Shown here: piece after piece, positions 1 to 64,000 of the stretch
Position numbering within the stretch: position 1 is the first letter of the stretch
Layout of the letters: each line of letters begins with the position of its first letter
NCBI GenBank assembly: GCA_018780805.1
Contig: JADMJD010000168.1
Coordinates: 2,281 to 66,280 of the forward strand
Source: Rubrivivax sp.
GTDB taxonomy: Bacteria > Pseudomonadota > Gammaproteobacteria > Burkholderiales > Burkholderiaceae_C
Direction: 5' to 3'
Length of the DNA stretch: 64,000 bases
Notes under the pieces: model-generated
What the model was told of the DNA's origin: nothing
Databases searched by the model: none
The model's input: the letters and a program-made list of their open reading frames with translations, nothing else
Translations under genes and position numbers: made by a program

Positions 1-444
1 GCCCTCACCGGCTGCGGCTTCCAGCTGCGCCAGCCGCTGAGCTACCCGTTTCGCAGCATCGCGCTGGTGGGGTTTGCGCCGCGTTCGCCGCTGGAAACCG
101 AGCTGCGCCGGGCCCTGGCAGACCAGGTGCAGATCCTGCTGTCACCCGGCCAGGCCGAGGTGGTGCTGCGTGCGCTGGAAGACCGGCGCGACAAGAGCGT
201 GGCCGCCAGCACCGCCGCCGGCCAGGTGCGCGAGGTGCAGCTGCGCCTGCACGTCACCGTGCGCGCCGACACCGCCGCCGGCCGCGCGCTGATGGCACCG
301 GTGGAAATGCGGCTGACCCGCGACCTCAGCTACACCGAAGCCGCGGCCCTGTCCAAGGCCCAGGAAGAAGCCGAGCTCTACCGCGAGATGCAGGCCGACG
401 TGGTGGCGCAGCTGCTGCGCCGGCTGTCGGCCATTGGCGTCTAG
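1..444 (+). CDS. lptE: LPS-assembly lipoprotein LptE, 5' end missing
   Basis: Outer-membrane lipoprotein that plugs the LptD barrel and helps place lipopolysaccharide at the cell surface. The window opens inside the signal peptide: the first residues ALTGCGF carry a lipobox (LTGC), so the mature lipidated Cys is encoded at about 13-15. The frame then stays open to TAG at 442-444 with the charged alpha/beta composition of LptE. It lies 7 bp before holA, the usual leuS-lptE-holA order in Burkholderiales. Its partner lptD is in this same window at 45070-47364 on the other strand. The identification rests on the lipobox and this context. Confidence 0.88.
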   Translation, partial: ALTGCGFQLRQPLSYPFRSIALVGFAPRSPLETELRRALADQVQILLSPGQAEVVLRALEDRRDKSVAASTAAGQVREVQLRLHVTVRADTAAGRALMAPVEMRLTRDLSYTEAAALSKAQEEAELYREMQADVVAQLLRRLSAIGV

Positions 445-451
445 GCCCGCG

Positions 452-1540
452 ATGCAGATCAAGCCCGACCAGCTCGCAGGCCACCTGAAACGTGGCCTGC
501 GCACGGTCTACACCGTGCACGGCGACGAGCCGCTGCTGGCCCAGGAGGCCGGCGACAGCATCCGCGCCGCGGCGCGTGCCGCGGGTTACAGCGAGCGCAA
601 GGTGTTTGCCGTCAGCGGTGCGCACTTCGACTGGAGCGCCGTGCTCGGCGCCGCGCAGGCCATGAGCCTGTTTGCCGACCGGCAGCTGATCGAGATCCGC
701 ATCCCCGGCGGCAAACCCGGCAAGGACGGCTCCGAGGCCTTGCAGCGCTACTGCCAGGCCCTCCAGGGCGACGACGTGCTGACGCTGGTGCAACTGCCGC
801 GCCTGGACGGTCAACAGCTTAAGAGCGCCTGGTTCAGCGCGCTGGACAACGCAGGCCTGACAGTGCGTGTGGAACCGGTGGAACGCCGCGCGCTGCCCGG
901 CTGGATCGCCGAACGCCTGGCGGCCCAGGGCCAGCGTGTGGCCGATGGTGCACCCGGCCAGCAGGCGCTGGCGTTTTTTGCCGACCGCGTCGAGGGCAAC
1001 CTGCTCGCCGCGCACCAGGAGCTGCAGAAGCTCGCGCTGTTGCACCCGAAAGGCGAGCTGAGTTTCGAACAGATCGAAGCCGCGGTGCTGGACGTGGCAC
1101 GTTACGACGTCTTCCGCTTTGGCGAGGCGGTGCTGGGCGGCCAGGTGCAGCGCGCGCTGCGCATGCTCGATGGCCTGCGCGCCGAAGGTGAAGCCGCGGT
1201 GCTGGTGCACTGGACGCTGGCGGCCGACATCCAGGCCCTCAAACGGGTGCGCGAGGCGCTGGACAACGGCCGCCCGCTGCCGATGGCGCTGCAGGAGGCG
1301 CGGGTCTGGGGCGCCAAACAACGGCTCTTCGAGCGCCTGGCGCCGGCGCTGCCGGCCCACACGCTGGCGCACCTGGTGGAGGCGGCCAGCCTGTGCGACG
1401 GCCTGGTCAAGGGCCTCAAACACCCCGACTGGCCCGCCGAGCCCTGGGACGCCCTGCGCCGCCTGGTGCTGATGCTGCTGCAGGCCGTGGCGGTGGCGCC
1501 GCGGGGAAGCACCTTGCCCAGGCTGGCTCTGCAGGGCTGA
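452..1540 (+). CDS. holA: DNA polymerase III subunit delta
   Basis: Clamp-loader subunit that opens the beta sliding clamp. The protein has 362 residues if started at ATG 452; an in-frame TTG at 434 overlaps lptE and is less likely. Family features include the N-terminal MQIKPDQLAGHL segment, the VHGDEPLLAQEA stretch typical of the delta AAA+-like domain, and a C-terminal helical domain. It sits directly downstream of lptE, probably in one transcript. The gene usual after holA in related genomes (proA) is not here; a PEP-CTERM gene follows. Confidence 0.93.
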   Translation: MQIKPDQLAGHLKRGLRTVYTVHGDEPLLAQEAGDSIRAAARAAGYSERKVFAVSGAHFDWSAVLGAAQAMSLFADRQLIEIRIPGGKPGKDGSEALQRYCQALQGDDVLTLVQLPRLDGQQLKSAWFSALDNAGLTVRVEPVERRALPGWIAERLAAQGQRVADGAPGQQALAFFADRVEGNLLAAHQELQKLALLHPKGELSFEQIEAAVLDVARYDVFRFGEAVLGGQVQRALRMLDGLRAEGEAAVLVHWTLAADIQALKRVREALDNGRPLPMALQEARVWGAKQRLFERLAPALPAHTLAHLVEAASLCDGLVKGLKHPDWPAEPWDALRRLVLMLLQAVAVAPRGSTLPRLALQG

Positions 1541-1632
1541 GCGCCACCGCGCCTGAGCTCCAGCGCGCCTGAGCTTCGGGCCGGTTGGATGTTGCGTTAC
1601 TTCATGTCAACCACCTGAAGTTCAACGCCACC

Positions 1633-2352
1633 ATGCCCACTGCCTTGCCTGCCATTGCCCTGCCTGCCGCTGCATGGATCCGATCGTTTGCCGGCGTGTT
1701 GTTGGGCGCCGCCGCAGCCTGGCCGGCCGCGGCCGAGATCCAGACCTTCGACGATCACGCAGCGTTTGTGGCGATCACCGCCAGCACCGACGCCACCGGC
1801 CCCTACGCCAACCTGGGCCGGCATGGCGGGGCGCCCATCGCGGTGGGCACGGTCACCTTGGTGCCGGTGAGCCCGCTGTGGCTGGGTGGCGGCACCACGG
1901 TGGACAACTGGACAACGCTGCTGCCCGGCCACGACCTGGCGATGGACGGCCTGGAGCACCTGGACGTGGTGCTGACCGGGCCGGCGTATTCCTTCGGTTT
2001 TGATGTGGTGGAACCGTCCACCTACGCCCGCCCCGAAGGCGGCTGCTGGGTGAACCCCTGCGTCGACTCCAGCTTCACGGTGACGCTGCTCAGCGGCGCG
2101 CAGGCGGTGGCCAGCTTCGGTTTCAACGCCGCCGACGACGTGGCAGCCTTTGTCGGCATCACCTCGTCGCTGGCTTTTGACCGGGTGCAGATCCGCGAGG
2201 TGATCGGCAACCACGACGACGAGTTCTTCGGCCACTTCTACGTTGGCCAGACCCCGGTGCTGGCCGTGCCCGAGCCCGGCGCGGCCGCGTTGTGGCTGGC
2301 CGGCCTGGCCTCGGTGGCGGCGCTGGCGCGGCGCCGCCGCGTGGTGCCTTGA
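1633..2352 (+). CDS. PEP-CTERM sorting domain exported protein
   Basis: Protein of 239 residues with a signal peptide (hydrophobic stretch ending near PAAAE) and a C-terminal PEP-CTERM tail: VPEP, then a hydrophobic segment, then RRRR. Such proteins are sorted by an exosortase and are usually linked to exopolysaccharide or biofilm material. The mature domain is acidic and beta-rich with no catalytic motif I recognise. ATG 1633 is preferred because it directly precedes the signal peptide; TTG 1585 would add 16 poor residues. Its stop abuts the stop of the convergent esterase gene with no gap. No exosortase gene is in the window. Confidence 0.82.
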   Translation: MPTALPAIALPAAAWIRSFAGVLLGAAAAWPAAAEIQTFDDHAAFVAITASTDATGPYANLGRHGGAPIAVGTVTLVPVSPLWLGGGTTVDNWTTLLPGHDLAMDGLEHLDVVLTGPAYSFGFDVVEPSTYARPEGGCWVNPCVDSSFTVTLLSGAQAVASFGFNAADDVAAFVGITSSLAFDRVQIREVIGNHDDEFFGHFYVGQTPVLAVPEPGAAALWLAGLASVAALARRRRVVP

Positions 2353-4074
2353 TCAGGTCCGGCAGCTGAAGCTGGACGCCGTGTCCAGGCTGCCACTGCC
2401 GTTGTAGCGTGCCACCAGCGGCCAGGGGCACAGCGGGCGGCTGCGGTTGGCGGCCCAGCCGGCCGGCACCTCGGCGTTCACGCCGCCGGCATTGCCGGTG
2501 CCGCGGGCCGATGCGGTGACGCTGGCGGGCGCCACGCCGCGCTCGACCCAGTCCACCAGCGCACTGAGCATGTCGAACTGGTCGGTGGCCGGGCCGCCTG
2601 AGCAATGGCCCATGCCGGGCACCAGGTACAGGCGCGCAAAGTCCGCCGCGTCGCTGTGGTTCGTGGCCACACCCTGGGCCCAGGCCACGCTGTCGTCGGC
2701 GGAGAAGATGGCGTCGCTGACCCCGTGGTAGACCATGATCTTGGCGCCACGGTCACGCACCGCCGACAACTGCGTCGGGTTGGGCGGGGTCATGAACTGC
2801 ATCGCCGATTCGGTGAAGCTGGCATTCGTCGCATTGATCGAGGCCACCATCGCGTCGATGCTGCCGGTGAGCGAAAACACCGGGCCGTTGAAGGTGGCCG
2901 GGTCCGCCGGCGGCACCGCAAAGATCACGCCCACGGCGCCGGAATCCAGCGCCACCGGGGCGGTGAACTCCCAGAAGGCGATGCCGCCCGCGCCCAGGCC
3001 GGCGTCGTACGGGAAGCTGCTGTAGACCGCCGCCCCAGTGCTGGTGGTGGCACCGCGGAAGATCTGCGCGATGGCGTTTTTCTGGTCGGCACTCAAACAG
3101 CTGCCATCCCGTGCGCCACTGCAGGTGGGCACGTCAGCGGCCAGTGAAAACGTGGCCTGGCAGGCGCGCACGTCCTGCACCAGGCCGTCGGTGGCGCCGT
3201 CCAGCGCGTCGCAGCGCGCCAGCACGGCGTTGGCCACGGTCACCCGCTCCGCGCTGGTGAAGCCGGTGCTGATGTCGGCCGGGTTGCTGGCCACGCTGGC
3301 ATACCGCTGCGCACCGAAGATGTTGGCCACCGCCGCCTTGGGCAGGTTGTAGCCGGGTGCGCCAGCCAGGTAACCGTCGTACTGGTCCGGCATCCGCGCA
3401 AAGGCGTTGAACACGTGGCGCCCGCCGTTGCTGCAGCCGCCGAAGTACGAGCGGTCCGGGGCCTTGCCGTAGGCGCCGGCCAGCAGGCTCTTGGCCATCG
3501 GCGTGAGTTTCATCGCGGCCTGGTAGCCGTAGTCCAGCCGGGCCTGCGGGTCGAGACCAAAAAACGGGCCGAGCGCGGCGCCGTGGCCGGCGTCGGAGCT
3601 GAGCACGGCAAAACCCTGGTGCAACGCGTGCGTCAGCGCACCGCCACCGGTGGCACCAGTGGCCGGCACCACGCTGCCGTCGATGCCGCCGTTGCCCTGG
3701 TGGAAGAAGCGGCCGTTCCAGGCCAGCGGCAGGCGCAGCTCAAAACCGATGGCGTAGGTGTTGCCATCGGCCGTGCTGGTACGCTCGAACATCTTGCCCG
3801 TCACCTGGCAATGGGCGGGCACGGCCTGGCCACCGACGCTGAGCGTGCCAGCGGCGATCTCGGTGCTGGCACTCAGCGTGGTGTTGGCCAGGCCGGCCAG
3901 GCGCGTGGCCAGGTCGGCACAGCTGCCGACCAGGGCAGCAGGTGTGGCCGCGGCCAGCTGCGGGATGGCGACCGGGCCGGTGGGCGCGGTGGGGGCGGTG
4001 CCATCACCGTCGCCACCGCAGGCGACCAGGGCGCAGGCCGCGGCCAGGGGGATCCAGGGGAATCGAGCAGTCAT
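2353..4074 (-). CDS. Tannase/feruloyl esterase family lipoprotein
   Basis: Secreted serine esterase of 573 residues in the tannase/feruloyl esterase family, which cleaves plant phenolic esters. The N-terminus is a lipoprotein signal with lipobox LVAC, so it is probably membrane-anchored. The nucleophile motif GCSNGGR is present in the middle of the protein, with a downstream acid region (SDAIFSADD) and a catalytic His in VPGMGHCSGG; these are the family hallmarks. A MarR-type regulator is divergent across a 105-bp spacer holding a palindrome, which suggests substrate-responsive repression. The exact substrate (ferulate, gallate or another ester) cannot be read from the sequence. Confidence 0.87.
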   Translation of the reverse strand: MTARFPWIPLAAACALVACGGDGDGTAPTAPTGPVAIPQLAAATPAALVGSCADLATRLAGLANTTLSASTEIAAGTLSVGGQAVPAHCQVTGKMFERTSTADGNTYAIGFELRLPLAWNGRFFHQGNGGIDGSVVPATGATGGGALTHALHQGFAVLSSDAGHGAALGPFFGLDPQARLDYGYQAAMKLTPMAKSLLAGAYGKAPDRSYFGGCSNGGRHVFNAFARMPDQYDGYLAGAPGYNLPKAAVANIFGAQRYASVASNPADISTGFTSAERVTVANAVLARCDALDGATDGLVQDVRACQATFSLAADVPTCSGARDGSCLSADQKNAIAQIFRGATTSTGAAVYSSFPYDAGLGAGGIAFWEFTAPVALDSGAVGVIFAVPPADPATFNGPVFSLTGSIDAMVASINATNASFTESAMQFMTPPNPTQLSAVRDRGAKIMVYHGVSDAIFSADDSVAWAQGVATNHSDAADFARLYLVPGMGHCSGGPATDQFDMLSALVDWVERGVAPASVTASARGTGNAGGVNAEVPAGWAANRSRPLCPWPLVARYNGSGSLDTASSFSCRT

Positions 4075-4108
4075 CGGGGCAGTCTCCGGTGTTGTGGTGC
4101 TGAACCAG

Positions 4109-4127
4109 TTAAGTTACTAAACTAATT
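4109..4127. promoter_or_regulatory. Candidate MarR operator between esterase and marR
   Basis: An AT-rich imperfect palindrome in an otherwise GC-rich spacer: AGTT-ACTA-AACT core with flanking TTA/AATT. It lies 35 bp upstream of the esterase start and about 50 bp upstream of the regulator ATG at 4180, the position expected for a MarR-family site controlling both divergent genes. Confidence 0.5.
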
Positions 4128-4179
4128 GACCGGGCACATGCGGGCATTCCCGAACAGGCGGCTGCAGGACAATCGTGCA

Positions 4180-4656
4180 ATGCCCACCCGCCTCGCCCCG
4201 GACGAGACCCCTGCCGGCCACCTGTCCGAGGCAGGTCTGCAGGGCATCCTGGGTTACCAACTCGCGCAGGCGCGGCTGACAACCCAGGCGGTGTTCCAGG
4301 ACACCATTGGTGAGCCGCACGCCCTGCGGCCGGTGGAGTTCACGATCCTGGCCCTGGTGAACCACAACCCGGACGTGACGGCGCGCCAGCTGGCGCGCGC
4401 GCTGGCGGTGACACCGCCGAACCTGACGACCTGGCTGGAGCGGCTGGAGCAGCGCGGCCTGGTGGCCCGAGTACGCAGCGAAACCGACCGCCGCAGCCAG
4501 CATGTGCGGGCCACACCCGCGGGGGCCCGGCTGGCACGCGACGCCGCACGCCAGGTGATTGCCGCCGAGGCTGCGGCGCTGGACGCCCTGAGCGCCGCCG
4601 AGCGGGCGCTGCTGCTGGAGCTGCTGCACAAGGTGGCAGCGCGCCGGCCACGCTGA
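4180..4656 (+). CDS. MarR family transcriptional regulator
   Basis: Winged-helix regulator of 158 residues from ATG 4180. In-frame TTG 4126 and ATG 4138 are possible, but 4126 falls inside the putative operator. The DNA-binding core is visible: NHNPDVTARQLARALAVTPP (helix-turn-helix), then LERLEQRGLVARVRSETDRR forming the wing with the conserved D-R. It is divergent from the tannase/feruloyl esterase gene, so it probably represses that gene and itself until a phenolic ligand binds. The ligand is inference. Confidence 0.88.
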   Translation: MPTRLAPDETPAGHLSEAGLQGILGYQLAQARLTTQAVFQDTIGEPHALRPVEFTILALVNHNPDVTARQLARALAVTPPNLTTWLERLEQRGLVARVRSETDRRSQHVRATPAGARLARDAARQVIAAEAAALDALSAAERALLLELLHKVAARRPR

Positions 4657-4660
4657 CTGG

Positions 4661-4686
4661 GCGCGGACCAGGCCTTGGTCGGGCGC
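4661..4686. terminator. Hairpin between convergent marR and ghrA
   Basis: GCGC-G-GACCA-GGCCT-TGGTC-GG-GCGC forms a stem-loop just past the MarR stop and just past the convergent dehydrogenase stop. There is no T-run, so it is only a possible bidirectional terminator. Confidence 0.4.
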
Positions 4687-4689
4687 TGA

Positions 4690-5589
4690 TCAGTACCCGC
4701 GGGCGCGGTCGACCTGGTGCGCCAGCGGCGTGCCCTCGGCCAGGGCCTGCAGGTTGCCCGCCACCACGGCCGCGGCGCTGCGCGCGTCGGTGGCCGCCGC
4801 CACATGCGGCAGTACCGTCACCTGCGGGTGCCACCAGAACGCATGGTCGGCCGCCAGCGGCTCGGGGCTGAACACGTCCAGCACCGCGTGGCGCAACTGC
4901 CCGCTGTCCAGCGCCGCCAGGAGGTCGGCATCCACCACATGCGCACCGCGCGCCAGGTTGACCAGGCTGGCACCGTGCGGCAAGGCCGCGAAGAAGGCCG
5001 CATCCAGCAGCCCGCGGGTGGCCGGTGTGAGCGGCAGCAGGTTGATCACCACGTCGTGCACCGGCAGCAGCGCCGCCAGGTCCTGGCCGCGGCGCCAGCC
5101 GCTGACCACGCTGCCATGGGCACGCAGCCGGCGCACCACGGCACCGCCCATCTCACCCTGGCCCAGCACCAGCACCCGCAGTTCGTCGGCGCGGCGCTGC
5201 GGGTGCTGCAGCCATTGGCGGGCCCGCTGCTGGCGCGCGTAGTCGAAGAAGTCGCGCTGCAGGCTCAGCACGGCCCAGAGCGCGGTTTCGGCCATCGCGG
5301 CGCTCATCAAAGGGTCCACCATGCGGGCCAGGGGCACGTCGGGCGGCAGCGTCGGGTCCAGCACCAGACGCTCCACACCGGCCCAGAGCGACTGCACCAG
5401 GCCCAGGTTCGGCAGACCCTGCAGGCTGCCCGGGGCTGGGTTGGCCACCACCGCGGCGCGCACGGTCTCGGGGGCGGCGCGGGCCTGGTCCAGCGTCAGC
5501 CAGTGGCCGGCCGGCCACGCCGTGGCCAGCGCAGCCTGCCAGAGTTCACGTTCACCTGCGTCGAAGGCCCCACACAACAGAATCTGCAT
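4690..5589 (-). CDS. ghrA: Glyoxylate/hydroxypyruvate reductase A-like D-2-hydroxyacid dehydrogenase
   Basis: NAD(P)H-dependent reductase of 299 residues. The cofactor-binding domain shows GQGEMGG (a GxGxxG fingerprint). The catalytic Arg lies in NLARGAHVVD, the acidic partner in DVFSPEPL, and the catalytic His in VTVLPHVAA. Length and the MQILLCGAFD start match GhrA rather than the longer SerA or GhrB types. It probably reduces glyoxylate or hydroxypyruvate in the cytoplasm. It stands alone, convergent with marR and divergent from the GGDEF-EAL gene. Confidence 0.85.
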   Translation of the reverse strand: MQILLCGAFDAGERELWQAALATAWPAGHWLTLDQARAAPETVRAAVVANPAPGSLQGLPNLGLVQSLWAGVERLVLDPTLPPDVPLARMVDPLMSAAMAETALWAVLSLQRDFFDYARQQRARQWLQHPQRRADELRVLVLGQGEMGGAVVRRLRAHGSVVSGWRRGQDLAALLPVHDVVINLLPLTPATRGLLDAAFFAALPHGASLVNLARGAHVVDADLLAALDSGQLRHAVLDVFSPEPLAADHAFWWHPQVTVLPHVAAATDARSAAAVVAGNLQALAEGTPLAHQVDRARGY

Positions 5590-5615
5590 GGACGCCGAGG
5601 CTACCGCAGACCAGA

Positions 5616-7625
5616 ATGCCGGGCTCCATGCGCTGGCCGACCCTGTCCATCCGCAGCACGGTGCTGGCCGCGATCGTCGCCGGTGTGGTGCTGCCCGCCG
5701 TCCTCGTGCTGGCCCTAGACGCGCACTTCGCGCGCCAGGCCCAGCAGCCGATGATCGAGCGCAACCGTGCGGCCGTGCTGGTGCTGGCCGCCGCGGTGAT
5801 CACCGAACCGGCCTGGACACTGGACAGCACGGCGGTGCAGGCCGCGATGCAACGCATCTTGCGCGAGCCCTCGGTGTGCAGGGTCGAGGTGCTGGAGCTG
5901 CAGCCCGGCACACCCGGGATGGCCACGGATGCCGTCCGCTGCATCGACCAGCGCCCGATGGCCCCGGCGCAGACCGAGGTGCTGCACGAGGGCCAGCGTG
6001 TGGCCGTGCTGCGGCTGTGGTTCGACGACACCGAGATCGACCGCCTGCTGGCCGAGCGCCGCGGCGTCACGGCCTGGCTGGTGCTGGCGCAGGTGGTGTT
6101 TGGTGTGGTGGTGCTGGCGGGGGTGTTGTCGCTGCGCCTGCTGCGGCCCATCGGCGCGCTCAAGCGCCAGGCCGGACAACTGGCGGCGCGTGAGCCGCAG
6201 CCCCCGCCAGCCTGGGCGCGTGGCGACGAGCTGGGCCAGCTGGGCCAGCACCTGAACAGTGTGCACGGCCAGATCCGTGGCCTGATCGACGAGCTGGAAG
6301 ACAAGAACCAGGCCCTGCGCCGGCTGGCGATGTACGAGCCGCTCACCGGCCTGCCCAACCGCACGCTGCTGCGCGAGCTGTTTGTGCACGCCGCCGCTGC
6401 CGCGCGCCGCGACGGGCGGCCGATGGCGCTGCTGTTTGTCGACCTGGACCACTTCAAGGCCGTCAACGACGCGCATGGCCACGCCGCTGGCGATGCGCTG
6501 CTGGTGGCCACCAGCCACCGCATGCGGGCCGCGCTGCGCGAGTCCGACATCGTCTGCCGCCTGGGCGGCGACGAGTTCCTGGTGCTGCTGCAGCAGGTGG
6601 ACGGCTGGGACCCCGTGGCCGCCACCGCCGAGCGCCTGGTGCGCACAGTGCAGGTGCCGCTGCCGCTGGCGGGCATCACGGAGCCGGCGCGGGTGGGGGC
6701 CAGCATCGGCATCGCCCTGTACCCCGACGACGCGGTCGACTTCGATGAACTGGTGCGTGCCGCCGACGTGGCCATGTACCGCAGCAAGGAGCTGGGGCGC
6801 AACCGCAGCAGCTTCTACCACGCAGAGATGGACACCACGCTGCGCGCGCGCCTGGCGCTGGAGCGTGAGCTGGCGGACGCCATCGAACAAGGCCAGCTCC
6901 GCCTGCACTACCAGCCGGTGGTGGACATGCGCAGCGGCCGCATCAGCGGCTGCGAAGCCCTGGTGCGCTGGTTGCACCCCAGCCGCGGGCTGCTGCTGCC
7001 CGACCACTTCATCACCGTGGCCGAAGAAACCGGCCTGATCGAACCGCTGGGCCGCTGGGTGCTGGACACGGCCTGTGCACAGCTGGCGCAGTGGCACGCA
7101 CGTGGCCACGATGGCCTGCAGGTGGCGGTGAACGTCTCGGCCCTGCAACTGCGCGACATGGCCTTTGCAGACGGCGTGCAGCAGGCCATGGCGCGCCACG
7201 GCCTGGGCCGCCAGGTGCTGGTGCTGGAACTCACCGAGAGCACGCTGCTGGCCGACAGCGACGCCGCGCAGCGCGCGATGGCGGCGCTGCACGTGGCGGG
7301 TGTGCAGCTGGCGGTGGACGACTTCGGCACCGGTTATTCGTCGCTCGCGGCGCTGAAGCTGGTGCAGCCTGACCGCTTGAAGATCGACCGCAGCTTCGTG
7401 CGCGACCTGCCCGGGCGCGAGGCCGATGCAGCCCTGGTGCAGGCGATGTTTGGCATGGCACGAGCCCTGGGCATCGCGGTGGTGGCCGAAGGGGTGGAGA
7501 CGGCGGCGCAGCGCGATTGGCTGGCCGAGCAGGGGGGCCACCTGCAGCAGGGCTGGCTGTTTTCGCGCGCCGTGCCGGCGGCCGACTTCGAGGCCTTGCT
7601 GGACGCGCAGCCGGCGTCAGTCTGA
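5616..7625 (+). CDS. Membrane diguanylate cyclase/phosphodiesterase (GGDEF-EAL)
   Basis: Protein of 669 residues. Two membrane segments (about residues 15-30 and 155-175) flank a periplasmic sensor region and are followed by a HAMP-like linker. GGDEF is intact at residues 317-321, with an RxxD inhibitory site (RESD) exactly five residues upstream. The EAL domain is also complete: EAL at 447-449, NVSALQLR, ELTES, DDFGTGYSSL, KIDRSFV and AEGVET. Both making and breaking cyclic di-GMP are therefore possible. Its 3' end overlaps the convergent pncC gene by 9 bp. Confidence 0.93.
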   Translation: MPGSMRWPTLSIRSTVLAAIVAGVVLPAVLVLALDAHFARQAQQPMIERNRAAVLVLAAAVITEPAWTLDSTAVQAAMQRILREPSVCRVEVLELQPGTPGMATDAVRCIDQRPMAPAQTEVLHEGQRVAVLRLWFDDTEIDRLLAERRGVTAWLVLAQVVFGVVVLAGVLSLRLLRPIGALKRQAGQLAAREPQPPPAWARGDELGQLGQHLNSVHGQIRGLIDELEDKNQALRRLAMYEPLTGLPNRTLLRELFVHAAAAARRDGRPMALLFVDLDHFKAVNDAHGHAAGDALLVATSHRMRAALRESDIVCRLGGDEFLVLLQQVDGWDPVAATAERLVRTVQVPLPLAGITEPARVGASIGIALYPDDAVDFDELVRAADVAMYRSKELGRNRSSFYHAEMDTTLRARLALERELADAIEQGQLRLHYQPVVDMRSGRISGCEALVRWLHPSRGLLLPDHFITVAEETGLIEPLGRWVLDTACAQLAQWHARGHDGLQVAVNVSALQLRDMAFADGVQQAMARHGLGRQVLVLELTESTLLADSDAAQRAMAALHVAGVQLAVDDFGTGYSSLAALKLVQPDRLKIDRSFVRDLPGREADAALVQAMFGMARALGIAVVAEGVETAAQRDWLAEQGGHLQQGWLFSRAVPAADFEALLDAQPASV

Positions 7626-8132
7626 ACGGTCGCCCGGGACGCAGCAGGCCTGCAGCCGCGCAAGCAGCCGAGCCAGCGCCGCGTGCACGGTCTGCTCGCG
7701 CACGGCACTGCGGTCACCGTCCAGTTGCAGGCGTTCGGCCTGTGCACCGCGGGCATCGGCCCAGGCCAGCCAGACCGTGCCCACCGGCTTGCCCGGCACC
7801 GCACCACCCGGCCCGGCGATGCCGGTGACGGCCACCGCCAGCTGCACCGGTGCGTGGGTCAAGGCCCCCCGCGCCATCGCCAGCGCGACGGGTTCGCTGA
7901 CGGCCCCGTGGGCCGCGATGAGCGCGGCGTCCACACCGAGCAAACCCGTCTTGGCCTCGTTGCTGTAGGTCACAAATCCCCGCTCGAACCAGTCGCTGGA
8001 GCCGGCCACCGCGGTGCAGGCGGCGGCGATCAGGCCGCCGGTGCAGCTCTCGGCGGTGGCCAGGCGCCAGCCGCGTGCACGCAGCGCATCGCCCAGCGCC
8101 CCCACGGCCGGCTCGAAGGCGCTCAGTGCCAT
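7617..8132 (-). CDS. pncC: Nicotinamide-nucleotide amidohydrolase PncC (CinA C-terminal type)
   Basis: Deamidates nicotinamide mononucleotide to nicotinate mononucleotide in NAD recycling. The 171-residue stand-alone CinA-C domain shows TAESCTGGL and VTGIAGPGG, both hallmarks. The start is MALSAFEPAV at 8132; a longer open frame to 8345 only runs antisense through pgpA codons. It overlaps the end of pgpA by 10 bp, so translation is probably coupled in a thiL-pgpA-pncC operon. Confidence 0.9.
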   Translation of the reverse strand: MALSAFEPAVGALGDALRARGWRLATAESCTGGLIAAACTAVAGSSDWFERGFVTYSNEAKTGLLGVDAALIAAHGAVSEPVALAMARGALTHAPVQLAVAVTGIAGPGGAVPGKPVGTVWLAWADARGAQAERLQLDGDRSAVREQTVHAALARLLARLQACCVPGDRSD

Positions 8133-8644
8133 GCCGACATCCACAAGGCCAGCAGCACCAGGGTGCAGAAGGCGGCCACCACATCGTCGAACAGGATGCC
8201 AAAGCCCTCGCGCCAGCCGATGGGCTGGCCCGGCCGCGGCTTGAAGCGCCGGTCGGCCCAGCCCACAGGCCCGGGTTTGGCCGCGTCGAAGATGCGGAAC
8301 AACACAAAGGCCACGGCCTGCGCACCCAGCCCGGCCGGCATCCACAGCCAGAGGATGAGCCAGAAGGCCAGCACCTCGTCCCAGACGATGGCGCCGGGGT
8401 CACCAATGCCCAGGTGCTGCGCGGTGCGGGTGCAGGCCCACCAGCCCACGACAAAGCCACCGGTCAGCACCAGGGCCCAGCCCACATCACCCAACCAGCG
8501 GTCCAGGATCAGAAAGCTCGCCCAGGCCCAAAGTGTGCCCACGGTGCCCGGCGCGCGCGGCGCCAGGCCGCTGCCAAAACCGAGTGCGATCCAGTGCGCC
8601 GGGTGGCGGCGGAAGAAGGCAAAGTTGAGCGTGGCGCTGGCCAT
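8123..8644 (-). CDS. pgpA: Phosphatidylglycerophosphatase A
   Basis: Inner-membrane phosphatase of 173 residues that converts phosphatidylglycerophosphate to phosphatidylglycerol. Visible motifs are GFGSGLAPRAPGTVGTL near the N-terminus, a WDEV acidic motif, RIFDAAKPGP and the C-terminal FDDVVAA, with about four hydrophobic segments. It sits between thiL (8 bp upstream) and pncC (overlapping), an arrangement common in Betaproteobacteria. Confidence 0.92.
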   Translation of the reverse strand: MASATLNFAFFRRHPAHWIALGFGSGLAPRAPGTVGTLWAWASFLILDRWLGDVGWALVLTGGFVVGWWACTRTAQHLGIGDPGAIVWDEVLAFWLILWLWMPAGLGAQAVAFVLFRIFDAAKPGPVGWADRRFKPRPGQPIGWREGFGILFDDVVAAFCTLVLLALWMSAWH

Positions 8645-8652
8645 GGGCAGGT

Positions 8653-9603
8653 TCAGGCGAAGTGGTCGAAGCCGCGCAGCTCGGCCAACACCGGCCGGCC
8701 CTGGGCGTCCACCACCCGCAGGCCGGGCCGCGCGTCGATGCTGCCGATGGGCGTGACGGCCACGCCGGCCGCCGCACCGGCGGTACGCACCGCGTCGTCG
8801 TGTGCCGGCGGCGCAGTGAACAGCAATTCGTAGTCGTCGCCCCCGGCCAGCACGCAGGTCTGCTGCCAGGCCGCGCTCTGGCGCGCCAGCACCGCGCTGC
8901 GCGGGATCGCATCGCGGTCCAGCGTGGCGCCGGTGCCCGAGGCTTTGAGCACGTGCTGCAGATCGCCGAGCAGGCCGTCGCTGAGGTCGATGGCGCTGCT
9001 GGCCACGCCGCGCAGCGTCTGCCCCAGCGCCACGCGAGGCTGCGGTGTCTCCATCGCCAGGCGCACGGTCTCGAAGTCGGCGCCCGGCAGGACCAGCGTG
9101 CCGCGGAAGACCTCCAGCGCCAGCCGTGCATCACCCAGCGTGCCGCTCACCCAGAGCCGGTCGCCGGCGCGCGCACCGCGGCGCAGCAGGGCCTGGCCGA
9201 CCGGCACCTCGCCAAAGGCCGTGATGCAGATGTTCAGCGGCCCGGCCGTGGTGTCGCCACCCACCAGCTCGATGCCGTATGCACTGGCCAGGCGGTGCAG
9301 GCCGAGCGCAAAGCCGCGCAGGAAATCACGGTCCACCTTGGGCAGTGCCAGTGCCAGCGTGAAGGCCAGCGGGCGCGCCCCACAGGCCGCGAGGTCGGAC
9401 AGGTTCACCGCCAGCGCCTTGTGGCCCAGGCGCTCTGGCGCGACGGTGGACAGGAAGTGCCGGCCTTCGACCAGCATGTCACTGGACACGGCCAGATGCT
9501 GACCTGCAGCGGGCGCGAACAGCGCGCAATCGTCGCCCACGCCCAGCGTGGCCCGCTGCACCGGCCAGCTGAAGTACTCGGCAATCAGGTCGAATTCACC
9601 CAT
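8653..9603 (-). CDS. thiL: Thiamine-monophosphate kinase
   Basis: Phosphorylates thiamine monophosphate to thiamine diphosphate, the last step of cofactor synthesis. The 316-residue protein shows the AIR-synthase-like fold motifs: GDDCALF, LSDLAACGARP, VGGDTTAGP, LSDGLLGDL and GGDDYELLF. It is the first gene of thiL-pgpA-pncC and is divergent from the histone-like gene across 61 bp. Confidence 0.94.
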   Translation of the reverse strand: MGEFDLIAEYFSWPVQRATLGVGDDCALFAPAAGQHLAVSSDMLVEGRHFLSTVAPERLGHKALAVNLSDLAACGARPLAFTLALALPKVDRDFLRGFALGLHRLASAYGIELVGGDTTAGPLNICITAFGEVPVGQALLRRGARAGDRLWVSGTLGDARLALEVFRGTLVLPGADFETVRLAMETPQPRVALGQTLRGVASSAIDLSDGLLGDLQHVLKASGTGATLDRDAIPRSAVLARQSAAWQQTCVLAGGDDYELLFTAPPAHDDAVRTAGAAAGVAVTPIGSIDARPGLRVVDAQGRPVLAELRGFDHFA

Positions 9604-9664
9604 GGCTTGATTATCGGCGGCGGCCCGCGCGCTACAGTCGCGCCGTCAACTTACAGGAGAAACC

Positions 9665-10180
9665 ATGGCCACTCGCCAAAGCAAGAACCCCGAACTCGCA
9701 CAAGCCAAAGCCAGCCTGAACGACGCCGCACAACATGTGCGCAAGGCCATGCACGACAAGATCGAAGACGTGAAGGGTGCGGCCGCCGCCGAACTGGCCA
9801 AGGCCAAGGCCGCGGCGCTGAAGAAAAGCGGCGTGGCGCAGGACAAGGTGGAATCGGTGCTGAAGAAGGCCGAGTCGCGCCTGCACAAGGTGATCGCCAA
9901 GGCCCAGAAATCGCTGGACAAGGCCGTGCGCCAGGCCAGCAAACACCTGCCGGCCGCGGTGAAGCCGGCCAGTGCAGCGGTGGCACCTGCGGCACCGGTG
10001 GTGGCTGCGAAGAAGGCCGCCGTCAAGAAGGTGGCAGCGCCCCTGGCCGCGGCGAAAAAGGCTCCGGCGAAAAAAGTGCCTGCGAAGACCGCCCCGGCAA
10101 AGGCAGCCCCTGCCAAGAATGTCCCGGCGCCAAAGGTCGCAGCAAAGACAGTCGCAGCAAAGAAGACCCCCAAGGCCTGA
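9665..10180 (+). CDS. Histone H1-like nucleoid protein with Ala/Lys-rich tail
   Basis: Protein of 171 residues in two parts. About residues 1-100 form a charged helical region (KASLNDAAQHVRKAMHDKI onward). The C-terminal 70 residues are low-complexity repeats of AAKKAPAKK type, closely like eukaryotic H1 tails and AlgP/HphA-type bacterial proteins. It probably binds DNA non-specifically. A good ribosome site (AGGAGA at 9655-9660) precedes ATG 9665. The number of tail repeats is likely to vary between strains. Confidence 0.78.
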   Translation: MATRQSKNPELAQAKASLNDAAQHVRKAMHDKIEDVKGAAAAELAKAKAAALKKSGVAQDKVESVLKKAESRLHKVIAKAQKSLDKAVRQASKHLPAAVKPASAAVAPAAPVVAAKKAAVKKVAAPLAAAKKAPAKKVPAKTAPAKAAPAKNVPAPKVAAKTVAAKKTPKA

Positions 10181-10183
10181 GTT

Positions 10184-13100
10184 TCAGACCTTCACTGCGA
10201 TGGCACGCGCCATCGCACCTGCCATCGCGTCGAGCAGCCGGGCCAGGTCCAGCGGCTTGGTCAGGTAGTCGTCGAACCCTGCGGCGCGCGCCTGCGCCAG
10301 GTCGTCGCTCATCGCGTTGGCGCTGACGGCGATGACCGGGATGCTGCGGGTGCGCTCATCGGCCCGCAGCGCCCGCAACACCTCGTAGCCGCTCATGCCG
10401 GGCAACTGGATGTCCAGCAGGATCAGGTCGGGTTGCAGGCTGCGCGCCAGCGCCAGGCCGGGCTCGGGCAGATCGGCCAGCGTCAGCGCGGTGCCCGGCC
10501 GGTGCGCCAGCATGCCTTGCATCAGCAGCTGGTTGACCGCGTTGTCTTCAATGTAGAGCACGCGGCAAGCTTCGACGGGCGCGGGGTCGGGCGGGACGAC
10601 GGCCGTTGCAGCCGTTGCGGGCGCTGCAGATGCCGGTAAGGCCCCAGCACCAGCCACCGCGGCCGGCTGCAGCGTCACCCAGAAGCAGCTGCCGGTGCCC
10701 GGCGCGCTGTGCACGCCGATCTGGCCCTGCATCAAGCCGACCAGCGACTTGCTCAGCGCCAGGCCAATGCCGGCACCTTCGATGCTGCTGCCCGCGGCGT
10801 CCAGGCGCTCGAAGGCACGGAACAGGCGCTGCTGCTGGGCTTCGTCCAGCCCCGGCCCGTCGTCGGCCACCTCGATGTGCACGGCATCGTCGGCCCGGTG
10901 GCAGCGCAGCTGCACGGCACCGCCGGCACGGTTGTACTTGATGGCATTGGAGACCAGGTTCAGCAGCACCTGGCGCAGCCGCGTGCGGTCGGCCAGGGCC
11001 AGGCCGGCGCTGGCCGGCGGGCTGACACGCTGCATCTGCACACCCTGCGCCCGTGCGGTGGGTTGCATCAGGCGCAGGCACTCGTCGACCAGTTCATCCA
11101 CGTCCACCGGCTCCAGGCTCAAGGGCAGCGTGCCGGCTTCGATGCGCGCCAGGTCCAGCACCTCGTTGATCAGCGCCAGCAGGTGGTGGCCGCCTTGCAG
11201 GATCTGGTCCACCCGCAGCGCCTGCTCGGGCCGCAGCGGCTCGTCGCGGTCGCGCTGCAGCAACTGCCCAAAACCGAGGATGGCGTTCAGCGGCGTGCGC
11301 AGTTCGTGCGACATGCGCGAGAGGAACTCCGACTTCGCGCGGTTGGCACGTTCGGCTTCGTCACGCGCGGCGATCAACGCCACCTCGGCCTGTTTGCGGG
11401 CCGTGATGTCCCAGCCGTAGCTGACAAAACCTTCAAAGGCCCCGTGGCCGTCGAAGCGCGGGATGCCATGGTCGGCGACCCAGGCCCAGCCACCTGCGGC
11501 GGTGGCGACACGCAACTCCACCGCGTAGGCCTTGCGCCCGGAAAAGGCGTCGTAGAACAGCACCCGGCACACGGCCTGGTCATCGGGGTGCACGCGCTCG
11601 GTCCAGGACTCGGCCAGCATCTGCGCCATGCTGTGGCCCCGCAGTTGCAGCCAGGCCTGGTTGAACCAGGTGGCCTGCGCGTCGGCACCGCTCATCCAGA
11701 TCAGCGCCGGTGCGGCGTCGGCCATGGTGCGAAAACGCTGCTCGCTCTCGCGCAAGGCCAGCTGCGCCGCCACCTCGGCCGTCACATCGGTGAAGGTGCG
11801 CACCTGGCCGCCGTCGGCGGCAAAATGGGTGCGCACCTCGATCACGGTGCCGTCGGCGCGAGTGCGGCGGTAAAAGGCCTCGGTGGCCTTGCAGGCCGCA
11901 TTGTCGCCGGCCAGGTAGGCCCTCAGGCCGTCACGCTCCTCCACGCCTTCCAGGCGCTCCAGTGCCGGGCCGAAGTGGCCTTGTGCCACCTGCCACTGGC
12001 CCAGCTCGCGCAGCGTCGGGTGGGCCAGGAAAAAGGACTCCGGCACCTCCAGCAGGGCCAGTGCGCGCCGGTTCCAGGCGTGGATGCGCATGTCCACGTC
12101 GATACTGACCACACCTTGTGACAGGCTCTCCAGCGTGGTTTCCAGCACCTGCGACTTCTGCGCCAGCAACTGGCTGGCGCGCTGCGCCTCGGCGGCGGCC
12201 TGCTTCTGCACCGTGATGTCGCTGAACAGGCCGATGGCGCCGATCTTGCGGCCCTGGGCGTCGTGGATGGGTGTGGCGTTGTTGTAGCAGCTGACCTGGC
12301 GGCCGTCGGCCCGCGTGAGCGCGATCTCGTAGCTGCCCGACTGGCCCTGGGCGCGCAGCGCCACCTGGCGGCGGAAGATGTCCGCATTCGCCGCGTCGAC
12401 AAACTCCCAGATGGAGCGGCCCAACAAGGCCTCGCGCGGCAGGCCCAGCATGTGGCACATGGCGCGGTTGGCATCGGTGGTGCGCTGCTCGTTGTCGATG
12501 AACCAGAAACCCTCGTCGGTGTTGCGCAGCAGCAGGTCCAGCGTGCGCTGGTTGTCGAACAGTGCCGCGGCCGAGGCCACACGTTCGCTGACGTCCACGC
12601 AGACCATCGCAAAGCCACCTTCGGGCAGCGGCGTGCGCCGGGTCTCGATGCTGCGGCCGTCGGCACGGGTGCGCTGCGCGATGCTGCGCTCCGGGCGCGC
12701 GATGTCCGCCAGGCGGCGTTCCACTTCGGCCGACGGGTCGACATCGCCGTACTCGCCGCGCAGCGCCAGGTGCAGCACCCAGTCGCGCAGCGGTGTGCCG
12801 GGCACGTGCAGCGCCGGGTCGTCCAGCCCCACCAGTTCGGTCAGGCGCGCATTGACGGCCAACAAGCGGTACTGGGCATCGAAGATGCAGATGCCTTCGC
12901 CCACATGGTCGAATACCCGCTGCAGCAAGGTGTCGGCCTGCTCGGTCTCGCGCCGGCGGTCGGCCTCGGCCAGCCGCGCCGCCACCAGCGATTGGCGGGC
13001 CTGCTCGGCGCGGCGCGCCACCACGTACAGGCAGCCGCACAACAGCACCACCATGGTCAGCGCGACACGGGCCACCTCGGGCATGGGCCCGGCCGCCAGC

Positions 13101-13657
13101 GCCAGCCGCAGGCCCAGCGGCAGCACCACCAGCAGCGCAAACACCAGCGCCGCCGCCAGGTCGAACTGCAGCAGCATCATGCCGGCGATGCCCACGCCGG
13201 CCTGGATGAGGATCAGCGTGCCCACGCCGTCGGCATCGCCGGGCACCGCACCCACCCAGGCCAGCAGGCCCCAGACCGCCCCATGGGCCAGCGTGATGGT
13301 GCGGATGCGGCGCAGCCAGGGCCCGGTGTCGGGCCAGGCGGTGCGCTGGTCGGCCGCAGAGCGGGTGATCGGACCCGCCATCGGGTCGGCACGCAGGGCG
13401 CGGCGCCAGGCCCACGACCAGAGCACACGCAGGCCGATCACGACCGTCAGCAGCGCCAGCCACACCACGTGTGCCGCTTCGCCCCGGCCCAGCACCGCCA
13501 GCGCCAACGCGCCCACCGCCACGCTGGCCGCCATCACCATGCCGGCGCGGGCCGCATAGGCCTGCAGGCGCGCCACCTGCATCGCAGCCACGACCCGCGG
13601 CGCCGGCCCCGGGCGGCGCCGCGGGTCGGGCGTCTGGGGCGAGAGCGGCAACGCCAT
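10184..13657 (-). CDS. Multi-PAS hybrid sensor histidine kinase with receiver domain
   Basis: Protein of 1157 residues. Order: several membrane helices (about 35-215), four PAS-like domains (about 235-350, 365-485, 500-620, 635-755), HisKA with the phospho-His in SRMSHELRTPLNAILGF, HATPase (NLVSNAIKYN, DDGPGL, GAGIGLALSK) and a C-terminal receiver (YIEDNAVNQ, phospho-acceptor LLDIQLPG, Lys in LTKP). The signal is unknown; stacked PAS domains suggest redox, light or small-molecule sensing. No output regulator lies beside it, so signal probably leaves through a separate Hpt or response regulator. It ends 3 bp from the histone-like gene. Confidence 0.92.
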   Translation of the reverse strand: MALPLSPQTPDPRRRPGPAPRVVAAMQVARLQAYAARAGMVMAASVAVGALALAVLGRGEAAHVVWLALLTVVIGLRVLWSWAWRRALRADPMAGPITRSAADQRTAWPDTGPWLRRIRTITLAHGAVWGLLAWVGAVPGDADGVGTLILIQAGVGIAGMMLLQFDLAAALVFALLVVLPLGLRLALAAGPMPEVARVALTMVVLLCGCLYVVARRAEQARQSLVAARLAEADRRRETEQADTLLQRVFDHVGEGICIFDAQYRLLAVNARLTELVGLDDPALHVPGTPLRDWVLHLALRGEYGDVDPSAEVERRLADIARPERSIAQRTRADGRSIETRRTPLPEGGFAMVCVDVSERVASAAALFDNQRTLDLLLRNTDEGFWFIDNEQRTTDANRAMCHMLGLPREALLGRSIWEFVDAANADIFRRQVALRAQGQSGSYEIALTRADGRQVSCYNNATPIHDAQGRKIGAIGLFSDITVQKQAAAEAQRASQLLAQKSQVLETTLESLSQGVVSIDVDMRIHAWNRRALALLEVPESFFLAHPTLRELGQWQVAQGHFGPALERLEGVEERDGLRAYLAGDNAACKATEAFYRRTRADGTVIEVRTHFAADGGQVRTFTDVTAEVAAQLALRESEQRFRTMADAAPALIWMSGADAQATWFNQAWLQLRGHSMAQMLAESWTERVHPDDQAVCRVLFYDAFSGRKAYAVELRVATAAGGWAWVADHGIPRFDGHGAFEGFVSYGWDITARKQAEVALIAARDEAERANRAKSEFLSRMSHELRTPLNAILGFGQLLQRDRDEPLRPEQALRVDQILQGGHHLLALINEVLDLARIEAGTLPLSLEPVDVDELVDECLRLMQPTARAQGVQMQRVSPPASAGLALADRTRLRQVLLNLVSNAIKYNRAGGAVQLRCHRADDAVHIEVADDGPGLDEAQQQRLFRAFERLDAAGSSIEGAGIGLALSKSLVGLMQGQIGVHSAPGTGSCFWVTLQPAAVAGAGALPASAAPATAATAVVPPDPAPVEACRVLYIEDNAVNQLLMQGMLAHRPGTALTLADLPEPGLALARSLQPDLILLDIQLPGMSGYEVLRALRADERTRSIPVIAVSANAMSDDLAQARAAGFDDYLTKPLDLARLLDAMAGAMARAIAVKV

Positions 13658-13741
13658 GCCGTGATTCTGGGCTCAGGCGCGCCGCGGCCACAGCGGAAAT
13701 TCATGCGATGCTGGTGTTTTCCATCGACAGGAAAGCGGGTC

Positions 13742-14086
13742 ATGGCCCTGGTCTATTCCACCGACGCGGGCCGCATGTGCCCGCAATGCCGGCAGCCGCA
13801 AGCCCAATGCCGCTGCGCCGCCACCGCCCAGGCCGGGGCCATGGGCGACGGCCGGGTGCGCGTCAGCCGCGAAACCCAGCGCCGCGGCGGCAAGACCGTC
13901 ACCGTGGTGCGCGGCCTGCCGCTGCACGCCGAGGCCCTGGCCACCCTGGGCAAACGCCTGCGCAGCACCTGCGGCACCGGCGGCACCGCCAAGGACGGTG
14001 TGCTGGAGTTGCAGGGTGACCATGTCGAACGGGTGCTCGCGGTCCTGGTGGCGGACGGGTTTGCCGCCAAGCGCGGCGGTGGCTGA
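13742..14086 (+). CDS. yciH: SUI1/eIF1-like translation factor YciH
   Basis: Protein of 114 residues with the SUI1 fold: RRGGKTVTVVRGLPL, then KRLRSTCGTGGTAKDGVLEL, then a C-terminal VLVADGFAAK. The N-terminus carries a CPQC...CRC cysteine cluster that could form a zinc knuckle. Bacterial SUI1 proteins are thought to influence initiation fidelity or stress translation. ATG 13742 follows an AGGAAAG site at 13729-13735. A much longer open frame upstream is only the antisense shadow of the kinase gene. Confidence 0.9.
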   Translation: MALVYSTDAGRMCPQCRQPQAQCRCAATAQAGAMGDGRVRVSRETQRRGGKTVTVVRGLPLHAEALATLGKRLRSTCGTGGTAKDGVLELQGDHVERVLAVLVADGFAAKRGGG

Positions 14087-14097
14087 GCAGGTCGGCG

Positions 14098-15045
14098 TCA
14101 GAGGTCCAGCACCAGGCGGCCGCCCGCCGCGCGTGAGCAGCAGGGCAGGAACCGGTCCTGCGCCGCCTGCTCCTCGGGTGTCAGGTACAGGTCTCGGTGT
14201 TCGATGGCGCCGGCCAGCACCGGTGTCAGGCAGGTGCCGCAGACCCCTTGTTCACACAACGTGGCCAACGGCACCCCCGCGGCCTGCAGCACCTCGGCCG
14301 CGCTGCGGTCGGCCGGCACCAGGAAACATCGGCCCGAGCGCTGCAGTTCGATCTCGAAGGGCTGGTCACCGGTCGCCGCTGTGGGCGCCGCGGCAAAGGC
14401 CTCCTGGTGCAGCGCGTGGGCCGGCCAGCCGGCGGCAAGGGCCTGGGCCCGTGCCGCGGCCATGAAACCCGCCGGGCCGCAGACGTAGAGCTGCGCGCCG
14501 GCCACCGGCGCGGCCAGCACGGCGCCCAGGTCCAGCGGTGTGGCGTCGTCGGCGTGCAGTTGCACATTGCCCGCAAACCGCGGCGCCTGCAAACGGGCCG
14601 TGAAGGCCATGCGCGCACGGCTGCGGCCGGCGTGGTGCAGCACAAACGGCGCGCCCTGCACCACCAGGTGTTCGGCCATCGCCAACAAGGGCGTGATGCC
14701 GATGCCTCCGGCCAGCAGCAGGCTGAACGGCGCCGCTTCGCGCAGCGGGAAGTGGTTGCGCGGTGCGCTGATCTGCAGCACATCGCCTTCGGCCACCTGC
14801 GCATGCATTGCCCGCGAGCCACCACGGCCGCCGGCCTCGTGCAACACGGCGATGCGGTAGCAACCGTCGTCCTCCGGCGCGTTGCACAACGAGTACGGGC
14901 GTGTGTGGCCCGCCGGGCCGGTGACGTCGATGTGGGCGCCGGCTGTGACGGCCGGCAGGGCCGCACCGTCCAGCGGCGCCAGCAGGAAGCTGGCCACGCC
15001 CTCGGCTTCCACCGCCTTGTGGCGGACCCGGACGGCGAAGCCCAC
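14098..15045 (-). CDS. PDR/VanB-type oxygenase reductase (FMN, NAD, [2Fe-2S])
   Basis: Electron-transfer partner of the upstream Rieske oxygenase. It has 315 residues from GTG 15045, which starts 1 base after the oxygenase stop; the open frame further upstream overlaps the oxygenase and is not used. Domains: FMN-binding barrel (RPYSLCNAPEDD), NAD domain (LLAGGIGITPLLAM, VCGPAGFM) and C-terminal plant-type ferredoxin with CEQGVCGTC plus a late Cys (LPCCSRA). This FMN-NAD-ferredoxin order is diagnostic of phthalate dioxygenase reductase and vanillate demethylase VanB. Confidence 0.9.
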   Translation of the reverse strand: MGFAVRVRHKAVEAEGVASFLLAPLDGAALPAVTAGAHIDVTGPAGHTRPYSLCNAPEDDGCYRIAVLHEAGGRGGSRAMHAQVAEGDVLQISAPRNHFPLREAAPFSLLLAGGIGITPLLAMAEHLVVQGAPFVLHHAGRSRARMAFTARLQAPRFAGNVQLHADDATPLDLGAVLAAPVAGAQLYVCGPAGFMAAARAQALAAGWPAHALHQEAFAAAPTAATGDQPFEIELQRSGRCFLVPADRSAAEVLQAAGVPLATLCEQGVCGTCLTPVLAGAIEHRDLYLTPEEQAAQDRFLPCCSRAAGGRLVLDL

Positions 15046-15046
15046 C

Positions 15047-16240
15047 TCAGGGCTGGCGCAGGTAGTTGCCGGCTTCGAAGACCACCGGCGGGGCCTCCGG
15101 GTCGCGGCTGACGCCGGCCGGGTCCTGCCCGGCGGCGACGGCATCCAGCTGGCGCTGCAGGAAACGCCGCAGCATCACGATGCCGCGGTCGCTGGTGGCC
15201 AGGTGTTCCTCGGAGTGCGCGGCGATGGCGCCCTGGCTGACCTGGGCCTCGTAGTCGCCCGGGTAGGCCTGGTGCTCGGCTTCGCTGAGCTCTTCCCAGA
15301 GCTTGCCGTTCAGGCGCGAGCGCATGCGCACCAGCTCGCCGGCTTCCTTCACGCGGCCCACCACGTAGATGCGGAAGTGCGTGTCGTCCATCGGCAGCAC
15401 CCAGCCGATGGACTCCACCCGGCCGTAACGCCCGATGCGCGGGCTGGGGATCACGCGCAGCGTGGGCACGGCCGCTTCGCTCACGCGGTGCAGCGTGTTG
15501 CCGTCGGGCAACTGCCGCAGCGACACCGTCTTCACGCCCAGCGCCGTGGTCTCCCAGCTCACCTGCGGCATTAGCGCCATCTGCTCGACGAACTGCGTGC
15601 CGCTGAAACTGGCGTGCAGGATCACGACATGGAACGGGTCGACCAGGTTGTCGTAGTGCTGCAGCCAGTTGCAGGGGATCACGGGCGGGCCGCCGCCGCC
15701 GATGCTGTGGTCGTCAGCCTCCAGGAACTCGCCCTCGTCCAGGGTCTCCAGCGCGTCGTAACGCGGCAGCACCGGCTTGCGATCGGGCGGGCCCAGGTAG
15801 GCCCAGACCAGGCCGTAACGCTCCTCCACCGGGTACCAGGGCTGGCGCACCTTGCCACGTGCCCGTTCGCCGCCTTGGGGCTCGCAGGGCTGCTCCAGGC
15901 AATGGCCCTGCACATCGAACAACCAGCCGTGGTAACAGCAGCGGATGCCGCGTTCTTCCACCTTGCCGTAATACAGCGACGAACCCCGGTGCGCGCAACG
16001 CGGGTGCACCAGGCCCGGCCGGCCAGCGCCATCGCGGAACAGGATCAGGTCCTCGCCCAGCACGCGCAGCTGGCGCGGCACGGCGCCGGCATCGGCCGCC
16101 AGGCCCACCGGGTGCCAGTAGCGGCGCAACAACTCGCCCATCGGCGTGCCGGCGCCCACCTCCGTCAAGGCGGCGTTGTGCTGCGGTGGTGGGCGGCCAT
16201 AGGCGGTGCCGGTGTCGACGGTGATCGGGATGGTCTTCAT
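15047..16240 (-). CDS. Rieske non-heme iron oxygenase, terminal component
   Basis: Catalytic component of 397 residues that hydroxylates or demethylates an aromatic acid using electrons from the next gene. The Rieske cluster ligands are visible as CAHRG and CCYHGW. The mononuclear iron site is in NLVDPFHVVILH (Asp/His/His). The sequence resembles the phthalate dioxygenase/vanillate O-demethylase (VanA) side of the family, not naphthalene dioxygenases with a separate beta subunit. Substrate unknown. It lies in an order Bug protein - oxygenase - reductase with a divergent LysR gene, suggesting uptake, oxidation and control of one compound. Confidence 0.9.
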   Translation of the reverse strand: MKTIPITVDTGTAYGRPPPQHNAALTEVGAGTPMGELLRRYWHPVGLAADAGAVPRQLRVLGEDLILFRDGAGRPGLVHPRCAHRGSSLYYGKVEERGIRCCYHGWLFDVQGHCLEQPCEPQGGERARGKVRQPWYPVEERYGLVWAYLGPPDRKPVLPRYDALETLDEGEFLEADDHSIGGGGPPVIPCNWLQHYDNLVDPFHVVILHASFSGTQFVEQMALMPQVSWETTALGVKTVSLRQLPDGNTLHRVSEAAVPTLRVIPSPRIGRYGRVESIGWVLPMDDTHFRIYVVGRVKEAGELVRMRSRLNGKLWEELSEAEHQAYPGDYEAQVSQGAIAAHSEEHLATSDRGIVMLRRFLQRQLDAVAAGQDPAGVSRDPEAPPVVFEAGNYLRQP

Positions 16241-16255
16241 CGGCTCACTCCAGCG

Positions 16256-17245
16256 TCATTCCATCGTCACCCGGCCCGACGCGATCACGGCCGCCCATTG
16301 CGGAATCTCCGCCTGCAGGTTGGCCGCAAATTCGCCCGGTGTGTTGCCCAAGGGCTCGAAGCCCAGGGCCAGCAGCTTGTCGCGTGCAGCAGGGGCCTGT
16401 GTCAACTCGCGCAGCAGCGCCACGAGCTTGTCCACCAGCGGCGCCGGCATCCGCGCCGGGGCCATGAAGCCCATCCAGCTGTCGAGCGCAAAACCGTCGA
16501 AGCCCTGCTCGGTGAAGGTAGGCACCTGCGGCAGCGTGCCCACACGCCGCGAGCCGGTGATGCCCATCACCTTGATCTTGCCGGCCTGCAGGTGGCCCTT
16601 GGCGGTGGACGGGTTGGCCCAGGCGATGTCGAGCACGCCGCCGAACATGTCCAGGTGCGCCGGCGCTTCGCCCTTGTAGGGCACATGCTCCAGCGGCAGG
16701 CCGGTCTTCTGCTTCAGCAGCTCGCCCATGATGTGCGCGGCCGAGCCGATGCCCCAGGTGCCGTAGGTCACGCGGCCCTTGGCCTTGCCCCAGGCCACCA
16801 GCTCCTTCAGGTTGTTCGCCGGGTTGGTGGCGGGCACCACCAGCATCGGGCCGCCGGTGCCGATCTGTGTCAGCGGCTGGAAATCGCGCTGCGGGTCGTA
16901 GGGCACCTTCTTCTGCAGCAGCGGCACGGTGGTGTGCGTGAGCGACAGCGTCAGCAGCAGGTTGTAGCCATCGGGCGCCGACTTGGCGATGTAGTCGGCC
17001 GCGACGATGCCGCTGGCACCGGGTTTGGCGTCGATGATCACCGGCTGGCCCCAGCGTTTGTTGATCTCGTCGCCGTAGACCCGCGCGATGGCGTCGATGG
17101 GCCCGCCGGCGGTGCCGAAGGGCACGATGCGGATGGGTTTGCTGGGGTAGGGCCCGTCCTGCGCCTGCGCGCCCAGGCCCCACAACAACATCCCGCCACC
17201 GAGGCCACCGAGCACGCGCCGCCGTTGTGCATCCTGTCGCATCAT
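16256..17245 (-). CDS. Bug family (TctC) periplasmic solute-binding protein
   Basis: Periplasmic carboxylate-binding protein of 329 residues. The N-terminus has a signal with RRRVLGG, possibly Tat type, ending AQAQD. Family motifs: YPSKPIRIVPFGTAGG, KPGASG, VPYKGEAP, DIAWANP and TFTEQGFDGFA. No TctA/TctB membrane genes are near, the usual situation for the expanded Bug family of Burkholderiales. It is 15 bp upstream of the Rieske oxygenase gene and probably captures that enzyme's substrate. Confidence 0.9.
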   Translation of the reverse strand: MMRQDAQRRRVLGGLGGGMLLWGLGAQAQDGPYPSKPIRIVPFGTAGGPIDAIARVYGDEINKRWGQPVIIDAKPGASGIVAADYIAKSAPDGYNLLLTLSLTHTTVPLLQKKVPYDPQRDFQPLTQIGTGGPMLVVPATNPANNLKELVAWGKAKGRVTYGTWGIGSAAHIMGELLKQKTGLPLEHVPYKGEAPAHLDMFGGVLDIAWANPSTAKGHLQAGKIKVMGITGSRRVGTLPQVPTFTEQGFDGFALDSWMGFMAPARMPAPLVDKLVALLRELTQAPAARDKLLALGFEPLGNTPGEFAANLQAEIPQWAAVIASGRVTME

Positions 17246-17326
17246 CTGTCTCCGCTCTGTTCTTGATGTGGCGCAAGCCTACGGCGCTGCTTGACCGGGA
17301 TCCAATCGAACGCATGGATACGACAT

Positions 17327-18241
17327 ATGGCTGGCGCTGATATCCGCGGCCTGGACATCGGCATGCTGCGCGCCTTCGACGCGCTGATGCGCGAGCGCAG
17401 CGTGTCGCGCGCGGCGGCGCAGCTGTTCCTCAGCCAGCCGGCGGTGAGCGCCTCGCTGAACCGGCTGCGCAAGGTCTTCAACGACCCGCTGTTCACGCGC
17501 ACGGCCCATGGTGTGAGCCCGACGGCGCGGGCCGAGGCCTTGGCGCCGCAAGTGGCGCAGCTGCTGGCCGGGCTGACAGCGCTGCTGCAGGACAACACGC
17601 CGTTCGACCCCGCGGCCTCGGACCGCATCTTCCGCATCGCCGGCTCGGACTTCGCCAGCCACTGTGTGCTGCCGGCGCTGACCCGGCAGCTGCACGCCGC
17701 CGGCTCGGACATCCGCATCCTGTGGGAGCCGCCCGCGCCGGTGTCGGTGCCCGAACGCCTGGCCCGCGGCGACCTGGACCTGGCCGTGGTGGCCCGGCTG
17801 CGCCCACCCCGCGACATGCTCACGCACACGCTGTACGAGGACCACTACGTCTACGCACTGCGCCGCGGCCACCCGCGGGCGCAGGAGCCGATGACGCTGG
17901 ACCTGTTCTGCGAGATCCCGCAGACCTTCCTGGGTTATGGCTCCTCGGTGCTGGACGACCGCATCGACGACACGCTCGCGCGTGCCGGCCGGCGGCGCCG
18001 TGCGCAGGTGGCAGTCAACAGCTTCGGGCAGATCCTGCACCAGATGGAACATGCCGACCACGCGGCCGTGCTGGGCACACGCGTGGCGGCGGCCTTTGGC
18101 GACCGCGTGCAGCTGCAGCCCATGCCCTTCGAGGTGCCGACCTACCAGAGCCTGCTGTGCTGGGACACGCGCAGCGAAGGTGATGCCGGGCTGCAGTGGC
18201 TGCGGGCGCAGATCCTGCAGATCTACGGCTGCAAAGCCTAA
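17327..18241 (+). CDS. LysR family transcriptional regulator
   Basis: Regulator of 304 residues from ATG 17327; TTG 17291 would add 12 unlikely residues. Helix-turn-helix: FDALMRERSVSRAAAQLFLS then QPAVSASLNRLRKVF. The effector domain follows and resembles the NodD/NahR/LinR subgroup (RIAGSDFASHCVLPAL; DHYVYALRRGHP). It is divergent from the Bug-Rieske-reductase operon across 81 bp and is the obvious candidate controller. Its end overlaps convergent bciA by 4 bp. Confidence 0.92.
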   Translation: MAGADIRGLDIGMLRAFDALMRERSVSRAAAQLFLSQPAVSASLNRLRKVFNDPLFTRTAHGVSPTARAEALAPQVAQLLAGLTALLQDNTPFDPAASDRIFRIAGSDFASHCVLPALTRQLHAAGSDIRILWEPPAPVSVPERLARGDLDLAVVARLRPPRDMLTHTLYEDHYVYALRRGHPRAQEPMTLDLFCEIPQTFLGYGSSVLDDRIDDTLARAGRRRRAQVAVNSFGQILHQMEHADHAAVLGTRVAAAFGDRVQLQPMPFEVPTYQSLLCWDTRSEGDAGLQWLRAQILQIYGCKA

Positions 18242-19236
18242 AACACCGCGTGTTCGCCGCGCTCCAGCGTGGCCTCGCCGCGCAGCAGCCGGGCCTGGTA
18301 ATCCAGCAGCGTGTCGCTGCCGAAGGACGGTGTGGCCTCGGCGCTGTAGCGGCCGGTGGCCGGGTCCAGCACCAGCATCGATTCGGTGGCGTAGTAGCGG
18401 CCGATGCGCGCCAGTTCGGCCTTGGCGCGCAGCGGCGGCACCAGCCGGCCCGCAACACCCAGCACGCCGATGATGGTGTCGAGCAAGCCCACCGGCACCT
18501 GCTTGAAACGGGGCGGCTGGCCGAGCAACGCAAACAGCTGCTCGCCCTGCTCGCGCGGCGTGAGCGCCGGGCCCGGGCCGCCGATGGGCAACACCCGGTT
18601 CCAGCGCGCCGGCTCGTCCAGGCAGCCGGCGAGGTAGTCGGCCAGGTCGGCATCGCTGATCGGTTTGCAGGCCGTCAGGCGGCCGTCGCCGAAGACCAGG
18701 TAGGGCCGGCCCTGCTGCACCCGCGCCACCTGGCCCGAAAGTGACTTGAAGAAGGCCGTCGGCCGCACGATGCTGTGCCGCAGGCCCGAGCCCACCAGCG
18801 CCTGCTCGAAGGCCAGCTTGGCGTGCTGGAAGGCCAGCAGCGGCTTTTGCACGCAGAGGGCCGACAGCTGCACCCAGTGTTGCACCCCGGCTTGCTGCGC
18901 CGCGGCCAGCGCGTGCACATGGGCCTGGTGGTCGATGGCCCAGGCGTCGGCCGGCGCGCCGGTGCGCGAGGCCAGGCATGAGACGACGGCGTCAAAACGT
19001 TCCGCGGCGAACACGTCCTGCGCCAGCGACGCCGGGTCGCACACATCGGCCAGGCGCAGCGTGGTGCCGGGCAAGAGCGCCGCCAAAGTGTCCAGCCCGG
19101 CCCGCGCCCGCACGGCACACACCACGTCATGGCCATGGCGCACCAGCGCCACCGCCGTGGCGCGGCCGATGGTGCCGGTGGCGCCGAGCAGCAGCACCCG
19201 GCGCGGGCCCGCAGGCCCGGTGGCGTCCGGACTCAA
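18238..19236 (-). CDS. bciA: Divinyl (proto)chlorophyllide a 8-vinyl reductase, BciA type
   Basis: NADPH-dependent enzyme of 332 residues that reduces the 8-vinyl group of chlorophyll precursors. It has an N-terminal Rossmann fingerprint (LLLGATGTIGRATA) and segments characteristic of BciA/DVR: SALCVQKPLLAFQHAKLAFE, IVRPTAFFKSLSGQVARV, LVFGDGRLTACKPISD and YYATESMLVLDP. No other bacteriochlorophyll or reaction-centre gene is present in the window. Its start overlaps the stop of the upstream small gene in an ATGA junction. A generic NmrA/SDR-like dehydrogenase is the alternative, but the diagnostic segments favour BciA. Confidence 0.85.
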   Translation of the reverse strand: MSPDATGPAGPRRVLLLGATGTIGRATAVALVRHGHDVVCAVRARAGLDTLAALLPGTTLRLADVCDPASLAQDVFAAERFDAVVSCLASRTGAPADAWAIDHQAHVHALAAAQQAGVQHWVQLSALCVQKPLLAFQHAKLAFEQALVGSGLRHSIVRPTAFFKSLSGQVARVQQGRPYLVFGDGRLTACKPISDADLADYLAGCLDEPARWNRVLPIGGPGPALTPREQGEQLFALLGQPPRFKQVPVGLLDTIIGVLGVAGRLVPPLRAKAELARIGRYYATESMLVLDPATGRYSAEATPSFGSDTLLDYQARLLRGEATLERGEHAVF

Positions 19237-19496
19237 GGCCGCGCTGGCGCCGCAAGCCCGATGAAGCTGCCCATGCGCGCCACGTCACGCTCGAAGGCCG
19301 CGACGGTGAAATCGGACACCGGGGCATTGAGCAGCACGGTGCGCGCGACCTCGGTGCTGAGCGCAAAGGAGCGCGCCAGCTCGGCGCGTGCCTCGGCCGG
19401 CATCTGCCGCAGCAGCGCCGTCATCAGCGCATCCAGCGCGACCAGGTTGCCTTTCAGCTCACAGATTTTCTCGGTGGCGTCCTGCAGGTTTTTCAT
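19233..19496 (-). CDS. Small hypothetical helical protein coupled to bciA
   Basis: Protein of 87 residues from ATG 19496 (MKNLQDATEKI); the open frame extends to 19622, but the upstream part is Cys/His/Pro-rich and unlike a protein start. It is predicted mostly helical (MTALLRQMPAEARAELARSF and similar) with no known motif. The stop overlaps the bciA start (ATGA), so both are probably cotranscribed and translationally coupled. Function unknown. Confidence 0.6.
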   Translation of the reverse strand: MKNLQDATEKICELKGNLVALDALMTALLRQMPAEARAELARSFALSTEVARTVLLNAPVSDFTVAAFERDVARMGSFIGLAAPARP

Positions 19497-19620
19497 GGCG
19501 GGCTCGTGGCGGCGGTGGCACAGCATGCCACTGCTGGGCATGGCGGTGGCCGCCGGGGTCTCGTTACAGTGACGGTTGCCGCACCCCTGGTCTGCCAACA
19601 CCTTGGCCGACACCCCCGCC

Positions 19621-20298
19621 ATGAACCGACTGCCCGACGAACTTCAGCGCCTGTACCCCCGCAGCGACCCGTCAGCCGAGCCCTCGGCCCTGGTGCTCGG
19701 CGTGTCCGGCCCATCGGCCTGGCAGTCGCTGGTCGCGGTCTGGAAAGGTGTGCAGAGCGACCTCGGCCTGCCCGCGCCCGCCATCACCGTCAACGGCCGT
19801 AACGGCCTGCAGCTGTGGTTCTCGCTGCAGCAGCCCGTGGGCAGCGGGCCCGGCCAGGCCTTTCTGGACGGCCTGTGCCGGCGTTACCTGGCGGATCTGC
19901 CCGCGTCGCGCATCAGCACCGTGGCGGCACCCGTGCCGGCGCTGCAGCCGGACACCGGCGTCTGGTCGGCCTTCATCGCGCCGGACCTGGCGCCGGTGTT
20001 CGAGGACACACCCTGGCTCGACTCCCAGCCCGGCGACGACGGCCAGGCCGGGCTGTTGGCGCGGCTGCAGCGCATGCCACTGGCGGCGTTCGAGGCCGCG
20101 CTGGCTGCGCTGGTGGGAGCGTCTGCGGCGCCTGGCCCGGTGGCGTCTGAGGCCGCACCCGCACGCCCCAAAGGGGACCCGCCTGCCGACGCCGCGCGGC
20201 AGTTCCTGCTGGGCGTGATGAACGACGGCAACGCCCCGCTCGCCCTGCGCATCGAAGCGGCCAAGGCCTTGTTGTTGCCACAGCAGCCCGCAGGGTGA
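19621..20298 (+). CDS. Hypothetical protein
   Basis: Protein of 225 residues from ATG 19621 (MNRLPDELQRLYP); ATG 19576 is an alternative. No signal peptide or membrane segment. The N-terminal 130 residues look globular (VSGPSAWQSLVAVWKGVQSD, VNGRNGLQLWFSLQQPV, SAFIAPDLAPVFEDTPWLDS), followed by an Ala/Pro linker and a helical C-terminus (FLLGVMNDGNAPLALRIEAA). I recognise no family. It is 40 bp upstream of the dienelactone hydrolase-like gene in the same direction. Confidence 0.65.
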   Translation: MNRLPDELQRLYPRSDPSAEPSALVLGVSGPSAWQSLVAVWKGVQSDLGLPAPAITVNGRNGLQLWFSLQQPVGSGPGQAFLDGLCRRYLADLPASRISTVAAPVPALQPDTGVWSAFIAPDLAPVFEDTPWLDSQPGDDGQAGLLARLQRMPLAAFEAALAALVGASAAPGPVASEAAPARPKGDPPADAARQFLLGVMNDGNAPLALRIEAAKALLLPQQPAG

Positions 20299-20338
20299 TG
20301 CCGGCTCGCCGACACTGGCAGCCCACGAGGAGACCACC

Positions 20339-21232
20339 ATGCCCCCACGCCTGACCGCCGCGGACTTCGACGCCGAGCTGCTGATCCTGTTCGACGCCTA
20401 CGTGCACGGCGCGGTGGACCGGCGCGGCTTCCTCGACAAGGCCCAGCGCTTCGCCAAGGGCGGCGCCACGGCGGTGGGCCTGCTGGCGGCGCTGAGTCCC
20501 AACTTCGCGCTCGGCCAGCAGGTGCGGCCCGACGATGCGCGGCTGAAGACCGAGTGGATCACCGTGCCCTCACCCACCGGCTCGGGCAGCATCCGCAACT
20601 ACCTGGCGCGGCCGGCGTCGGCCGGGTCGGCCAAGTTGCCCACGGTGCTGGTGATCCACGAAAACCGCGGCCTGAACCCGCACATCGAGGACATCACACG
20701 CCGCCTGGCGCTGGATGGTTTCATGGCCCTGGCACCCGACGCGCTGACCCCGCTGGGGGGTTACCCCGGCGACGAGGACAAGGCCCGCGCCGCCTTTGCC
20801 ACGCTGGACCAGGCCAAGACGCGCCAGGACTTCCTGGCCGCCATCGGCTGGCTGCGCGCGCGGCCCGACGGCAACGGCAAACTCGGCGCGGTGGGCTTTT
20901 GCTACGGCGGCGGCATCGTGCACTGGCTGGCCACCCAGCTGCCCGACCTCGCCGCCGGTGTGCCTTTCTACGGCAACAGTCCGGCACCCGACCAGGCGGC
21001 CTTGGTGAAAGCGCCGCTGCTGGTGCAGCTGGCGGCGGTGGACGAACGCATCAACGCGGCCTGGCCGGCCTACGAGGCTGCGTTGAAGGCGGCAGGCGCG
21101 CGGGTTCAGATGCACCAGTACCCGGGCACACAACACGGCTTCAACAACGACACCACGCCGCGTTACGACGCTGCCGCGGCAGCGCTGGCCTGGGGCCGCA
21201 CGGTGGACTTCTTCCGCCAGCACCTGGCGTGA
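20339..21232 (+). CDS. Dienelactone hydrolase family protein (YghX-like)
   Basis: Alpha/beta hydrolase of 297 residues with a Cys nucleophile in VGFCYGGGIVHW, Glu in IHENRGLNPHIED and catalytic His in TQHGFNND: the dienelactone hydrolase triad. About 60 N-terminal residues precede the hydrolase domain and include a hydrophobic stretch (ATAVGLLAALSPNFALG), like YghX-type proteins, which may anchor or export it. A clear ribosome site (GAGGAGA) precedes ATG 20339. True dienelactone activity is unproven; many relatives have unknown substrates. Confidence 0.85.
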   Translation: MPPRLTAADFDAELLILFDAYVHGAVDRRGFLDKAQRFAKGGATAVGLLAALSPNFALGQQVRPDDARLKTEWITVPSPTGSGSIRNYLARPASAGSAKLPTVLVIHENRGLNPHIEDITRRLALDGFMALAPDALTPLGGYPGDEDKARAAFATLDQAKTRQDFLAAIGWLRARPDGNGKLGAVGFCYGGGIVHWLATQLPDLAAGVPFYGNSPAPDQAALVKAPLLVQLAAVDERINAAWPAYEAALKAAGARVQMHQYPGTQHGFNNDTTPRYDAAAAALAWGRTVDFFRQHLA

Positions 21233-21245
21233 CAGGACGGCCCGA

Positions 21246-24047
21246 TCAGCCGGCCATCACAACACCCGCCCCGAAGCTGCCCACCACCGGCGCCACGCCC
21301 CCGGTGCGCGCGCGGATGGCGCAGTACTTCAGCTCCGGGATCTTGGCCACCGGGTCCAGCGCCGGGTTGGTGAGCCGGTTCACCGCCGCCTCGTACCAGC
21401 AGAAGGCCACGAACACCACGCCCTCGGGTGTGCCCTCGTCGGCGCGTGCGTACAGGCTCACGGCGCCACGCCGGCTTTCCAGCGTCAGCACCGCGCCCGG
21501 CACCACGCCCAGCGCCTGCAGCGTCAGCGGGTGCAGCAGCGCCACCGGGTCGGGCTCCAGCGCGTCCAGCACCGCCGAGCGGCGTGTCATGCTGCCGGTG
21601 TGCCAATGCTCCAGCTGGCGGCCGGTGATCAGCACCAGCGGGTAGTCGGCATCGGGCCGTTCGTCGGCCGGCACGATGTCGGCTGGCACAAAGCGCCCAC
21701 GCCCGCTGGCAGTCGGGAAGTGATCGGTGAACACCACCGGGTGGCCGGCGTCACCCTCGGCTTCGCAGGGGTAGGTCACGCTGTCCTCGGCCATCAGCCG
21801 GGCCCAGGTGATGCCGGCGATGCTGGGCATCAGGTGGCGCATCTCGTCGAAGACGAGACCGGCGGCATCATCACAGTCCGTCGGCGTGGCGCCGTAAGAC
21901 GACCAGTCCAGCCCCAGCTGCTGCGCCATCGCGACCAGGCACCACAGGTCCTGCCGCGCCTGACCCGGCAGGCCGATGGCGCGTCGGCCCATCTGCACCG
22001 TGCGGTCGGTGTTGGTGAAGCTGCCGGTCTTCTCGGGGAAAGCGCTCGCCGGCAGCACCACGTCGGCCAGGCAGGCGGTTTCGGTCAGGAAGATGTCCTG
22101 CACCACCAGCATCTCCAGCTGCGCAAACGCGTGGCGCGCGTGTTCGGTGTCGGGGTCGCTCATCGCCGGGTTCTCGCCCATGATGAACATGCCACGCACC
22201 TGGCCGGCGTCGATGGCGCCCAGGATCTCCACCACCGTCAGGCCGGGCTCGGCGTCCAGCGTCTCCACGGCCACGCCCCAGCCGGCGGCAAAACGCGCAC
22301 GCACCAACGGGTCGGTCACGCGCTGGTAGTCGGGGAACATCATCGGGATCAGGCCCGCGTCCGACGCGCCCTGCACGTTGTTCTGCCCGCGCAGTGGGTG
22401 CAGCCCGGTGCCGGGGCGGCCGATCTGGCCCGTCATCAACGCCAGCGCGATCAGGCAGCGCGCGTTGTCGGTGCCATGCACATGCTGGCTGACGCCCATG
22501 CCCCACAGGATCATCGCCGCGTTGCTCTGCGCGTAGGCACGCGCGACCTCGCGGATCGTCGCGGCGGCTATGCCGACCACCGGCGCCATCAGCTCGGGGC
22601 TGAAGCCACGCAGGTTCTGCACCAGGGCTGCATACCCCTCGGTGCGCGCGGCGATGAAGGCCGGCGCGGTGAGCCCTTCTTCGACGATGGTGAACATCAT
22701 CGCGTTCAGCAGCGCCACGTCGCTGTCGGGGCGGAAGGCCAGGTGGCGCCAGGCGTGGCGCGCCAGCTCGCTGCGCCGCGGGTCCAGCACCACCAGCCTG
22801 GTGCCCTGGCGCACCGCGTTCTTGATCCAGGTGGCAGCCACGGGATGGTTCACCACCGGGTTGGCACCGATCACGATCACCAGTTCGGCCTGCGCGACAT
22901 CACGCACCGGGTTGCTGACCGCGCCCGAGCCTATGCCCTCCAGCAGCGCCGCCACGCTGGACGCATGGCACAGGCGTGTGCAGTGGTCGACGTTGTTGCT
23001 GCCGAAACCCAGGCGCACCAGCTTCTGGAACAGGTAGGCCTCTTCGTTGCTGCCCTTGGCCGAGCCGAAACCGGCCAGCGCCCGCGGGCCGTGCTGGTCC
23101 CGCAGGTTCTTCAGCGTGCCGCCGGCCAGCGCCAGCGCTTCTTCCCACGTGGCTTCGCGGAACTGCGCTCGGGCGCTCTCAGGGTCGGTGGTAGCGGCCG
23201 GGTCCTTGGGTGCGTCGGCGCGGCGGATCAGCGGCACCGTCAGGCGTTGCGGGTGGCGTGCGTAGTCAAAACCGTAGCGGCCCTTCACACACAGCCGGCC
23301 CTGGTTGGCCGGGCCGTCGCGGCCTTCCACGTGCAGGATCTGGTCGTCCTTGACGTGGTAGGTGAGCTGACAGCCGACGCCGCAGTAAGGGCACACGGAA
23401 TCCACCGTCTTGTCCGGCACCACCAGCGCCGCTTCGCGCGCCGGGCTCAGCGCGCCGGTGGGGCAGGCCTGCACACATTCGCCGCAGGCCACGCAGGTGG
23501 AAGCACCCATCGCATCGCCGAGATCGAAGGTGATCTGCGCGTGGCCGCCGCGGAAAGACAGGCCGATCACGTCGTTGGCCTGCGATTCACGGCAGGCGCG
23601 CACGCAGCGGGTGCACTGGATGCAGGCGTCCAGGTGCACGGCGATGGCGGGGTGAGACAGATCGGGCGCCACCGCCTCACGCGCGCCGAAGCGGGGCTTG
23701 CCCAGGCCGAGCTGCTGCGACCAATCGTCCACCTCGTTGTGGCGCGTGAACGCAGCCTCCGGCAGATCGGCCTGCAGCAGCTCCAGCACCATCTTCTGCG
23801 CGTGGCGGGCCCGCTCGCTGGCGCTCTGCACCACCATGCCGGCCGCAGGCTGGCGGCAGCAGGAGGCAGCCAGCGTGCGTTCGCCCTTCACCTCCACCAC
23901 ACAGGCGCGGCAGTTGCCGGCCGGGGCCAGGCCGTCGCTGTAGCAGAGGTGCGGGATGGGCACACCTTCGCGGCGCGCGACATCGAGCAGGGTCTCGCCC
24001 GGCTGCGCGCTGACGGCGCGCTCGTCGAGCGTGAAGTTGATGCTCAC
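21246..24047 (-). CDS. NAD-dependent formate dehydrogenase catalytic (alpha) subunit
   Basis: Molybdenum or tungsten bis-MGD enzyme of 933 residues that oxidises formate to CO2. GTG 24047 is chosen because a strong GGAGGAG site sits at 24053-24059 and the start overlaps the beta-subunit stop (GTGA). Order: [2Fe-2S] ferredoxin domain (GNCRACVVEVKG), ferredoxin-like clusters (CIQCTRCVRAC; CVACGECVQACPTG), the catalytic-domain [4Fe-4S] site CPYCGVGCQ, and the active-site Cys-His in CTRLCHASS. The active residue is Cys, not selenocysteine. It pairs with the fused flavoprotein, as in Methylobacterium FDH1. Confidence 0.92.
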   Translation of the reverse strand: MSINFTLDERAVSAQPGETLLDVARREGVPIPHLCYSDGLAPAGNCRACVVEVKGERTLAASCCRQPAAGMVVQSASERARHAQKMVLELLQADLPEAAFTRHNEVDDWSQQLGLGKPRFGAREAVAPDLSHPAIAVHLDACIQCTRCVRACRESQANDVIGLSFRGGHAQITFDLGDAMGASTCVACGECVQACPTGALSPAREAALVVPDKTVDSVCPYCGVGCQLTYHVKDDQILHVEGRDGPANQGRLCVKGRYGFDYARHPQRLTVPLIRRADAPKDPAATTDPESARAQFREATWEEALALAGGTLKNLRDQHGPRALAGFGSAKGSNEEAYLFQKLVRLGFGSNNVDHCTRLCHASSVAALLEGIGSGAVSNPVRDVAQAELVIVIGANPVVNHPVAATWIKNAVRQGTRLVVLDPRRSELARHAWRHLAFRPDSDVALLNAMMFTIVEEGLTAPAFIAARTEGYAALVQNLRGFSPELMAPVVGIAAATIREVARAYAQSNAAMILWGMGVSQHVHGTDNARCLIALALMTGQIGRPGTGLHPLRGQNNVQGASDAGLIPMMFPDYQRVTDPLVRARFAAGWGVAVETLDAEPGLTVVEILGAIDAGQVRGMFIMGENPAMSDPDTEHARHAFAQLEMLVVQDIFLTETACLADVVLPASAFPEKTGSFTNTDRTVQMGRRAIGLPGQARQDLWCLVAMAQQLGLDWSSYGATPTDCDDAAGLVFDEMRHLMPSIAGITWARLMAEDSVTYPCEAEGDAGHPVVFTDHFPTASGRGRFVPADIVPADERPDADYPLVLITGRQLEHWHTGSMTRRSAVLDALEPDPVALLHPLTLQALGVVPGAVLTLESRRGAVSLYARADEGTPEGVVFVAFCWYEAAVNRLTNPALDPVAKIPELKYCAIRARTGGVAPVVGSFGAGVVMAG

Positions 24048-25759
24048 GACAACTCCTCCGGGAAGTAGCGCATCACGCAGTCGGGCGCGTTGGGCGCCGC
24101 CTGGCCCAGGCCGCAGATCGACGCGTCGCGCATCACCTGCGACAGGTCGGCCAGCAGCGCGCGGTCCCACACCGGCTGGTCCATCAGCGCCACGGCCTTG
24201 GCCGTGCCGGCGCGGCAGGGCGTGCACTGGCCGCAGGACTCGTGCGCCATGAAACGCATCACGTTGCGCGCTGCGTCCACCGCGCGGTCCTGCTGCGAGA
24301 GCACGATCACCGCGGCCGAGCCGATGAAACAGCCGTGCGGCTGCAGCGTGTCGAAATCCAGCGGCACATCGGCCAACGATGCCGGCAGGATGCCGCCCGA
24401 CGCGCCCCCCGGCAGGTAGGCGTAGAGCTGGTGACCGTCGGCCATGCCACCACAATGTTCGGCGATCAATTGATTCAGCGTGATGCCGGCCGATGCCAGC
24501 TTGACGCCCGGTTGTTTGACGCGCCCGCTGACGGAAAAGCGCCGCAGCCCGTGGCGGCCATTGCGGCCCTGCGCCGCAAACGCCGCACCGCCCTGCTCCA
24601 CCAGCTCACGCACCCAGTACAGCGTCTCGAAGTTGTGCTCCAACGTCGGCCGGCCGAACAGCCCGACTTCGGCCACGAAGGGCGGGCGCAGGCGCGGCAG
24701 GCCCCGTTTGCCTTCGATGGATTCGATCATCGCCGACTCTTCGCCGCAGATGTAGGCACCCGCGCCGCGGCGCAGGTCGATCTGGGGCAACGGGCCCAGG
24801 TTGGCGCCCTGCAGGCGCCCGATCTCCTGCTGCAGCATCGTGCGGCAGCCGTGGTACTCATCGCGCAGGTAGAGCCACACGCCGTCGATGCCCACGGCCC
24901 AGGCGGCGACCAACAGGCCTTCCAGGAAGCGGTGCGGGTCACGCTCCAGGCACCAGCGGTCCTTGAAGGTGCCGGGTTCACCTTCGTCGATGTTCACCGC
25001 CATCAGCCGCGGCGCCGGCATGCCCCGCACGATGCGCCATTTGCGGCCGGCCGGGAAGCCTGCGCCACCCAGGCCACGCAGGCCGGCGTGTTCCAGCTCG
25101 GCGATCACGGCCTCGGCAGCGTGACGGCCGGCGATGCAGTCCTGCCACAGCCGGTAGCCACCTTGTGCGACATAGGCATCGAAGCCGATGTGGTCCGTGA
25201 CAAGGTCTTCGCGCTGGCCTTGTTGCACGGCCTGCTGCACGGTCTCGACTGTCGCCTGTTTCACCGGGTGCTGGTGCACCACGGCGACCGGCGCGGTTTC
25301 GCAGCGGCCCACGCAGGGCGCGGGGATCACACGCACCTCGGCGCCCAGGATCTGCGGCAGCCGTGCCAGCAGGTCGGGCGCGCCGGCCATCTCGCAGGCC
25401 AGGCCGTCGCAGACCCGCACCGTCACGGCCGGCGCCACCGGCAGCTGGCCTGCGGCGTCTTCTTTGACGATCTGGAAGTGGTGATAAAAACTCGCGACCT
25501 CGAAGACCTCGGCCATCGACAGGTTGAACCATTCCGCCAGCGCCACCAGGTGCGGCGCTGGCAGCTGGCCCAGGCGGTCGTTCAACACGTGCAGGGCTTC
25601 GATCAGCCGGTCGCGCGGCCAGGCGGCGGGGCCCAGCCAAGCGGTGATGTCGGTGCGGGCAGCGGGGTCCACCGCGCGGCCCTTGGGCTGTCGGCGCTTC
25701 TTCTGGCGCGTGGCGTCGGCGCTGCTGCCCGACGCGGGCAGGATCGGGATGGTGCGCAT
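24044..25759 (-). CDS. Formate dehydrogenase beta subunit, fused NuoE-NuoF flavoprotein
   Basis: NAD-reducing subunit of 571 residues from ATG 25759. The N-terminal third is a NuoE-like thioredoxin [2Fe-2S] domain (FEVASFYHHF; Cys in CDGLAC and CVGRCETAP). The rest is NuoF-like: GLGGAGFPAGRKW, GAGAYICGEESAMIESIEGK (FMN/NADH), and a [4Fe-4S] CGQCTPCRAG plus later Cys. In Cupriavidus and Rhodobacter these are separate genes (fdsG, fdsB). The fusion and length match the beta subunit of Methylobacterium FDH1. An Arg/Lys-rich N-terminal extension (RQKKRRQPKGR) is unusual. Confidence 0.92.
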   Translation of the reverse strand: MRTIPILPASGSSADATRQKKRRQPKGRAVDPAARTDITAWLGPAAWPRDRLIEALHVLNDRLGQLPAPHLVALAEWFNLSMAEVFEVASFYHHFQIVKEDAAGQLPVAPAVTVRVCDGLACEMAGAPDLLARLPQILGAEVRVIPAPCVGRCETAPVAVVHQHPVKQATVETVQQAVQQGQREDLVTDHIGFDAYVAQGGYRLWQDCIAGRHAAEAVIAELEHAGLRGLGGAGFPAGRKWRIVRGMPAPRLMAVNIDEGEPGTFKDRWCLERDPHRFLEGLLVAAWAVGIDGVWLYLRDEYHGCRTMLQQEIGRLQGANLGPLPQIDLRRGAGAYICGEESAMIESIEGKRGLPRLRPPFVAEVGLFGRPTLEHNFETLYWVRELVEQGGAAFAAQGRNGRHGLRRFSVSGRVKQPGVKLASAGITLNQLIAEHCGGMADGHQLYAYLPGGASGGILPASLADVPLDFDTLQPHGCFIGSAAVIVLSQQDRAVDAARNVMRFMAHESCGQCTPCRAGTAKAVALMDQPVWDRALLADLSQVMRDASICGLGQAAPNAPDCVMRYFPEELS

Positions 25760-25781
25760 GTTCGTCACCTGCGGCCCTCGG

Positions 25782-26234
25782 TCAGGAACGCCGGTGCGAA
25801 CTGACGATGCGCACCGTGGTGGTGGCCAGGTGCACCTCGCGCAGAAAGTAGGCCAGCCCGGCGACCAATGCGAGCGTGGAACCCATGAACAACATGCCCA
25901 CCAGCCAGCGCAGCGGCGCGTCCAGGAACACCTCCAGGAACAGCGAAGCGATGACCATGCAGACCAGCAGCGCGGCAAAGGTGCAGGCGGTGATGGCGGC
26001 ACTGGCCAGGTAGCGGCGGCGCTCCAGCGCCTGCAGTTCTTCGGCGATGTGGTCAGGCAGCGGTGCCGAGGCGCCCTTGGCTTCGGTCAGGCCGCGACCG
26101 CGGTCGATGATGCGGGCCAGGCGCCCGGCCATCACGTTGAGGATGCCGGCGATGCCCGTCAGCAGAAACGCCGGGCCCAGCGCCAGCTGGATGGCCTGCG
26201 GCACATCGTTGATGTTGAGGATGGGACCGGCCAC
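25782..26234 (-). CDS. DUF2721 family membrane protein
   Basis: Inner-membrane protein of 150 residues starting at GTG 26234 with an AAGG site upstream. Three hydrophobic segments: IQLALGPAFLLTGIAGILNV, AAITACTFAALLVCMVIASL, and LVGMLFMGSTLALVAGLAYF. The RLARIIDRGR loop is typical of DUF2721. Function unknown. It lies 22 bp upstream of the formate dehydrogenase genes in the same direction, so it may be the first gene of that transcript, but the functional link is uncertain. Confidence 0.82.
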   Translation of the reverse strand: MAGPILNINDVPQAIQLALGPAFLLTGIAGILNVMAGRLARIIDRGRGLTEAKGASAPLPDHIAEELQALERRRYLASAAITACTFAALLVCMVIASLFLEVFLDAPLRWLVGMLFMGSTLALVAGLAYFLREVHLATTTVRIVSSHRRS

Positions 26235-26316
26235 TGCAGCTGCCTTGCATCAGAGATGCGGCCATCCTAACCGCCGCTTTGACTGCCGCTGTGACTGGCG
26301 ATCTGCAGCGACGTGT

Positions 26317-27069
26317 TCAGAGGTTCTCGTGGTGCCCGGCGTTGCCCGGTTTCCAGTAGGCCGCCGCGCGGATGCGCTCCTTCGGCAGGCCGTGGGTGCC
26401 CACCAGCACCGCGCGCACGGCGGCCGTGACGCTGGCTTCACCGGCGGCCCAGGCGTAGCCCTCTCCGGGCGGCAGCGTCAACGCCTGCACGGCCGCGGGC
26501 AGGTCGGCCGTGATCCACTGCAGATTCACGTTGGCACGGCTGGGCAGCGCCCGCTGCTCGGCCGCATCGGCCAGCACACGCACGATGGCGGTGCAAGCTG
26601 CGGGCAGCTCTTCCAGCCGCCGGGTGATGGCCGGCAGCGCAGACAGGTCGCCCACCAGCAGGTGCCAGTCGAAATCCACCGGCACGACGAAGGAACCGCG
26701 TGGCCCGCCGATCTGCACCGTCTGCCCCGGGGCGGCCTGCGTGGCCCAGGTGGCGGCCGGGCCGTGGCCGTGCAGCGCAAATTCGATGTCCAGCTCGTCG
26801 CCGCTGAAACGACGCGGTGTGTAGTCACGCATCACCGGCGGCTCGCCGGGCAGGATGAGCTTGACGTGGTCGTCGAAGGACAGGCTGATGAAGTCCTGCA
26901 ACTCCGGGCTGGTGAAGGTGATGCGCAGCAGGTGCGGGCTCAGCAACGCGGTGCGGCGCACGGTGAGCGTGCGCCGCTTGAGTTCGTGGCGCACCCGTTG
27001 CACGGTGCGGACCGGGGAGTCAGTGACAGGATTCAAGGATGGTTCTGTTTGGTTGATAATGTCCACCAT
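26317..27069 (-). CDS. Siderophore-interacting protein (ViuB/YqjH-like flavoreductase)
   Basis: Flavin-dependent ferric-siderophore reductase of about 250 residues. The SIP FAD domain shows PPVMRDYTPRRFSGDELDIE and GPAATWA, and the C-terminal SIP domain shows LLVGDLSALPAI and the YAWAAGEASV segment near the end. ATG 27069 overlaps the divergent MarR start; a GTG further inside the frame is possible. It probably releases iron from an imported ferric chelate. No receptor or TonB gene is nearby. Confidence 0.88.
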   Translation of the reverse strand: MVDIINQTEPSLNPVTDSPVRTVQRVRHELKRRTLTVRRTALLSPHLLRITFTSPELQDFISLSFDDHVKLILPGEPPVMRDYTPRRFSGDELDIEFALHGHGPAATWATQAAPGQTVQIGGPRGSFVVPVDFDWHLLVGDLSALPAITRRLEELPAACTAIVRVLADAAEQRALPSRANVNLQWITADLPAAVQALTLPPGEGYAWAAGEASVTAAVRAVLVGTHGLPKERIRAAAYWKPGNAGHHENL

Positions 27070-27100
27070 GATGCCGGACACTGTAGACAAAGTCAACCAA
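27049..27100. promoter_or_regulatory. Inverted repeat spanning both divergent start codons
   Basis: The 18-mer TTGGTTGATAATGTCCAC at 27049-27066 is repeated in inverted form at 27083-27100, with 14 of 18 positions identical; the outer 8 bases are perfect. The centre lies at the overlapping ATG codons of the SIP gene and the marR gene. This fits a dimeric MarR regulator binding two sites and controlling both promoters. Confidence 0.6.
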
Positions 27101-27538
27101 CGACACGCAGCACCCAGCGCACTCGACCTGATGCACACGCTGATGCACCGGATCAAGCGGCGCATGCAGCAGGCCACCCAGGTCGCCAGCGAGGCCGAGG
27201 GCATCGCGCTGACGCCGATGGAGGCGCGCACGCTGGGTTTCTACGCGCGCCACCCCGGCGCCACGGCGCAGGACCTGGTGGAACACGCCGGCCGCGACAA
27301 GGCGCAGGTGGCGCGGTTGATCAAGAGCCTGGTGGAACGCGGCCTGCTGGCCGCGGCCACCGACCCGCAGGACCGTCGGCGCCAGACGCTGCAGCTCACG
27401 CCGGCGGGCAAACGTTTCGAGCGGCGCATGGCGGTGGCGCGGCAGCAGGTCGAACGTGCGGTGATGGCGGGGGTCTCGGCGGAAGAGGCCGAGGTGCTGC
27501 GGCGCTGCCTGGGGCAGATGGTGGCGGCGCTGGACTAA
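27068..27538 (+). CDS. MarR family transcriptional regulator
   Basis: Regulator of 156 residues from ATG 27068; other possible starts are 27059, 27071 and 27131. Helix-turn-helix and wing: RHPGATAQDLVEHAGRDKAQ then LIKSLVERGLLAAATDPQDR. It is divergent from the siderophore-interacting protein gene and overlaps its start codon, so it almost certainly regulates it, perhaps in response to iron or oxidative stress. Its stop overlaps that of the convergent EamA transporter. Confidence 0.87.
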   Translation: MMPDTVDKVNQRHAAPSALDLMHTLMHRIKRRMQQATQVASEAEGIALTPMEARTLGFYARHPGATAQDLVEHAGRDKAQVARLIKSLVERGLLAAATDPQDRRRQTLQLTPAGKRFERRMAVARQQVERAVMAGVSAEEAEVLRRCLGQMVAALD

Positions 27539-28431
27539 GGGCGGCGCAGCTCCGCCCGTATCACCACCGCCAAGCCCGCCAGCACTGCCAGCAGCCCCAG
27601 CAGCGCCCACATCCCGGGCCGCTCACCGACGATGAGCACGGCCAGCGCAAACGCCGTCACCGGCTCGGCCAGCGCCAATGCCACCGCGGTGGCGCCGCTG
27701 ATGTGCCGCAGCGCATGGCTGAAGAGCAGGTAGGCCACGCCGGTGCTCATCACACCCAGCCAGGCGACGATGACCAGGTCGCTGGTCTGCAGCAACGGGG
27801 GGCCGGCCAGTGCCCCCGCCACCGGCAGCGCCAGCAGCGCGGCACCGCTGAACACGGCCCCGGTCACGGCGCCGGCCGAGGCACCCGAGACCAGGCCCTG
27901 GTTGACCAGCGCGTAAACCGCGTAGGACAAACCCGCCAGCAGGCACAGGCCCACACCCAGCGGGGTGAAGGGCAGCGTGTGGCTGCCGCCGGCGATCATC
28001 AACGCGCCCCCGCCCACGGCCAACGCGGTGCCGGCCCACCAGGTGGCGCTGGGCGGGCGGCGCTGCATCACCGCCTGCAGCACACCCGCCCAGACCGGCC
28101 CGCTGCCCAGGGCGATGGCGGTGCCCACGGCCACGCCGCTGGCGCGCACGCCGGCAAAAAACGCCAGGTTGTAGGCGCTCATGCACACCGCCGCCAGCGT
28201 GATGCCACGCCACGGCAAACCACCCAGCGCGGCCGGCGCCAGCGCGCGGCGCTCGGTGGCGGCCAGCCAAGCCGCAAAAAAAACGCCGGAGGCCACCAGC
28301 CGCAAGGCCCCCACCCAGTAGGACGACAACTGCGCCGGCGCCAGGCTCTGCGCCGTGCCGGTGGTGCCCCAGAGCAACGCAGCCCCCAGCACCAGGGCCA
28401 CGCCGCGCAAGGGAGAAATTGCCGGTGTCAT
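27535..28431 (-). CDS. EamA/DMT family transporter
   Basis: Inner-membrane protein of 298 residues with ten hydrophobic segments in two EamA repeats. The start MTPAISPLRG at 28431 is followed by GAALLWGTTGTAQSL, typical of the first EamA helix, and the second repeat carries LLFSHALRHISGATAVALAL. Probably exports an amino acid or other metabolite; substrate unknown. Convergent with marR (4-bp overlap) and upstream of nothing obviously related. Confidence 0.88.
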   Translation of the reverse strand: MTPAISPLRGVALVLGAALLWGTTGTAQSLAPAQLSSYWVGALRLVASGVFFAAWLAATERRALAPAALGGLPWRGITLAAVCMSAYNLAFFAGVRASGVAVGTAIALGSGPVWAGVLQAVMQRRPPSATWWAGTALAVGGGALMIAGGSHTLPFTPLGVGLCLLAGLSYAVYALVNQGLVSGASAGAVTGAVFSGAALLALPVAGALAGPPLLQTSDLVIVAWLGVMSTGVAYLLFSHALRHISGATAVALALAEPVTAFALAVLIVGERPGMWALLGLLAVLAGLAVVIRAELRRP

Positions 28432-28500
28432 GCCACGGTGCCGCACACAGGGCGGCAGGGACTTGTCGAGCGGCGCTCGTCCGTCAGCCGCGGCGGCCCA

Positions 28501-28836
28501 TCAAGCCGGTGCGCGACCGGCACGTCCTGGCAGCAGTGCAAGACGTCGGCGGGCAAACCCAATGAATGCATGCACCGCACTGTACGTGGGCCGGGTGCAG
28601 GCGACCCCGGCACTGAACTCGGCCGCGCCGCCCAGCGTGCCCAGCACGGCCGGGGCCGCGCTGCTGAAGCAATGGTGCTGGCCGGGCCCGAGCTCGATGT
28701 CCTCGGGCTGGCCGTCCACCGTCACCCACAGCGTGCCGCGGCGCACCTGCACACACAGGCCACGAGGGCGTTGCAGCGTCAGGAACTGCGCGCGCTGCAG
28801 CAGGACACGGGGCATCACATCGGTCTTGGCATGCAT
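28501..28836 (-). CDS. DUF2917 family protein
   Basis: Protein of 111 residues from ATG 28836, which has an AAGGA site at good distance; ATG 28845 is too close to it. The core VRRGTLWVTVDGQPEDIELG then GQHHCF is the cupin-like DUF2917 signature. Function unknown. It is divergent from a LysR gene, an arrangement seen in other Burkholderiales, which suggests LysR control. Confidence 0.75.
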   Translation of the reverse strand: MHAKTDVMPRVLLQRAQFLTLQRPRGLCVQVRRGTLWVTVDGQPEDIELGPGQHHCFSSAAPAVLGTLGGAAEFSAGVACTRPTYSAVHAFIGFARRRLALLPGRAGRAPA

Positions 28837-28939
28837 GGCAGTCATCCTTGCAGGAACAGGTCTGAGCATGGCACGATGATCGGCGCCGGATCCCTGGGCT
28901 TCAAACGATGATTTGGCACACCTCACATTCCGCCAGCGC

Positions 28940-29953
28940 ATGCCAAACCGTTTGCCCCCGCCCGATCTGCTGATCGCCTTCGAAACGGCGGCTCGCCACC
29001 TGTCCTTCACCAAGGCGGCAGCCGAGCGGTTTGTCACGCAGTCGGCCGTGAGCCGGCAGATCGCGCAGCTGGAGGCTCACCTGGGCGTGCCGCTGTTCGA
29101 GCGCCGCCACCGTGCGCTGCAGCTCACCGACGATGGTGTGCAACTGGCCGAGGCGGTGCGCCAGTCGCTGGCGCTGCTGCACGCGTCGGTGGACCGCATC
29201 CGCCTGCAGGCGCGTCGCGAGGTGCTGTCGTTGACCACCACGCCGGGCCTGGCGTCCTTGTGGCTGATCCCGCGCCTGGCCGACTTCCTGGCCGCGCACC
29301 CGGGTGTGGACGTGCGCATCGACGCCACGCTGGAGCGCCGCCAGCTGGGCGCCGACGGCATCGACCTCGCGATCCGCTACATGGCGGTGGACCCGTCGGT
29401 GGGCGACGCGCTGTTCGACGAAACCCTGCAGCCGGTCTGCGCGCCCGCGCTGCTGCGTGACCGCCAGCGCCCATTGCGCCGGCCGGCCGACCTGCAGCGG
29501 CACACGTTGCTGAAGATCGCCGCCCCGCTGGGCGCCAAGCAGATGCCCAACGAATGGCAGTCGTGGTTGACGGCGGTCGGCGCGGCCCAGGTGCAGCCGG
29601 CCGCGCTGCTGAGTTTCAACGCCTACGACGCGGCGGTGGCCGCCGCGGTGGCTGGCCAGGGTGTGCTGCTGGGGCGCCGGCCGCTGGTGGACCCGCTGCT
29701 GGCACGGGGTGAGCTGGTCACCCCGTTCCCCGAAGGCCTGGTCTCGGCGCGGGCCTATGTGGTGGTGGTCGACGAACGCGCCGCACGCCGGCCCGCGGTG
29801 CAGGCCTTGCGCCAGTGGTTGCTGGCGCAGAGCCGGGTCATGGCGCCGCCGACGACATCACCAGCGGCACCGCCGTCAGCGCCTGCAGCGCGTCCAGCGT
29901 CAAACCGCCGCACAGCGCGCGCACCCACGCCTGCCCGCCACGCAGCTCGATGA
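28940..29953 (+). CDS. LysR family regulator (GcvA-like) with run-on C-terminus
   Basis: Regulator of 337 residues from ATG 28940 (MPNRLPPPDLLIAFETAARH). Helix-turn-helix: HLSFTKAAAERFVTQSAVSR. The effector domain has the GcvA-type LASLWLIPRL and the AAVAGQGVLLGRRPLVDP segment. A normal LysR would end near WLLAQSR (about 29840); here the frame runs on for some 37 Ala/Pro/Arg residues antisense to the downstream CoA-transferase gene. This looks like a lost stop codon. It may regulate the divergent DUF2917 gene or the CoA-transferase operon end. Confidence 0.88.
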   Translation: MPNRLPPPDLLIAFETAARHLSFTKAAAERFVTQSAVSRQIAQLEAHLGVPLFERRHRALQLTDDGVQLAEAVRQSLALLHASVDRIRLQARREVLSLTTTPGLASLWLIPRLADFLAAHPGVDVRIDATLERRQLGADGIDLAIRYMAVDPSVGDALFDETLQPVCAPALLRDRQRPLRRPADLQRHTLLKIAAPLGAKQMPNEWQSWLTAVGAAQVQPAALLSFNAYDAAVAAAVAGQGVLLGRRPLVDPLLARGELVTPFPEGLVSARAYVVVVDERAARRPAVQALRQWLLAQSRVMAPPTTSPAAPPSAPAARPASNRRTARAPTPARHAAR

Positions 29954-30488
29954 CGGCCAGCTCGGTGTAGACCCGGCTCACGCAGCCCAGCCCGGTGAGC
30001 GGGTAGCTGCAGGCCGGCACCAGCTTGCTGTCCCCGGCCTTGCTGCGGTGTTCCATCATCACCCAGGTCTGTTTGGCGCCGATGGCCAGGTCCATCGCGC
30101 CGCCCACCGCCGGGATGGCGTCGGGCGCGCCGGTGTGCCAGTTGGCCAGGTCACCCTGGATCGACACCTGGAAAGCGCCGAGCACACACACGTCCAGGTG
30201 GCCGCCACGCATCATCGCGAAGCTGTCGGCGTGGTGGAAGAAACTGCCGCCGGGTTGCAGCGTCACCGGCTGTTTGCCGGCGTTGATGAGGTCGTAGTCC
30301 TCGTCGCCCGCGGCCGGCGCCGGGCCCATGCCGATGACACCGTTTTCGCTGTGCAGGACCAGCTCGCGCCCGGCCGGGATGTGGTTGGCCACCAGCGTGG
30401 GCAGGCCGATGCCCAGGTTGACGATGGCGCCGTCGAACAGGTCCTGCGCCACCAGCTGGGCGATCTGGTCGCGGGTCCAGGGGGTCAT
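29838..30488 (-). CDS. 3-oxoacid (3-oxoadipate-type) CoA-transferase subunit B
   Basis: Beta subunit of 216 residues that, with subunit A, moves CoA from succinyl-CoA to a 3-oxo acid. The active-site Glu is in LVLHSENGVIGMGP; other family segments are NLGIGLPTLVAN, PGGSFFHHADSFAMMRGGHL and DLANW. Closest pattern is PcaJ/CatJ, with ScoB as an alternative. Its 3' end is overlapped by the convergent LysR frame. It is the last gene of a long minus-strand catabolic operon. Confidence 0.9.
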   Translation of the reverse strand: MTPWTRDQIAQLVAQDLFDGAIVNLGIGLPTLVANHIPAGRELVLHSENGVIGMGPAPAAGDEDYDLINAGKQPVTLQPGGSFFHHADSFAMMRGGHLDVCVLGAFQVSIQGDLANWHTGAPDAIPAVGGAMDLAIGAKQTWVMMEHRSKAGDSKLVPACSYPLTGLGCVSRVYTELAVIELRGGQAWVRALCGGLTLDALQALTAVPLVMSSAAP

Positions 30489-30501
30489 GTCGACCCCTCG
30501 T

Positions 30502-30571
30502 CCGCGGTGTACCGCGGCCGATCCTCCGGGGGGATCGAACCCGGCTTCGGGCGGCCGTGCGCTCGGGTTCG
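30502..30571. repeat. Three consecutive hairpins between CoA-transferase subunit genes
   Basis: The 93-bp spacer between the A and B subunit genes holds three stem-loops: CCGCGG-TGTA-CCGCGG (30502-30517), CGATCC-N7-GGATCG (30519-30537), and CGAACCCG-N20-CGGGTTCG (30536-30571), the last with a nested CCCG-GCTT-CGGG. Such subunit genes normally overlap or nearly touch, so this looks like an inserted palindromic unit or an mRNA processing/stabilising element. Confidence 0.65.
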
Positions 30572-30581
30572 TGTCGCCATG

Positions 30582-31283
30582 TCAGGCCGCCTTGCTGAAA
30601 CCAGCGCCTTGCGTGGCCCGGCGCGGCACACACACCACACGCTGTACGAAGAGACCAGGCGTGACCACGGCCTCCGGGTCCAGCGTGCCCAGCTCGACCA
30701 GCTCATGCACCGTGGCGATGGTGGTCTTCGCGGCCATCGCCATGATGGGCCCGAAGTTGCGTGCCGTCATGCGGTAGGTCAGGTTGCCCCAGCGGTCACC
30801 CCGTTCGGCCTTGATCAACGCCACGTCGGCGTGCAGTGCGGTCTCAAACACCTGCATGCGGCCATCCAGTTCGCGCACTTCCTTGCCTTTGGCGAGCTCG
30901 GTGCCATAGCCCGTGGGCGTGAAAAAACCGCCGATGCCGGCGCCGGCGGCGCGGATGCGTTCGGCCAGGTTGCCCTGGGGCACCAGTTCCAGTGCCAGCC
31001 GGCCGGCGCGGTAGGCGCGGTCGAAGTGCCAGGAGTCCACCTGGCGCGGGAAGCTGCAGATGACCTTGCACACACGCCCGGCGGCTATCAGCGCGGCCAG
31101 GCCGGTGTCGCCGTTGCCGGCGTTGTTGTTGACGACGGTGAGGTCCTTGGCGCCCTGGTCCAGCAGCGCTTCGATCAGCTCGTCGGGCAGGCCGGCGGTG
31201 CCGAAGCCGCCGATCATCACGGTGGCGCCGTCTGGCACGTCGGCCAGTGCGGTAGCGGGGGTGGCGACGATCTTGTTGATCAT
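30582..31283 (-). CDS. 3-oxoacid (3-oxoadipate-type) CoA-transferase subunit A
   Basis: Alpha subunit of 233 residues. Recognisable segments: GATVMIGGFGTAGLPDELIE, VVNNNAGNGDTGLAALI, CSFPRQVDS and GTELAKGKEVRELDG. The pattern is that of PcaI/CatI in the beta-ketoadipate pathway, but ScoA is similar. Together with subunit B it would form 3-oxoadipyl-CoA or acetoacetyl-CoA. No thiolase (pcaF) gene is adjacent. Confidence 0.9.
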   Translation of the reverse strand: MINKIVATPATALADVPDGATVMIGGFGTAGLPDELIEALLDQGAKDLTVVNNNAGNGDTGLAALIAAGRVCKVICSFPRQVDSWHFDRAYRAGRLALELVPQGNLAERIRAAGAGIGGFFTPTGYGTELAKGKEVRELDGRMQVFETALHADVALIKAERGDRWGNLTYRMTARNFGPIMAMAAKTTIATVHELVELGTLDPEAVVTPGLFVQRVVCVPRRATQGAGFSKAA

Positions 31284-31315
31284 GGGCTCTCACACCAGGG
31301 CTGCGAAGCCCTGCA

Positions 31316-31843
31316 TCATGCCTGCGGCCACGCCCGGAACAGCGTGCGGCGGGTGTCGCGAAAGGCCGGCCGCACACGGCTGCTCCAGGGTGTGGCGCGC
31401 ACCGCCAGCCAGGGCGGGCTGTTGAAGGCGGCACGGTCGGCCAGCCCATAAAACGCGTGGTACAGCGGGCCCTGGCCATCGCTGCGCTGCAGCCGGCGCG
31501 CCTGCACCACGCCGGGCACGGCGGCCAGGCCGGGCAGGTGCTCCTGGCTGTACCAGGCGTTGAAGTCGGCCTCCACCTCGGGCAGCACATTCGTCTCCAC
31601 CACGTAGAGCCACGGCGCGGGCTGGCCCGCCGCAGGCCCGTCGATGACCAGCGTGGCCTGCAGCGGCACCGCTTCCAGGCCGGCGGGGCAGATGGGCAGC
31701 GGCGCCGCGCCTGCGGGCAGCAGGCAGCGGCGCTGTGTGCCGGTGTCCACATCGGTCCAGTGCGGCCACTGGGGCGCCGGTGGCAACGCTGCCCAGCCGG
31801 GCAGATCCGCGGCGCCGCGGTACAGCCATTCGGTGCCGGCCAT
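31316..31843 (-). CDS. Dimeric alpha-beta barrel domain protein
   Basis: Protein of 175 residues from ATG 31843. The C-terminal part (LYVVETNVLPEVEADFNAWY, then SQEHLPGLAAVPGVVQARRL) resembles EthD/antibiotic-monooxygenase-like dimeric barrels; the N-terminal half is unassigned. It overlaps the upstream decarboxylase-like gene by one base (TGATG), so it is translationally coupled. Within the catabolic operon it may be a decarboxylase, lactone-handling or ring-modifying accessory enzyme; this is inference. Confidence 0.68.
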   Translation of the reverse strand: MAGTEWLYRGAADLPGWAALPPAPQWPHWTDVDTGTQRRCLLPAGAAPLPICPAGLEAVPLQATLVIDGPAAGQPAPWLYVVETNVLPEVEADFNAWYSQEHLPGLAAVPGVVQARRLQRSDGQGPLYHAFYGLADRAAFNSPPWLAVRATPWSSRVRPAFRDTRRTLFRAWPQA

Positions 31844-32364
31844 CAGTGCACGTCCAGCGCGACCAGCAGGCGCGACACCATGTTGTAGGCCGCCACCGTG
31901 GTGACCAGCTCCACCAGACCACGTGCGTCGTAGGCCTGCTGCAGCGCTGCCATCAGCGGCGGCGGCACGGTGATGTCGCGTGTCATCGCATCGGTGAGCG
32001 CCAGCACCTGCTGTTCGCGATCGCTGAACAGCGCGCACGGCTGCACTGCGCGCACGGCCTCGATCTGCGCGGCGGACAGGCCGGCTGCCAGCGCATGCGG
32101 CACATGCGCCTCGAACTCGAAGCTGGCGCGGTTGAGCACCGCCACGCGCAGGATCACCAGCTCGCGCAGGTCGGCCGGTACGGTGGTCTGCTGCCGCACG
32201 GCGGTGAGCAGCTGCTCCCAGCCCGCAGCGATGGGCGCGCTGTTCAGCAGCACCTGGTAGAGCAGCGACACCCGGCCACGCGCGGCCATCAGCCGGGCTT
32301 CGGTGGCGGCCAGCTCCGGCCGGGTGCCGGGCTCGACCAGCGGAACGCGGGGCACGGTCTTCAT
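31843..32364 (-). CDS. Carboxymuconolactone decarboxylase/AhpD-like family protein
   Basis: Helical protein of 173 residues with the CMD-family segment LRELVILRVAVLNRASFEFE followed by AHVPHALAAGLSAAQIEAV. The redox CxxC of AhpD peroxidases is absent, so a peroxidase role is unlikely and a lyase/decarboxylase-like or structural role fits better. It lies 7 bp downstream of a Bug protein gene and overlaps the next gene. Confidence 0.85.
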   Translation of the reverse strand: MKTVPRVPLVEPGTRPELAATEARLMAARGRVSLLYQVLLNSAPIAAGWEQLLTAVRQQTTVPADLRELVILRVAVLNRASFEFEAHVPHALAAGLSAAQIEAVRAVQPCALFSDREQQVLALTDAMTRDITVPPPLMAALQQAYDARGLVELVTTVAAYNMVSRLLVALDVH

Positions 32365-32371
32365 GCGGCGG

Positions 32372-33334
32372 TCACTCCGCCTTGATGCCCTTGGCCTTGA
32401 TCAGCCGGGCCCATTTGTCGGTGTCGCTCTTCAGCAGCGTTGCCAGCTCCTGCGGCGTGGTGGGCCGCGGGTCGGCGCCGGAGGCCAGCAGCTTGTCGCG
32501 AACGGCCGGCGTGCTGAGCGTCGCACGCACGGCCTTGTTCAGCGCTTCCACCACCGCCGGCGGGGTCTTGGCCGAGACGAAGAAGGCGTACCAGTTCACC
32601 GTGTCCACGCCGCGGATGCCCTGCTCCTCCAGCGTGGGCACCTCGGGCAGCGCCGGGTGGCGTTTGGGCGCGGCAATGCCCAGGGCCTTGAGCTTGCCAC
32701 CCTTGACCTGGCCGATCAGGCCCGGCACATCGCCGAAGAATCCACCCACCTGGCCGCCCATCAGGTCGGTGATCGCCGGTGCCGCGCCCTTGTACGGGAT
32801 GTGGGTGAACTTGCCGCCGGTGCTGTCGGCCAGCTGCTCGATGGCCAGGTGCGGGATGCTGCCGATGCCCGACGAGGCCATCGACACGCCCTGCGCGCTG
32901 GTCTTGCTGCGCGCCACGAAGTCGGCCGCGCCGCGCGCCGGGTCGTTGTTGTTGACGACCAGCAACTCGACGTTGTCCACCACCACGGACACCGGCGCAA
33001 AGTCGCGCAACATGTCGTAGGGCAGCTTGTCGTAGAGCGCCGGGTTGATGGCCGCGGCGCCGACGCTGGTGATCCAGACCGTGCGGCCATCGGGCGGTGC
33101 GCGCAGCACCTCCATCGCGCCGATGGCGCCGTTGGCCCCGGGTTTGTTTTCCACCAGCACGGCGGTGCCCAGCTCCTTGCCCAGCTGCTCCATCAGCGTG
33201 CGGGCCACGGCGTCCACCGGGCCACCGGGTGTGAACGAGACCACGATGCGGGTGGGTGGTGCGGTCTGCGCGTGCAGCAGCGGTGCGGCGGCCAGCAGCA
33301 GGGCGGCGGTGATCCAGTGGCGGCGAAGTGTCAT
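32372..33334 (-). CDS. Bug family (TctC) periplasmic solute-binding protein
   Basis: Periplasmic binding protein of 320 residues with a signal peptide ending LLHAQ. Family motifs: RIVVSFTPGGPVDAVAR, NKPGANGAIG, HIPYKGAAPAI and PEVPTLEEQGI. No TctA/TctB membrane components nearby. It sits inside the aromatic-type operon and probably recognises the operon's substrate or a related carboxylate. Confidence 0.92.
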   Translation of the reverse strand: MTLRRHWITAALLLAAAPLLHAQTAPPTRIVVSFTPGGPVDAVARTLMEQLGKELGTAVLVENKPGANGAIGAMEVLRAPPDGRTVWITSVGAAAINPALYDKLPYDMLRDFAPVSVVVDNVELLVVNNNDPARGAADFVARSKTSAQGVSMASSGIGSIPHLAIEQLADSTGGKFTHIPYKGAAPAITDLMGGQVGGFFGDVPGLIGQVKGGKLKALGIAAPKRHPALPEVPTLEEQGIRGVDTVNWYAFFVSAKTPPAVVEALNKAVRATLSTPAVRDKLLASGADPRPTTPQELATLLKSDTDKWARLIKAKGIKAE

Positions 33335-33357
33335 CGTTTGTCTCCAGGGGGTGTTGT

Positions 33358-34158
33358 TCAGTCGCAGCGCGCGGTCATGCCGCCGTCGACCACGATCTCG
33401 GTGCCGGTGACGAAGCGGGCGTCGTCACTGGCCAGGTAGGCCACGGCCGCGGCGGTGTCGCGCCCGTCGCCCATGAAACCCAGCGGGATGCGTTTCTGGC
33501 GCTGCGCCAGCAGCGCGGCGGCGTCACCGCCCGCGCGCTGGCCGGCCAGGCGGGCTTCGACCATCGGCGTGTGCAGCTGGCCCGGCACCACGGTGTTGAC
33601 GCGGATGCCCTGCGCCGCGTGCTGCACGGCGACCACACGCGAGAGCTGGATCACCCCCGCCTTGGTGGCGGCGTAGGCCACCTGGGCGCTGCCCGTCCAG
33701 CGCTGGCCGGAGGTGGAGGCCAGGTTGACGATGGCGCCGCGGCCTTGCGCCATCATCACCGGCAGCACGTGTTTGCAGCCCAGGAAGACACTCTTGAGGT
33801 TCAGGTCCACCTGGCTGTGCCAGACGGCTTCGTCCATCTCCACCGGCCCGCCGGGGGCCGAGCCGCCGACGTTGTTGACCAGCACGTCGATGCGGCCCAG
33901 CGCGGCCTGGCAGGCGGCCACCATCGCCGCCAGCGCGGCCGAATCGGTGACGTCGCAGGCCCAGGGGTGGATGGCAGCCCGGGTGTCGCCGGCATGTGCC
34001 AGCGTTTCGTCCAGCCGCGCGGCGTCGCGGTCCACCGCCCAGACCTGGGCGCCTTCTTCCGCCAGCCGCACGGCGATCGCCCGGCCATTGCCCCAGCCGG
34101 GGCCCACGCAGCCGGCCCCGGTGACGATGGCCACGCGGCCTTCAAAACGACGGGTCAT
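33358..34158 (-). CDS. Short-chain dehydrogenase/reductase
   Basis: NAD(P)-dependent oxidoreductase of 266 residues. Cofactor motif VTGAGCVGPGWGNG (an unusual long glycine loop), NNVGG, catalytic Ser in NLASTSGQ, and YAATK as the YxxxK pair. The start MTRRFEGRVA at 34158 overlaps the upstream stop in ATGA. Probably oxidises a hydroxy or diol intermediate of the operon's pathway; the substrate is unknown. Confidence 0.9.
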   Translation of the reverse strand: MTRRFEGRVAIVTGAGCVGPGWGNGRAIAVRLAEEGAQVWAVDRDAARLDETLAHAGDTRAAIHPWACDVTDSAALAAMVAACQAALGRIDVLVNNVGGSAPGGPVEMDEAVWHSQVDLNLKSVFLGCKHVLPVMMAQGRGAIVNLASTSGQRWTGSAQVAYAATKAGVIQLSRVVAVQHAAQGIRVNTVVPGQLHTPMVEARLAGQRAGGDAAALLAQRQKRIPLGFMGDGRDTAAAVAYLASDDARFVTGTEIVVDGGMTARCD

Positions 34159-34988
34159 GCCAGGTCTCCAAATCGGTACAGGCGCGCCGGGTTGTGCACC
34201 AGCAGGCGCTGCAACGCCTCGGCCGTGGGGGCGATGGCGCGGGTCAGGTCGGCGAGCTGGGCATCGTCCGGCAGCGGGCCCGCGTGGTTCGGGTGCGGCC
34301 AGTCGTTGCCCCAGAGCACGCGGTCGCCGCACTCGGCCACCAGCTGGCGCGCCAGTGGCTGGGCGTCGGCATACGGTGGGCCGGCGCGGCTGATGCGGTC
34401 CAGGCCACTCACCTTGACCCAGAACCGGGGGTTGTCCAGCAGGCGCCGCAGGGCCTGGAAGTGCGCGCCTTGCGGGCCTTCGGCAGCGTCGATGCGGCCG
34501 ATGTGGTCGATCACCACCGGCACCGGCGCGTCGCGCAGGGCCTGGGCCACGTCGCCCAACACCAGCGCCGGGTCGCCGTGCAGCTGCAGGTGCCAGCCCA
34601 GCGGCGCCAGGCGTCTGGCGAGTGTCTGCAGGTCAGCCACCGGCATGGCGCGTCCCAGGTGGCCCATGAAATTGAAGCGCACGCCGCGGAACCCCGCCGC
34701 GTCCAGACGCCGCAGCTCGGACTCGGGCACGTCGGGGCGCAGCAGCGCGATGCCCCGGTAGTCGCGCGGGCGGCCGGCCACGGCGTGTTCCGTCACGCGG
34801 TTGTCGAAGCCGTGGCAGGTGGACTGCACGACCACGCAGCGCTGCAGGCCCAGCGCATCGTTCAGCGCGTAGAGCGCTTCACGCGGCGCATCCTCGGCCG
34901 GCACGAAGGGGGCATCCGCGGCGTACGGGAACTGCAGGCGCGGGCCGAAGACATGGCAATGTGCGTTGCAGGCGGCGGGCAAATTCAT
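34155..34988 (-). CDS. Amidohydrolase-family lactonase, LigI-like
   Basis: Protein of 277 residues closely patterned on LigI, the 2-pyrone-4,6-dicarboxylate hydrolase of the protocatechuate 4,5-cleavage pathway. Shared segments: NAHCHVFGP, VVVQSTCHGFDNR, GFRGVRFNFMGHLG, VVIDHIGR and VLWGNDWPHPN. The His and Asp residues expected for lactone hydrolysis are therefore present. It is the first gene of the minus-strand operon, divergent from a LysR gene. No ligABC, ligJ or ligK gene is in the window, so the real substrate may be another lactone. Confidence 0.85.
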   Translation of the reverse strand: MNLPAACNAHCHVFGPRLQFPYAADAPFVPAEDAPREALYALNDALGLQRCVVVQSTCHGFDNRVTEHAVAGRPRDYRGIALLRPDVPESELRRLDAAGFRGVRFNFMGHLGRAMPVADLQTLARRLAPLGWHLQLHGDPALVLGDVAQALRDAPVPVVIDHIGRIDAAEGPQGAHFQALRRLLDNPRFWVKVSGLDRISRAGPPYADAQPLARQLVAECGDRVLWGNDWPHPNHAGPLPDDAQLADLTRAIAPTAEALQRLLVHNPARLYRFGDLA

Positions 34989-35035
34989 GGGCCGCAGTGT
35001 GGCCGCAGGCGCCCACGCCGGGCAGAGCCAGGGCA

Positions 35036-35048
35036 CATAGCAGCTATG
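35036..35048. promoter_or_regulatory. Candidate LysR operator
   Basis: Perfect palindrome CATAGC-A-GCTATG in the 70-bp spacer between the LigI-like operon and the divergent LysR gene, 11 bp before the LysR ATG. AT-rich dyads in this position are typical LysR-type autoregulatory and activation sites. Confidence 0.55.
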
Positions 35049-35058
35049 CTCTGAGGCT

Positions 35059-35946
35059 ATGGATCTGGTCCGCCTCCAAGGGTTTGTCGCGATTGCCGAC
35101 ACCGGCAGCTTCAGCCGCGCAGCGGCGATGCTGAACCTGTCGCAACCCAGCTTGAGCCGGCAGATGGCCACGCTGGAAGCCGAGCTGGGCCAGCGCCTGC
35201 TGGACCGCACCGGCCGCGGCGCCGCGCCGACCGAGGCCGGCCTGCTGCTGCTGGACCACGCCCGCGCACTGCTGGACCGCGCCGAACGTGCCCGCACCGA
35301 GCTGCGCGAGCTGCAGGACAGCCCGGGTGGCCGTGTCACCGTGGGCCTGCCGCCGCGTGTGGCACTGGGCCTGAGCGTGCCGCTGGTGCATGCCTTCCGC
35401 GCGCGTTTTCCGCGCGCCGTGATCACGGTGCTGGAGGGCCTGAGCGCCGCGCTGCGCGAATCGATGATCGCCGGCCGGCTGGACCTGGCCCTGCTGTTCG
35501 ACCCGCCACCCGCGCCGCAGATCCGCTGCGAGCTGCTGATGCGCGAAACGCTGCAGCTGGTGGCGCCACCGGGCAGCCGGCTGCCGCCGCGCGTGGCGCT
35601 GGCGGCCTTGCCGCAGTACCCGCTGGTATTGCCGAGTGCGCCCAACGCGATCCGCGCGCTGCTGGACCGTTGCCTGGCGCCGCGCGGCATCGTGCTCAAC
35701 GTCGCGGCCGAAGTGGGCGCGGTGGGCACGGCGCTGGCCCTGGTGGCGCGGGGTGAAGGCTGCAGCGTGCTGCCCACCAGCGCGCTGAGGGCCGACCCGG
35801 CCCATGCCGCGTTGCCACAATCACCCATCGGCCCGCCTGCCATCCGCAACCAGCTGGTGCTGGCCACGCCGGTGGCGCGCCCGGCCTCTCGGCTGCTGCG
35901 CGAGACAGCGCAGCTGCTGCGCACGCTGGACTTCCGGCAAGGTTGA
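35059..35946 (+). CDS. LysR family transcriptional regulator
   Basis: Regulator of 295 residues. Helix-turn-helix: TGSFSRAAAMLNLSQPSLSR. The effector domain resembles the Nac/CbbR-like group (VGLPPRVALGLSVPLV; SMIAGRLDLALLFD). Divergent from the LigI-like/SDR/Bug/CMD/CoA-transferase operon with a palindrome between them, so it is the likely activator of that operon. The isomerase gene follows 42 bp downstream on the same strand. Confidence 0.92.
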   Translation: MDLVRLQGFVAIADTGSFSRAAAMLNLSQPSLSRQMATLEAELGQRLLDRTGRGAAPTEAGLLLLDHARALLDRAERARTELRELQDSPGGRVTVGLPPRVALGLSVPLVHAFRARFPRAVITVLEGLSAALRESMIAGRLDLALLFDPPPAPQIRCELLMRETLQLVAPPGSRLPPRVALAALPQYPLVLPSAPNAIRALLDRCLAPRGIVLNVAAEVGAVGTALALVARGEGCSVLPTSALRADPAHAALPQSPIGPPAIRNQLVLATPVARPASRLLRETAQLLRTLDFRQG

Positions 35947-35988
35947 GGTGATCGCGTCAGAATCGGCGGCCACCACCGGGAGCCGCGC

Positions 35989-36585
35989 ATGACCGTCGAC
36001 TACTACTTCACCCCCGTCTCGCCCTGGGCCTACCTGGGCCATGCGCGCTTCGTGCAGCTGCTGCAGGACACTGGCGCCGCGGTGAACGTGCGCCCGGTGG
36101 ACTACGGCGCGGTCTTCCCGGTCTCCGGCGGCCTGCCGTTGCCCAAACGTGCACCGCAGCGCCAGGCCTACCGGCTGGTGGAACTGCAGCGCTTCAGCGC
36201 GCACCTGGGGCTGCCACTGACCCCGCAGCCGGCGTTTTTTCCCGTTGCGGGCGACCCGGCAGCGAAGCTGATCATCGCCACCGACCGGGCACAGGGCGCG
36301 CTGGTGGCGCTGGACCTGGCCGGCCGTGTGGCGCGCGCCATCTGGGCCGAAGAACGCAACGTGGCCGATGCCAGCGTGCTGGGCGCGTTGCTGGCCGAGG
36401 CCGGCCTGCCGGCGGCATTGCTGGACGCCTCTGGCAGCCCGGCCGTGGCCGAGGTTTATGCCGGCTACACGCAGCAGGCCATCGATGCCGGTGTTTTTGG
36501 CGCGCCCAGCTACGTGATCGACGGTGAGATCTTCTGGGGCCAGGACCGGCTGGATTTTGTCGAGCGGCGGCTGAAAAAAGCCTGA
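35989..36585 (+). CDS. 2-hydroxychromene-2-carboxylate isomerase family protein
   Basis: DsbA/GST-kappa-like protein of 198 residues that uses glutathione in the NahD family. N-terminal YYFTPVSPWAYLGHARFVQL and C-terminal VFGAPSYVIDGEIFWGQDRL match HCCA isomerases of naphthalene-type pathways; the active-site Ser is in the SPW motif. No other naphthalene genes are present, so it may isomerise a different aromatic intermediate. Probably cotranscribed with the LysR gene. Confidence 0.88.
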   Translation: MTVDYYFTPVSPWAYLGHARFVQLLQDTGAAVNVRPVDYGAVFPVSGGLPLPKRAPQRQAYRLVELQRFSAHLGLPLTPQPAFFPVAGDPAAKLIIATDRAQGALVALDLAGRVARAIWAEERNVADASVLGALLAEAGLPAALLDASGSPAVAEVYAGYTQQAIDAGVFGAPSYVIDGEIFWGQDRLDFVERRLKKA

Positions 36586-36596
36586 TCCGCCACCGG

Positions 36597-37238
36597 CTAA
36601 CCGTTGCGCAGCAGGTTGGCCAGCTCGACCGCCGACTTCACGTTCATCTTGTCAAACACCCGCGCGCGGTGCACCTCCACCGTGCGCACGCTGATGCCCA
36701 GCTGATCGGCGATCAGTTTGTTGGGCCGGCCTTCGACCACCAGCCGCATCACGTCCTGTTCGCGGTCGGTCAGCTCGGCCAGCAAGCGCTTCACACCCGC
36801 CGTACCACGCCGCGCCAGCAGTGTCGTGGCGCTCTGCTCCAGCGCGCGCTCCACGCGGTCCACCAGGCCGTTGTTGGAAAACGGCTTCTCGACAAAATCG
36901 AAGGCGCCGCGTTTGACCGCAGCCACCGCGGTGGGCACGTCGCCATGGCCGGTGAGGAAGATCACCGGCAGCGCCGGCAGCAGCCCGCCGTCGGCCAGGC
37001 GCTCGAACAGCACCAGGCCGCTGGTGCCCGGCATGCGCACGTCCAGCACCAGGCACGAAGGTGCTGCCGGCCAGGGCTGTGGCAGCTGGGCCACATGCGC
37101 CTCGAAGGCCTCGGCGCTGCTGAAACCTTCGGACAACAGACGGCGCGAGCGCAGCAGCCAGGCCAGGGCATCGCGCACCACGTCTTCGTCGTCAACAAGG
37201 TAGACCACGGGCAGGCCGAGTGAAGGGTCGAGGTTCAT
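36597..37238 (-). CDS. FixJ/DctR-type response regulator
   Basis: Regulator of 213 residues with an N-terminal receiver (VYLVDDEDVVRDAL, phospho-Asp in LDVRMPG, Lys in VEKPF) and a C-terminal LuxR helix-turn-helix (LTDREQDVMRLVVEGRPNKL then GISVRTVEVHRARV). It overlaps the histidine kinase stop in an ATGA junction, so the pair is coupled. By similarity to DctSR it may control C4-dicarboxylate use; the divergent malic enzyme gene supports this but is indirect. Confidence 0.9.
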   Translation of the reverse strand: MNLDPSLGLPVVYLVDDEDVVRDALAWLLRSRRLLSEGFSSAEAFEAHVAQLPQPWPAAPSCLVLDVRMPGTSGLVLFERLADGGLLPALPVIFLTGHGDVPTAVAAVKRGAFDFVEKPFSNNGLVDRVERALEQSATTLLARRGTAGVKRLLAELTDREQDVMRLVVEGRPNKLIADQLGISVRTVEVHRARVFDKMNVKSAVELANLLRNG

Positions 37239-39286
37239 GGTGAGGTGGCCGCGGCAGCGGCGGCGGGCTGGGTCGCAGGCCGTGGTGTGGGCAGCGTGAA
37301 ACGGAACTCGGTGCCGATGCCACCCGGGCCGGGGGTGAAATCAAGCGCGCCGCCATGTTGTTCGATCACGGTGCGGCACAGGCTCAGGCCCAGGCCCATG
37401 CCCTCGCGGCGAGTGGTGTAGAACGGCGTGAACAAACGCGCGGCCACGTCGGGCGCGATGCCGGGGCCGGCGTCGATGACGCTGAAGCTGACCCAGCGTT
37501 CGTGTGTGCGCCGCACCACCAGGCGCAGCAGGCGATCAGCCGCCGGGGTGGCCGCCTCCATGGCCTGGATGCCGTTGCGGGTGAGGTTCAGCAGCACCTG
37601 CTCGACCATCGTGCGGTCGCACATCACACGCGGCGCCGGGTTGGGCAGGTCCAGCTCGATGCGGGCGCCGCTCTTGCGCGCCTGCAGTCGCATCAGCGGC
37701 AGCACCGCGTCCAGCAGCAGGTCGGCGCTCAGGGGTTCGTGCAGCTGCTCGCGCCGGCGCACGAAGTCGTGCACGCTCTTGATCACACGGCCGGCCCGTT
37801 CGGCCTGTTCGTTGATGCGCTCCAGCGCCTGCTTCAGCAAGCCGGGGGTGTGTTCATCGGGTTCTTCCAGCAGGTTCAGCGAGCCGCTGGCGTAGCTGGC
37901 GATGGCGGCCAGCGGCTGGTTCAGCTCGTGGCTCATCAACGAGGCCATCTCGCCCACGGTGGCCAGCCGGGCCGTGGCCTGCAGCCTTTCCTGCTGCTGG
38001 CGCGAAAGCTCTTCCACGCTGCGCTGGGCCGACAGGTCCAGCACCGCACTCATCCAGCCGGTCTGGCCACCCTGGCCGCCGGGCGCACTGACCAACGGCG
38101 CTTCGTAGATCATCACCGGGAAACGTTCACCGCCCTTGCGCATGAACTCGGTCTCGAAACCTTCACGCGCCGCGGCGTTCAGCGCCGCCGCTTCAGGCGA
38201 CAGGCGCAGGGCCTGGCGGCGGCGGTACTCCTCGCGGTGTTCGGGTGGCCAGTAAGGCGGCTCGGCGGCGGCCCGCAACTCGTCGGCCGTGAAACCCACC
38301 ATCGCGCAGAACGCCGGGTTCACGTAGCTGATGCGGCCGTCCAGGCCCCGCGCACGCAAGCCGGTGACGAGTGAATCTTCCATCGCCTTGCGGAAGGCCA
38401 GGGCCTCGGCCAGCGCACTTTCGGCCAGCGCACGGCGGCGCACGTCGTAGGCCAGCAGCAGCACCAGCGCAAACAGCGCCATCGACAGGCCCAGCACCAG
38501 CGCGGTGGACAGGTTGGGGATCAGCCGCGGGGCGCCGGTGGCACTGTCCACCCGCAGCTGCAGCGTGGCGCCGGGCAGGTCGACCAGGCGCTCGGCGCGG
38601 AACACACCCGCCCCGCGGGGCAGCCCGGTGCGCGCCAGACGTGTGCCGTCACCTTCGACGAAGGACAGCTCGTGGCCACGCGCCTGCTGCGAGGTGACGG
38701 CCTGCTCCAGCAGCGGCGTCAGCGCGATGGCGCCGACGATGTAGCCATGCACCTGGCCGGCGCCGGCCAGCGGCACACACAGGTCCATCAGCTCCTGGCC
38801 CAGGCCGCCGGGCAGGGGCACGAAGTAGCTGCGCGAAAAACCGGGCACCAACATGCGGCGGGCCGAGGCGCAGGCGACCTCGGTTTCGACGTCGCTGTCG
38901 GCGCGGGCGATGATGGAAAACAGCGGCGGCACATAGGGTGTGTCCACAAACACCGTGGGCTGGGCCGTGGCGTCGCGCATCTCCAGCCGCGCGAGTGAGC
39001 GGCGCTGGCGCAGCAGCTCCTGCGCGGCGGCCTGCCAGGTGCCCGGGGACTGCGCCGCCAGCGACTGCATCTGCTGCTGCAGCCCGACGAGGTCGCGCCG
39101 CACCTCGGCCGCCACCTCCACCGCCACGGCGTCGGTGGCTTCCTGCGCACGCGAAGCTTCGTAGTTGACCGTCAAGGCCACCAGCAGGCTCTGCGCGACG
39201 ACGAGCAACAACACGAGCGCGCTCCACAGCAGCGCCCGCCGGTGGCGGCGCCAGCGGCTGACGGGGGGCGACTCGGCTTGTGACAT
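37235..39286 (-). CDS. DctS-like sensor histidine kinase with PAS domain
   Basis: Membrane kinase of 683 residues from ATG 39286 (MSQAESPPV); the longer open frame runs antisense into maeB. Order: transmembrane helix (about 17-37), periplasmic sensor, second helix (about 265-285), PAS domain (ISYVNPAFCAMVGFTADEL), HisKA with His in SLMSHELNQPLAAIASYASG, and HATPase (NLTRNGIQAM, DAGPGI, GMGLGLS). HELNQPL is the signature of DctB/DctS-type kinases. Its signal is probably a dicarboxylate. Confidence 0.91.
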   Translation of the reverse strand: MSQAESPPVSRWRRHRRALLWSALVLLLVVAQSLLVALTVNYEASRAQEATDAVAVEVAAEVRRDLVGLQQQMQSLAAQSPGTWQAAAQELLRQRRSLARLEMRDATAQPTVFVDTPYVPPLFSIIARADSDVETEVACASARRMLVPGFSRSYFVPLPGGLGQELMDLCVPLAGAGQVHGYIVGAIALTPLLEQAVTSQQARGHELSFVEGDGTRLARTGLPRGAGVFRAERLVDLPGATLQLRVDSATGAPRLIPNLSTALVLGLSMALFALVLLLAYDVRRRALAESALAEALAFRKAMEDSLVTGLRARGLDGRISYVNPAFCAMVGFTADELRAAAEPPYWPPEHREEYRRRQALRLSPEAAALNAAAREGFETEFMRKGGERFPVMIYEAPLVSAPGGQGGQTGWMSAVLDLSAQRSVEELSRQQQERLQATARLATVGEMASLMSHELNQPLAAIASYASGSLNLLEEPDEHTPGLLKQALERINEQAERAGRVIKSVHDFVRRREQLHEPLSADLLLDAVLPLMRLQARKSGARIELDLPNPAPRVMCDRTMVEQVLLNLTRNGIQAMEAATPAADRLLRLVVRRTHERWVSFSVIDAGPGIAPDVAARLFTPFYTTRREGMGLGLSLCRTVIEQHGGALDFTPGPGGIGTEFRFTLPTPRPATQPAAAAAATSP

Positions 39287-39437
39287 GGGCGGCGCAGCGA
39301 GAATAGAGGGCCCAGGGTCAGGAGTGATAAGCAGTTTCGCGCATGGGTGGACGGGCCACGATCGCGCACACTCTCGGCCCGGCGTCGCATCCAGCACGAC
39401 ATCCCTGCCTCTTCTTCCAGCGCGGAAAGCACCCCCC

Positions 39438-41759
39438 ATGTCCCAAGCCGAAGACAAACGCGCCACGCTGCGCAAAGCCGCCCTGGAGTACCACGAGTTC
39501 CCGGTGCCGGGCAAGATCGCGATCCAGGCGACCAAACAACTGGTGAACCAGCACGACCTGGCGCTGGCCTATTCGCCCGGCGTCGCGGCGGCCTGTGAAG
39601 AGATCGTCAGCGACCCGGCCAACGCCTTCCGCTACACCGCGCGCGGCAACCTGGTGGGGGTGGTCACCAACGGCACCGCGGTGCTGGGCCTGGGCGACAT
39701 CGGCCCGCTGGCCAGCAAGCCGGTGATGGAAGGCAAGGCGGTGCTGTTCAAGAAGTTCGCCGGCATCGATGTCTTCGACATCGAGGTGAACGAAAAGGAC
39801 CTGGACAAGCTGGTCGACATCATCGCCGCGCTGGAGCCGACGTTCGGCGGCATCAACCTCGAAGACATCAAGGCCCCGGATTGTTTCTACGTCGAGCGCC
39901 AGCTGCGCGAGCGCATGAAGATCCCGGTCTTCCACGACGACCAGCACGGCACGGCCATCGTGGTCGGTGCGGCGCTGCTGAACGCGGTCAAGGTGACCGG
40001 CAAGGCCATTGGCGAGGTCAAGCTCGTCACCTCCGGCGCCGGGGCCGCGGCCCTGGCCTGCCTGGGCCTGCTGGTGAAGCTGGGCGTGCGGCGCGAGAAC
40101 ATCTGGGTCACGGACCTGGCCGGTGTGGTCTACGAGGGCCGCACCGAGCTGATGGACGAAGACAAGGCCTTCTTCGCGCAGAAGACATCGCTGCGCACGC
40201 TGGCCGAGGTGGTGGCCGGGGCCGACGTGTTCCTGGGCCTGTCGGCCGGCGGGGTGATGAAACCGGCGATGGTGGCGTCGATGGCGGCCCAGCCCATCAT
40301 CTTTGCGCTGGCCAACCCGACGCCCGAGATCCTGCCGGAAGAGGCGCACGCGGTGCGGCCCGACGTGATCATGGCCACCGGGCGCACCGACTACCCGAAC
40401 CAGGTCAACAACGTCCTGTGTTTCCCGTACATCTTCCGTGGCGCGCTGGACTGCGGCGCCACCACGGTGACCGACGCGATGGAGATCGCCGCGGTGCACG
40501 CCATCGCCGAGCTGGCACGCGCCGAACAGAGCGACGTGGTGGCCGCCGCCTACGCCGGCCAGAGCCTGGCCTTCGGCCGCGAGTTCCTGATCCCCAAACC
40601 CTTCGACCCGCGGCTGATGGTGAAGATCGCCCCCGCAGTGGCCGAAGCCGCCGTGGCCTCGGGTGTGGCGCTGCGGCCCATCGCCGACATGGCGGCCTAC
40701 CGCGAGAAGCTGCAGTCCTTTGCCTACGCGTCGGGCCAGACCATGCGGCCCATCTTCACCGCCGCCAAGAACGCCAGCCGCAAACGTGTGGCCTATGCAG
40801 AGGGTGAAGAAGAGCGCGTGCTGCGCGCGGTGCAGGTGGTGGTGGACGAAAACCTGGCCCGGCCGACGCTGATCGGCCGCCCGGCGGTGATCGCGCAGCG
40901 CGTGGAGCGGTTTGGCCTGCGCCTGCGCGAGGGCACCGACTACGACGTCGTCAACGTCGACCAGGACCACCGCTACCGCGACTTCTGGCAGACCTACCAC
41001 CGGATGACCGAGCGCAAGGGCGTGACACAGCAGCTGGCCAAGATCGAGATGCGGCGCCGGCTGACGCTGATCGGCGCGATGCTGCTGCACAAGGGCGAGG
41101 TCGACGGCATGTTGTGCGGCACCTGGGGCACCACCGCCAACCACCTGCACTACATCGACCAGGTGATCGGCAAACGTGTGGGCGGCAGCCCCAGCACACC
41201 GCAGGACGTGCAGGTCTACGCCTGCATGAACGGCCTGCTGCTGCCCAACCGGCAGCTGTTCCTGGTCGACACCCATGTCAACGTCGACCCGACGCCGGAA
41301 GAGCTGGCCGAGATCACGGTGATGGCGGCCGAGGAGATGCTGCGCTTCGGCCTGCAGCCCAAGGCCGCGCTGCTGTCGGCGTCGAACTTCGGCAGCTCCG
41401 AGGCCCTGCCCAGTGCCCAGAAGATGCGGCGCACACTGGCCCTGCTGCGCGAACAGGCGCCCTGGCTGGAGGTGGACGGCGAGATGCACGGCGACACCGC
41501 GCTCGACGCCGCGGCACGCCGGGCCGTGATGCCGCGCAGCACGCTGACGGGCGAGGCCAACCTGCTGGTCTTCCCCGGCCTCGACGCCGCCAACATCGCC
41601 TACAACCTGCTGAAAACGGCCGCCGGCGGTGGCATCGCCATCGGTCCGGTGCTGCTGGGCGCGGACCGGCCGGTGCACATCCTCACCCCCTCGGCCACCG
41701 TGCGCCGCATCGTCAACATGACGGCGCTGGCCGTCGCCGACGCCAACGCCAGCCGCTGA
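39438..41759 (+). CDS. maeB: NADP-dependent malic enzyme with phosphotransacetylase-like domain
   Basis: Protein of 773 residues. The N-terminal malic enzyme part shows [65 protein letters not shown] (metal ligands) and a Rossmann fold. The C-terminal third is a phosphate acetyltransferase-like regulatory domain, as in E. coli MaeB, where it gives acetyl-CoA inhibition. It turns malate to pyruvate and NADPH. Divergent from the DctSR-like pair. Confidence 0.95.
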
Positions 41760-41766
41760 AACAGCA

Positions 41767-41820
41767 CCGCCCCGGCACCAGGATGCCGGGGCGGCGGCGC
41801 ACAAAGCCCCAAACCGGGGC
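41767..41820. terminator. Double hairpin after maeB
   Basis: A perfect 11-bp stem (CCGCCCCGGCA, 6-base loop, TGCCGGGGCGG) at 41767-41794 begins 7 bases past the maeB stop. A second hairpin GCCCC-AAACC-GGGGC follows at 41806-41820. No clear T-run directly follows, though GAGGTTTTAG lies a little beyond, so it may be a terminator or an mRNA 3'-end stabiliser. Confidence 0.6.
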
Positions 41821-41827
41821 GGACGGC

Positions 41828-41856
41828 TTGAGGTTTTAGGGGGTTTCCGGTAGCAT
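41828..41856 (+). promoter_or_regulatory. Candidate sigma-70 promoter for the RNase gene
   Basis: TTGAGG (-35), a 17-base spacer and TAGCAT (-10), each four of six to consensus, in an AT-rich patch 28 bases upstream of the GTG start at 41884. Confidence 0.45.
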
Positions 41857-41883
41857 TCGGGCCTGATTCTTCAGGGTTATCCC

Positions 41884-42312
41884 GTGTTCTTCTCCGGTCA
41901 GGTCGCAGCTGGGCAGGCTCTCAAGAAGTTAGCGCTCGCTGTCACCACAACCGCAGCTCTGGCTGGCGGTTGGCAGCTTCCGGCGCAGGCGCGCAGTGAA
42001 ACGCCGGCGGTGTCGCCGGCATCCGCTGCGGTGGCCTTGTCCACATTGCCGCCGCAGGCGCAGCAAACGCATCAGCTCATCCTGGCAGGCGGGCCGTTCC
42101 CGTACCAAAAGGATGGCAGCGTGTTCGGCAACCGCGAACGCTTGCTCCCGCTGCACCCCCGGGGTTATTACCGTGAGTACACCGTGAAGACGCCTGGAGC
42201 CTCCAACCGGGGCGCCCGCCGCATCGTCTGCGGCGGCACCCGGCCGGTGGCCCCGGACGCATGTTTTTACACCGCCGATCACTACACGAGCTTCCAGCGC
42301 ATCGTGCCGTGA
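41884..42312 (+). CDS. Secreted barnase/RNase Sa-type guanyl-specific ribonuclease
   Basis: Protein of 142 residues from GTG 41884 with a signal peptide (LKKLALAVTTTAALAGG, ending near PAQARS) and a compact N1/T1-family RNase domain. The catalytic set is visible: Glu/Arg region in YYREYTVKTPGASNRGARR and the catalytic His in YTADHYTSF. Two Cys (VCGG and DACFY) may form a disulfide. The barstar-type inhibitor gene overlaps the stop (TGATG), so enzyme and cytoplasmic protector are made together. Likely exported for nutrient scavenging or competition. Confidence 0.88.
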   Translation: MFFSGQVAAGQALKKLALAVTTTAALAGGWQLPAQARSETPAVSPASAAVALSTLPPQAQQTHQLILAGGPFPYQKDGSVFGNRERLLPLHPRGYYREYTVKTPGASNRGARRIVCGGTRPVAPDACFYTADHYTSFQRIVP

Positions 42313-42758
42313 TGGGCGTTGACACCGGCTTCACATTGTCAGAACCAAGGGGGATCGTGACCATGCTCTTGCAGACCGTCCGTCCAAACATCGTGCAGTC
42401 GATCCGCGCTTACCGCGTGGACGAGCTCATGGATGCGGCACAGGCCGCAGGCCAGCACTTCCTGTACGCCAACCTGGCGAATGCCCAGTCCAAGCCGGAC
42501 GTGCTGGAGGCGATTGCCACCTCCTTCACCTTCCCGGCCCACTTCGGCAAGAACCTGGATGCCTTGTACGACTGCATGACCGACCTGGTTCACAAGTCCG
42601 GCCAGCAGCCGGGCTTCGTGGTGGTGCTGGAACAGTTGCCCGACAACCCGCGTTTTGACCGCGAGGTGCGCGAGCAACTGCTGGACGTCTTCCGCGACGC
42701 GGCCGACTACTGGGGAGAACGACGAATACCGTTCAGGTGTTTCTATTCTTTTCAGTAG
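42312..42758 (+). CDS. Barstar family ribonuclease inhibitor
   Basis: Cytoplasmic inhibitor of 148 residues from ATG 42312, or 131 from ATG 42363, which has an AAGGGGG site at 42346-42352; either is possible. Barstar-fold signatures: LDALYDCMTDL after FPAHFGKN and a C-terminal alpha-beta pair. Barstar blocks barnase-type active sites with acidic residues. Coupled to the upstream secreted RNase gene, it protects the producer before export. Confidence 0.9.
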   Translation: MGVDTGFTLSEPRGIVTMLLQTVRPNIVQSIRAYRVDELMDAAQAAGQHFLYANLANAQSKPDVLEAIATSFTFPAHFGKNLDALYDCMTDLVHKSGQQPGFVVVLEQLPDNPRFDREVREQLLDVFRDAADYWGERRIPFRCFYSFQ

Positions 42759-42937
42759 CCCGCTCCCAGGAAATCGGGTCATGGGAGCGGGCGACGGAAG
42801 TGGCCCCCACGAGCACACCCGCCAAACCGGCGGCCAAGGTTGCAGCGCCAAAAAGCGGCCTGAACCCCAACTTCGGAACCAACATGCCGATGATGAGCAG
42901 CGCGTTCGATACCGCTATGTGGTTGAACGCAGCGTGA
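42737..42937 (+). CDS. Possible small protein downstream of barstar
   Basis: Frame of 66 codons from GTG 42737 that overlaps the barstar end by 22 bp. It encodes a Lys/Pro/Ala linker and a distinctive tail [20 protein letters not shown] then WLNAA. A start farther in (GTG near 42797) is possible. The tail looks protein-like and differs in composition from neighbouring shadow frames, but I recognise no family. It ends inside the antisense end of ksgA. Confidence 0.35.
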
Positions 42938-43694
42938 GCGCGAGCGCCAGGTAGTCCTGCACCGGGACTTCCTCGGCGCGTCGCTGCACATCAAATTCAC
43001 CGCTGAACCCGCGCTGCTCCAGCCAGCGTCCCAGCGTGTGGCGCAGCAGCTTGCGGCGTTGTGAAAACGCCACCTGCACCAGCTCCGACAGCAGCGCCGG
43101 GTCCACCGCGGCCGGGTTCGGCCAGGGCAGCATGCGCACGATGGCCGAGTCCACCCGCGGCGGTGGATCGAAGGCCTCGGGCGGCACGTCCAGCACACAT
43201 TCCACGTGGTAGCGCCACTGCAGCATCACGCTCAGGCGGCCGTAGTCCTTGTGCGCCGGGGTGGCGGCCATGCGCTGCACCACCTCCTTCTGCAGCATGA
43301 AGTGCTGGTCCTGGATGCGGTGCGCCCACGGCAGCAGGTGGAACAGGATGGGGCTGGAGATGTTATAGGGCAGGTTGCCCACCACCCGCAGCGGCTGGCG
43401 GGCGGCATCTGCGGCGTCCGCCAGGGCACCGAAATCCACCTTCAGCACATCGGCTTCGATGACGTTCAGCCCCGGGCGACCGCGCAGGCGGGCGGCCAGG
43501 TCGCGGTCGAGCTCGATCACCGTCATCGCGCCGCAGCGCTCCAGCAGCGGCTGCGTCAAGGCCATCAGGCCGGGGCCGATTTCCACCAGGGCCTGGCCCG
43601 GGCGCGGCTCGATCGCGCGCACGATGCCGGCGATGACGGCGGTGTCGGTCAGGAAATGCTGGCCGAATCGTTTGCGGGCCTGGTGTTGCGCCAC
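42915..43694 (-). CDS. rsmA: 16S rRNA (A1518/A1519) dimethyltransferase KsgA
   Basis: SAM-dependent enzyme of 259 residues that dimethylates two adjacent adenines in the 3' hairpin of 16S rRNA. Motifs: RKRFGQHFL at the N-terminus, [11 protein letters not shown] (SAM site) and [11 protein letters not shown] (the NLPY catalytic motif). GTG 43694, 5 bp after the surA stop, gives the usual family length; a longer open frame overlaps surA. pdxA, often between surA and ksgA, is absent. Confidence 0.95.
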
Positions 43695-43699
43695 GGGCG

Positions 43700-45073
43700 T
43701 CAGCGCGCCGCGGTGGCCTGGCCGCCTTCGCGCAGCTCGATGTAGGCGCGGGCACGCAGCTCGGTCACCCACTCCTCGAAGGACTGCTGGAACTTGCGCT
43801 CGCGCAGCACGTTGCGCAGCTGCTCACGTTTTTGCGCCGGCTCGATGGCCACGCGGCGGCGCTCCAGCACCTGGATCAGGTGCACCCCAAAACGCGAGGC
43901 CACGGGTTCGGAGATCTGGTTCGGCGCCAGGCGCATCGCCGGTTGCTCGAACTCCGGCACCATCATGCCGGGGCCGAACCAGCCCAGGTCGCCGCCAGCG
44001 GCCGCAGAGCCGTCTTCCGAGAACTCCCGCGCCACGTCCTCAAAGCGGCGCTCGCCGGTTTCGATGATGCGCTTGAGCTGCAGCAGCCGGCGTGCCGCCT
44101 GTTCGGGGCTGGCCTGGTCGGAGGTGCGCAGCAGGATGTGGCGGGCGCGGGTCTCGACCACGCCGCCCGGGTCGCTGCCGCCGTCGCCACGCTGCACCAG
44201 CTTCAGCACATGGAAACCGGCGCCACTGCGCACCGGCGCCGTGGCCACCTGGCCTGCATCCAGCGTGCGCACGGTGTCGACGAACAGGTCCGGCAGGCGG
44301 TCGGCCGGCCGCAGGCCGAGTTCGCCGCCACGTTCGCGGCTGCTGTCGTCGGACAGTTCACGCGCCACCACGTCGAAGGCCTCACCGGCACGCACCCGCG
44401 CCAGCGCACGCTCGGCCACGGCACGCCGTTCGGCCACCACGGCGGCATCGGCACCGTCGGGCACACGCACCAGGATCTGCGCGATGTTGAGGTCGGCGTT
44501 GCCGCGCGCGGCGTCACGCTCGGCGGCCAGCGCGCGGTCGATGTCTTCGTCGCTGACGACGATGCGGTCCACCACCTCCCGCTCGCGGGTGCGCTCCACC
44601 GCGATCTGGTCGCGCAGGTTGCCGCGGAAGCGCACCATGTCCATGCCCTCGGCCTGCAGGCGCTGGCGCAGCTGCTCCAGCGTCAGCTGGTTCTGCGCGG
44701 CCACGCTTTGCACCGCACGGTCGAGTTCACCGTCGTCGATGCGCCAGCCCTGTTCGCGGGCGTGGGTGACGATCACACGTTCTTCGATCAGGCTGTCCAG
44801 CGCTTCGCGCCGCAGCTCGGCCGGTGCCGGCGCGGGCTGGCCGGCACGCTGCGCCGCCTGGCGCAGCTGGGCCTGGCGGCGTTCGAGTTCGACGGCGGTG
44901 ACCAGCTCCTGGTTGACCACGGCCACGATGTGGTCCCCCGGTGTGGCGACGATCCGCGGCGCGGCCACACGGCCCTGGGCGGCGGCAGGCAGGGCGGCCA
45001 CGCAGGCCATGCCCGCCATCGCCGCGGTCAGGCAGGCAGTGGCCAGGGGCCGGAATCGGAGCGGTGCAGTCAT
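43700..45073 (-). CDS. surA: Periplasmic chaperone/peptidyl-prolyl isomerase SurA
   Basis: Chaperone of 457 residues for outer-membrane barrels including LptD. Signal peptide ends at PAAAQG, then an N-terminal SurA core ([20 protein letters not shown]), and two parvulin domains, the second marked by [27 protein letters not shown] and [12 protein letters not shown]. Its start overlaps the lptD stop by 4 bp (ATGA), so the two are coupled. Confidence 0.95.
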
Positions 45074-47364
45074 GGGGAGCTCGGGACGGCCCGCTCATCG
45101 CGGTCTTCCCTCAGGAGACGGTAACCGGGGATATTGTCCTTCAAGACCTGCAGCGGGTTGGAACCCAGGCGCGACAGGCCCACCAGCTCCAGTTGCAGCA
45201 GCAGCCGGGTCGTGGCTTCGCTGCGGCCCGTGGACAGGCGCTCGGACACCACCCGCAGGATCCAGCAGCCGGCGTCGTACTCGGCACCCAGCAGCGAATC
45301 GGTGACGCGGCTGTCGCGCAGGCTGTAGTTCATGCGGCCCACGCTGTACCACGTGCCGCGGCAGCCCCCACTGGCGGTGCCGCCGGCTGGCGCTTCGGCC
45401 TTGTACAGCGGCCACTGCCAACCTAACTCAAACTGCTCACTGACACCCCGCGCCAGCCGGTAGCGGCCACTGATGGTGCGGTAGGGCCCTGGGGTGTAGC
45501 TGGCGCCCAGGATGGAGCGCGACAACCGGCCGATGTCGGGGCTGTACTGCAGCGACGCGTCCAGCGACCACTGCGGGATCAGCCTGGTCGAGCCCAGCAG
45601 CAAGATGTCGGAGAAACGCTGCTCCAGCGGCGCGCCGTCGACCTGCCCGTCCGACTGCGGGGCCACCAACTGGTCGCGGAACAGGTATCGCTGCACCACA
45701 CCCACGCGCAGCAATTCACTGCCGTTCAGCGGGTCGATCAGGCGGCTGGTGGCACCGGCTGTGAGCTCGTGCGCGTCGGACACCCGGTCCACGCCAGAAA
45801 AAGCGTTGGGTGTGTAGATGGAGCTGAGGTTGAAGTCCTTGCCCCAGGCGTCGAAGTTGGGCAGCTGGTCCTGCCGGCGGTAGGGCGTGCGCACCCACAG
45901 CAGGCGCGGCTCCAGCGTCTGGCGCAGCGTGCGGCCGAACCAGAGGTCGGTCTCGCGCTCGAATTCCAGCGACGCATCGAGCGACAGCGTGGGCACCAGG
46001 CGCTGGGCGTTGCGGCGTCCGTCGGCCATGGGCTCGTCGGTGCGGTAGCTGGCCGCGTTGAGCGACAGCCGCGGCACGATGGCCAGGCCGCCCTGGCGCA
46101 ACGGCCAGGCCAGCGTGCCCACGCCGTGCCAGCGCCAGCCCTGGGGGCGGGTGCCGGCGGCGTCGTCGTCGGGCCGCTCGAAGCGGTTGAGCTCGGTCTC
46201 GAAGCTCAGCTCCAGCGGGCCCGCCTGCCCCTGCCCCGCCAGGCCCAGCTGCGGGCGGCGGGCATAGGGCGCGGTGATCGGTGCCTCCAGCTCCTGCAGC
46301 ACCTGCCAGTGCTGCACCTGGGCGTAGGCGTCCAGCGCCAGGCCCTGCCAGGCCAGCGGCTGCGACCAGCGCGCCTGCGAGCCCAGCAGGCGCGGCGTCA
46401 ACACATCGTCCGGGGTCTGGAAGTCTTTCCACCAGGCGTCGTCCGAGACCCGCAGGCCGCGCAGCTGCAGGCTTCCGCCCCGCGGCAGCTGGTGCTCGTG
46501 CAACAGGTTCAGCGCATGGCGGGTGCGGCCGGCCAGGCGGTCGTCGGGCAGCAGGTCGGCACGCAGCTGGCCGCTGTACCGCGGCGCCAGGTAGCGGTAC
46601 TCCGATTCCAGCCCCAGCCCGCGGCGGGTGATCAAACGCGGCGCGACGGTCAGGTCGCGGTCGGGTGCGATGTTCCAGTAGTACGGCACCGAGAGCTCAA
46701 AGCCGCTGCGGCTGTCCAGGTTCAGCGTCGGCGGCAGCCAGCCGGATTTGCGTTCGCCGGTGATCGGGAAACTCATGCGCGGCAGCGCCAGGATGGACAA
46801 ACCCTGGAAACGCAGCCGCGCGCCTTCGGCCAGGCCTTCGTTGGCGTCGAAGTCCAGCGTCACCTTGCGTGCCTGCAACTGCCAATCGGGTTCACTGCCA
46901 TCCTCTGGCCGCGGGCAGCTGGTGTAACGCGCATCCGCAGCGGTGAATCGGGTGCGGCTGGCAAAGTCGATGCGCGAGGCCTGGCCCCGTGTGCCCAGCA
47001 GCGGGAAGTCGAAGGCCGGGTCCACGAACCAGCCGCTGAAGTCCTTCACCGCCAGGTCGAGCTCGCTGCCGCGGTAGGTGGCACCTTCGCGCTGCAGGAA
47101 GACGTTGCCGCTCGCGTTCGCCCGGTCGCTGGGCGGGCGGTAGCGCAGGCGGTCGGCGCGGATCAACAGCCCACCCTGGCGCAACTCCACCGCACCTTCG
47201 GCGATGGTTTCGCGGTCGGTGGTGCTGCGCAGGCGGTCGGCCTGCAGCAGGATCGGCAGCGGCTGCGGTTCAGCCGCCCGCAGCACCGGCGCGGCGCTCA
47301 GCAGGGCGAGGGAAGAAAGCCAGTGGAAAAGCCAGCGGCAAGGGGCAAGGCGAGGGGCCGACAT
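45070..47364 (-). CDS. lptD: LPS-assembly outer-membrane protein LptD
   Basis: Outer-membrane barrel of 764 residues that, with LptE, inserts lipopolysaccharide in the outer leaflet. N-terminal signal peptide, an OstA/jellyroll region (ADRLRSTTDRETIAEGAVEL; GNVFLQREGATYRGSELDL) and a large C-terminal LptD barrel (FPITGERKSGWLPPTLNLDS; YYWNIAPDRDLTVAPRLITR). Cysteines in SCPRPEDG and the C-terminal GGCRGTWY and DAGCWIL fit the essential disulfides. The lptD-surA-ksgA order is conserved; amgK is divergent 18 bp away. Confidence 0.96.
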   Translation of the reverse strand: MSAPRLAPCRWLFHWLSSLALLSAAPVLRAAEPQPLPILLQADRLRSTTDRETIAEGAVELRQGGLLIRADRLRYRPPSDRANASGNVFLQREGATYRGSELDLAVKDFSGWFVDPAFDFPLLGTRGQASRIDFASRTRFTAADARYTSCPRPEDGSEPDWQLQARKVTLDFDANEGLAEGARLRFQGLSILALPRMSFPITGERKSGWLPPTLNLDSRSGFELSVPYYWNIAPDRDLTVAPRLITRRGLGLESEYRYLAPRYSGQLRADLLPDDRLAGRTRHALNLLHEHQLPRGGSLQLRGLRVSDDAWWKDFQTPDDVLTPRLLGSQARWSQPLAWQGLALDAYAQVQHWQVLQELEAPITAPYARRPQLGLAGQGQAGPLELSFETELNRFERPDDDAAGTRPQGWRWHGVGTLAWPLRQGGLAIVPRLSLNAASYRTDEPMADGRRNAQRLVPTLSLDASLEFERETDLWFGRTLRQTLEPRLLWVRTPYRRQDQLPNFDAWGKDFNLSSIYTPNAFSGVDRVSDAHELTAGATSRLIDPLNGSELLRVGVVQRYLFRDQLVAPQSDGQVDGAPLEQRFSDILLLGSTRLIPQWSLDASLQYSPDIGRLSRSILGASYTPGPYRTISGRYRLARGVSEQFELGWQWPLYKAEAPAGGTASGGCRGTWYSVGRMNYSLRDSRVTDSLLGAEYDAGCWILRVVSERLSTGRSEATTRLLLQLELVGLSRLGSNPLQVLKDNIPGYRLLREDRDERAVPSSP

Positions 47365-47382
47365 TCGTAGAATCGATTATCC

Positions 47383-48447
47383 ATGCCCACCGCCCTCCCC
47401 CTGCCGGCAGTCGCCTGGCCCGACACCGTCCGCCGCGACGCCTTCAACACCTGGCTCGCACACATCGCCCCGGCCCACGGGCTGCAAACCCAGACCCTGG
47501 CCCCGGCGTCGGCCGACGCCAGCTTCCGCCGCTACCTGCGGCTGCAGGGGCGCAGCGGCACGCTGGTCGTGATGGACGCACCGCCGCCGCAGGAAGACGT
47601 GCGCCCCTTCGTGCGCATGGCGCACCGCATCGTGCAGGCCGGCCTGCACGCGCCGCAGGTGCTGGAAGCCGACGCCGAACAAGGTTTTCTGCTGCTGACC
47701 GACCTGGGCCAGCAGCTCTACCTGCAGCAGCTCAAGCAGGCCGACAGCGCTGGCGCCGACCGGCTGATGCGCCAGGCCTTGCAGGCCCTGGTGCACTTCC
47801 AGGTGCACGTGGGCCACGAGGATCTGCCGGCCTACGACGAAGCCCTGCTGGCCCGTGAGCTGGCGCTGTTTCCGGAGTGGTGTGTGCAGCGCGAGTTCGG
47901 CATCACCTGGACAGCTGCGCAGCAGGCCAGCTGGGACGCGGTCTGCCGCGTGCTGATCGACAGCGCGCTCGCACAGCCGCAGGTGACGGTGCACCGCGAC
48001 TGGATGCCGCGCAACCTGATGCTGTGCGACCCGAACCCCGGCATCCTGGACTTCCAGGACGCGGTGTGCGGCCCGGTCACCTACGACGTGGCGTCGATGC
48101 TGCGCGATGCTTTCCTGTCATGGGACGAAGAGCGCGAGATCGACTGGGCCGCGCGCTGGTGGGAACAGGCCCGCCGCGCCGGTGTGCCGCTGGGCGACAC
48201 GCTGGGCCACGATTTTGGCGAATGCTGGCGCGCGCTGGAGTGGATGGGCCTGCAACGCCACCTGAAGGTGCTGGGCATTTTTTGTCGGCTGAAACACCGC
48301 GATGGCAAACCCGCCTATGCTGAGGACCTGCCGCGCTTCTTTGCCTACGCCACACGCGTGGCCAACCGCTACCGGCCGCTGCGCCCGCTGCTGGGCCTGC
48401 TGGAGCCGATGAGCGGCCAGACGGTCGCCAGCGGTTTCACCTTCTGA
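47383..48447 (+). CDS. amgK: N-acetylmuramate/N-acetylglucosamine kinase AmgK
   Basis: Phosphotransferase of 354 residues of the aminoglycoside-kinase fold that phosphorylates MurNAc at C1 in cell-wall recycling. Visible: SFRRYLRLQG near the N-terminus, catalytic loop VHRDWMPRNLMLCD, metal-binding GILDFQDAVCGPVTYDVASM and the C-terminal HLKVLGIFCRL. The gene is divergent from lptD, its usual place. Its normal partner murU is missing downstream; an ABC exporter follows instead. Confidence 0.92.
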   Translation: MPTALPLPAVAWPDTVRRDAFNTWLAHIAPAHGLQTQTLAPASADASFRRYLRLQGRSGTLVVMDAPPPQEDVRPFVRMAHRIVQAGLHAPQVLEADAEQGFLLLTDLGQQLYLQQLKQADSAGADRLMRQALQALVHFQVHVGHEDLPAYDEALLARELALFPEWCVQREFGITWTAAQQASWDAVCRVLIDSALAQPQVTVHRDWMPRNLMLCDPNPGILDFQDAVCGPVTYDVASMLRDAFLSWDEEREIDWAARWWEQARRAGVPLGDTLGHDFGECWRALEWMGLQRHLKVLGIFCRLKHRDGKPAYAEDLPRFFAYATRVANRYRPLRPLLGLLEPMSGQTVASGFTF

Positions 48448-48461
48448 CCCCAAGACCACCG

Positions 48462-50294
48462 ATGTTTGCGATGCCCTGGGCGCGTGTGCGCCCCACCGCC
48501 GTTCCCGGTACCGCCCCGCCGCCGGGGCTGGCGGCCTTCTACTGGCACTTCGTGCAGCAGTCGCGCGGGCTGTACGCCACGCTGTTTGTCACCGGCCTGG
48601 GTGTGGCGCTGATCGACACCGTGATCCCGCTCTTCATCGGCCGCCTGGTGCGGCTGATGGAGAACACCGACCGTGCCGCCGCCGTGCAAGGCGCGCTGCC
48701 GATGCTGTTGGGCATGGCGGCGCTGGTGTTGTTCGGCCGGCCCCTGGTGCTGCTGGCCGACAGCATCGTGCGCAACAACATCGTGGTGCCCGGCGTGACC
48801 AGCCTGATCCGCTGGCAGAGCCACTGGCACGTGGTGCGCCAGAGCTGGCCGTTTTTCCAGAACGACTTCGCCGGCCGCATTGCCAACCGGGTGATGCAGA
48901 CCAGCAACGCAGTGCGCGAGAGTGTGGTCTCCAGCATCCGCGGGGTCTGGTACATCGTGGCCTACGGCATCTCGGCGCTGGTGCTGATGGCCAGCAGCGA
49001 CTGGCGCCTGGCCATCCCCACGGTGTTGTGGTTCACCGGCTACGTGTTTTTTCTGCGCTACTTCGTGCCCCGGGTGCGCGACCTCTCGCGCACCAGCAGC
49101 GAGATGCGCTCCAAGGTGATGGGGCGCGTGGTGGACAGCTACACCAACATCCTGACCGTCAAACTCTTCGCCCGGGCGCGCGACGAAGACACCTACGTGC
49201 GCGAGGTGATCGACGAACACACGGACGCCATAGCGGCCCACATGAAGCTGATCACCCGCTTCATGACCACGCTGTCGGCGCTGAACGCGATGCTGCTGGT
49301 GGGCACGGGCACGATCGGCATCACGCTGTGGGCGCAGGGCGTCATCGACGCTGGCACCGTGGCCACCGCCTTGCCGCTGGCCTGGACCATCGCCAACATC
49401 GCCGGTTTTGTCAGCTGGGAGGTGACCAGCATCTTCGAGAACATCGGTGTCGTGCAGGAGGGCATGGAGACCATCGCCGTGCCGCATGCGCTGGTGGACA
49501 AACCGGGTGCACGCGATCTGGAAGTGCCACAAGGGGGCATCCACTTCGAACACCTGACCCACACCTACGGCCGCAGCGACGGCAAGCAGGTGCTGAGCGA
49601 TTTCGACCTGCAGATCCAGCCCGGCGAGCGTGTGGGCCTGGTCGGCCGCTCGGGCGCCGGCAAGAGCACGCTGGTGAACCTGCTGCTGCGCTTCCACGAG
49701 CTGGAGCAGGGTGCGATCCGCATCGACGGCCACGACATCCGCGAGGTCACGCAGGAAAGCCTGCGCCAGGCCGTGGGCATGGTGACGCAGGACACCTCGC
49801 TGCTGCACCGCTCCATCGCCGAGAACATCCGCTACGGCCAGCCGGGTGCAACGCTGGAACAGATCGTCGCCGCCGCCAAGAAGGCGCAGGCGCACGAGTT
49901 CATCCTCGGCCTGCAGGACTGGAAGGGCCGCACCGGCTACGACGCGCACGTGGGCGAACGGGGTGTCAAGCTCAGCGGCGGCCAGCGCCAGCGCGTGGCC
50001 ATCGCCCGCGTGGTGCTGAAGGACGCGCCCATCCTGGTGCTGGACGAAGCCACCAGCGCGCTGGACAGCGAGGTCGAGGTCGCCATCCAGGACCAGCTGC
50101 TCAACCTGATGGAAGGCAAGACCGTGATCGCCATCGCGCACCGGCTGTCCACCATCGCGCGCATGGACCGGCTGGTGGTGCTGGAGGCCGGCCGCATCGT
50201 CGAACAAGGTTCACACGCCGAGCTGCTGGCGCTGGGTGGACACTACGCAGGCCTCTGGGCGCACCAGAGCGGCGGGTTCCTGGGTGAAGACTGA
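48462..50294 (+). CDS. ABC exporter (fused membrane and ATPase domains)
   Basis: Half-transporter of 610 residues that should work as a homodimer. About six membrane helices in residues 25-330 (for example GLYATLFVTGLGVALIDTVI), then an ATPase with Walker A GRSGAGKSTL, signature LSGGQRQRVA, Walker B ILVLDEATSALD and a switch His in IAHRLST. Resembles the MsbA/lipid and multidrug exporter type. 14 bp after amgK, perhaps cotranscribed. Substrate unknown. Confidence 0.93.
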   Translation: MFAMPWARVRPTAVPGTAPPPGLAAFYWHFVQQSRGLYATLFVTGLGVALIDTVIPLFIGRLVRLMENTDRAAAVQGALPMLLGMAALVLFGRPLVLLADSIVRNNIVVPGVTSLIRWQSHWHVVRQSWPFFQNDFAGRIANRVMQTSNAVRESVVSSIRGVWYIVAYGISALVLMASSDWRLAIPTVLWFTGYVFFLRYFVPRVRDLSRTSSEMRSKVMGRVVDSYTNILTVKLFARARDEDTYVREVIDEHTDAIAAHMKLITRFMTTLSALNAMLLVGTGTIGITLWAQGVIDAGTVATALPLAWTIANIAGFVSWEVTSIFENIGVVQEGMETIAVPHALVDKPGARDLEVPQGGIHFEHLTHTYGRSDGKQVLSDFDLQIQPGERVGLVGRSGAGKSTLVNLLLRFHELEQGAIRIDGHDIREVTQESLRQAVGMVTQDTSLLHRSIAENIRYGQPGATLEQIVAAAKKAQAHEFILGLQDWKGRTGYDAHVGERGVKLSGGQRQRVAIARVVLKDAPILVLDEATSALDSEVEVAIQDQLLNLMEGKTVIAIAHRLSTIARMDRLVVLEAGRIVEQGSHAELLALGGHYAGLWAHQSGGFLGED

Positions 50295-50309
50295 CAAGGG
50301 GATCTCACG

Positions 50310-50789
50310 ATGAACTCCACACACCTGCCACCCGGCGACGAACCGGTCCCCGGCCTCGGGCTGCCGCTGCTCTACAACCTCGTGTACTGCAGCGTGGCCA
50401 CGGCCGGCGTGGACGACGCGGCGGTGGACCGCATCGTGGCGACGGCGCAGCGCCTGAACCCGCGCCACGGCATCACCGGCTGGCTGGTGTTCGGCAGGGG
50501 CATCTTCTTCCAGTGGCTGGAAGGGCCGCGCGACAGCGTGCAAGCCCTGATGGCCACGCTGCGCGCCGACCCGCGGCACACCAACGTCATCTGCCTGAGC
50601 GAGTCCGAAGAGCAACGCGAGCGCCTGTTCCCCGACTGGGGCATGGAGCGTGTTTCGGCCGACGACGTGCGCGAGGTGCTGCAGGACGCGCTGGACACCA
50701 GCGAAAGCGCCCAGCACCGGTTGGCACTGGGCGACTTGTTGATGCAACTGGACGCTGGCGGACTGCCCGCGCTGGGCCGGGCCGCCTGA
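50310..50789 (+). CDS. BLUF-domain blue-light photoreceptor
   Basis: Short flavin photoreceptor of 159 residues. The photoactive residues are in place: Tyr26 (LVYCS), Asn50 (RLNPRHGITGWL) and Gln68 (FFQWLEG), with the same 24- and 18-residue spacings as AppA Tyr21, Asn45 and Gln63. The C-terminal 60 residues are a short helical cap without an enzyme domain, so it should act through a partner protein. 15 bp after the ABC exporter in the same direction. Confidence 0.92.
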   Translation: MNSTHLPPGDEPVPGLGLPLLYNLVYCSVATAGVDDAAVDRIVATAQRLNPRHGITGWLVFGRGIFFQWLEGPRDSVQALMATLRADPRHTNVICLSESEEQRERLFPDWGMERVSADDVREVLQDALDTSESAQHRLALGDLLMQLDAGGLPALGRAA

Positions 50790-50807
50790 GCGTTCAGGCG
50801 CAGGGCA

Positions 50808-51260
50808 TCACTTCGGCAGGATCACGCTGTCGATGACGTGGATCACGCCGTTGTCGGCCACGATGTCGGTCTTCACCACGTTGGCCGTGTCAACCTTGAC
50901 GCCGCCCATTGTGGACACCGTGATCGAGCTGCCCTGCACGGTCTTGACCATGCCGGCCTTGACGTCCTTGGCCATCACGGTGCCGGGCACCACGTGGTAG
51001 GTCAGCACGGCGGTCAGCTTGGCCTTGTCGGCCAGCAGCGCATCCAGTTGGGCCTTCGGGATCTTGGCGAAGGCTTCGTCGGTGGGCGCAAACACCGTGA
51101 ACGGGCCCTTGCCCTTGAGCGTGTCGACCAGGCCGGCCGCGGTGAGTGCCGTGGCCAGGGTCTTGAAACTGCCGGCGGCGACCGCGGTGTCGACGATGTC
51201 CTTGGCCTGCACGGCAAAGGCGGTGGCGGCCAGCGCGGCGGAGACGATGAGCTTCTTCAT
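50808..51260 (-). CDS. Fasciclin (FAS1) domain secreted protein
   Basis: Protein of 150 residues: signal peptide ([20 protein letters not shown]) followed by one FAS1 domain with [30 protein letters not shown] and [17 protein letters not shown]1 domains mediate adhesion and are common as small periplasmic proteins in Proteobacteria, often under ECF sigma control. An inverted repeat lies upstream at 51331-51374. Confidence 0.93.
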
Positions 51261-51330
51261 GGGTACTTCCTTGGTTGAACGGGGGCCGGCGCCAAAGCCA
51301 CATGACCTCGACGCCAGACCGCTTGGTTCA

Positions 51331-51374
51331 GAAAGTGACCAATCAGTTCCTCATCAGACAATTCGGTTACTTTC
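51331..51374. promoter_or_regulatory. Inverted repeat upstream of the fasciclin gene
   Basis: GAAAGTGACC at 51331-51340 and GGTTACTTTC at 51365-51374 form an inverted repeat with 9 of 10 matches, separated by 24 bp, in a locally AT-rich spacer. It could be an operator pair for the fasciclin gene. Confidence 0.45.
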
Positions 51375-51383
51375 GGAAACAAA

Positions 51384-51405
51384 CACGGGGCCCTGAGGCC
51401 CCGTG
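51384..51405 (-). terminator. Rho-independent terminator of the M20 peptidase gene
   Basis: Perfect 9-bp stem CACGGGGCC-CTGA-GGCCCCGTG. Read on the minus strand it follows the peptidase stop (51427) and is followed by TTTGTTT, a typical intrinsic terminator layout. Confidence 0.8.
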
Positions 51406-51426
51406 GGGATCCTGCGCCCGGCAGGT

Positions 51427-52902
51427 TCAGGGGCAGGCGGCAATCACCTGTGCCACAGCCGCGGTGAGCTTCTTGGCATAGGGCACGTGCAGGAACTCGT
51501 TGGGTCCGTGCGCATTGCTCTTCGGGCCCAGCACGCCGCAGACCATCATCTGAGCCTTGGGGAAACCCTGTTGCAGCATGCTCATCAGCGGGATGGTGCC
51601 CCCCTGGCCGACATAACCCACCGGCGCACCGTAGTGCGCCATCGACGCGGCATTGAGCGCGTCTTCCAGCCAGGTGGACAGCTCCGGCGCGTTCCAGCCG
51701 GTGGCGCCCAGCGCACCGGCCCGACCATCCGCGTGGAAGGTGACCTTGGCGTTGTAGGGTGCGTTGTCTTCGAGCAGCGCCTTCAGCTTGACACTGGCTT
51801 CATGGCCGTCCACCAGCGGCGGCAGGCGCAGGCTGAGCTTGAAGGCGGTGTAAGGCCGCAGCACGTTGCCCGCGTTCTTGAGTTCCGGGAAACCGTCGAC
51901 ACCGGTGACGCTGAGCGTGGGCCGCCAGGTGCGGTTGAGCAGGCCCTCGACCGGATCGGTGGTGGTCGGCAGCACCGCGCCGCCGTCAGCGCCGCAGGCC
52001 CAGGGCATGCGCTTCCAGACCTCGTCGCCCAGGATCGCGGCGGTGGTCTGCGCCTGCGCCAGCCGGGAGGCCGGCAGCTCGCAATGGAAACTCTGCGGCA
52101 GCAAATGGCCGGTTTTGCTGTCTTCCAGCCGGTCCAGCACCTGGCGCAGCACGCGGAAGCTGCTGGGCACCAGGCCGGACGCGTCGCCGCTGTGGATGCC
52201 TTCGGAGAGGATCTCGACCTTCAGCACACCGCTCACCATGCCACGCAGGCTGGTGGTGAGCCAGAGCTGGTCGTAGTTGCCGGCGCCGCTGTCCAGGCAG
52301 ACCACCAGGCCGACCTGGCCCAGGCGCGGGCGCAGGGTGTCCAGGTACACCGGCAGGTCGTAGGAGCCACTTTCTTCGCAGGTCTCGATCAGACCCACGC
52401 AGCGCGGGTGCGGCAGGCCTTGCGCCTGCAGCGCCTCGATGGCGGTGATGGCGGCGTAGACGGCATAACCGTCGTCGGCACCGCCGCGGCCGTACAGCAG
52501 GCCGTCTTCGTACTTCGGTGTCCAGGGGCCGAGGTCGCGCCGCCAGCCGTTGAACTCGGGTTGTTTGTCCAGGTGGCCGTAGAGCAGCACGGTGTCGCCC
52601 GCTTCTGCGCGCGTGGCCGGGATCTCGAAGAAGATCACCGGCGTGCGGCCTTCGATGCGGATGACCTCCAGCTTCAGCCCCGGCAGCTTGCGCGATTCGA
52701 CCCACAACGCCGCGTCGCGCACCACCCGGTCGATCAGGCCGTTGGCGGCCCAGTCGGCGTCGAACATCGGGCTCTTGCTGGGCACGCCGATGTAGTCGGT
52801 GAGCGCCGGCACGATGCGTTGATCCCAAGCGGCATCGGCATAGGCACCGAGCGCACTGGCGTCGTCGGGGAGCAGGGGCAGGTTCGGGTCGCGGGCGTTC
52901 AT
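51427..52902 (-). CDS. M20 family metallopeptidase (dipeptidase type)
   Basis: Zinc peptidase of 491 residues. Metal and catalytic residues are visible: YGHLDKQPE (His and Asp), GRGGADDGY (bridging Asp), CEESGSYD (Glu pair), CLDSGAGN (Asp) and a C-terminal His-containing YVGQGGTIPLM/GPNEFLHV segment. Similar to cytosolic nonspecific dipeptidases. Its start overlaps the LysR gene stop (ATGA), and a terminator follows. It probably breaks down dipeptides or acyl-amino acids under that LysR regulator. Confidence 0.9.
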   Translation of the reverse strand: MNARDPNLPLLPDDASALGAYADAAWDQRIVPALTDYIGVPSKSPMFDADWAANGLIDRVVRDAALWVESRKLPGLKLEVIRIEGRTPVIFFEIPATRAEAGDTVLLYGHLDKQPEFNGWRRDLGPWTPKYEDGLLYGRGGADDGYAVYAAITAIEALQAQGLPHPRCVGLIETCEESGSYDLPVYLDTLRPRLGQVGLVVCLDSGAGNYDQLWLTTSLRGMVSGVLKVEILSEGIHSGDASGLVPSSFRVLRQVLDRLEDSKTGHLLPQSFHCELPASRLAQAQTTAAILGDEVWKRMPWACGADGGAVLPTTTDPVEGLLNRTWRPTLSVTGVDGFPELKNAGNVLRPYTAFKLSLRLPPLVDGHEASVKLKALLEDNAPYNAKVTFHADGRAGALGATGWNAPELSTWLEDALNAASMAHYGAPVGYVGQGGTIPLMSMLQQGFPKAQMMVCGVLGPKSNAHGPNEFLHVPYAKKLTAAVAQVIAACP

Positions 52903-53879
52903 CGGTGGGCTCCTGGTGGAGGCCGCAGTGTTTCACAGCCGGCCGCGGCCAGCCAGGGGTCGCGGTCTTCGCCGCCGAAGATCTGCAGCAGGAAATCCAG
53001 CACCGCCCGCGTGCGCGCCGGCAGGTGCTGGCGCGACGGCATCGTGGCCCAAAGCGTGGCGTTGAACAAGTGCCACTCGGGCAGGATGCGCTCCAGCGCG
53101 TGTTCCATCAGCGCGTCTTCGGCCACGTAGCTGGGCAGGCCGGTGATGCCCAGACCGGCCAGTGCCGCGGCATAGATCGTGTCCACATGGCCCGTGGTCA
53201 GCACCGGGTTGCCGGGCATCACGGTCACCTGCTCACCGCCGGGTTCGCCGTCGCCCGAGCTGCCGCTGTAGAAGGTGAGCCCCCGCTGCAGCTCGGCGAT
53301 GGGCGCCATCACCGCGTCGTGGCCCGCCAGCTCCGACGGGTGCTGTGGCCGGCCGCGCCGGTCCAGGTATTCGGGCGACGCGCAGACGATGGTTTCGGTG
53401 CGCGCCAAACGGCGTGCGATGAACTCACCGCTGAGCGCGGTGCGGGTCCAGACGATGGAGATGTCGTGTGCCTCGCTGGCCGCTTCCACCGGGCCGAAGG
53501 CGTCGATCTCCAGGCGCACGTTCGGGTGCAGCTGGCGGAAACGCGGCAGGTGTTTGGCCACCTGGTGCACCGACACCGCGGGGGGCATCAGCAGCCGCAC
53601 CACACCGCGTGCTTCCTGCGTGTCGGCGCCGGCCATGGCTTCGGCCTCGTCCACATCGGCCAGGATGCGGCGCACGCGCTCCAGGTAGTCGGCACCCACT
53701 TCTGTCAGCGCCAGCTTGCGGGTGGTGCGGTTCATCAGACGTGCACCCAGGTGCTCTTCCAGCTCGGCCACCACACGGGTGACCACGGCGGGTGCCAGGT
53801 CCAGGGCGCGGGAGGCGGCGGCAAAGCTGCCTTCGTCGATGACACGGGTAAACACCCGCATGGCTCGGAGTTGGTCCAT
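52899..53879 (-). CDS. LysR family transcriptional regulator
   Basis: Regulator of 326 residues; N-terminus MDQLRAMRVFTRVIDEGSFA then AASRALDLAPAVVTRVVAEL is the CrgA-like subgroup helix-turn-helix. It overlaps the peptidase start and reads in the same direction, so the two form one operon. A LysR gene upstream of and coupled to its target is less common than a divergent one. DUF4148 genes are divergent beyond a 193-bp spacer. Confidence 0.91.
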   Translation of the reverse strand: MDQLRAMRVFTRVIDEGSFAAASRALDLAPAVVTRVVAELEEHLGARLMNRTTRKLALTEVGADYLERVRRILADVDEAEAMAGADTQEARGVVRLLMPPAVSVHQVAKHLPRFRQLHPNVRLEIDAFGPVEAASEAHDISIVWTRTALSGEFIARRLARTETIVCASPEYLDRRGRPQHPSELAGHDAVMAPIAELQRGLTFYSGSSGDGEPGGEQVTVMPGNPVLTTGHVDTIYAAALAGLGITGLPSYVAEDALMEHALERILPEWHLFNATLWATMPSRQHLPARTRAVLDFLLQIFGGEDRDPWLAAAGCETLRPPPGAHR

Positions 53880-54072
53880 GGCTTTGATTATTCCGCACGC
53901 AGCAATGAAGCGTTTGGATGCATCGCCTTTATTCGCGGTGGGTCAATGCCTACAGTTGAGTCCATCGATGAGCCACACACGAACAAGGACTCACCGACCC
54001 GGCACTGCGGGCTGTTTCAAGCGCCCACCGGCCGGCACCGTCAACCGTCACTTCTTTGAACAGGACTTCATC

Positions 54073-54414
54073 ATGAACAGCAAACAACTCTTCGCCGCCG
54101 CCGCCTTCGCCCTGATCGGCAGCACCACCTTCGCTCAGGAAGCCACCTCGGACGCCTGGATGAACGTCAGCTCGAGCAAGAGCAGCACACAAGTCGCCGC
54201 GGAACTGGCCCAGGCCAAGAAAGACGGCTCGATCAAGGCCACCAGCGCCGGCTATACCGACCCGGTGGGTGTCTCCAAGACCCGTGCCGAGGTGGTGGCC
54301 GCAACCCTGGCCGCCCGCCGCAGCGGCGAACTGGACTCGATCAACAGCGAGGTCTACGCCTTCAACGCCGGTGGCTCGCAAGCCGCCGTGCGCTTGGCCC
54401 AGGCCACCAAGTAA
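54073..54414 (+). CDS. DUF4148 family exported protein, copy 1
   Basis: Small periplasmic protein of 113 residues with a signal peptide ending TTFAQE and the DUF4148 core: ELAQAKKDGSIKATSAGY then GVSKTRAEVVAATLAARR. Function unknown; such proteins are abundant in Burkholderiales and often respond to stress or quorum signals. A second copy follows 52 bp downstream. Confidence 0.88.
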   Translation: MNSKQLFAAAAFALIGSTTFAQEATSDAWMNVSSSKSSTQVAAELAQAKKDGSIKATSAGYTDPVGVSKTRAEVVAATLAARRSGELDSINSEVYAFNAGGSQAAVRLAQATK

Positions 54415-54466
54415 GCCCACGCTTCACACGCACATTCAAACGTCAACACTGAACCAGGAACACACC

Positions 54467-54808
54467 ATGAACACCAAGCACCTCATCGCCGCCGCCGCCC
54501 TCGCCCTGATCGGCAGCACCGCCTTCGCCCAGGAAGCCACCTCGGACGCCTGGATGAACGTCGCCGCCACCAAGAGCACGGCCCAGGTCGCCAGCGAACT
54601 GGCCCAGGCCCGCAAGGACGGCACGATCAAGGCCTGGAGCGCCGGTTACTTCGAGCCCATCAAGGTCAGCAAGACCCGCGCGCAAGTGGTCGCCGAGACC
54701 CTGGCCGCGATCCGCGGTGGCGAGGTGGCCGTGATCGACAGCGAGGCCTACGCCTTCAACCCGCAGGCTTCACAAGCGGGCGTGCGCCTGGCGCAGTCGG
54801 CCAAGTGA
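54467..54808 (+). CDS. DUF4148 family exported protein, copy 2
   Basis: Tandem duplicate of the preceding gene: same length (113 residues) and about 70% identical by eye, with identical stretches such as FAQEATSDAWMNV. The signal peptide ends TAFAQE. Differences cluster in the middle and in the ELDSIN/EVAVID region. Its last 53 bp overlap the convergent hydrolase gene. Confidence 0.88.
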   Translation: MNTKHLIAAAALALIGSTAFAQEATSDAWMNVAATKSTAQVASELAQARKDGTIKAWSAGYFEPIKVSKTRAQVVAETLAAIRGGEVAVIDSEAYAFNPQASQAGVRLAQSAK

Positions 54809-55634
54809 GCCCCGAGAGCCAGGACAGCAGGTGTGACAGCACCTGCGCCTGCTCCGGCTCGTTGAAGATCTCATGGGCCAGGCCGTCGAAGCAGCGATGC
54901 TGCAGGACGGCCTTTGGCGCTGCGGCCGCAAAGGCCGCCGAACCGGCCGGTGCCACGCAGCGGTCGGCACCCGCCCACATCAGCAAGGTCGGCAGGCGCC
55001 ACCGAGCCGCACGCTCGCGCACCAGCAGCCCGCCGTCGACGATGAAACGCACCAACCGCGGCGTGATGCGGTCGTGCACCAGCGGGTCGGCCACATAGGC
55101 ACGCACCACGGCCGGGTCGCGCGACACCCACGCGGGTTTCAGCCCGTTGCCCAAGGCCAGGTCGGGCGCCACGCGGCCCAGCGTGGCCAGCAGCAGCTTC
55201 TGCACCGTGTTCATGCCCGCGTCCAGCGCGGGTGACGACAGCACCAGCGCATCCACCGGGCGCGACCAGGCCGCCGGCTTCGGCGCCAGCGCCTCGGCCA
55301 CGAAGCGCGCCGCGACCAGGCCACCCATGCTGTGGCCCAGCAGCACAAAGGGCCGGCCCGGTTCGCGCACCTGGTCGATCACCGCAGCGAGGTCCGCGCA
55401 CAGCGCTTCGCCCGGCGGCACTGCCCCGCGGGGGCCGCCGCTCAGGCCGTGGCCCCGGTGGTCCCAGGCATGCACCTGCCATCGTTGTGCGTTGAGTGCC
55501 GCCGCCACCTGGGCGTATCGCCCGCCGTGTTCGCCCAGGCCGTGCACGACCAGCACCTGGCCGTGCGGCCGACCGTTGGTGGGCCACAGATGCAGCCGCA
55601 GGGTGGTGCCATTGGCCAGCGTCAGCGTTTCCAT
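54756..55634 (-). CDS. Alpha/beta hydrolase, monoacylglycerol lipase-like
   Basis: Serine hydrolase of 292 residues. Motifs: VVHGLGEHGGRYAQVA (oxyanion hole region), AWDHRGHGLSGG, nucleophile elbow LGHSMGG, acid in MWAGADRCV and His in FDGLAHEIFNEPE. This set is typical of the monoglyceride lipase/lysophospholipase family. Probably cytoplasmic. Its C-terminus overlaps the end of DUF4148 copy 2. Confidence 0.9.
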   Translation of the reverse strand: METLTLANGTTLRLHLWPTNGRPHGQVLVVHGLGEHGGRYAQVAAALNAQRWQVHAWDHRGHGLSGGPRGAVPPGEALCADLAAVIDQVREPGRPFVLLGHSMGGLVAARFVAEALAPKPAAWSRPVDALVLSSPALDAGMNTVQKLLLATLGRVAPDLALGNGLKPAWVSRDPAVVRAYVADPLVHDRITPRLVRFIVDGGLLVRERAARWRLPTLLMWAGADRCVAPAGSAAFAAAAPKAVLQHRCFDGLAHEIFNEPEQAQVLSHLLSWLSGLTWPTAPGARPLVKPAG

Positions 55635-55672
55635 GGCGGCGATTGGAGCATGCGCGCCGCTATGCTCGACGC

Positions 55673-56506
55673 ATGGAAAACGCGTTCTTCACCCTGAGCA
55701 GTGCCGCACCCGGCGTGGCCCATCTGCAGCTGAACCGGCCCGAGCGGCTGAACACGCTGGCGCCGCCGTTTTTCCCGGCGCTGCGCGATGCGGTGACGGC
55801 GCTGGACGATGCCGGCGAGACCCGGGTGCTGGTGGTCTCGTCCACCGGCCGGCACTTCAGTGCCGGCATGGCGCTCGACGTTTTCGACGGCGGGATGCCG
55901 ATGTTGGACACGTCCGACGCCCGCAAGCGCCTGGCCTTCCAGGACGGCCTGCGCCGGTTGATGGCCTGCATCGACGTGCTGGAAGACGCGCGTTTCCCCG
56001 TCATCGCCGCGATCCAGGGCGGGTGTGTGGGCGGTGCGCTGGACCTGGCCACCGTGTGCGACATCCGCGTCGCCAGCGCCGACGCGTTTTTCACGGTGCA
56101 GGAAATCCACATCGGCATGGCCGCCGACCTGGGTGTGCTGCAGCGCCTGCCCAAGATCGTGGCACCGGGGGTGGCGCGCCAGATGGCCTACACCGGCGAA
56201 CGGGTGGGTGCCGAACGTGCCTTGCAGATCGGCCTGGTCAACGCCGTGCTGCCGGACGCCGCGGCCACGCTGGCCCATGCGCTGGACCTGGCGCGCCAGA
56301 TCGCCGACAAATCACCGCTGGCGATTGCCGGCAGCAAACGTGCGCTGAACTACGCACGCGACCACGGCACCGCCGAGGCGCTGCAGCAGATGACGCTGCT
56401 GCAGAGCGCGATTTTCGACCTCGACGAGATGGGCCGCGCCATCGCCGGCTGGAAGGCCAAACAAACGCCGGACTTCGCGCCGCTGGCGCCGATCCCGCCG
56501 GCCTGA
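55673..56506 (+). CDS. Delta(3,5)-delta(2,4)-dienoyl-CoA isomerase
   Basis: Crotonase-fold enzyme of 277 residues acting in unsaturated fatty acid beta-oxidation. The segment CDIR...FTVQEIHIGMAADLGVLQ aligns with mammalian ECH1, keeping the three acidic active-site residues (Asp in CDIR, Glu in QEI, Asp in AAD). Ordinary enoyl-CoA hydratases lack this trio. Oxyanion hole: FSAGMAL and GGCVGG. ATG 55673 is preferred. Confidence 0.88.
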   Translation: MENAFFTLSSAAPGVAHLQLNRPERLNTLAPPFFPALRDAVTALDDAGETRVLVVSSTGRHFSAGMALDVFDGGMPMLDTSDARKRLAFQDGLRRLMACIDVLEDARFPVIAAIQGGCVGGALDLATVCDIRVASADAFFTVQEIHIGMAADLGVLQRLPKIVAPGVARQMAYTGERVGAERALQIGLVNAVLPDAAATLAHALDLARQIADKSPLAIAGSKRALNYARDHGTAEALQQMTLLQSAIFDLDEMGRAIAGWKAKQTPDFAPLAPIPPA

Positions 56507-56531
56507 GCGCTACCGCCCACGCGGCGCCACC

Positions 56532-57575
56532 CTAGGCGGCACGGCCGATCTCGCGCAACAGCCGCCGGGCGGATTCGGCCACCAGCGCGTGGCCGTTGGC
56601 TTCGGCCATCGTCAGGGCCTGGGCCAGCTGCGCCTGCGCCGCATCGGCATCGCCCAGCCGCCATTGGCTGTCGGCCAGGCGCACCTGCACCTCGGCCACG
56701 AGCCCGCGTTCGTCGGCACGCTTCAGGCTGACCAGCGCCGCGTGCAAGTGGGCCATGGCGGGCGCGTGACGGCCACGGCCCTGCTCCACCGCCGCCTGGG
56801 CCAGGTTCACCTGGGCCTGGTCACTCACATTGCCGGTGCGCAGCGCCAGGGCCTGCGCGTGCTGCAGCAGTTCCAGCGCCGCCGCGTGCGCGCCTTGCAG
56901 CGCCCGCGCACGGGCCAGGCCGATGAGCGCGGTGCACTCCAGCGCACGGTCGTCGGTGCGGGCCACGCGCGCAAAGCCCTGCTCGAAATGTTCGACCGCG
57001 GTGGACGCATCGTCTAGCGCCAGATACACACTGCCCAGACTCACGTGGGCATATGCGATGCTGCGCAGGTCGGCTTGCGCCAGGGCCAGTTGCAGGCTCT
57101 CGCGCAGGCAGTCCAGTGCCTCGCCGGTGCGTCCGAGCTGGCGCAGTTCGCTGCCCATGTTGTTCAAGGTCGCGGCCACGCCCACGTGGTGGCCGATGGC
57201 GCGCCGCAGCGCCAGGCAGCGGTCGTGCAAGGCCAGTGCCACCTCATGTTCACCGCGTGTGCCCAGGATGTTGGCCAGCAGGTTCATGGCCTCGGCTTCG
57301 CCCCGCGGCTCGCCCAGCTCGCGCATCAAGGCAATGGCGTCACCGAGACGGGTTTCGTACTGGCGTGCCGCATCGGCCAGGATGTACTCGCACAGGGCCA
57401 CTCGCAACAGGGCCCAGGCCCGGCCCTGGGGGTAGGCCAGTTGCTCGGCCAGCACCAGTGCCTGGCGCGCAAAAGCCAACGCACGGCGTGTGTCGTCGTG
57501 CCGCCAGCGGTGGGCCAGCGCATTCAGTTCATCGACACGCGCTCCGCTGTCGGGCACGCTGTGCAGCGGATCCAT
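56532..57575 (-). CDS. Stand-alone TPR repeat protein
   Basis: Protein of 347 residues made of about eight tetratricopeptide repeats (GRAWALLRVALCEYILADAA, GEAEAMNLLANILGTRGEHE, ATLNNMGSELRQLGRTGEAL, SIAYAHVSLGSVYLALDDAS and others). No signal peptide or enzyme domain. Similar TPR blocks occur at the N-terminus of diguanylate cyclases. It starts 4 bp after the amino-acid ABC ATPase gene, so it is probably cotranscribed with the transporter. Confidence 0.82.
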   Translation of the reverse strand: MDPLHSVPDSGARVDELNALAHRWRHDDTRRALAFARQALVLAEQLAYPQGRAWALLRVALCEYILADAARQYETRLGDAIALMRELGEPRGEAEAMNLLANILGTRGEHEVALALHDRCLALRRAIGHHVGVAATLNNMGSELRQLGRTGEALDCLRESLQLALAQADLRSIAYAHVSLGSVYLALDDASTAVEHFEQGFARVARTDDRALECTALIGLARARALQGAHAAALELLQHAQALALRTGNVSDQAQVNLAQAAVEQGRGRHAPAMAHLHAALVSLKRADERGLVAEVQVRLADSQWRLGDADAAQAQLAQALTMAEANGHALVAESARRLLREIGRAA

Positions 57576-57579
57576 GGGT

Positions 57580-58320
57580 TCAGCGGTCGAGGATCTGGCT
57601 CAGAAACTGCTGCGTGCGTTCGTTTTTCGGGTGCGAGAAAAAGGCCTCGGGGGTGTTCTGCTCGACGATCTCGCCGCGGTCCATGAAGATCACGCGGTCG
57701 GCCACGGCCTTGGCAAAGCCCATCTCGTGCGTCACGCACAACATGGTCATGCCCTCCTTGGCGAGGTCGATCATGGTGTCCAGCACTTCCTTCACCATCT
57801 CGGGGTCCAGCGCGGAGGTGGGCTCGTCGAACAGCATGATGCTAGGGTTCATGCACAGCGCACGTGCAATCGCCACCCGCTGCTGCTGCCCGCCGGAGAG
57901 CTGGCCCGGGTACTTGGGCGCCTGCTCGAGGATGCGCACACGCTCCAGAAACTTGCGCGCCGTGGCCTCGGCCTCGGCCTGCGGCTGTTTCTTGACCCAG
58001 ATGGGCGCCAGCGTGCAGTTCTCCAGCACCGTCAGGTGCGGGAACAGGTTGAAGTGCTGGAACACCATGCCCACTTCGGCGCGCACGGTGTCGATGTTCT
58101 TCAGCACGTCGGTGAGCTCGACACCGCCCACCACGATCTGGCCCTGCTGGTGCACCTCCAGCCGGTTGATGCAGCGGATCAGCGTGCTCTTGCCCGAGCC
58201 CGAGGGCCCGCAGACCACGATGCGTTCGCCCTTGGCCACGGTGAGGTCGATGTTCTTGAGCACGTGGAACTCGCCGTACCACTTGTTCAGGCCCTGGATG
58301 CGGATCGCCGGTTCGGCCAT
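57580..58320 (-). CDS. aapP: General L-amino-acid ABC transporter ATPase
   Basis: Cytoplasmic ATPase of 246 residues. Walker [21 protein letters not shown] signature, Walker [13 protein letters not shown] and switch His in VTHEMGF. Typical of the polar amino-acid family (AapP, GltL, BztD). It completes the JQMP gene order, 12 bp after the second permease gene. Confidence 0.93.
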
Positions 58321-58332
58321 GTTTTGCCTTCG

Positions 58333-59415
58333 TTAACGCTGGTGGCCACGGGCGAGCTCACGCTCCAGCCGCTGGCTGTACTGGCTCATCGCGAAGCAGA
58401 AGATCCAGTAGACGAGGATCGAGAACAGGAAGGCCTCGATGAAATACTTCTTCCACGCGAAGTCGGTTTCGACCGACTTTTTCACCGCATAGGCAAAGTC
58501 GTAGATGGCGATGATCACCACCAGCGAGGTGTCCTTGAACAGCGAGATGAAGCTGTTGACGATGGGCGGGATCGAGATGCGCAGCGCCTGTGGCAGCACC
58601 ACCAGGCCCATCATGCGCCAGTAGGGCAGGCCCAGCGCCTCGGCGGCTTCGATCTGGCCCTTGGGCACGGCCTGCAGGCCACCGCGCACCGCCTCGGCCA
58701 GGTAGGCGGCCACAAACAGGATGATGGCCACCTGCGCACGAAGCAGCTGGTCGATGCGCACCCCTTCGGGCAGGAACAGCGCAAACATCACCGAGGCCAT
58801 GAACAGCACCGTGATCAGCGGCACGCCGCGCACCACCTCGATGTAGATCACGCTGGCGGCGCGGATGATGGGCAGCCGGGAGCGCCGGCCGAGTGCCAGC
58901 AGCACGCCCAGCGGGAACGCAAACGCGATGCCAAAGATGGCCAGGATCAGCGTGACCGGCAGGCCACCCCACTGCTCGGTGCGCACCGCCACCAGGCCCA
59001 GCCCGCCACCCATCAACCAGAAGGTGATGGCGATGCCGACGGCCCAGATGGCGGCGAGCCAGCGCGTCCAGAAGCGCTTGAGCGCCGAGACGCCCAGCAG
59101 CGCCAGCATCACCCCGATGGCGATGGCCGGGCGCCACTGCTCCTCGAACGGGTAGACGCCGAACATCATGAAGCGGAACTTCTCCCACACCACGGCCCAG
59201 CAAGCGCCCTGGCCGCGCACCGCATCGCACTGCGCCACCGTGGCGTGGCCCCAGACAGCGTTGAACACCGTCCAGCCCAGCACCTTGGGCACGGACCACA
59301 GCAGGAACAGCGCCATCAGCAGCGTGATCACGCTGTTGAGCGGCGTGGAGAAGAGGTTGCTCTTGAGCCAGTGGGCGGCACCACGGCCGGCGGGGGCGGA
59401 GACAGCAGCGCTCAT
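58333..59415 (-). CDS. aapM: General L-amino-acid ABC transporter permease, AapM-like
   Basis: Inner-membrane permease of 360 residues with about eight helices. The coupling loop EAVRGGLQAVPKGQIEAAEA matches the EAA motif. The long N-terminal and linker region is typical of AapM/BztC. It overlaps neither neighbour but is 1 bp from the upstream permease gene, so it is in one transcript. Confidence 0.92.
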   Translation of the reverse strand: MSAAVSAPAGRGAAHWLKSNLFSTPLNSVITLLMALFLLWSVPKVLGWTVFNAVWGHATVAQCDAVRGQGACWAVVWEKFRFMMFGVYPFEEQWRPAIAIGVMLALLGVSALKRFWTRWLAAIWAVGIAITFWLMGGGLGLVAVRTEQWGGLPVTLILAIFGIAFAFPLGVLLALGRRSRLPIIRAASVIYIEVVRGVPLITVLFMASVMFALFLPEGVRIDQLLRAQVAIILFVAAYLAEAVRGGLQAVPKGQIEAAEALGLPYWRMMGLVVLPQALRISIPPIVNSFISLFKDTSLVVIIAIYDFAYAVKKSVETDFAWKKYFIEAFLFSILVYWIFCFAMSQYSQRLERELARGHQR

Positions 59416-59416
59416 G

Positions 59417-60559
59417 TCATCTTTCGACCAACCGCACGCGGTCGTTGTACCAGTTCATGAACAGCGAGATCAGCAGGCTGATCGTCAGGTACACACCCAT
59501 CAGGATCGCGATGGCCTCGATGGCCTGGCCGGTCTGGTTCATCGTCGTGTTGGCAATCGCCACCAGGTCCGGGTAACCGATGGCGACCGCGAGCGAGGAG
59601 TTCTTGGCCAGGTTCAGGTACTGGCTGGTCATCGGCGGGATGATCACGCGCAGCGCCTGCGGCAGCGTCACCAGGCGCAGGCGCTGGCCGGGTGTCAGGC
59701 CCAGCGCCATCGCGGCTTCGCCCTGGCCGCGGTCCACCGCCAGGATGCCGGCGCGCACCACCTCGGCGATGAAGGCCGCGGTGTAGGTGGACAGGCCGAT
59801 CAGCAGCGCCATGAACTCGGGCGACAGGATCTTGCCGCCCTCGAAATCGAAGCCGGCGAGCGTCGGGATCTGCATCTGCGTCGGCGCGCCCAGCGCGGCC
59901 CAGGCCAGCAGCGGCAGGCCGAGGATCAACGCGGCGCTGATGCGGCCCACCGGCAGGATCTGCCCGGTACGGCGCTGGCGCTGGCGTGCCCAGGCCCGGA
60001 AGATGAACGCCGCCGCTCCACCGGCGAACAGCGCCCAGGGCACGGCCGACCAGGCGGCATGCGCCTCGGGCCAGGCAAAACGGAAGCCCCGCTGGCTGAT
60101 GAACAACCAGCCACCGACGTCGATGGCCTCGCGCACACCCGGCAGCAGCTCGGTGAACAGGCCGTACCAGACAAACAGCTGCAGCAGCAGCGGCACGTTG
60201 CGCATCACCTCCACGTAGCCGGCGCTGAACTTGGCCAGCAGCCAGTTCGACGACAGCCGGCCGATGCCCACCAGCGTGCCGATCACGGTGGCAAAAAACA
60301 CGCCCAGCGCGGCCACCGTCAGCGTGTTGACCAAGCCGACGGCAAAGGCCCGACCGTAGCTGTCCGCCGGGTCGTAGTTGATGCCTTTTTCGGCGATCTC
60401 GAAACCGGCTTCCTTGGTGAGGAAACCGAAGCCGACCTGGATGTTGCGCGTCTGCAGGTTGTGCAGCGTGTTGGACACCAGGTACCAGCCCAGGCCGAGC
60501 ACGGCCGCGAGCAGCAGGGCCTGGTAGAGCAGGCCCCGCGCCTTCTCACTCTTGAACAT
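59417..60559 (-). CDS. aapQ: General L-amino-acid ABC transporter permease, AapQ-like
   Basis: Inner-membrane permease of 380 residues. Features: N-terminal KARGLLYQALLLAAVLGLGW, the AapQ-type segment GFGFLTKEAGFEI, and the EAA coupling loop EVVRAGILAVDRGQGEAAMA. Separated from the binding-protein gene by 62 bp holding a strong hairpin. Confidence 0.92.
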   Translation of the reverse strand: MFKSEKARGLLYQALLLAAVLGLGWYLVSNTLHNLQTRNIQVGFGFLTKEAGFEIAEKGINYDPADSYGRAFAVGLVNTLTVAALGVFFATVIGTLVGIGRLSSNWLLAKFSAGYVEVMRNVPLLLQLFVWYGLFTELLPGVREAIDVGGWLFISQRGFRFAWPEAHAAWSAVPWALFAGGAAAFIFRAWARQRQRRTGQILPVGRISAALILGLPLLAWAALGAPTQMQIPTLAGFDFEGGKILSPEFMALLIGLSTYTAAFIAEVVRAGILAVDRGQGEAAMALGLTPGQRLRLVTLPQALRVIIPPMTSQYLNLAKNSSLAVAIGYPDLVAIANTTMNQTGQAIEAIAILMGVYLTISLLISLFMNWYNDRVRLVER

Positions 60560-60569
60560 GGCGTGGGGG

Positions 60570-60592
60570 GCGGGGCCCGTCGTGGGCCCCGC
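60570..60592 (-). promoter_or_regulatory. Intercistronic hairpin between aapJ and aapQ
   Basis: Perfect 9-bp stem GCGGGGCCC-GTCGT-GGGCCCCGC. A strong stem after a binding-protein gene and before its permease genes commonly stabilises the upstream mRNA part, giving more binding protein than permease. Confidence 0.7.
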
Positions 60593-60621
60593 AGGTTGGC
60601 GCTGGAAGGGCTGGAGGGGCT

Positions 60622-61638
60622 TTAACGCAGCGGCGGGGCGTACATCAGGCCGTCATCGGTCCACAGCGCGTTCTGGCCGCGGGCCAGGCCGAGCGGGCCG
60701 ATGTTGCGCGTGTACATCTCGCCGTAGTTGCCCACGGCCTTGATCACCTTGACCAGCCAGTCGTTGTCCAGGCCCATGCCCTTGCCGACGTCACCCGAGG
60801 TGCCGACCAGCCGCATGATGGGCGGGTCCTTGCTTTCGGCCTTCAGCTTGTCGGCGTTGGCGGCGGCCATGCCGTATTCCTCGGCTTCGATCAGGCCGTT
60901 CAGCGTCCAGCGCACGATGGTGAAAAACTCCCAGTCGCCGCGGCGGATCATCGGGCCCAGCGGCTCCTTGCTGATGGCCTCGGGCAGCACGATGTAGTCG
61001 TCGGGCTTCGGTGCCTTCAGGCGCGTGGCCGCCAGACCCGAACGGTCGGTGGTGTACACATCGCAGCGGCCGGCAAAAAACGCCTGCTCGATCTGGTTCA
61101 ACTCGGCAATCACCACCGGCTTGAAGCTCATGCGCTTGACGCGGAAGTAGTCGGTCAGGTTCAGCTCGGTCGTGGTGCCCGGCTGCACGCAGATGGTGGC
61201 GCCGTTGAGCTGGCTGGCCTTGCTGATGTTGGCCGACTTCTTGACCATGAAACCCTGGCCGTCGTAGAACAGCACGCCGGCAAACACCGAGCCCAGCGAC
61301 GCGTCACGCGAAGACGTCCAGGTGGTGTTGCGCGAGAGCATGTCCACCTCGCCCGACTGCAGCGCCGTGAAGCGGTTCTGCGCGTTGGTCGGCACGTACT
61401 GCACCTTGTTGGGATCGCCCAGGATGGCCGTGGCCACCGCACGGCAGAAGTCGGCGTCGATGCCGGTCCACTTGCCTTGGCTGTCCGGGGCGGAAAAACC
61501 CAGCAGGCCGGTGTTCACGCCACAGCGCAGCACACCCTTGCTCTTGATCGCATCCAGCGTCGGGCCGGCGTGGGCCGCCAGGGCCGGCACGGCCAGCGCC
61601 GCGGCCACGGCCAGGGATCGCATCCAGGGAAACTTCAT
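60622..61638 (-). CDS. aapJ: General L-amino-acid ABC transporter substrate-binding protein
   Basis: Periplasmic protein of 338 residues: signal peptide ending LAAHAG, then DAIKSKGVLRCGVNTGLLGF, the polar amino-acid binding segment WTGIDADFCRAVATAILGD and DMLSRNTTWTSSRDASLG. Same family as AapJ/BztA. First gene of aapJQMP-TPR. Confidence 0.94.
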   Translation of the reverse strand: MKFPWMRSLAVAAALAVPALAAHAGPTLDAIKSKGVLRCGVNTGLLGFSAPDSQGKWTGIDADFCRAVATAILGDPNKVQYVPTNAQNRFTALQSGEVDMLSRNTTWTSSRDASLGSVFAGVLFYDGQGFMVKKSANISKASQLNGATICVQPGTTTELNLTDYFRVKRMSFKPVVIAELNQIEQAFFAGRCDVYTTDRSGLAATRLKAPKPDDYIVLPEAISKEPLGPMIRRGDWEFFTIVRWTLNGLIEAEEYGMAAANADKLKAESKDPPIMRLVGTSGDVGKGMGLDNDWLVKVIKAVGNYGEMYTRNIGPLGLARGQNALWTDDGLMYAPPLR

Positions 61639-61723
61639 CGCTCACGCTCCTGTATCGGGTGATGGACGGCCGTGCACCAGGGTGGTGCCGGCCGGCTTCA
61701 GCGAGTCTAGGAGCATCAAGCGT

Positions 61724-61757
61724 GCCCGGCCACACGGGGTTGCCCCCAGGGCCGGGC
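61724..61757 (-). terminator. Hairpin downstream of the VOC gene
   Basis: GCCCGGCC and GGCCGGGC (8-bp perfect stem) enclose an inner GGGG/CCCC pairing, just past the VOC gene stop on the minus strand. No T-run follows, so it is a weak terminator candidate. The 126-bp spacer also has GCACCA-GGG-TGGTGC at 61674-61688. Confidence 0.5.
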
Positions 61758-61764
61758 GCCTCGG

Positions 61765-62184
61765 TCACTTCGCGAAGAGCTGCGAGCGGTCCTTGAAGGC
61801 CTTGAATTCCAGCGCGTTGCCCGAGGGGTCGCGGAAGAACATCGTGGCCTGTTCGCCCACCAGACCGGCGAAGCGGATGTAGGGCTCGATCACGAACTTG
61901 ACACCCTCGGCCTTCAGGCGCGCGGCGAAGCTGTGGAAGTCGTCCCAGCCCAGCACGACGCCAAAGTGCGGCACCGGCACGTCGTGCCCATCCACGGGGT
62001 TGTGGTGGTCGGGTGCCTTGGCCGGCGCCAGGTGGGTGACGATCTGGTGGCCGAAAAGGTCGAAGTCGATCCACTCGGCACTGGCCCGGCCTTCCGGGCA
62101 GCCGAGCAGGCCGCCGTAGAACTGGCGCGCAGCGGCGAGGTCGTGCACGGGGAAGGCGAGGTGGAAGGGAGCAAGTTCTTTCAT
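61765..62184 (-). CDS. VOC/glyoxalase superfamily protein
   Basis: Protein of 139 residues with two beta-alpha-beta-beta-beta modules. Start [20 protein letters not shown] at 62184. Likely metal ligands: His in FHLAFPV, His in VPHFGVVL and Glu in GNALEFKAF. Resembles extradiol dioxygenase-like VOC proteins of unknown substrate. Divergent from the old yellow enzyme gene by 19 bp. Confidence 0.85.
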
Positions 62185-62203
62185 GGTCTGGCAGCATACC
62201 CGG

Positions 62204-63325
62204 ATGACATCCCTTTTTGATCCCACCTCCGCCGGCGCGCTGCAGCTCGCCAACCGCATCGTGATGGCGCCGCTGACCCGCAACCGCAGCCCCAACGCCG
62301 TGCCGCCCGCCATCGTGGCCACCTACTACGCCCAGCGCGCCAGCGCCGGCCTGCTGGTTACCGAAGCCACCGCCATCAGCCACCAGGGCCAGGGTTATGC
62401 CGACGTGCCCGGCCTCTACGCGCCCGAACAGCTGGCCGGCTGGAAGAAGGTGACCGACGCCGTGCACACCGCCGGCGGCCGCATCGTCGTGCAGCTGTGG
62501 CACGTGGGCCGGGTCTCGCACGTGGACCTGCAGCCCGGCGGCGGCGCACCGGTGGCACCCTCGGCCATCACCGCCAAGACCAAGACCGTGCTGATCCGCG
62601 ACGGCCAGCCGGTGTTCGTGGACACCTCGGCGCCGCGCGCGCTGGACATCCAGGAGATCCCCGGCATCGTCGACGACTACCGCCGCGCCGCACTGGCGGC
62701 AGTGAACGACGCCGGTTTCGACGGCGTGGAGATCCATGGCGCCAACGGCTACCTGATCGACCAGTTCCTGAAGACCGGCAGCAACCAGCGCACGGATGCC
62801 TACGGCGGCAGCATCGAAAACCGCGCGCGTTTCCTGCTGGAAGTCACACAGGCCGTGGCCGACGCGATCGGCGGTGGCCGCACCGGCATCCGCCTCTCGC
62901 CCGTGACCCCCGCCAACGACGCGAGCGACAACGACGCCACGGCCTTGTTTCACCACGTGGTGCGTGGCCTGGCGCCGATGGGCCTGGCGTTCCTGCACGT
63001 GATCGAAGGTTCCACCGGCGGCCCGCGCGAGCTGCCCGACCGCCCCTTCGACTACGCGGCGCTGAAGGCCGCCTACCGCGCCGCCGGCGGCCAGGGCGCG
63101 TGGATGGTGAACAACGGCTACGACAAGGCCCTGGCCGAACAAGCCGTGGCCGACGGCGCCGACCTGGTGGCCTTCGGCCGGCCCTACATCAGCAACCCGG
63201 ACCTGGTGCGCCGGCTGCGCGAGAACGCACCGCTGGCCAAACCCGACCGCGCCACGTTCTACGGCGGCGGTGCGGCGGGGTACACCGACTACCCGAGGCT
63301 GGACGACGTACCTGCCACCGCCTGA
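62204..63325 (+). CDS. nemA: Old yellow enzyme (NemA/alkene reductase type)
   Basis: FMN-dependent ene-reductase of 373 residues. Motifs: [45 protein letters not shown], the catalytic pair in [24 protein letters not shown] and [13 protein letters not shown] near the end. Reduces activated alkenes, quinones or nitrate esters with NADPH. ATG 62204 is taken; ATG 62183 overlaps the divergent gene start. Its last 37 bp overlap the rhodanese gene. Confidence 0.93.
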
Positions 63326-64000
63326 GCATCGGGCGGGCACAGCACGGCAAAGCCGTGTGTGCCGTCACGCGCCAGCTGCGCCACCAGGCCAAACTCCCAG
63401 TCCAAGTAGGCCTGCATCGCCGCGCGGGGCGCGTCGGTGCCTTCGTAGGGCCGCTGGTAGCGGTGCGTGCGTGGGCCGGGCCAGGGCTGGCCACCGGGCG
63501 CCACCGGCTGCCACGGGCCGGTTTCGGTCAAGCCGCGGGTGTCATCCAGCCAGGCCACCTCCCAGCCCATCTGCGCCAGCCAATGTGCCGTCACGGAGGC
63601 CCGCACGCCATCGTCGTCGGACAGCACGATGCGCGCACCGCGCACGGCGGCAAACACATCGGTCTCCTGCACCAGTTGCCCACCCGGTGCGCTGCCAAAT
63701 CCTGGGCGGTGGCCGGCGGCGTATTCCTCCGGCGTGCGCACATCCCAGCGGTACAGCGTGCGCGTGGCATCGGCCAACCACGATGCCAGCGTGGCCGCAT
63801 CGATGCGCTGCGCGCCGGCGTGTGCCGCCAGCGCCTGCGCCGCCGAGCGGGCGACAGCCGCCTGCGTGGCATCCACCGACCCGAAGCGCCGCTGCGCGCC
63901 GTGCTGCAGCGTTTGGCCCGCCAGCAGCCAGCCGATGGTGCCGTTGCGCAGCGCATGCACCGGGTTGGGCAAGCCGGCGTTGACCAGGGTCTGGGCACCG
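63289..64000 (-). CDS. Multi-domain rhodanese-like sulfurtransferase, 5' end cut
   Basis: The frame stays open to the window end (GAQTLVNAGLP before PNPVHALRNGTIGW), so the N-terminus lies beyond 64000. The visible 230 residues span the end of one rhodanese domain (VHALRNGTIGWLLAG) and a following one (LYRWDVRTPEEYAAGHRPGF, with GGQLVQETD and RIVLSDDDGVRASVTAHWL). In the visible active-site loop the Cys is replaced by Asp (LSDDDG). This suggests the second domain is non-catalytic. It may handle sulfur or act as a sensor. Confidence 0.83.
   Translation of the reverse strand, partial: GAQTLVNAGLPNPVHALRNGTIGWLLAGQTLQHGAQRRFGSVDATQAAVARSAAQALAAHAGAQRIDAATLASWLADATRTLYRWDVRTPEEYAAGHRPGFGSAPGGQLVQETDVFAAVRGARIVLSDDDGVRASVTAHWLAQMGWEVAWLDDTRGLTETGPWQPVAPGGQPWPGPRTHRYQRPYEGTDAPRAAMQAYLDWEFGLVAQLARDGTHGFAVLCPPDAQAVAGTSSSLG

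What the first reader, a model, noticed from the sequence alone, without database searches (positions are those of the whole stretch)
29838..34988. Catabolic operon mixing 4,5-cleavage and ortho-cleavage aromatic pathway parts
One minus-strand run joins a LigI-like lactonase, an SDR, a Bug binding protein, a CMD-like protein without redox Cys, a dimeric-barrel protein and PcaIJ-like CoA-transferase subunits. Known pathways use LigI with LigJ/LigK, and PcaIJ with PcaF/PcaD; here the partners are absent. Overlaps (ATGA, TGATG) argue that it is a single unit with a divergent LysR. This may be an undescribed route for a lactone-forming aromatic or muconate-type acid.
Basis: partly seen in the sequence, partly recalled or inferred. 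Interest (0 to 1): 0.75.

Follow-up and report, generated by a model that had tools for sequence, protein, structure and literature searches.

The report
Conserved lactone-acid catabolic operon
A bacterial gene cluster shared by many Burkholderiales probably imports an unknown ring-shaped (lactone) acid, opens and oxidises it, and feeds the product into a well-known energy pathway; the end point is fairly clear, the starting compound is not.

Summary
The genes are there as described, and they form a real, conserved unit. A core of LigI-like lactonase, NAD-type SDR and CMD-like protein recurs in Beta- and Alphaproteobacteria; in the window's family it is often the operon lactonase-SDR-Bug-CMD-barrel with a divergent LysR. 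A palindrome, ATAGCTGnTAT, lies in 31 of 32 unique divergent gaps (shuffle mean 0.67). A slightly wider form occurs at only two places in the 5.18 Mb genome (reversed control: none); the second precedes a Bug and alpha/beta-fold gene pair, a likely regulon member.

The "4,5-cleavage plus ortho-cleavage mix" is not supported. The genome has a separate lig cluster with its own LigI paralog. The window lactonase keeps LigI's hydrolytic residues and Arg124 but has His at Arg130 and Tyr156. PcaIJ is an optional module; in Agrobacterium sp. T29 the CMD-SDR-lactonase core lies beside PcaI, PcaJ and PcaF.

Best reading (inferred): a route from a lactone acid to 3-oxoadipate. The lactonase opens it, the SDR oxidises the hydroxy acid, PcaIJ plus an unlinked PcaF finish. 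Substrate and roles of CMD, barrel and alpha/beta proteins are unknown. My paper searches listed no description of this operon.

The parts
34155..34988 (-). LigI-like lactonase (COG3618/Amidohydro_2), 277 aa; first gene of the operon
   Evidence: Amidohydro_2 161.6 bits; LigI 4d8l 232.7 bits; H10, H12, H162, D229, R104, R198 kept; H at LigI R130 and Y156
33358..34158 (-). Classical SDR dehydrogenase, 266 aa, Asp at the end of beta2 (NAD type)
   Evidence: adh_short_C2; 65-84% identical in the related loci of the clade; D43, N95, N120, S148, Y162, K166 identical in 58 of 58 aligned; only PDB hit at E <= 1e-45 is 5jc8, putative SDR
32372..33334 (-). Bug/TctC periplasmic solute-binding protein
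   Evidence: TctC 217 bits; best PDB hit terephthalate-binding protein 8hka
31843..32364 (-). CMD-like (AhpD-fold) protein without redox Cys; E68, E83, H87
   Evidence: CMD 46.1 bits; alignment of 23; E/E/H and no CxxC also in 9 of 9 diverse members aligned
31316..31843 (-). Tandem ferredoxin-like (dimeric alpha-beta barrel) protein, 175 aa
   Evidence: AlphaFold2 pLDDT 92.9; Foldseek PDB 3mcs E 2e-7; invariant W97, Y98, E101, H102 in 19 aligned
30582..31283 (-). PcaI-type 3-oxoacid CoA-transferase subunit A
   Evidence: TIGR02429 368.7 bits; 69.5% identical to PcaI of a pcaHG/IJF cluster (L132), 43.6% over 78 aa to the genome's own truncated SCOT-like subunit
29838..30488 (-). PcaJ-type 3-oxoacid CoA-transferase subunit B; last gene of the run
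   Evidence: TIGR02428 285.5 bits, cut-off 243.55
35037..35047 (.). Predicted LysR operator ATAGCTGCTAT (read on the minus strand), inside a 15-bp inverted repeat 35035-35049 (6 of 7 pairs)
   Evidence: ATAN5TAT in 31 of 32 unique divergent gaps, shuffle mean 0.67, max 3; ATANCWGNTAT at only two places in the genome
35059..35946 (+). Divergent LysR-family regulator, with orthologs in many of the related loci
   Evidence: HTH_1 and LysR_substrate; 46-69% identical LysR neighbours listed; divergent from the lactonase or SDR gene in 34 related rows, 3 of them duplicates; L048 is not divergent

Best explanation
It is a LysR-controlled operon for uptake and breakdown of a lactone-forming acid to 3-oxoadipate. 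Inferred steps: (1) the Bug protein captures the acid in the periplasm; (2) the LigI-like lactonase opens the lactone without metal, using the His-x-His pair, His162 and Asp229, and holds one carboxylate with Arg104; (3) the NAD-type SDR oxidises the freed hydroxyl to a ketone; (4) the resulting 3-oxo diacid (3-oxoadipate or a close relative) is loaded onto CoA by PcaIJ here, and cleaved by the PcaF coded on another contig. In species without PcaIJ, an ADP-forming acyl-CoA ligase with an enoyl-CoA hydratase may take over step 4. The CMD-like protein, barrel protein and alpha/beta-fold protein of the regulon probably act before or beside step 2 (decarboxylation, isomerisation or protonation); that is a guess. 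The simplest substrate that fits is 4-carboxymethyl-4-butanolide (lactone of 3-hydroxyadipate) or an unsaturated relative. Shown: gene content, conservation, operator, residue changes, PcaIJF linkage in a relative. Inferred: every chemical step and the substrate.
For: Order and LysR conserved: of 23 family loci fetched around the best barrel matches, 15 have the five genes lactonase-SDR-Bug-CMD-barrel in this order and 11 of these also the divergent LysR; similar order in the named loci. Family survey: SDR clade in 22 of 298 other genomes (E <= 1e-80); barrel at E <= 1e-13 in 24 of 298; 21 genomes have both. Lactonase within 1.5 kb of that SDR in 18 of 22; of the other four, one has it elsewhere in the operon (L084), one on another contig with the remaining genes (L092), one is at a contig end, one has none within 1.5 kb. 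Operator in 31 of 32 gaps; two sites in the own genome, none for the reversed control pattern. Lactonase relatives >= 50% identity: H at LigI 130 in 52 of 55 and at 156 in 54 of 55; R124, H180, R217, D248 in 55 of 55; the C142 paralog beside LigK keeps Y49/R130/Y156. CMD-SDR-lactonase-IclR-PcaI-PcaJ-PcaF in Agrobacterium sp. T29. In Thiomonas L056 PcaIJ-LysR is divergent from the lactonase operon, with sites about 60 bp ahead of the lactonase. PcaI type. PcaF 719 bits, cut-off 597. SDR catalytic residues and NAD-type Asp in 58 of 58.
Against: PcaIJ is near only 5 of 65 SDR-clade rows (five of those rows are short repeats of genomes already listed), so the drain to 3-oxoadipate rests on the window, Curvibacter L048, Thiomonas L056, L084, L097 and Agrobacterium T29, plus L095 which has barrel-PcaIJ without SDR or lactonase hits. 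In Thiomonas the site is about 930 bp from pcaI. The roles of R124 and R130 in LigI are recalled; the paper was not readable. No metabolite evidence. CMD and barrel are conserved but not needed in the simple scheme. In 8 relatives the stricter site pattern gave 28 strand matches but its reversed control 17 (0 in 2 genomes, up to 7 in one), so most extra sites there may be chance: of 14 further regions fetched, 2 (both from one genus) showed the Bug-alpha/beta pair. The site is not ahead of the core in the Massilia, Burkholderia, Caballeronia, Martelella, Paraburkholderia, Agrobacterium or Cupriavidus loci checked. Terminator-like stems on the minus strand lie inside pcaI and pcaJ (6 in the region on both strands, shuffles 1.4 +/- 1.3). 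PcaF lies beside PobA, so it may serve another route.
Confidence: 0.45

Rival explanations
1. The core operon (lactonase-SDR-Bug-CMD-barrel) has its own product, which enters metabolism through CoA ligases and beta-oxidation enzymes; PcaIJ downstream in the window is a loosely attached neighbour.
For: PcaIJ near only 3 of 33 well-flanked loci while ACS/ECH genes are near 9 of 33; Martelella has an acyl-CoA dehydrogenase, two acetate-CoA-ligase-family proteins and a hydroxyacyl-CoA dehydrogenase downstream; 93-nt gap between PcaI and PcaJ; terminator-like stems inside pcaI and pcaJ.
Against: PcaIJ stands next to the same core in at least three layouts (window/L048/L084/L097 downstream; Thiomonas on the other side, divergent; Agrobacterium T29 with PcaF), which is unlikely for mere neighbours.
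Confidence: 0.25
2. Unsaturated-lactone variant: the lactonase makes maleylacetate or a similar enone, as 4-sulfomuconolactone hydrolase does, and the SDR and/or barrel protein acts as reductase/isomerase before PcaIJ.
For: The only NCBIfam model hit is 4-sulfomuconolactone hydrolase, 196 bits against a cut-off of 500; the C142 LigI paralog scores 201 with it, so the model does not discriminate. 4-sulfocatechol route precedent; lactone isomerases with a CoA-transferase in the mml operon.
Against: No maleylacetate reductase or PcaB gene in the operon; SDR has the NAD-type Asp in 58 of 58, which suggests oxidation.
Confidence: 0.15
3. Sugar-lactone pathway of the L-fucose type: an SDR oxidises a sugar to a lactone and a COG3618 lactonase opens it.
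For: SDR plus COG3618 lactonase is the known pair in fucose-type routes (titles and abstracts listed; the pairing itself is recalled).
Against: Lactonase scores 229-233 bits with LigI chains against 97-114 with the other structures hit (2ffi, 4i6k, 4mup); PcaI-type transferase, and Bug, dicarboxylate-symporter or TRAP transporters in relatives, point to organic acids; no sugar gene seen in the operon.
Confidence: 0.1
4. One reading: the lactonase is a working 2-pyrone-4,6-dicarboxylate hydrolase serving protocatechuate 4,5-cleavage, plus an ortho-pathway transferase.
For: LigI is the closest solved structure.
Against: A LigI paralog with the full Y49/R130/Y156 set lies in the lig cluster of the same genome; 52 of 55 relatives have His at 130 and 54 of 55 at 156; no lig partner gene in the window operon.
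Confidence: 0.05

Closest known systems
LigI, 2-pyrone-4,6-dicarboxylate hydrolase (PDB 4d8l)
   Same: Same family and hydrolytic residues (HxH, H180, D248), R124 and R217
   Different: R130 and Y156 are His and Y49 is Phe; no LigJ/LigK partners in the operon
4-sulfomuconolactone hydrolase and the 4-sulfocatechol route
   Same: A hydrolase of this family used in an ortho-type route towards maleylacetate (PMC5632844, passages); only NCBIfam model hit
   Different: 196 bits against cut-off 500; no PcaH2G2, PcaB2 or maleylacetate reductase in the operon
mml (4-methylmuconolactone) operon of Cupriavidus/Pseudomonas reinekei
   Same: LysR, lactone isomerases, lactone hydrolase, 3-oxoadipate-type CoA-transferase MmlFG (PMC6449761, passages)
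   Different: No SDR or CMD-like protein is named in the passages seen; sequences were not compared
beta-ketoadipate (pca) lower pathway
   Same: PcaIJ, and PcaF elsewhere in the genome; PcaF adjacent in Agrobacterium sp. T29
   Different: No PcaH over cut-off in the genome; different enzymes lead to the 3-oxo acid

Membership tests
LigI / PDC hydrolase | COG3618-type sequence with HxH, H180, D248 | tested here: met
   H10, H12, H162, D229
LigI / PDC hydrolase | Carboxylate contacts R124 and R130 plus Y49/Y156 (roles recalled) | tested here: not met
   R104 kept; H110, H137 and F28 at positions 130, 156, 49
LigI / PDC hydrolase | Encoded with LigJ/LigK/LigAB | tested here: not met
   LigK, a LigJ-like protein and an extradiol dioxygenase subunit are on C142 with another paralog
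LigI / PDC hydrolase | Hydrolysis of PDC | not testable with these tools
   Needs purified enzyme
4-sulfomuconolactone hydrolase (NF042924) | Score over curated cut-off 500 | tested here: not met
   196 bits
PcaIJ, 3-oxoacid CoA-transferase | TIGR02428 and TIGR02429 over cut-off | tested here: met
   285.5 and 368.7 bits; both are subfamily models that do not fix the substrate
PcaIJ, 3-oxoacid CoA-transferase | 3-oxoadipate as substrate | tested here: inconclusive
   69.5% to PcaI in a pca cluster against 43.6% (78 aa) to a truncated SCOT-like subunit
PcaC-type CMD | CMD domain, no CxxC, Glu-x3-His (PcaC motif recalled) | tested here: met
   46.1 bits; E83-x3-H87; 9 of 9 diverse members aligned
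PcaC-type CMD | PcaC equivalog assignment | tested here: not met
   Only YciW-like 41.9 and peroxid_rel 20 bits, both far below cut-off; decarboxylase activity not testable here
Classical NAD(P) SDR | N-S-Y-K catalytic residues and cofactor motif | tested here: met
   58 of 58 aligned
mml lactone pathway | MmlI/MmlJ isomerases | not tested
   No Mml sequences were compared; the barrel fold alone is too general

The most novel reading that the evidence does not exclude
An undescribed catabolic regulon of Burkholderiales: a LysR protein and its ATAGCTGnTAT operator control a LigI-derived lactonase, an NAD-SDR, a Cys-free CMD enzyme, a tandem barrel enzyme and an alpha/beta-fold protein whose nucleophile is replaced by Ala. 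Together they would turn a natural lactone acid into 3-oxoadipate by chemistry that none of the known ortho or meta pathways uses, with CMD, barrel and Ala-elbow proteins as new cofactor-free lyases or isomerases.
Probability: 0.25. Interest if true: 0.75.

Novelty: new variant of a known kind. Interest (0 to 1): 0.5.

Why it matters
If right, it adds a new entrance to the 3-oxoadipate pathway in Variovorax and relatives, and gives testable functions to families with poor annotation (COG3618 lactonases, Cys-free CMD proteins, tandem barrels, Ala-elbow alpha/beta proteins). The conserved operator helps to define the regulon in genomes that carry this LysR type, and the shared core makes the unknown substrate findable with a small panel of lactones.

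Tried and rejected
Rejected: (a) LigI/PDC reading, by residues and by the separate lig cluster. (b) PcaIJ as an essential partner, since most relatives lack it. (c) The DsbA/HCCA-isomerase-like gene at 35989-36585 as a member: it was a query and hit only the window's own region (L001). (d) A tRNA remnant in the 93-nt PcaI-PcaJ gap: ARAGORN found none in 27000-37000. (e) Sigma-70 consensus promoter: none found in 29500-35200. (f) Barrel as a known enzyme: no PDB sequence hit at E <= 1, and the fold matches are to several functions. (g) Riboflavin/lumichrome and cambialistic monooxygenase papers: in the passages seen they cite the LigI paper, and the lumichrome pyrone hydrolase is cobalt-dependent. 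(h) Class-wide SDR survey: none in 368 other genomes at E <= 1e-70, but at most 7 candidates per genome were scored.

Limits: most loci were found with the lactonase as bait and those with the barrel as bait, so those genes are present there by construction. The SDR-baited surveys are the less biased test. Of the 12 plasmid SDR hits at >= 62% identity, 9 were fetched (4 of them through earlier lactonase hits), and 9 of 9 have a lactonase and a CMD protein; 3 of the 12 were not fetched. Three duplicate gaps were dropped before the 32-gap count. Before, L075, L076, L078, L082, L101 and L134 were dropped as duplicate, fragmentary or the window itself, and L001-L033 were not in that database. The operator pattern was shaped on the same gaps that it was counted in; the genome scans test it independently, with a clean control in the own genome but not in the relatives (28 matches against 17 for the reversed pattern). 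LigI residue roles, the AhpD spacing, the PcaC motif, the LigJ label and the fucose pairing are recalled.
Full report
OBSERVATION. The seven minus-strand genes lie at 29838-34988 as described: lactonase 34155-34988, SDR 33358-34158, Bug 32372-33334, CMD 31843-32364, barrel 31316-31843, PcaI 30582-31283, PcaJ 29838-30488, with a LysR gene divergent at 35059-35946. Family searches agree. Lactonase-SDR (ATGA) and CMD-barrel (TGATG) overlap; the barrel-PcaI gap is 32 nt and the PcaI-PcaJ gap 93 nt. The CMD protein has no redox Cys. The barrel protein has no trustworthy sequence family, but a confident model (pLDDT 92.9) with a tandem ferredoxin-like fold.

CONSERVATION. A scan of genome contigs with the lactonase found 41 loci. 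In Variovorax, Caldimonas, Curvibacter, Thiomonas and others the order lactonase-SDR-Bug-CMD-barrel recurs, mostly with the LysR gene beside it; in Azohydromonas the Bug-barrel part lies apart. In 299 genomes of the window's family, a close SDR is in 22 of 298 others and a barrel match at E <= 1e-13 in 24 of 298 (68 of 299 have some match at E <= 0.001); 21 have both. Three other genomes of the same genus have neither, so the unit is patchy. Of 23 loci fetched around the best barrel matches, 15 have the five genes in this order and 11 of them the divergent LysR too. Within 1.5 kb of the SDR the lactonase is present in 18 of 22; one more has it at the other end of the operon, one on a different contig with the other genes, one is at a contig end and one has none within that distance. 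Beyond this form, Massilia and Burkholderia/Caballeronia loci have DctA-CMD-SDR-lactonase plus alpha/beta proteins, Martelella has TRAP-GST-CMD-lactonase-SDR followed by acyl-CoA enzymes, and three Cupriavidus loci have CMD-SDR-Bug-lactonase-SMP30. So lactonase, SDR and CMD form the core; transporters and CoA enzymes change.

REGULATION. I extracted 35 gaps between the LysR gene and the divergent lactonase or SDR gene. After removing three duplicates, 31 of 32 contain ATAN5TAT (mostly ATAGCTGnTAT); 200 dinucleotide shuffles gave a mean of 0.67 and at most 3. In the window the site is at 35037-35047. A genome-wide scan for ATANCWGNTAT found two places in 5.18 Mb and none for the reversed control. 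The second place, contig C36, lies ahead of a Bug gene and an alpha/beta-fold gene. In eight relatives the pattern ATAGCWGNTAT gave 28 strand matches and the reversed control 17, so extra sites there are weak evidence on their own. Of 14 further regions fetched, two, from two genomes of one genus (G078, G183), have the site ahead of the same Bug and alpha/beta pair (57-63% identical alpha/beta proteins); the other 12 do not. In some Variovorax loci the alpha/beta gene is beside the LysR gene and has a site of its own (L039, L103), and L104 and L038 show a site ahead of separated alpha/beta-Bug-barrel or Bug-barrel genes; the site was not found ahead of the core in the Massilia, Burkholderia, Caballeronia, Martelella, Paraburkholderia, Agrobacterium and Cupriavidus loci, whose LysR neighbours are more distant. 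The alpha/beta proteins and their homologues all have G-H-A-x-G where the nucleophile should be (24 of 24 aligned rows, the own protein counted three times).

THE LACTONASE IS NOT A SPARE LIGI. The genome has a lig cluster on contig C142 with a class III extradiol dioxygenase beta subunit (559.8 bits, cut-off 317; its score with the protocatechuate 4,5-dioxygenase model is below that model's cut-off), a LigJ-like amidohydrolase (label recalled; only Amidohydro_2 was hit), LigK (413 bits, cut-off 304.5) and a LigI paralog. That paralog keeps Tyr, Arg and Tyr at LigI positions 49, 130 and 156. Among 55 relatives of the window lactonase (>= 50% identity), position 130 is His in 52 and 156 is His in 54, while R124, H180, R217 and D248 are kept in 55 of 55. 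As I recall the LigI structure paper (not readable), R130 and R124 each bind one carboxylate of PDC. One of the two is gone here, which suggests a lactone with one carboxylate. This is inference.

WHERE THE ROUTE ENDS. The CoA-transferase is PcaI-like: 69.5% identical to PcaI in a pcaHG/pcaIJF cluster (L132), and 43.6% over 78 residues to the truncated SCOT-like subunit of the same genome. PcaIJ stands next to the core downstream (window, L048, L084, L097), on the other side and divergent (Thiomonas L056, where the sites lie about 60 bp ahead of the lactonase and 930 bp from pcaI), or with PcaF (Agrobacterium sp. T29, L128: CMD-SDR-lactonase-IclR-PcaI-PcaJ-PcaF). L095 has barrel-PcaIJ but no SDR or lactonase hit. 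PcaF is in the window's genome on another contig, beside PobA; no PcaH passes the cut-off. Of 33 well-flanked SDR-clade loci, 3 have PcaIJ and 9 have acyl-CoA ligase/enoyl-CoA hydratase genes nearby. Terminator-like stems inside pcaI and pcaJ and the 93-nt gap leave open whether pcaJ is always co-transcribed.

MECHANISM. I propose: uptake by Bug; lactone opening; NAD-dependent oxidation by the SDR (catalytic residues and NAD-type Asp43 in 58 of 58 aligned); CoA transfer; thiolysis by the unlinked PcaF. CMD (Glu68, Glu83, His87, no Cys), barrel and alpha/beta proteins have no assigned step. The simplest substrate is the lactone of 3-hydroxyadipate or an unsaturated analogue. I put 0.45 on the general route and well below that on any one substrate.

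LITERATURE. I read passages of PMC5632844, PMC12746152, PMC10811679, PMC8222616, PMC6449761 and PMC9115942; all else was seen as search listings only. PMC8222616 names COG3618 and COG3181 among COGs associated with aromatic metabolism in regulons of IclR regulators. The library is open-access papers only, so absence is weak evidence.

VERDICT. The "mixed pathway" idea is replaced by a single predicted route from a lactone acid to 3-oxoadipate. The substrate is the open question.

Noticed in passing
L099 (contig C36:7000-24000), about 7693-9080: A second CMD-lactonase pair with a LysR gene ahead of it lies on the contig that holds the second operator site; its lactonase keeps HxH, R124, H180 and D248 but not Y49, R130, Y156 or R217.
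   Followed up: partly
L099 1-1078 (-): The gene divergent from the Bug-alpha/beta pair at the second operator site looks like a class III CoA-transferase (recalled from its sequence, no family search); it might share the regulation.
   Followed up: no
L074 9660-10544, L099 2167-2967 and homologues: Alpha/beta-fold proteins with G-H-A-x-G at the nucleophile elbow in 24 of 24 rows: the nucleophile is replaced by Ala while a downstream Asp and His remain.
   Followed up: partly
window 28913-29953 (+): A second, convergent LysR gene (closest to the GcvA model, below its cut-off) whose Pro/Ala-rich 3' end overlaps the end of pcaJ by 116 nt on the other strand.
   Followed up: no
window 30489-30581: An unusually long 93-nt gap between pcaI and pcaJ with a T-arm-like GGTTCGATCCC string; no tRNA was found.
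   Followed up: partly
window 30246-30262 and 30927-30950 (-): Terminator-like stems inside pcaJ and pcaI; six such sites in 29500-35200 on both strands against 1.4 +/- 1.3 in shuffles.
   Followed up: no
window 35989-36585 (+): DsbA/HCCA-isomerase-like gene after the LysR gene, not found beside the operon in related loci.
   Followed up: yes
L084, L095, L097: Barrel-PcaI-PcaJ is kept in small (2.3-2.6 Mb) genomes of the family; in L095 the SDR and lactonase hits are missing.
   Followed up: no
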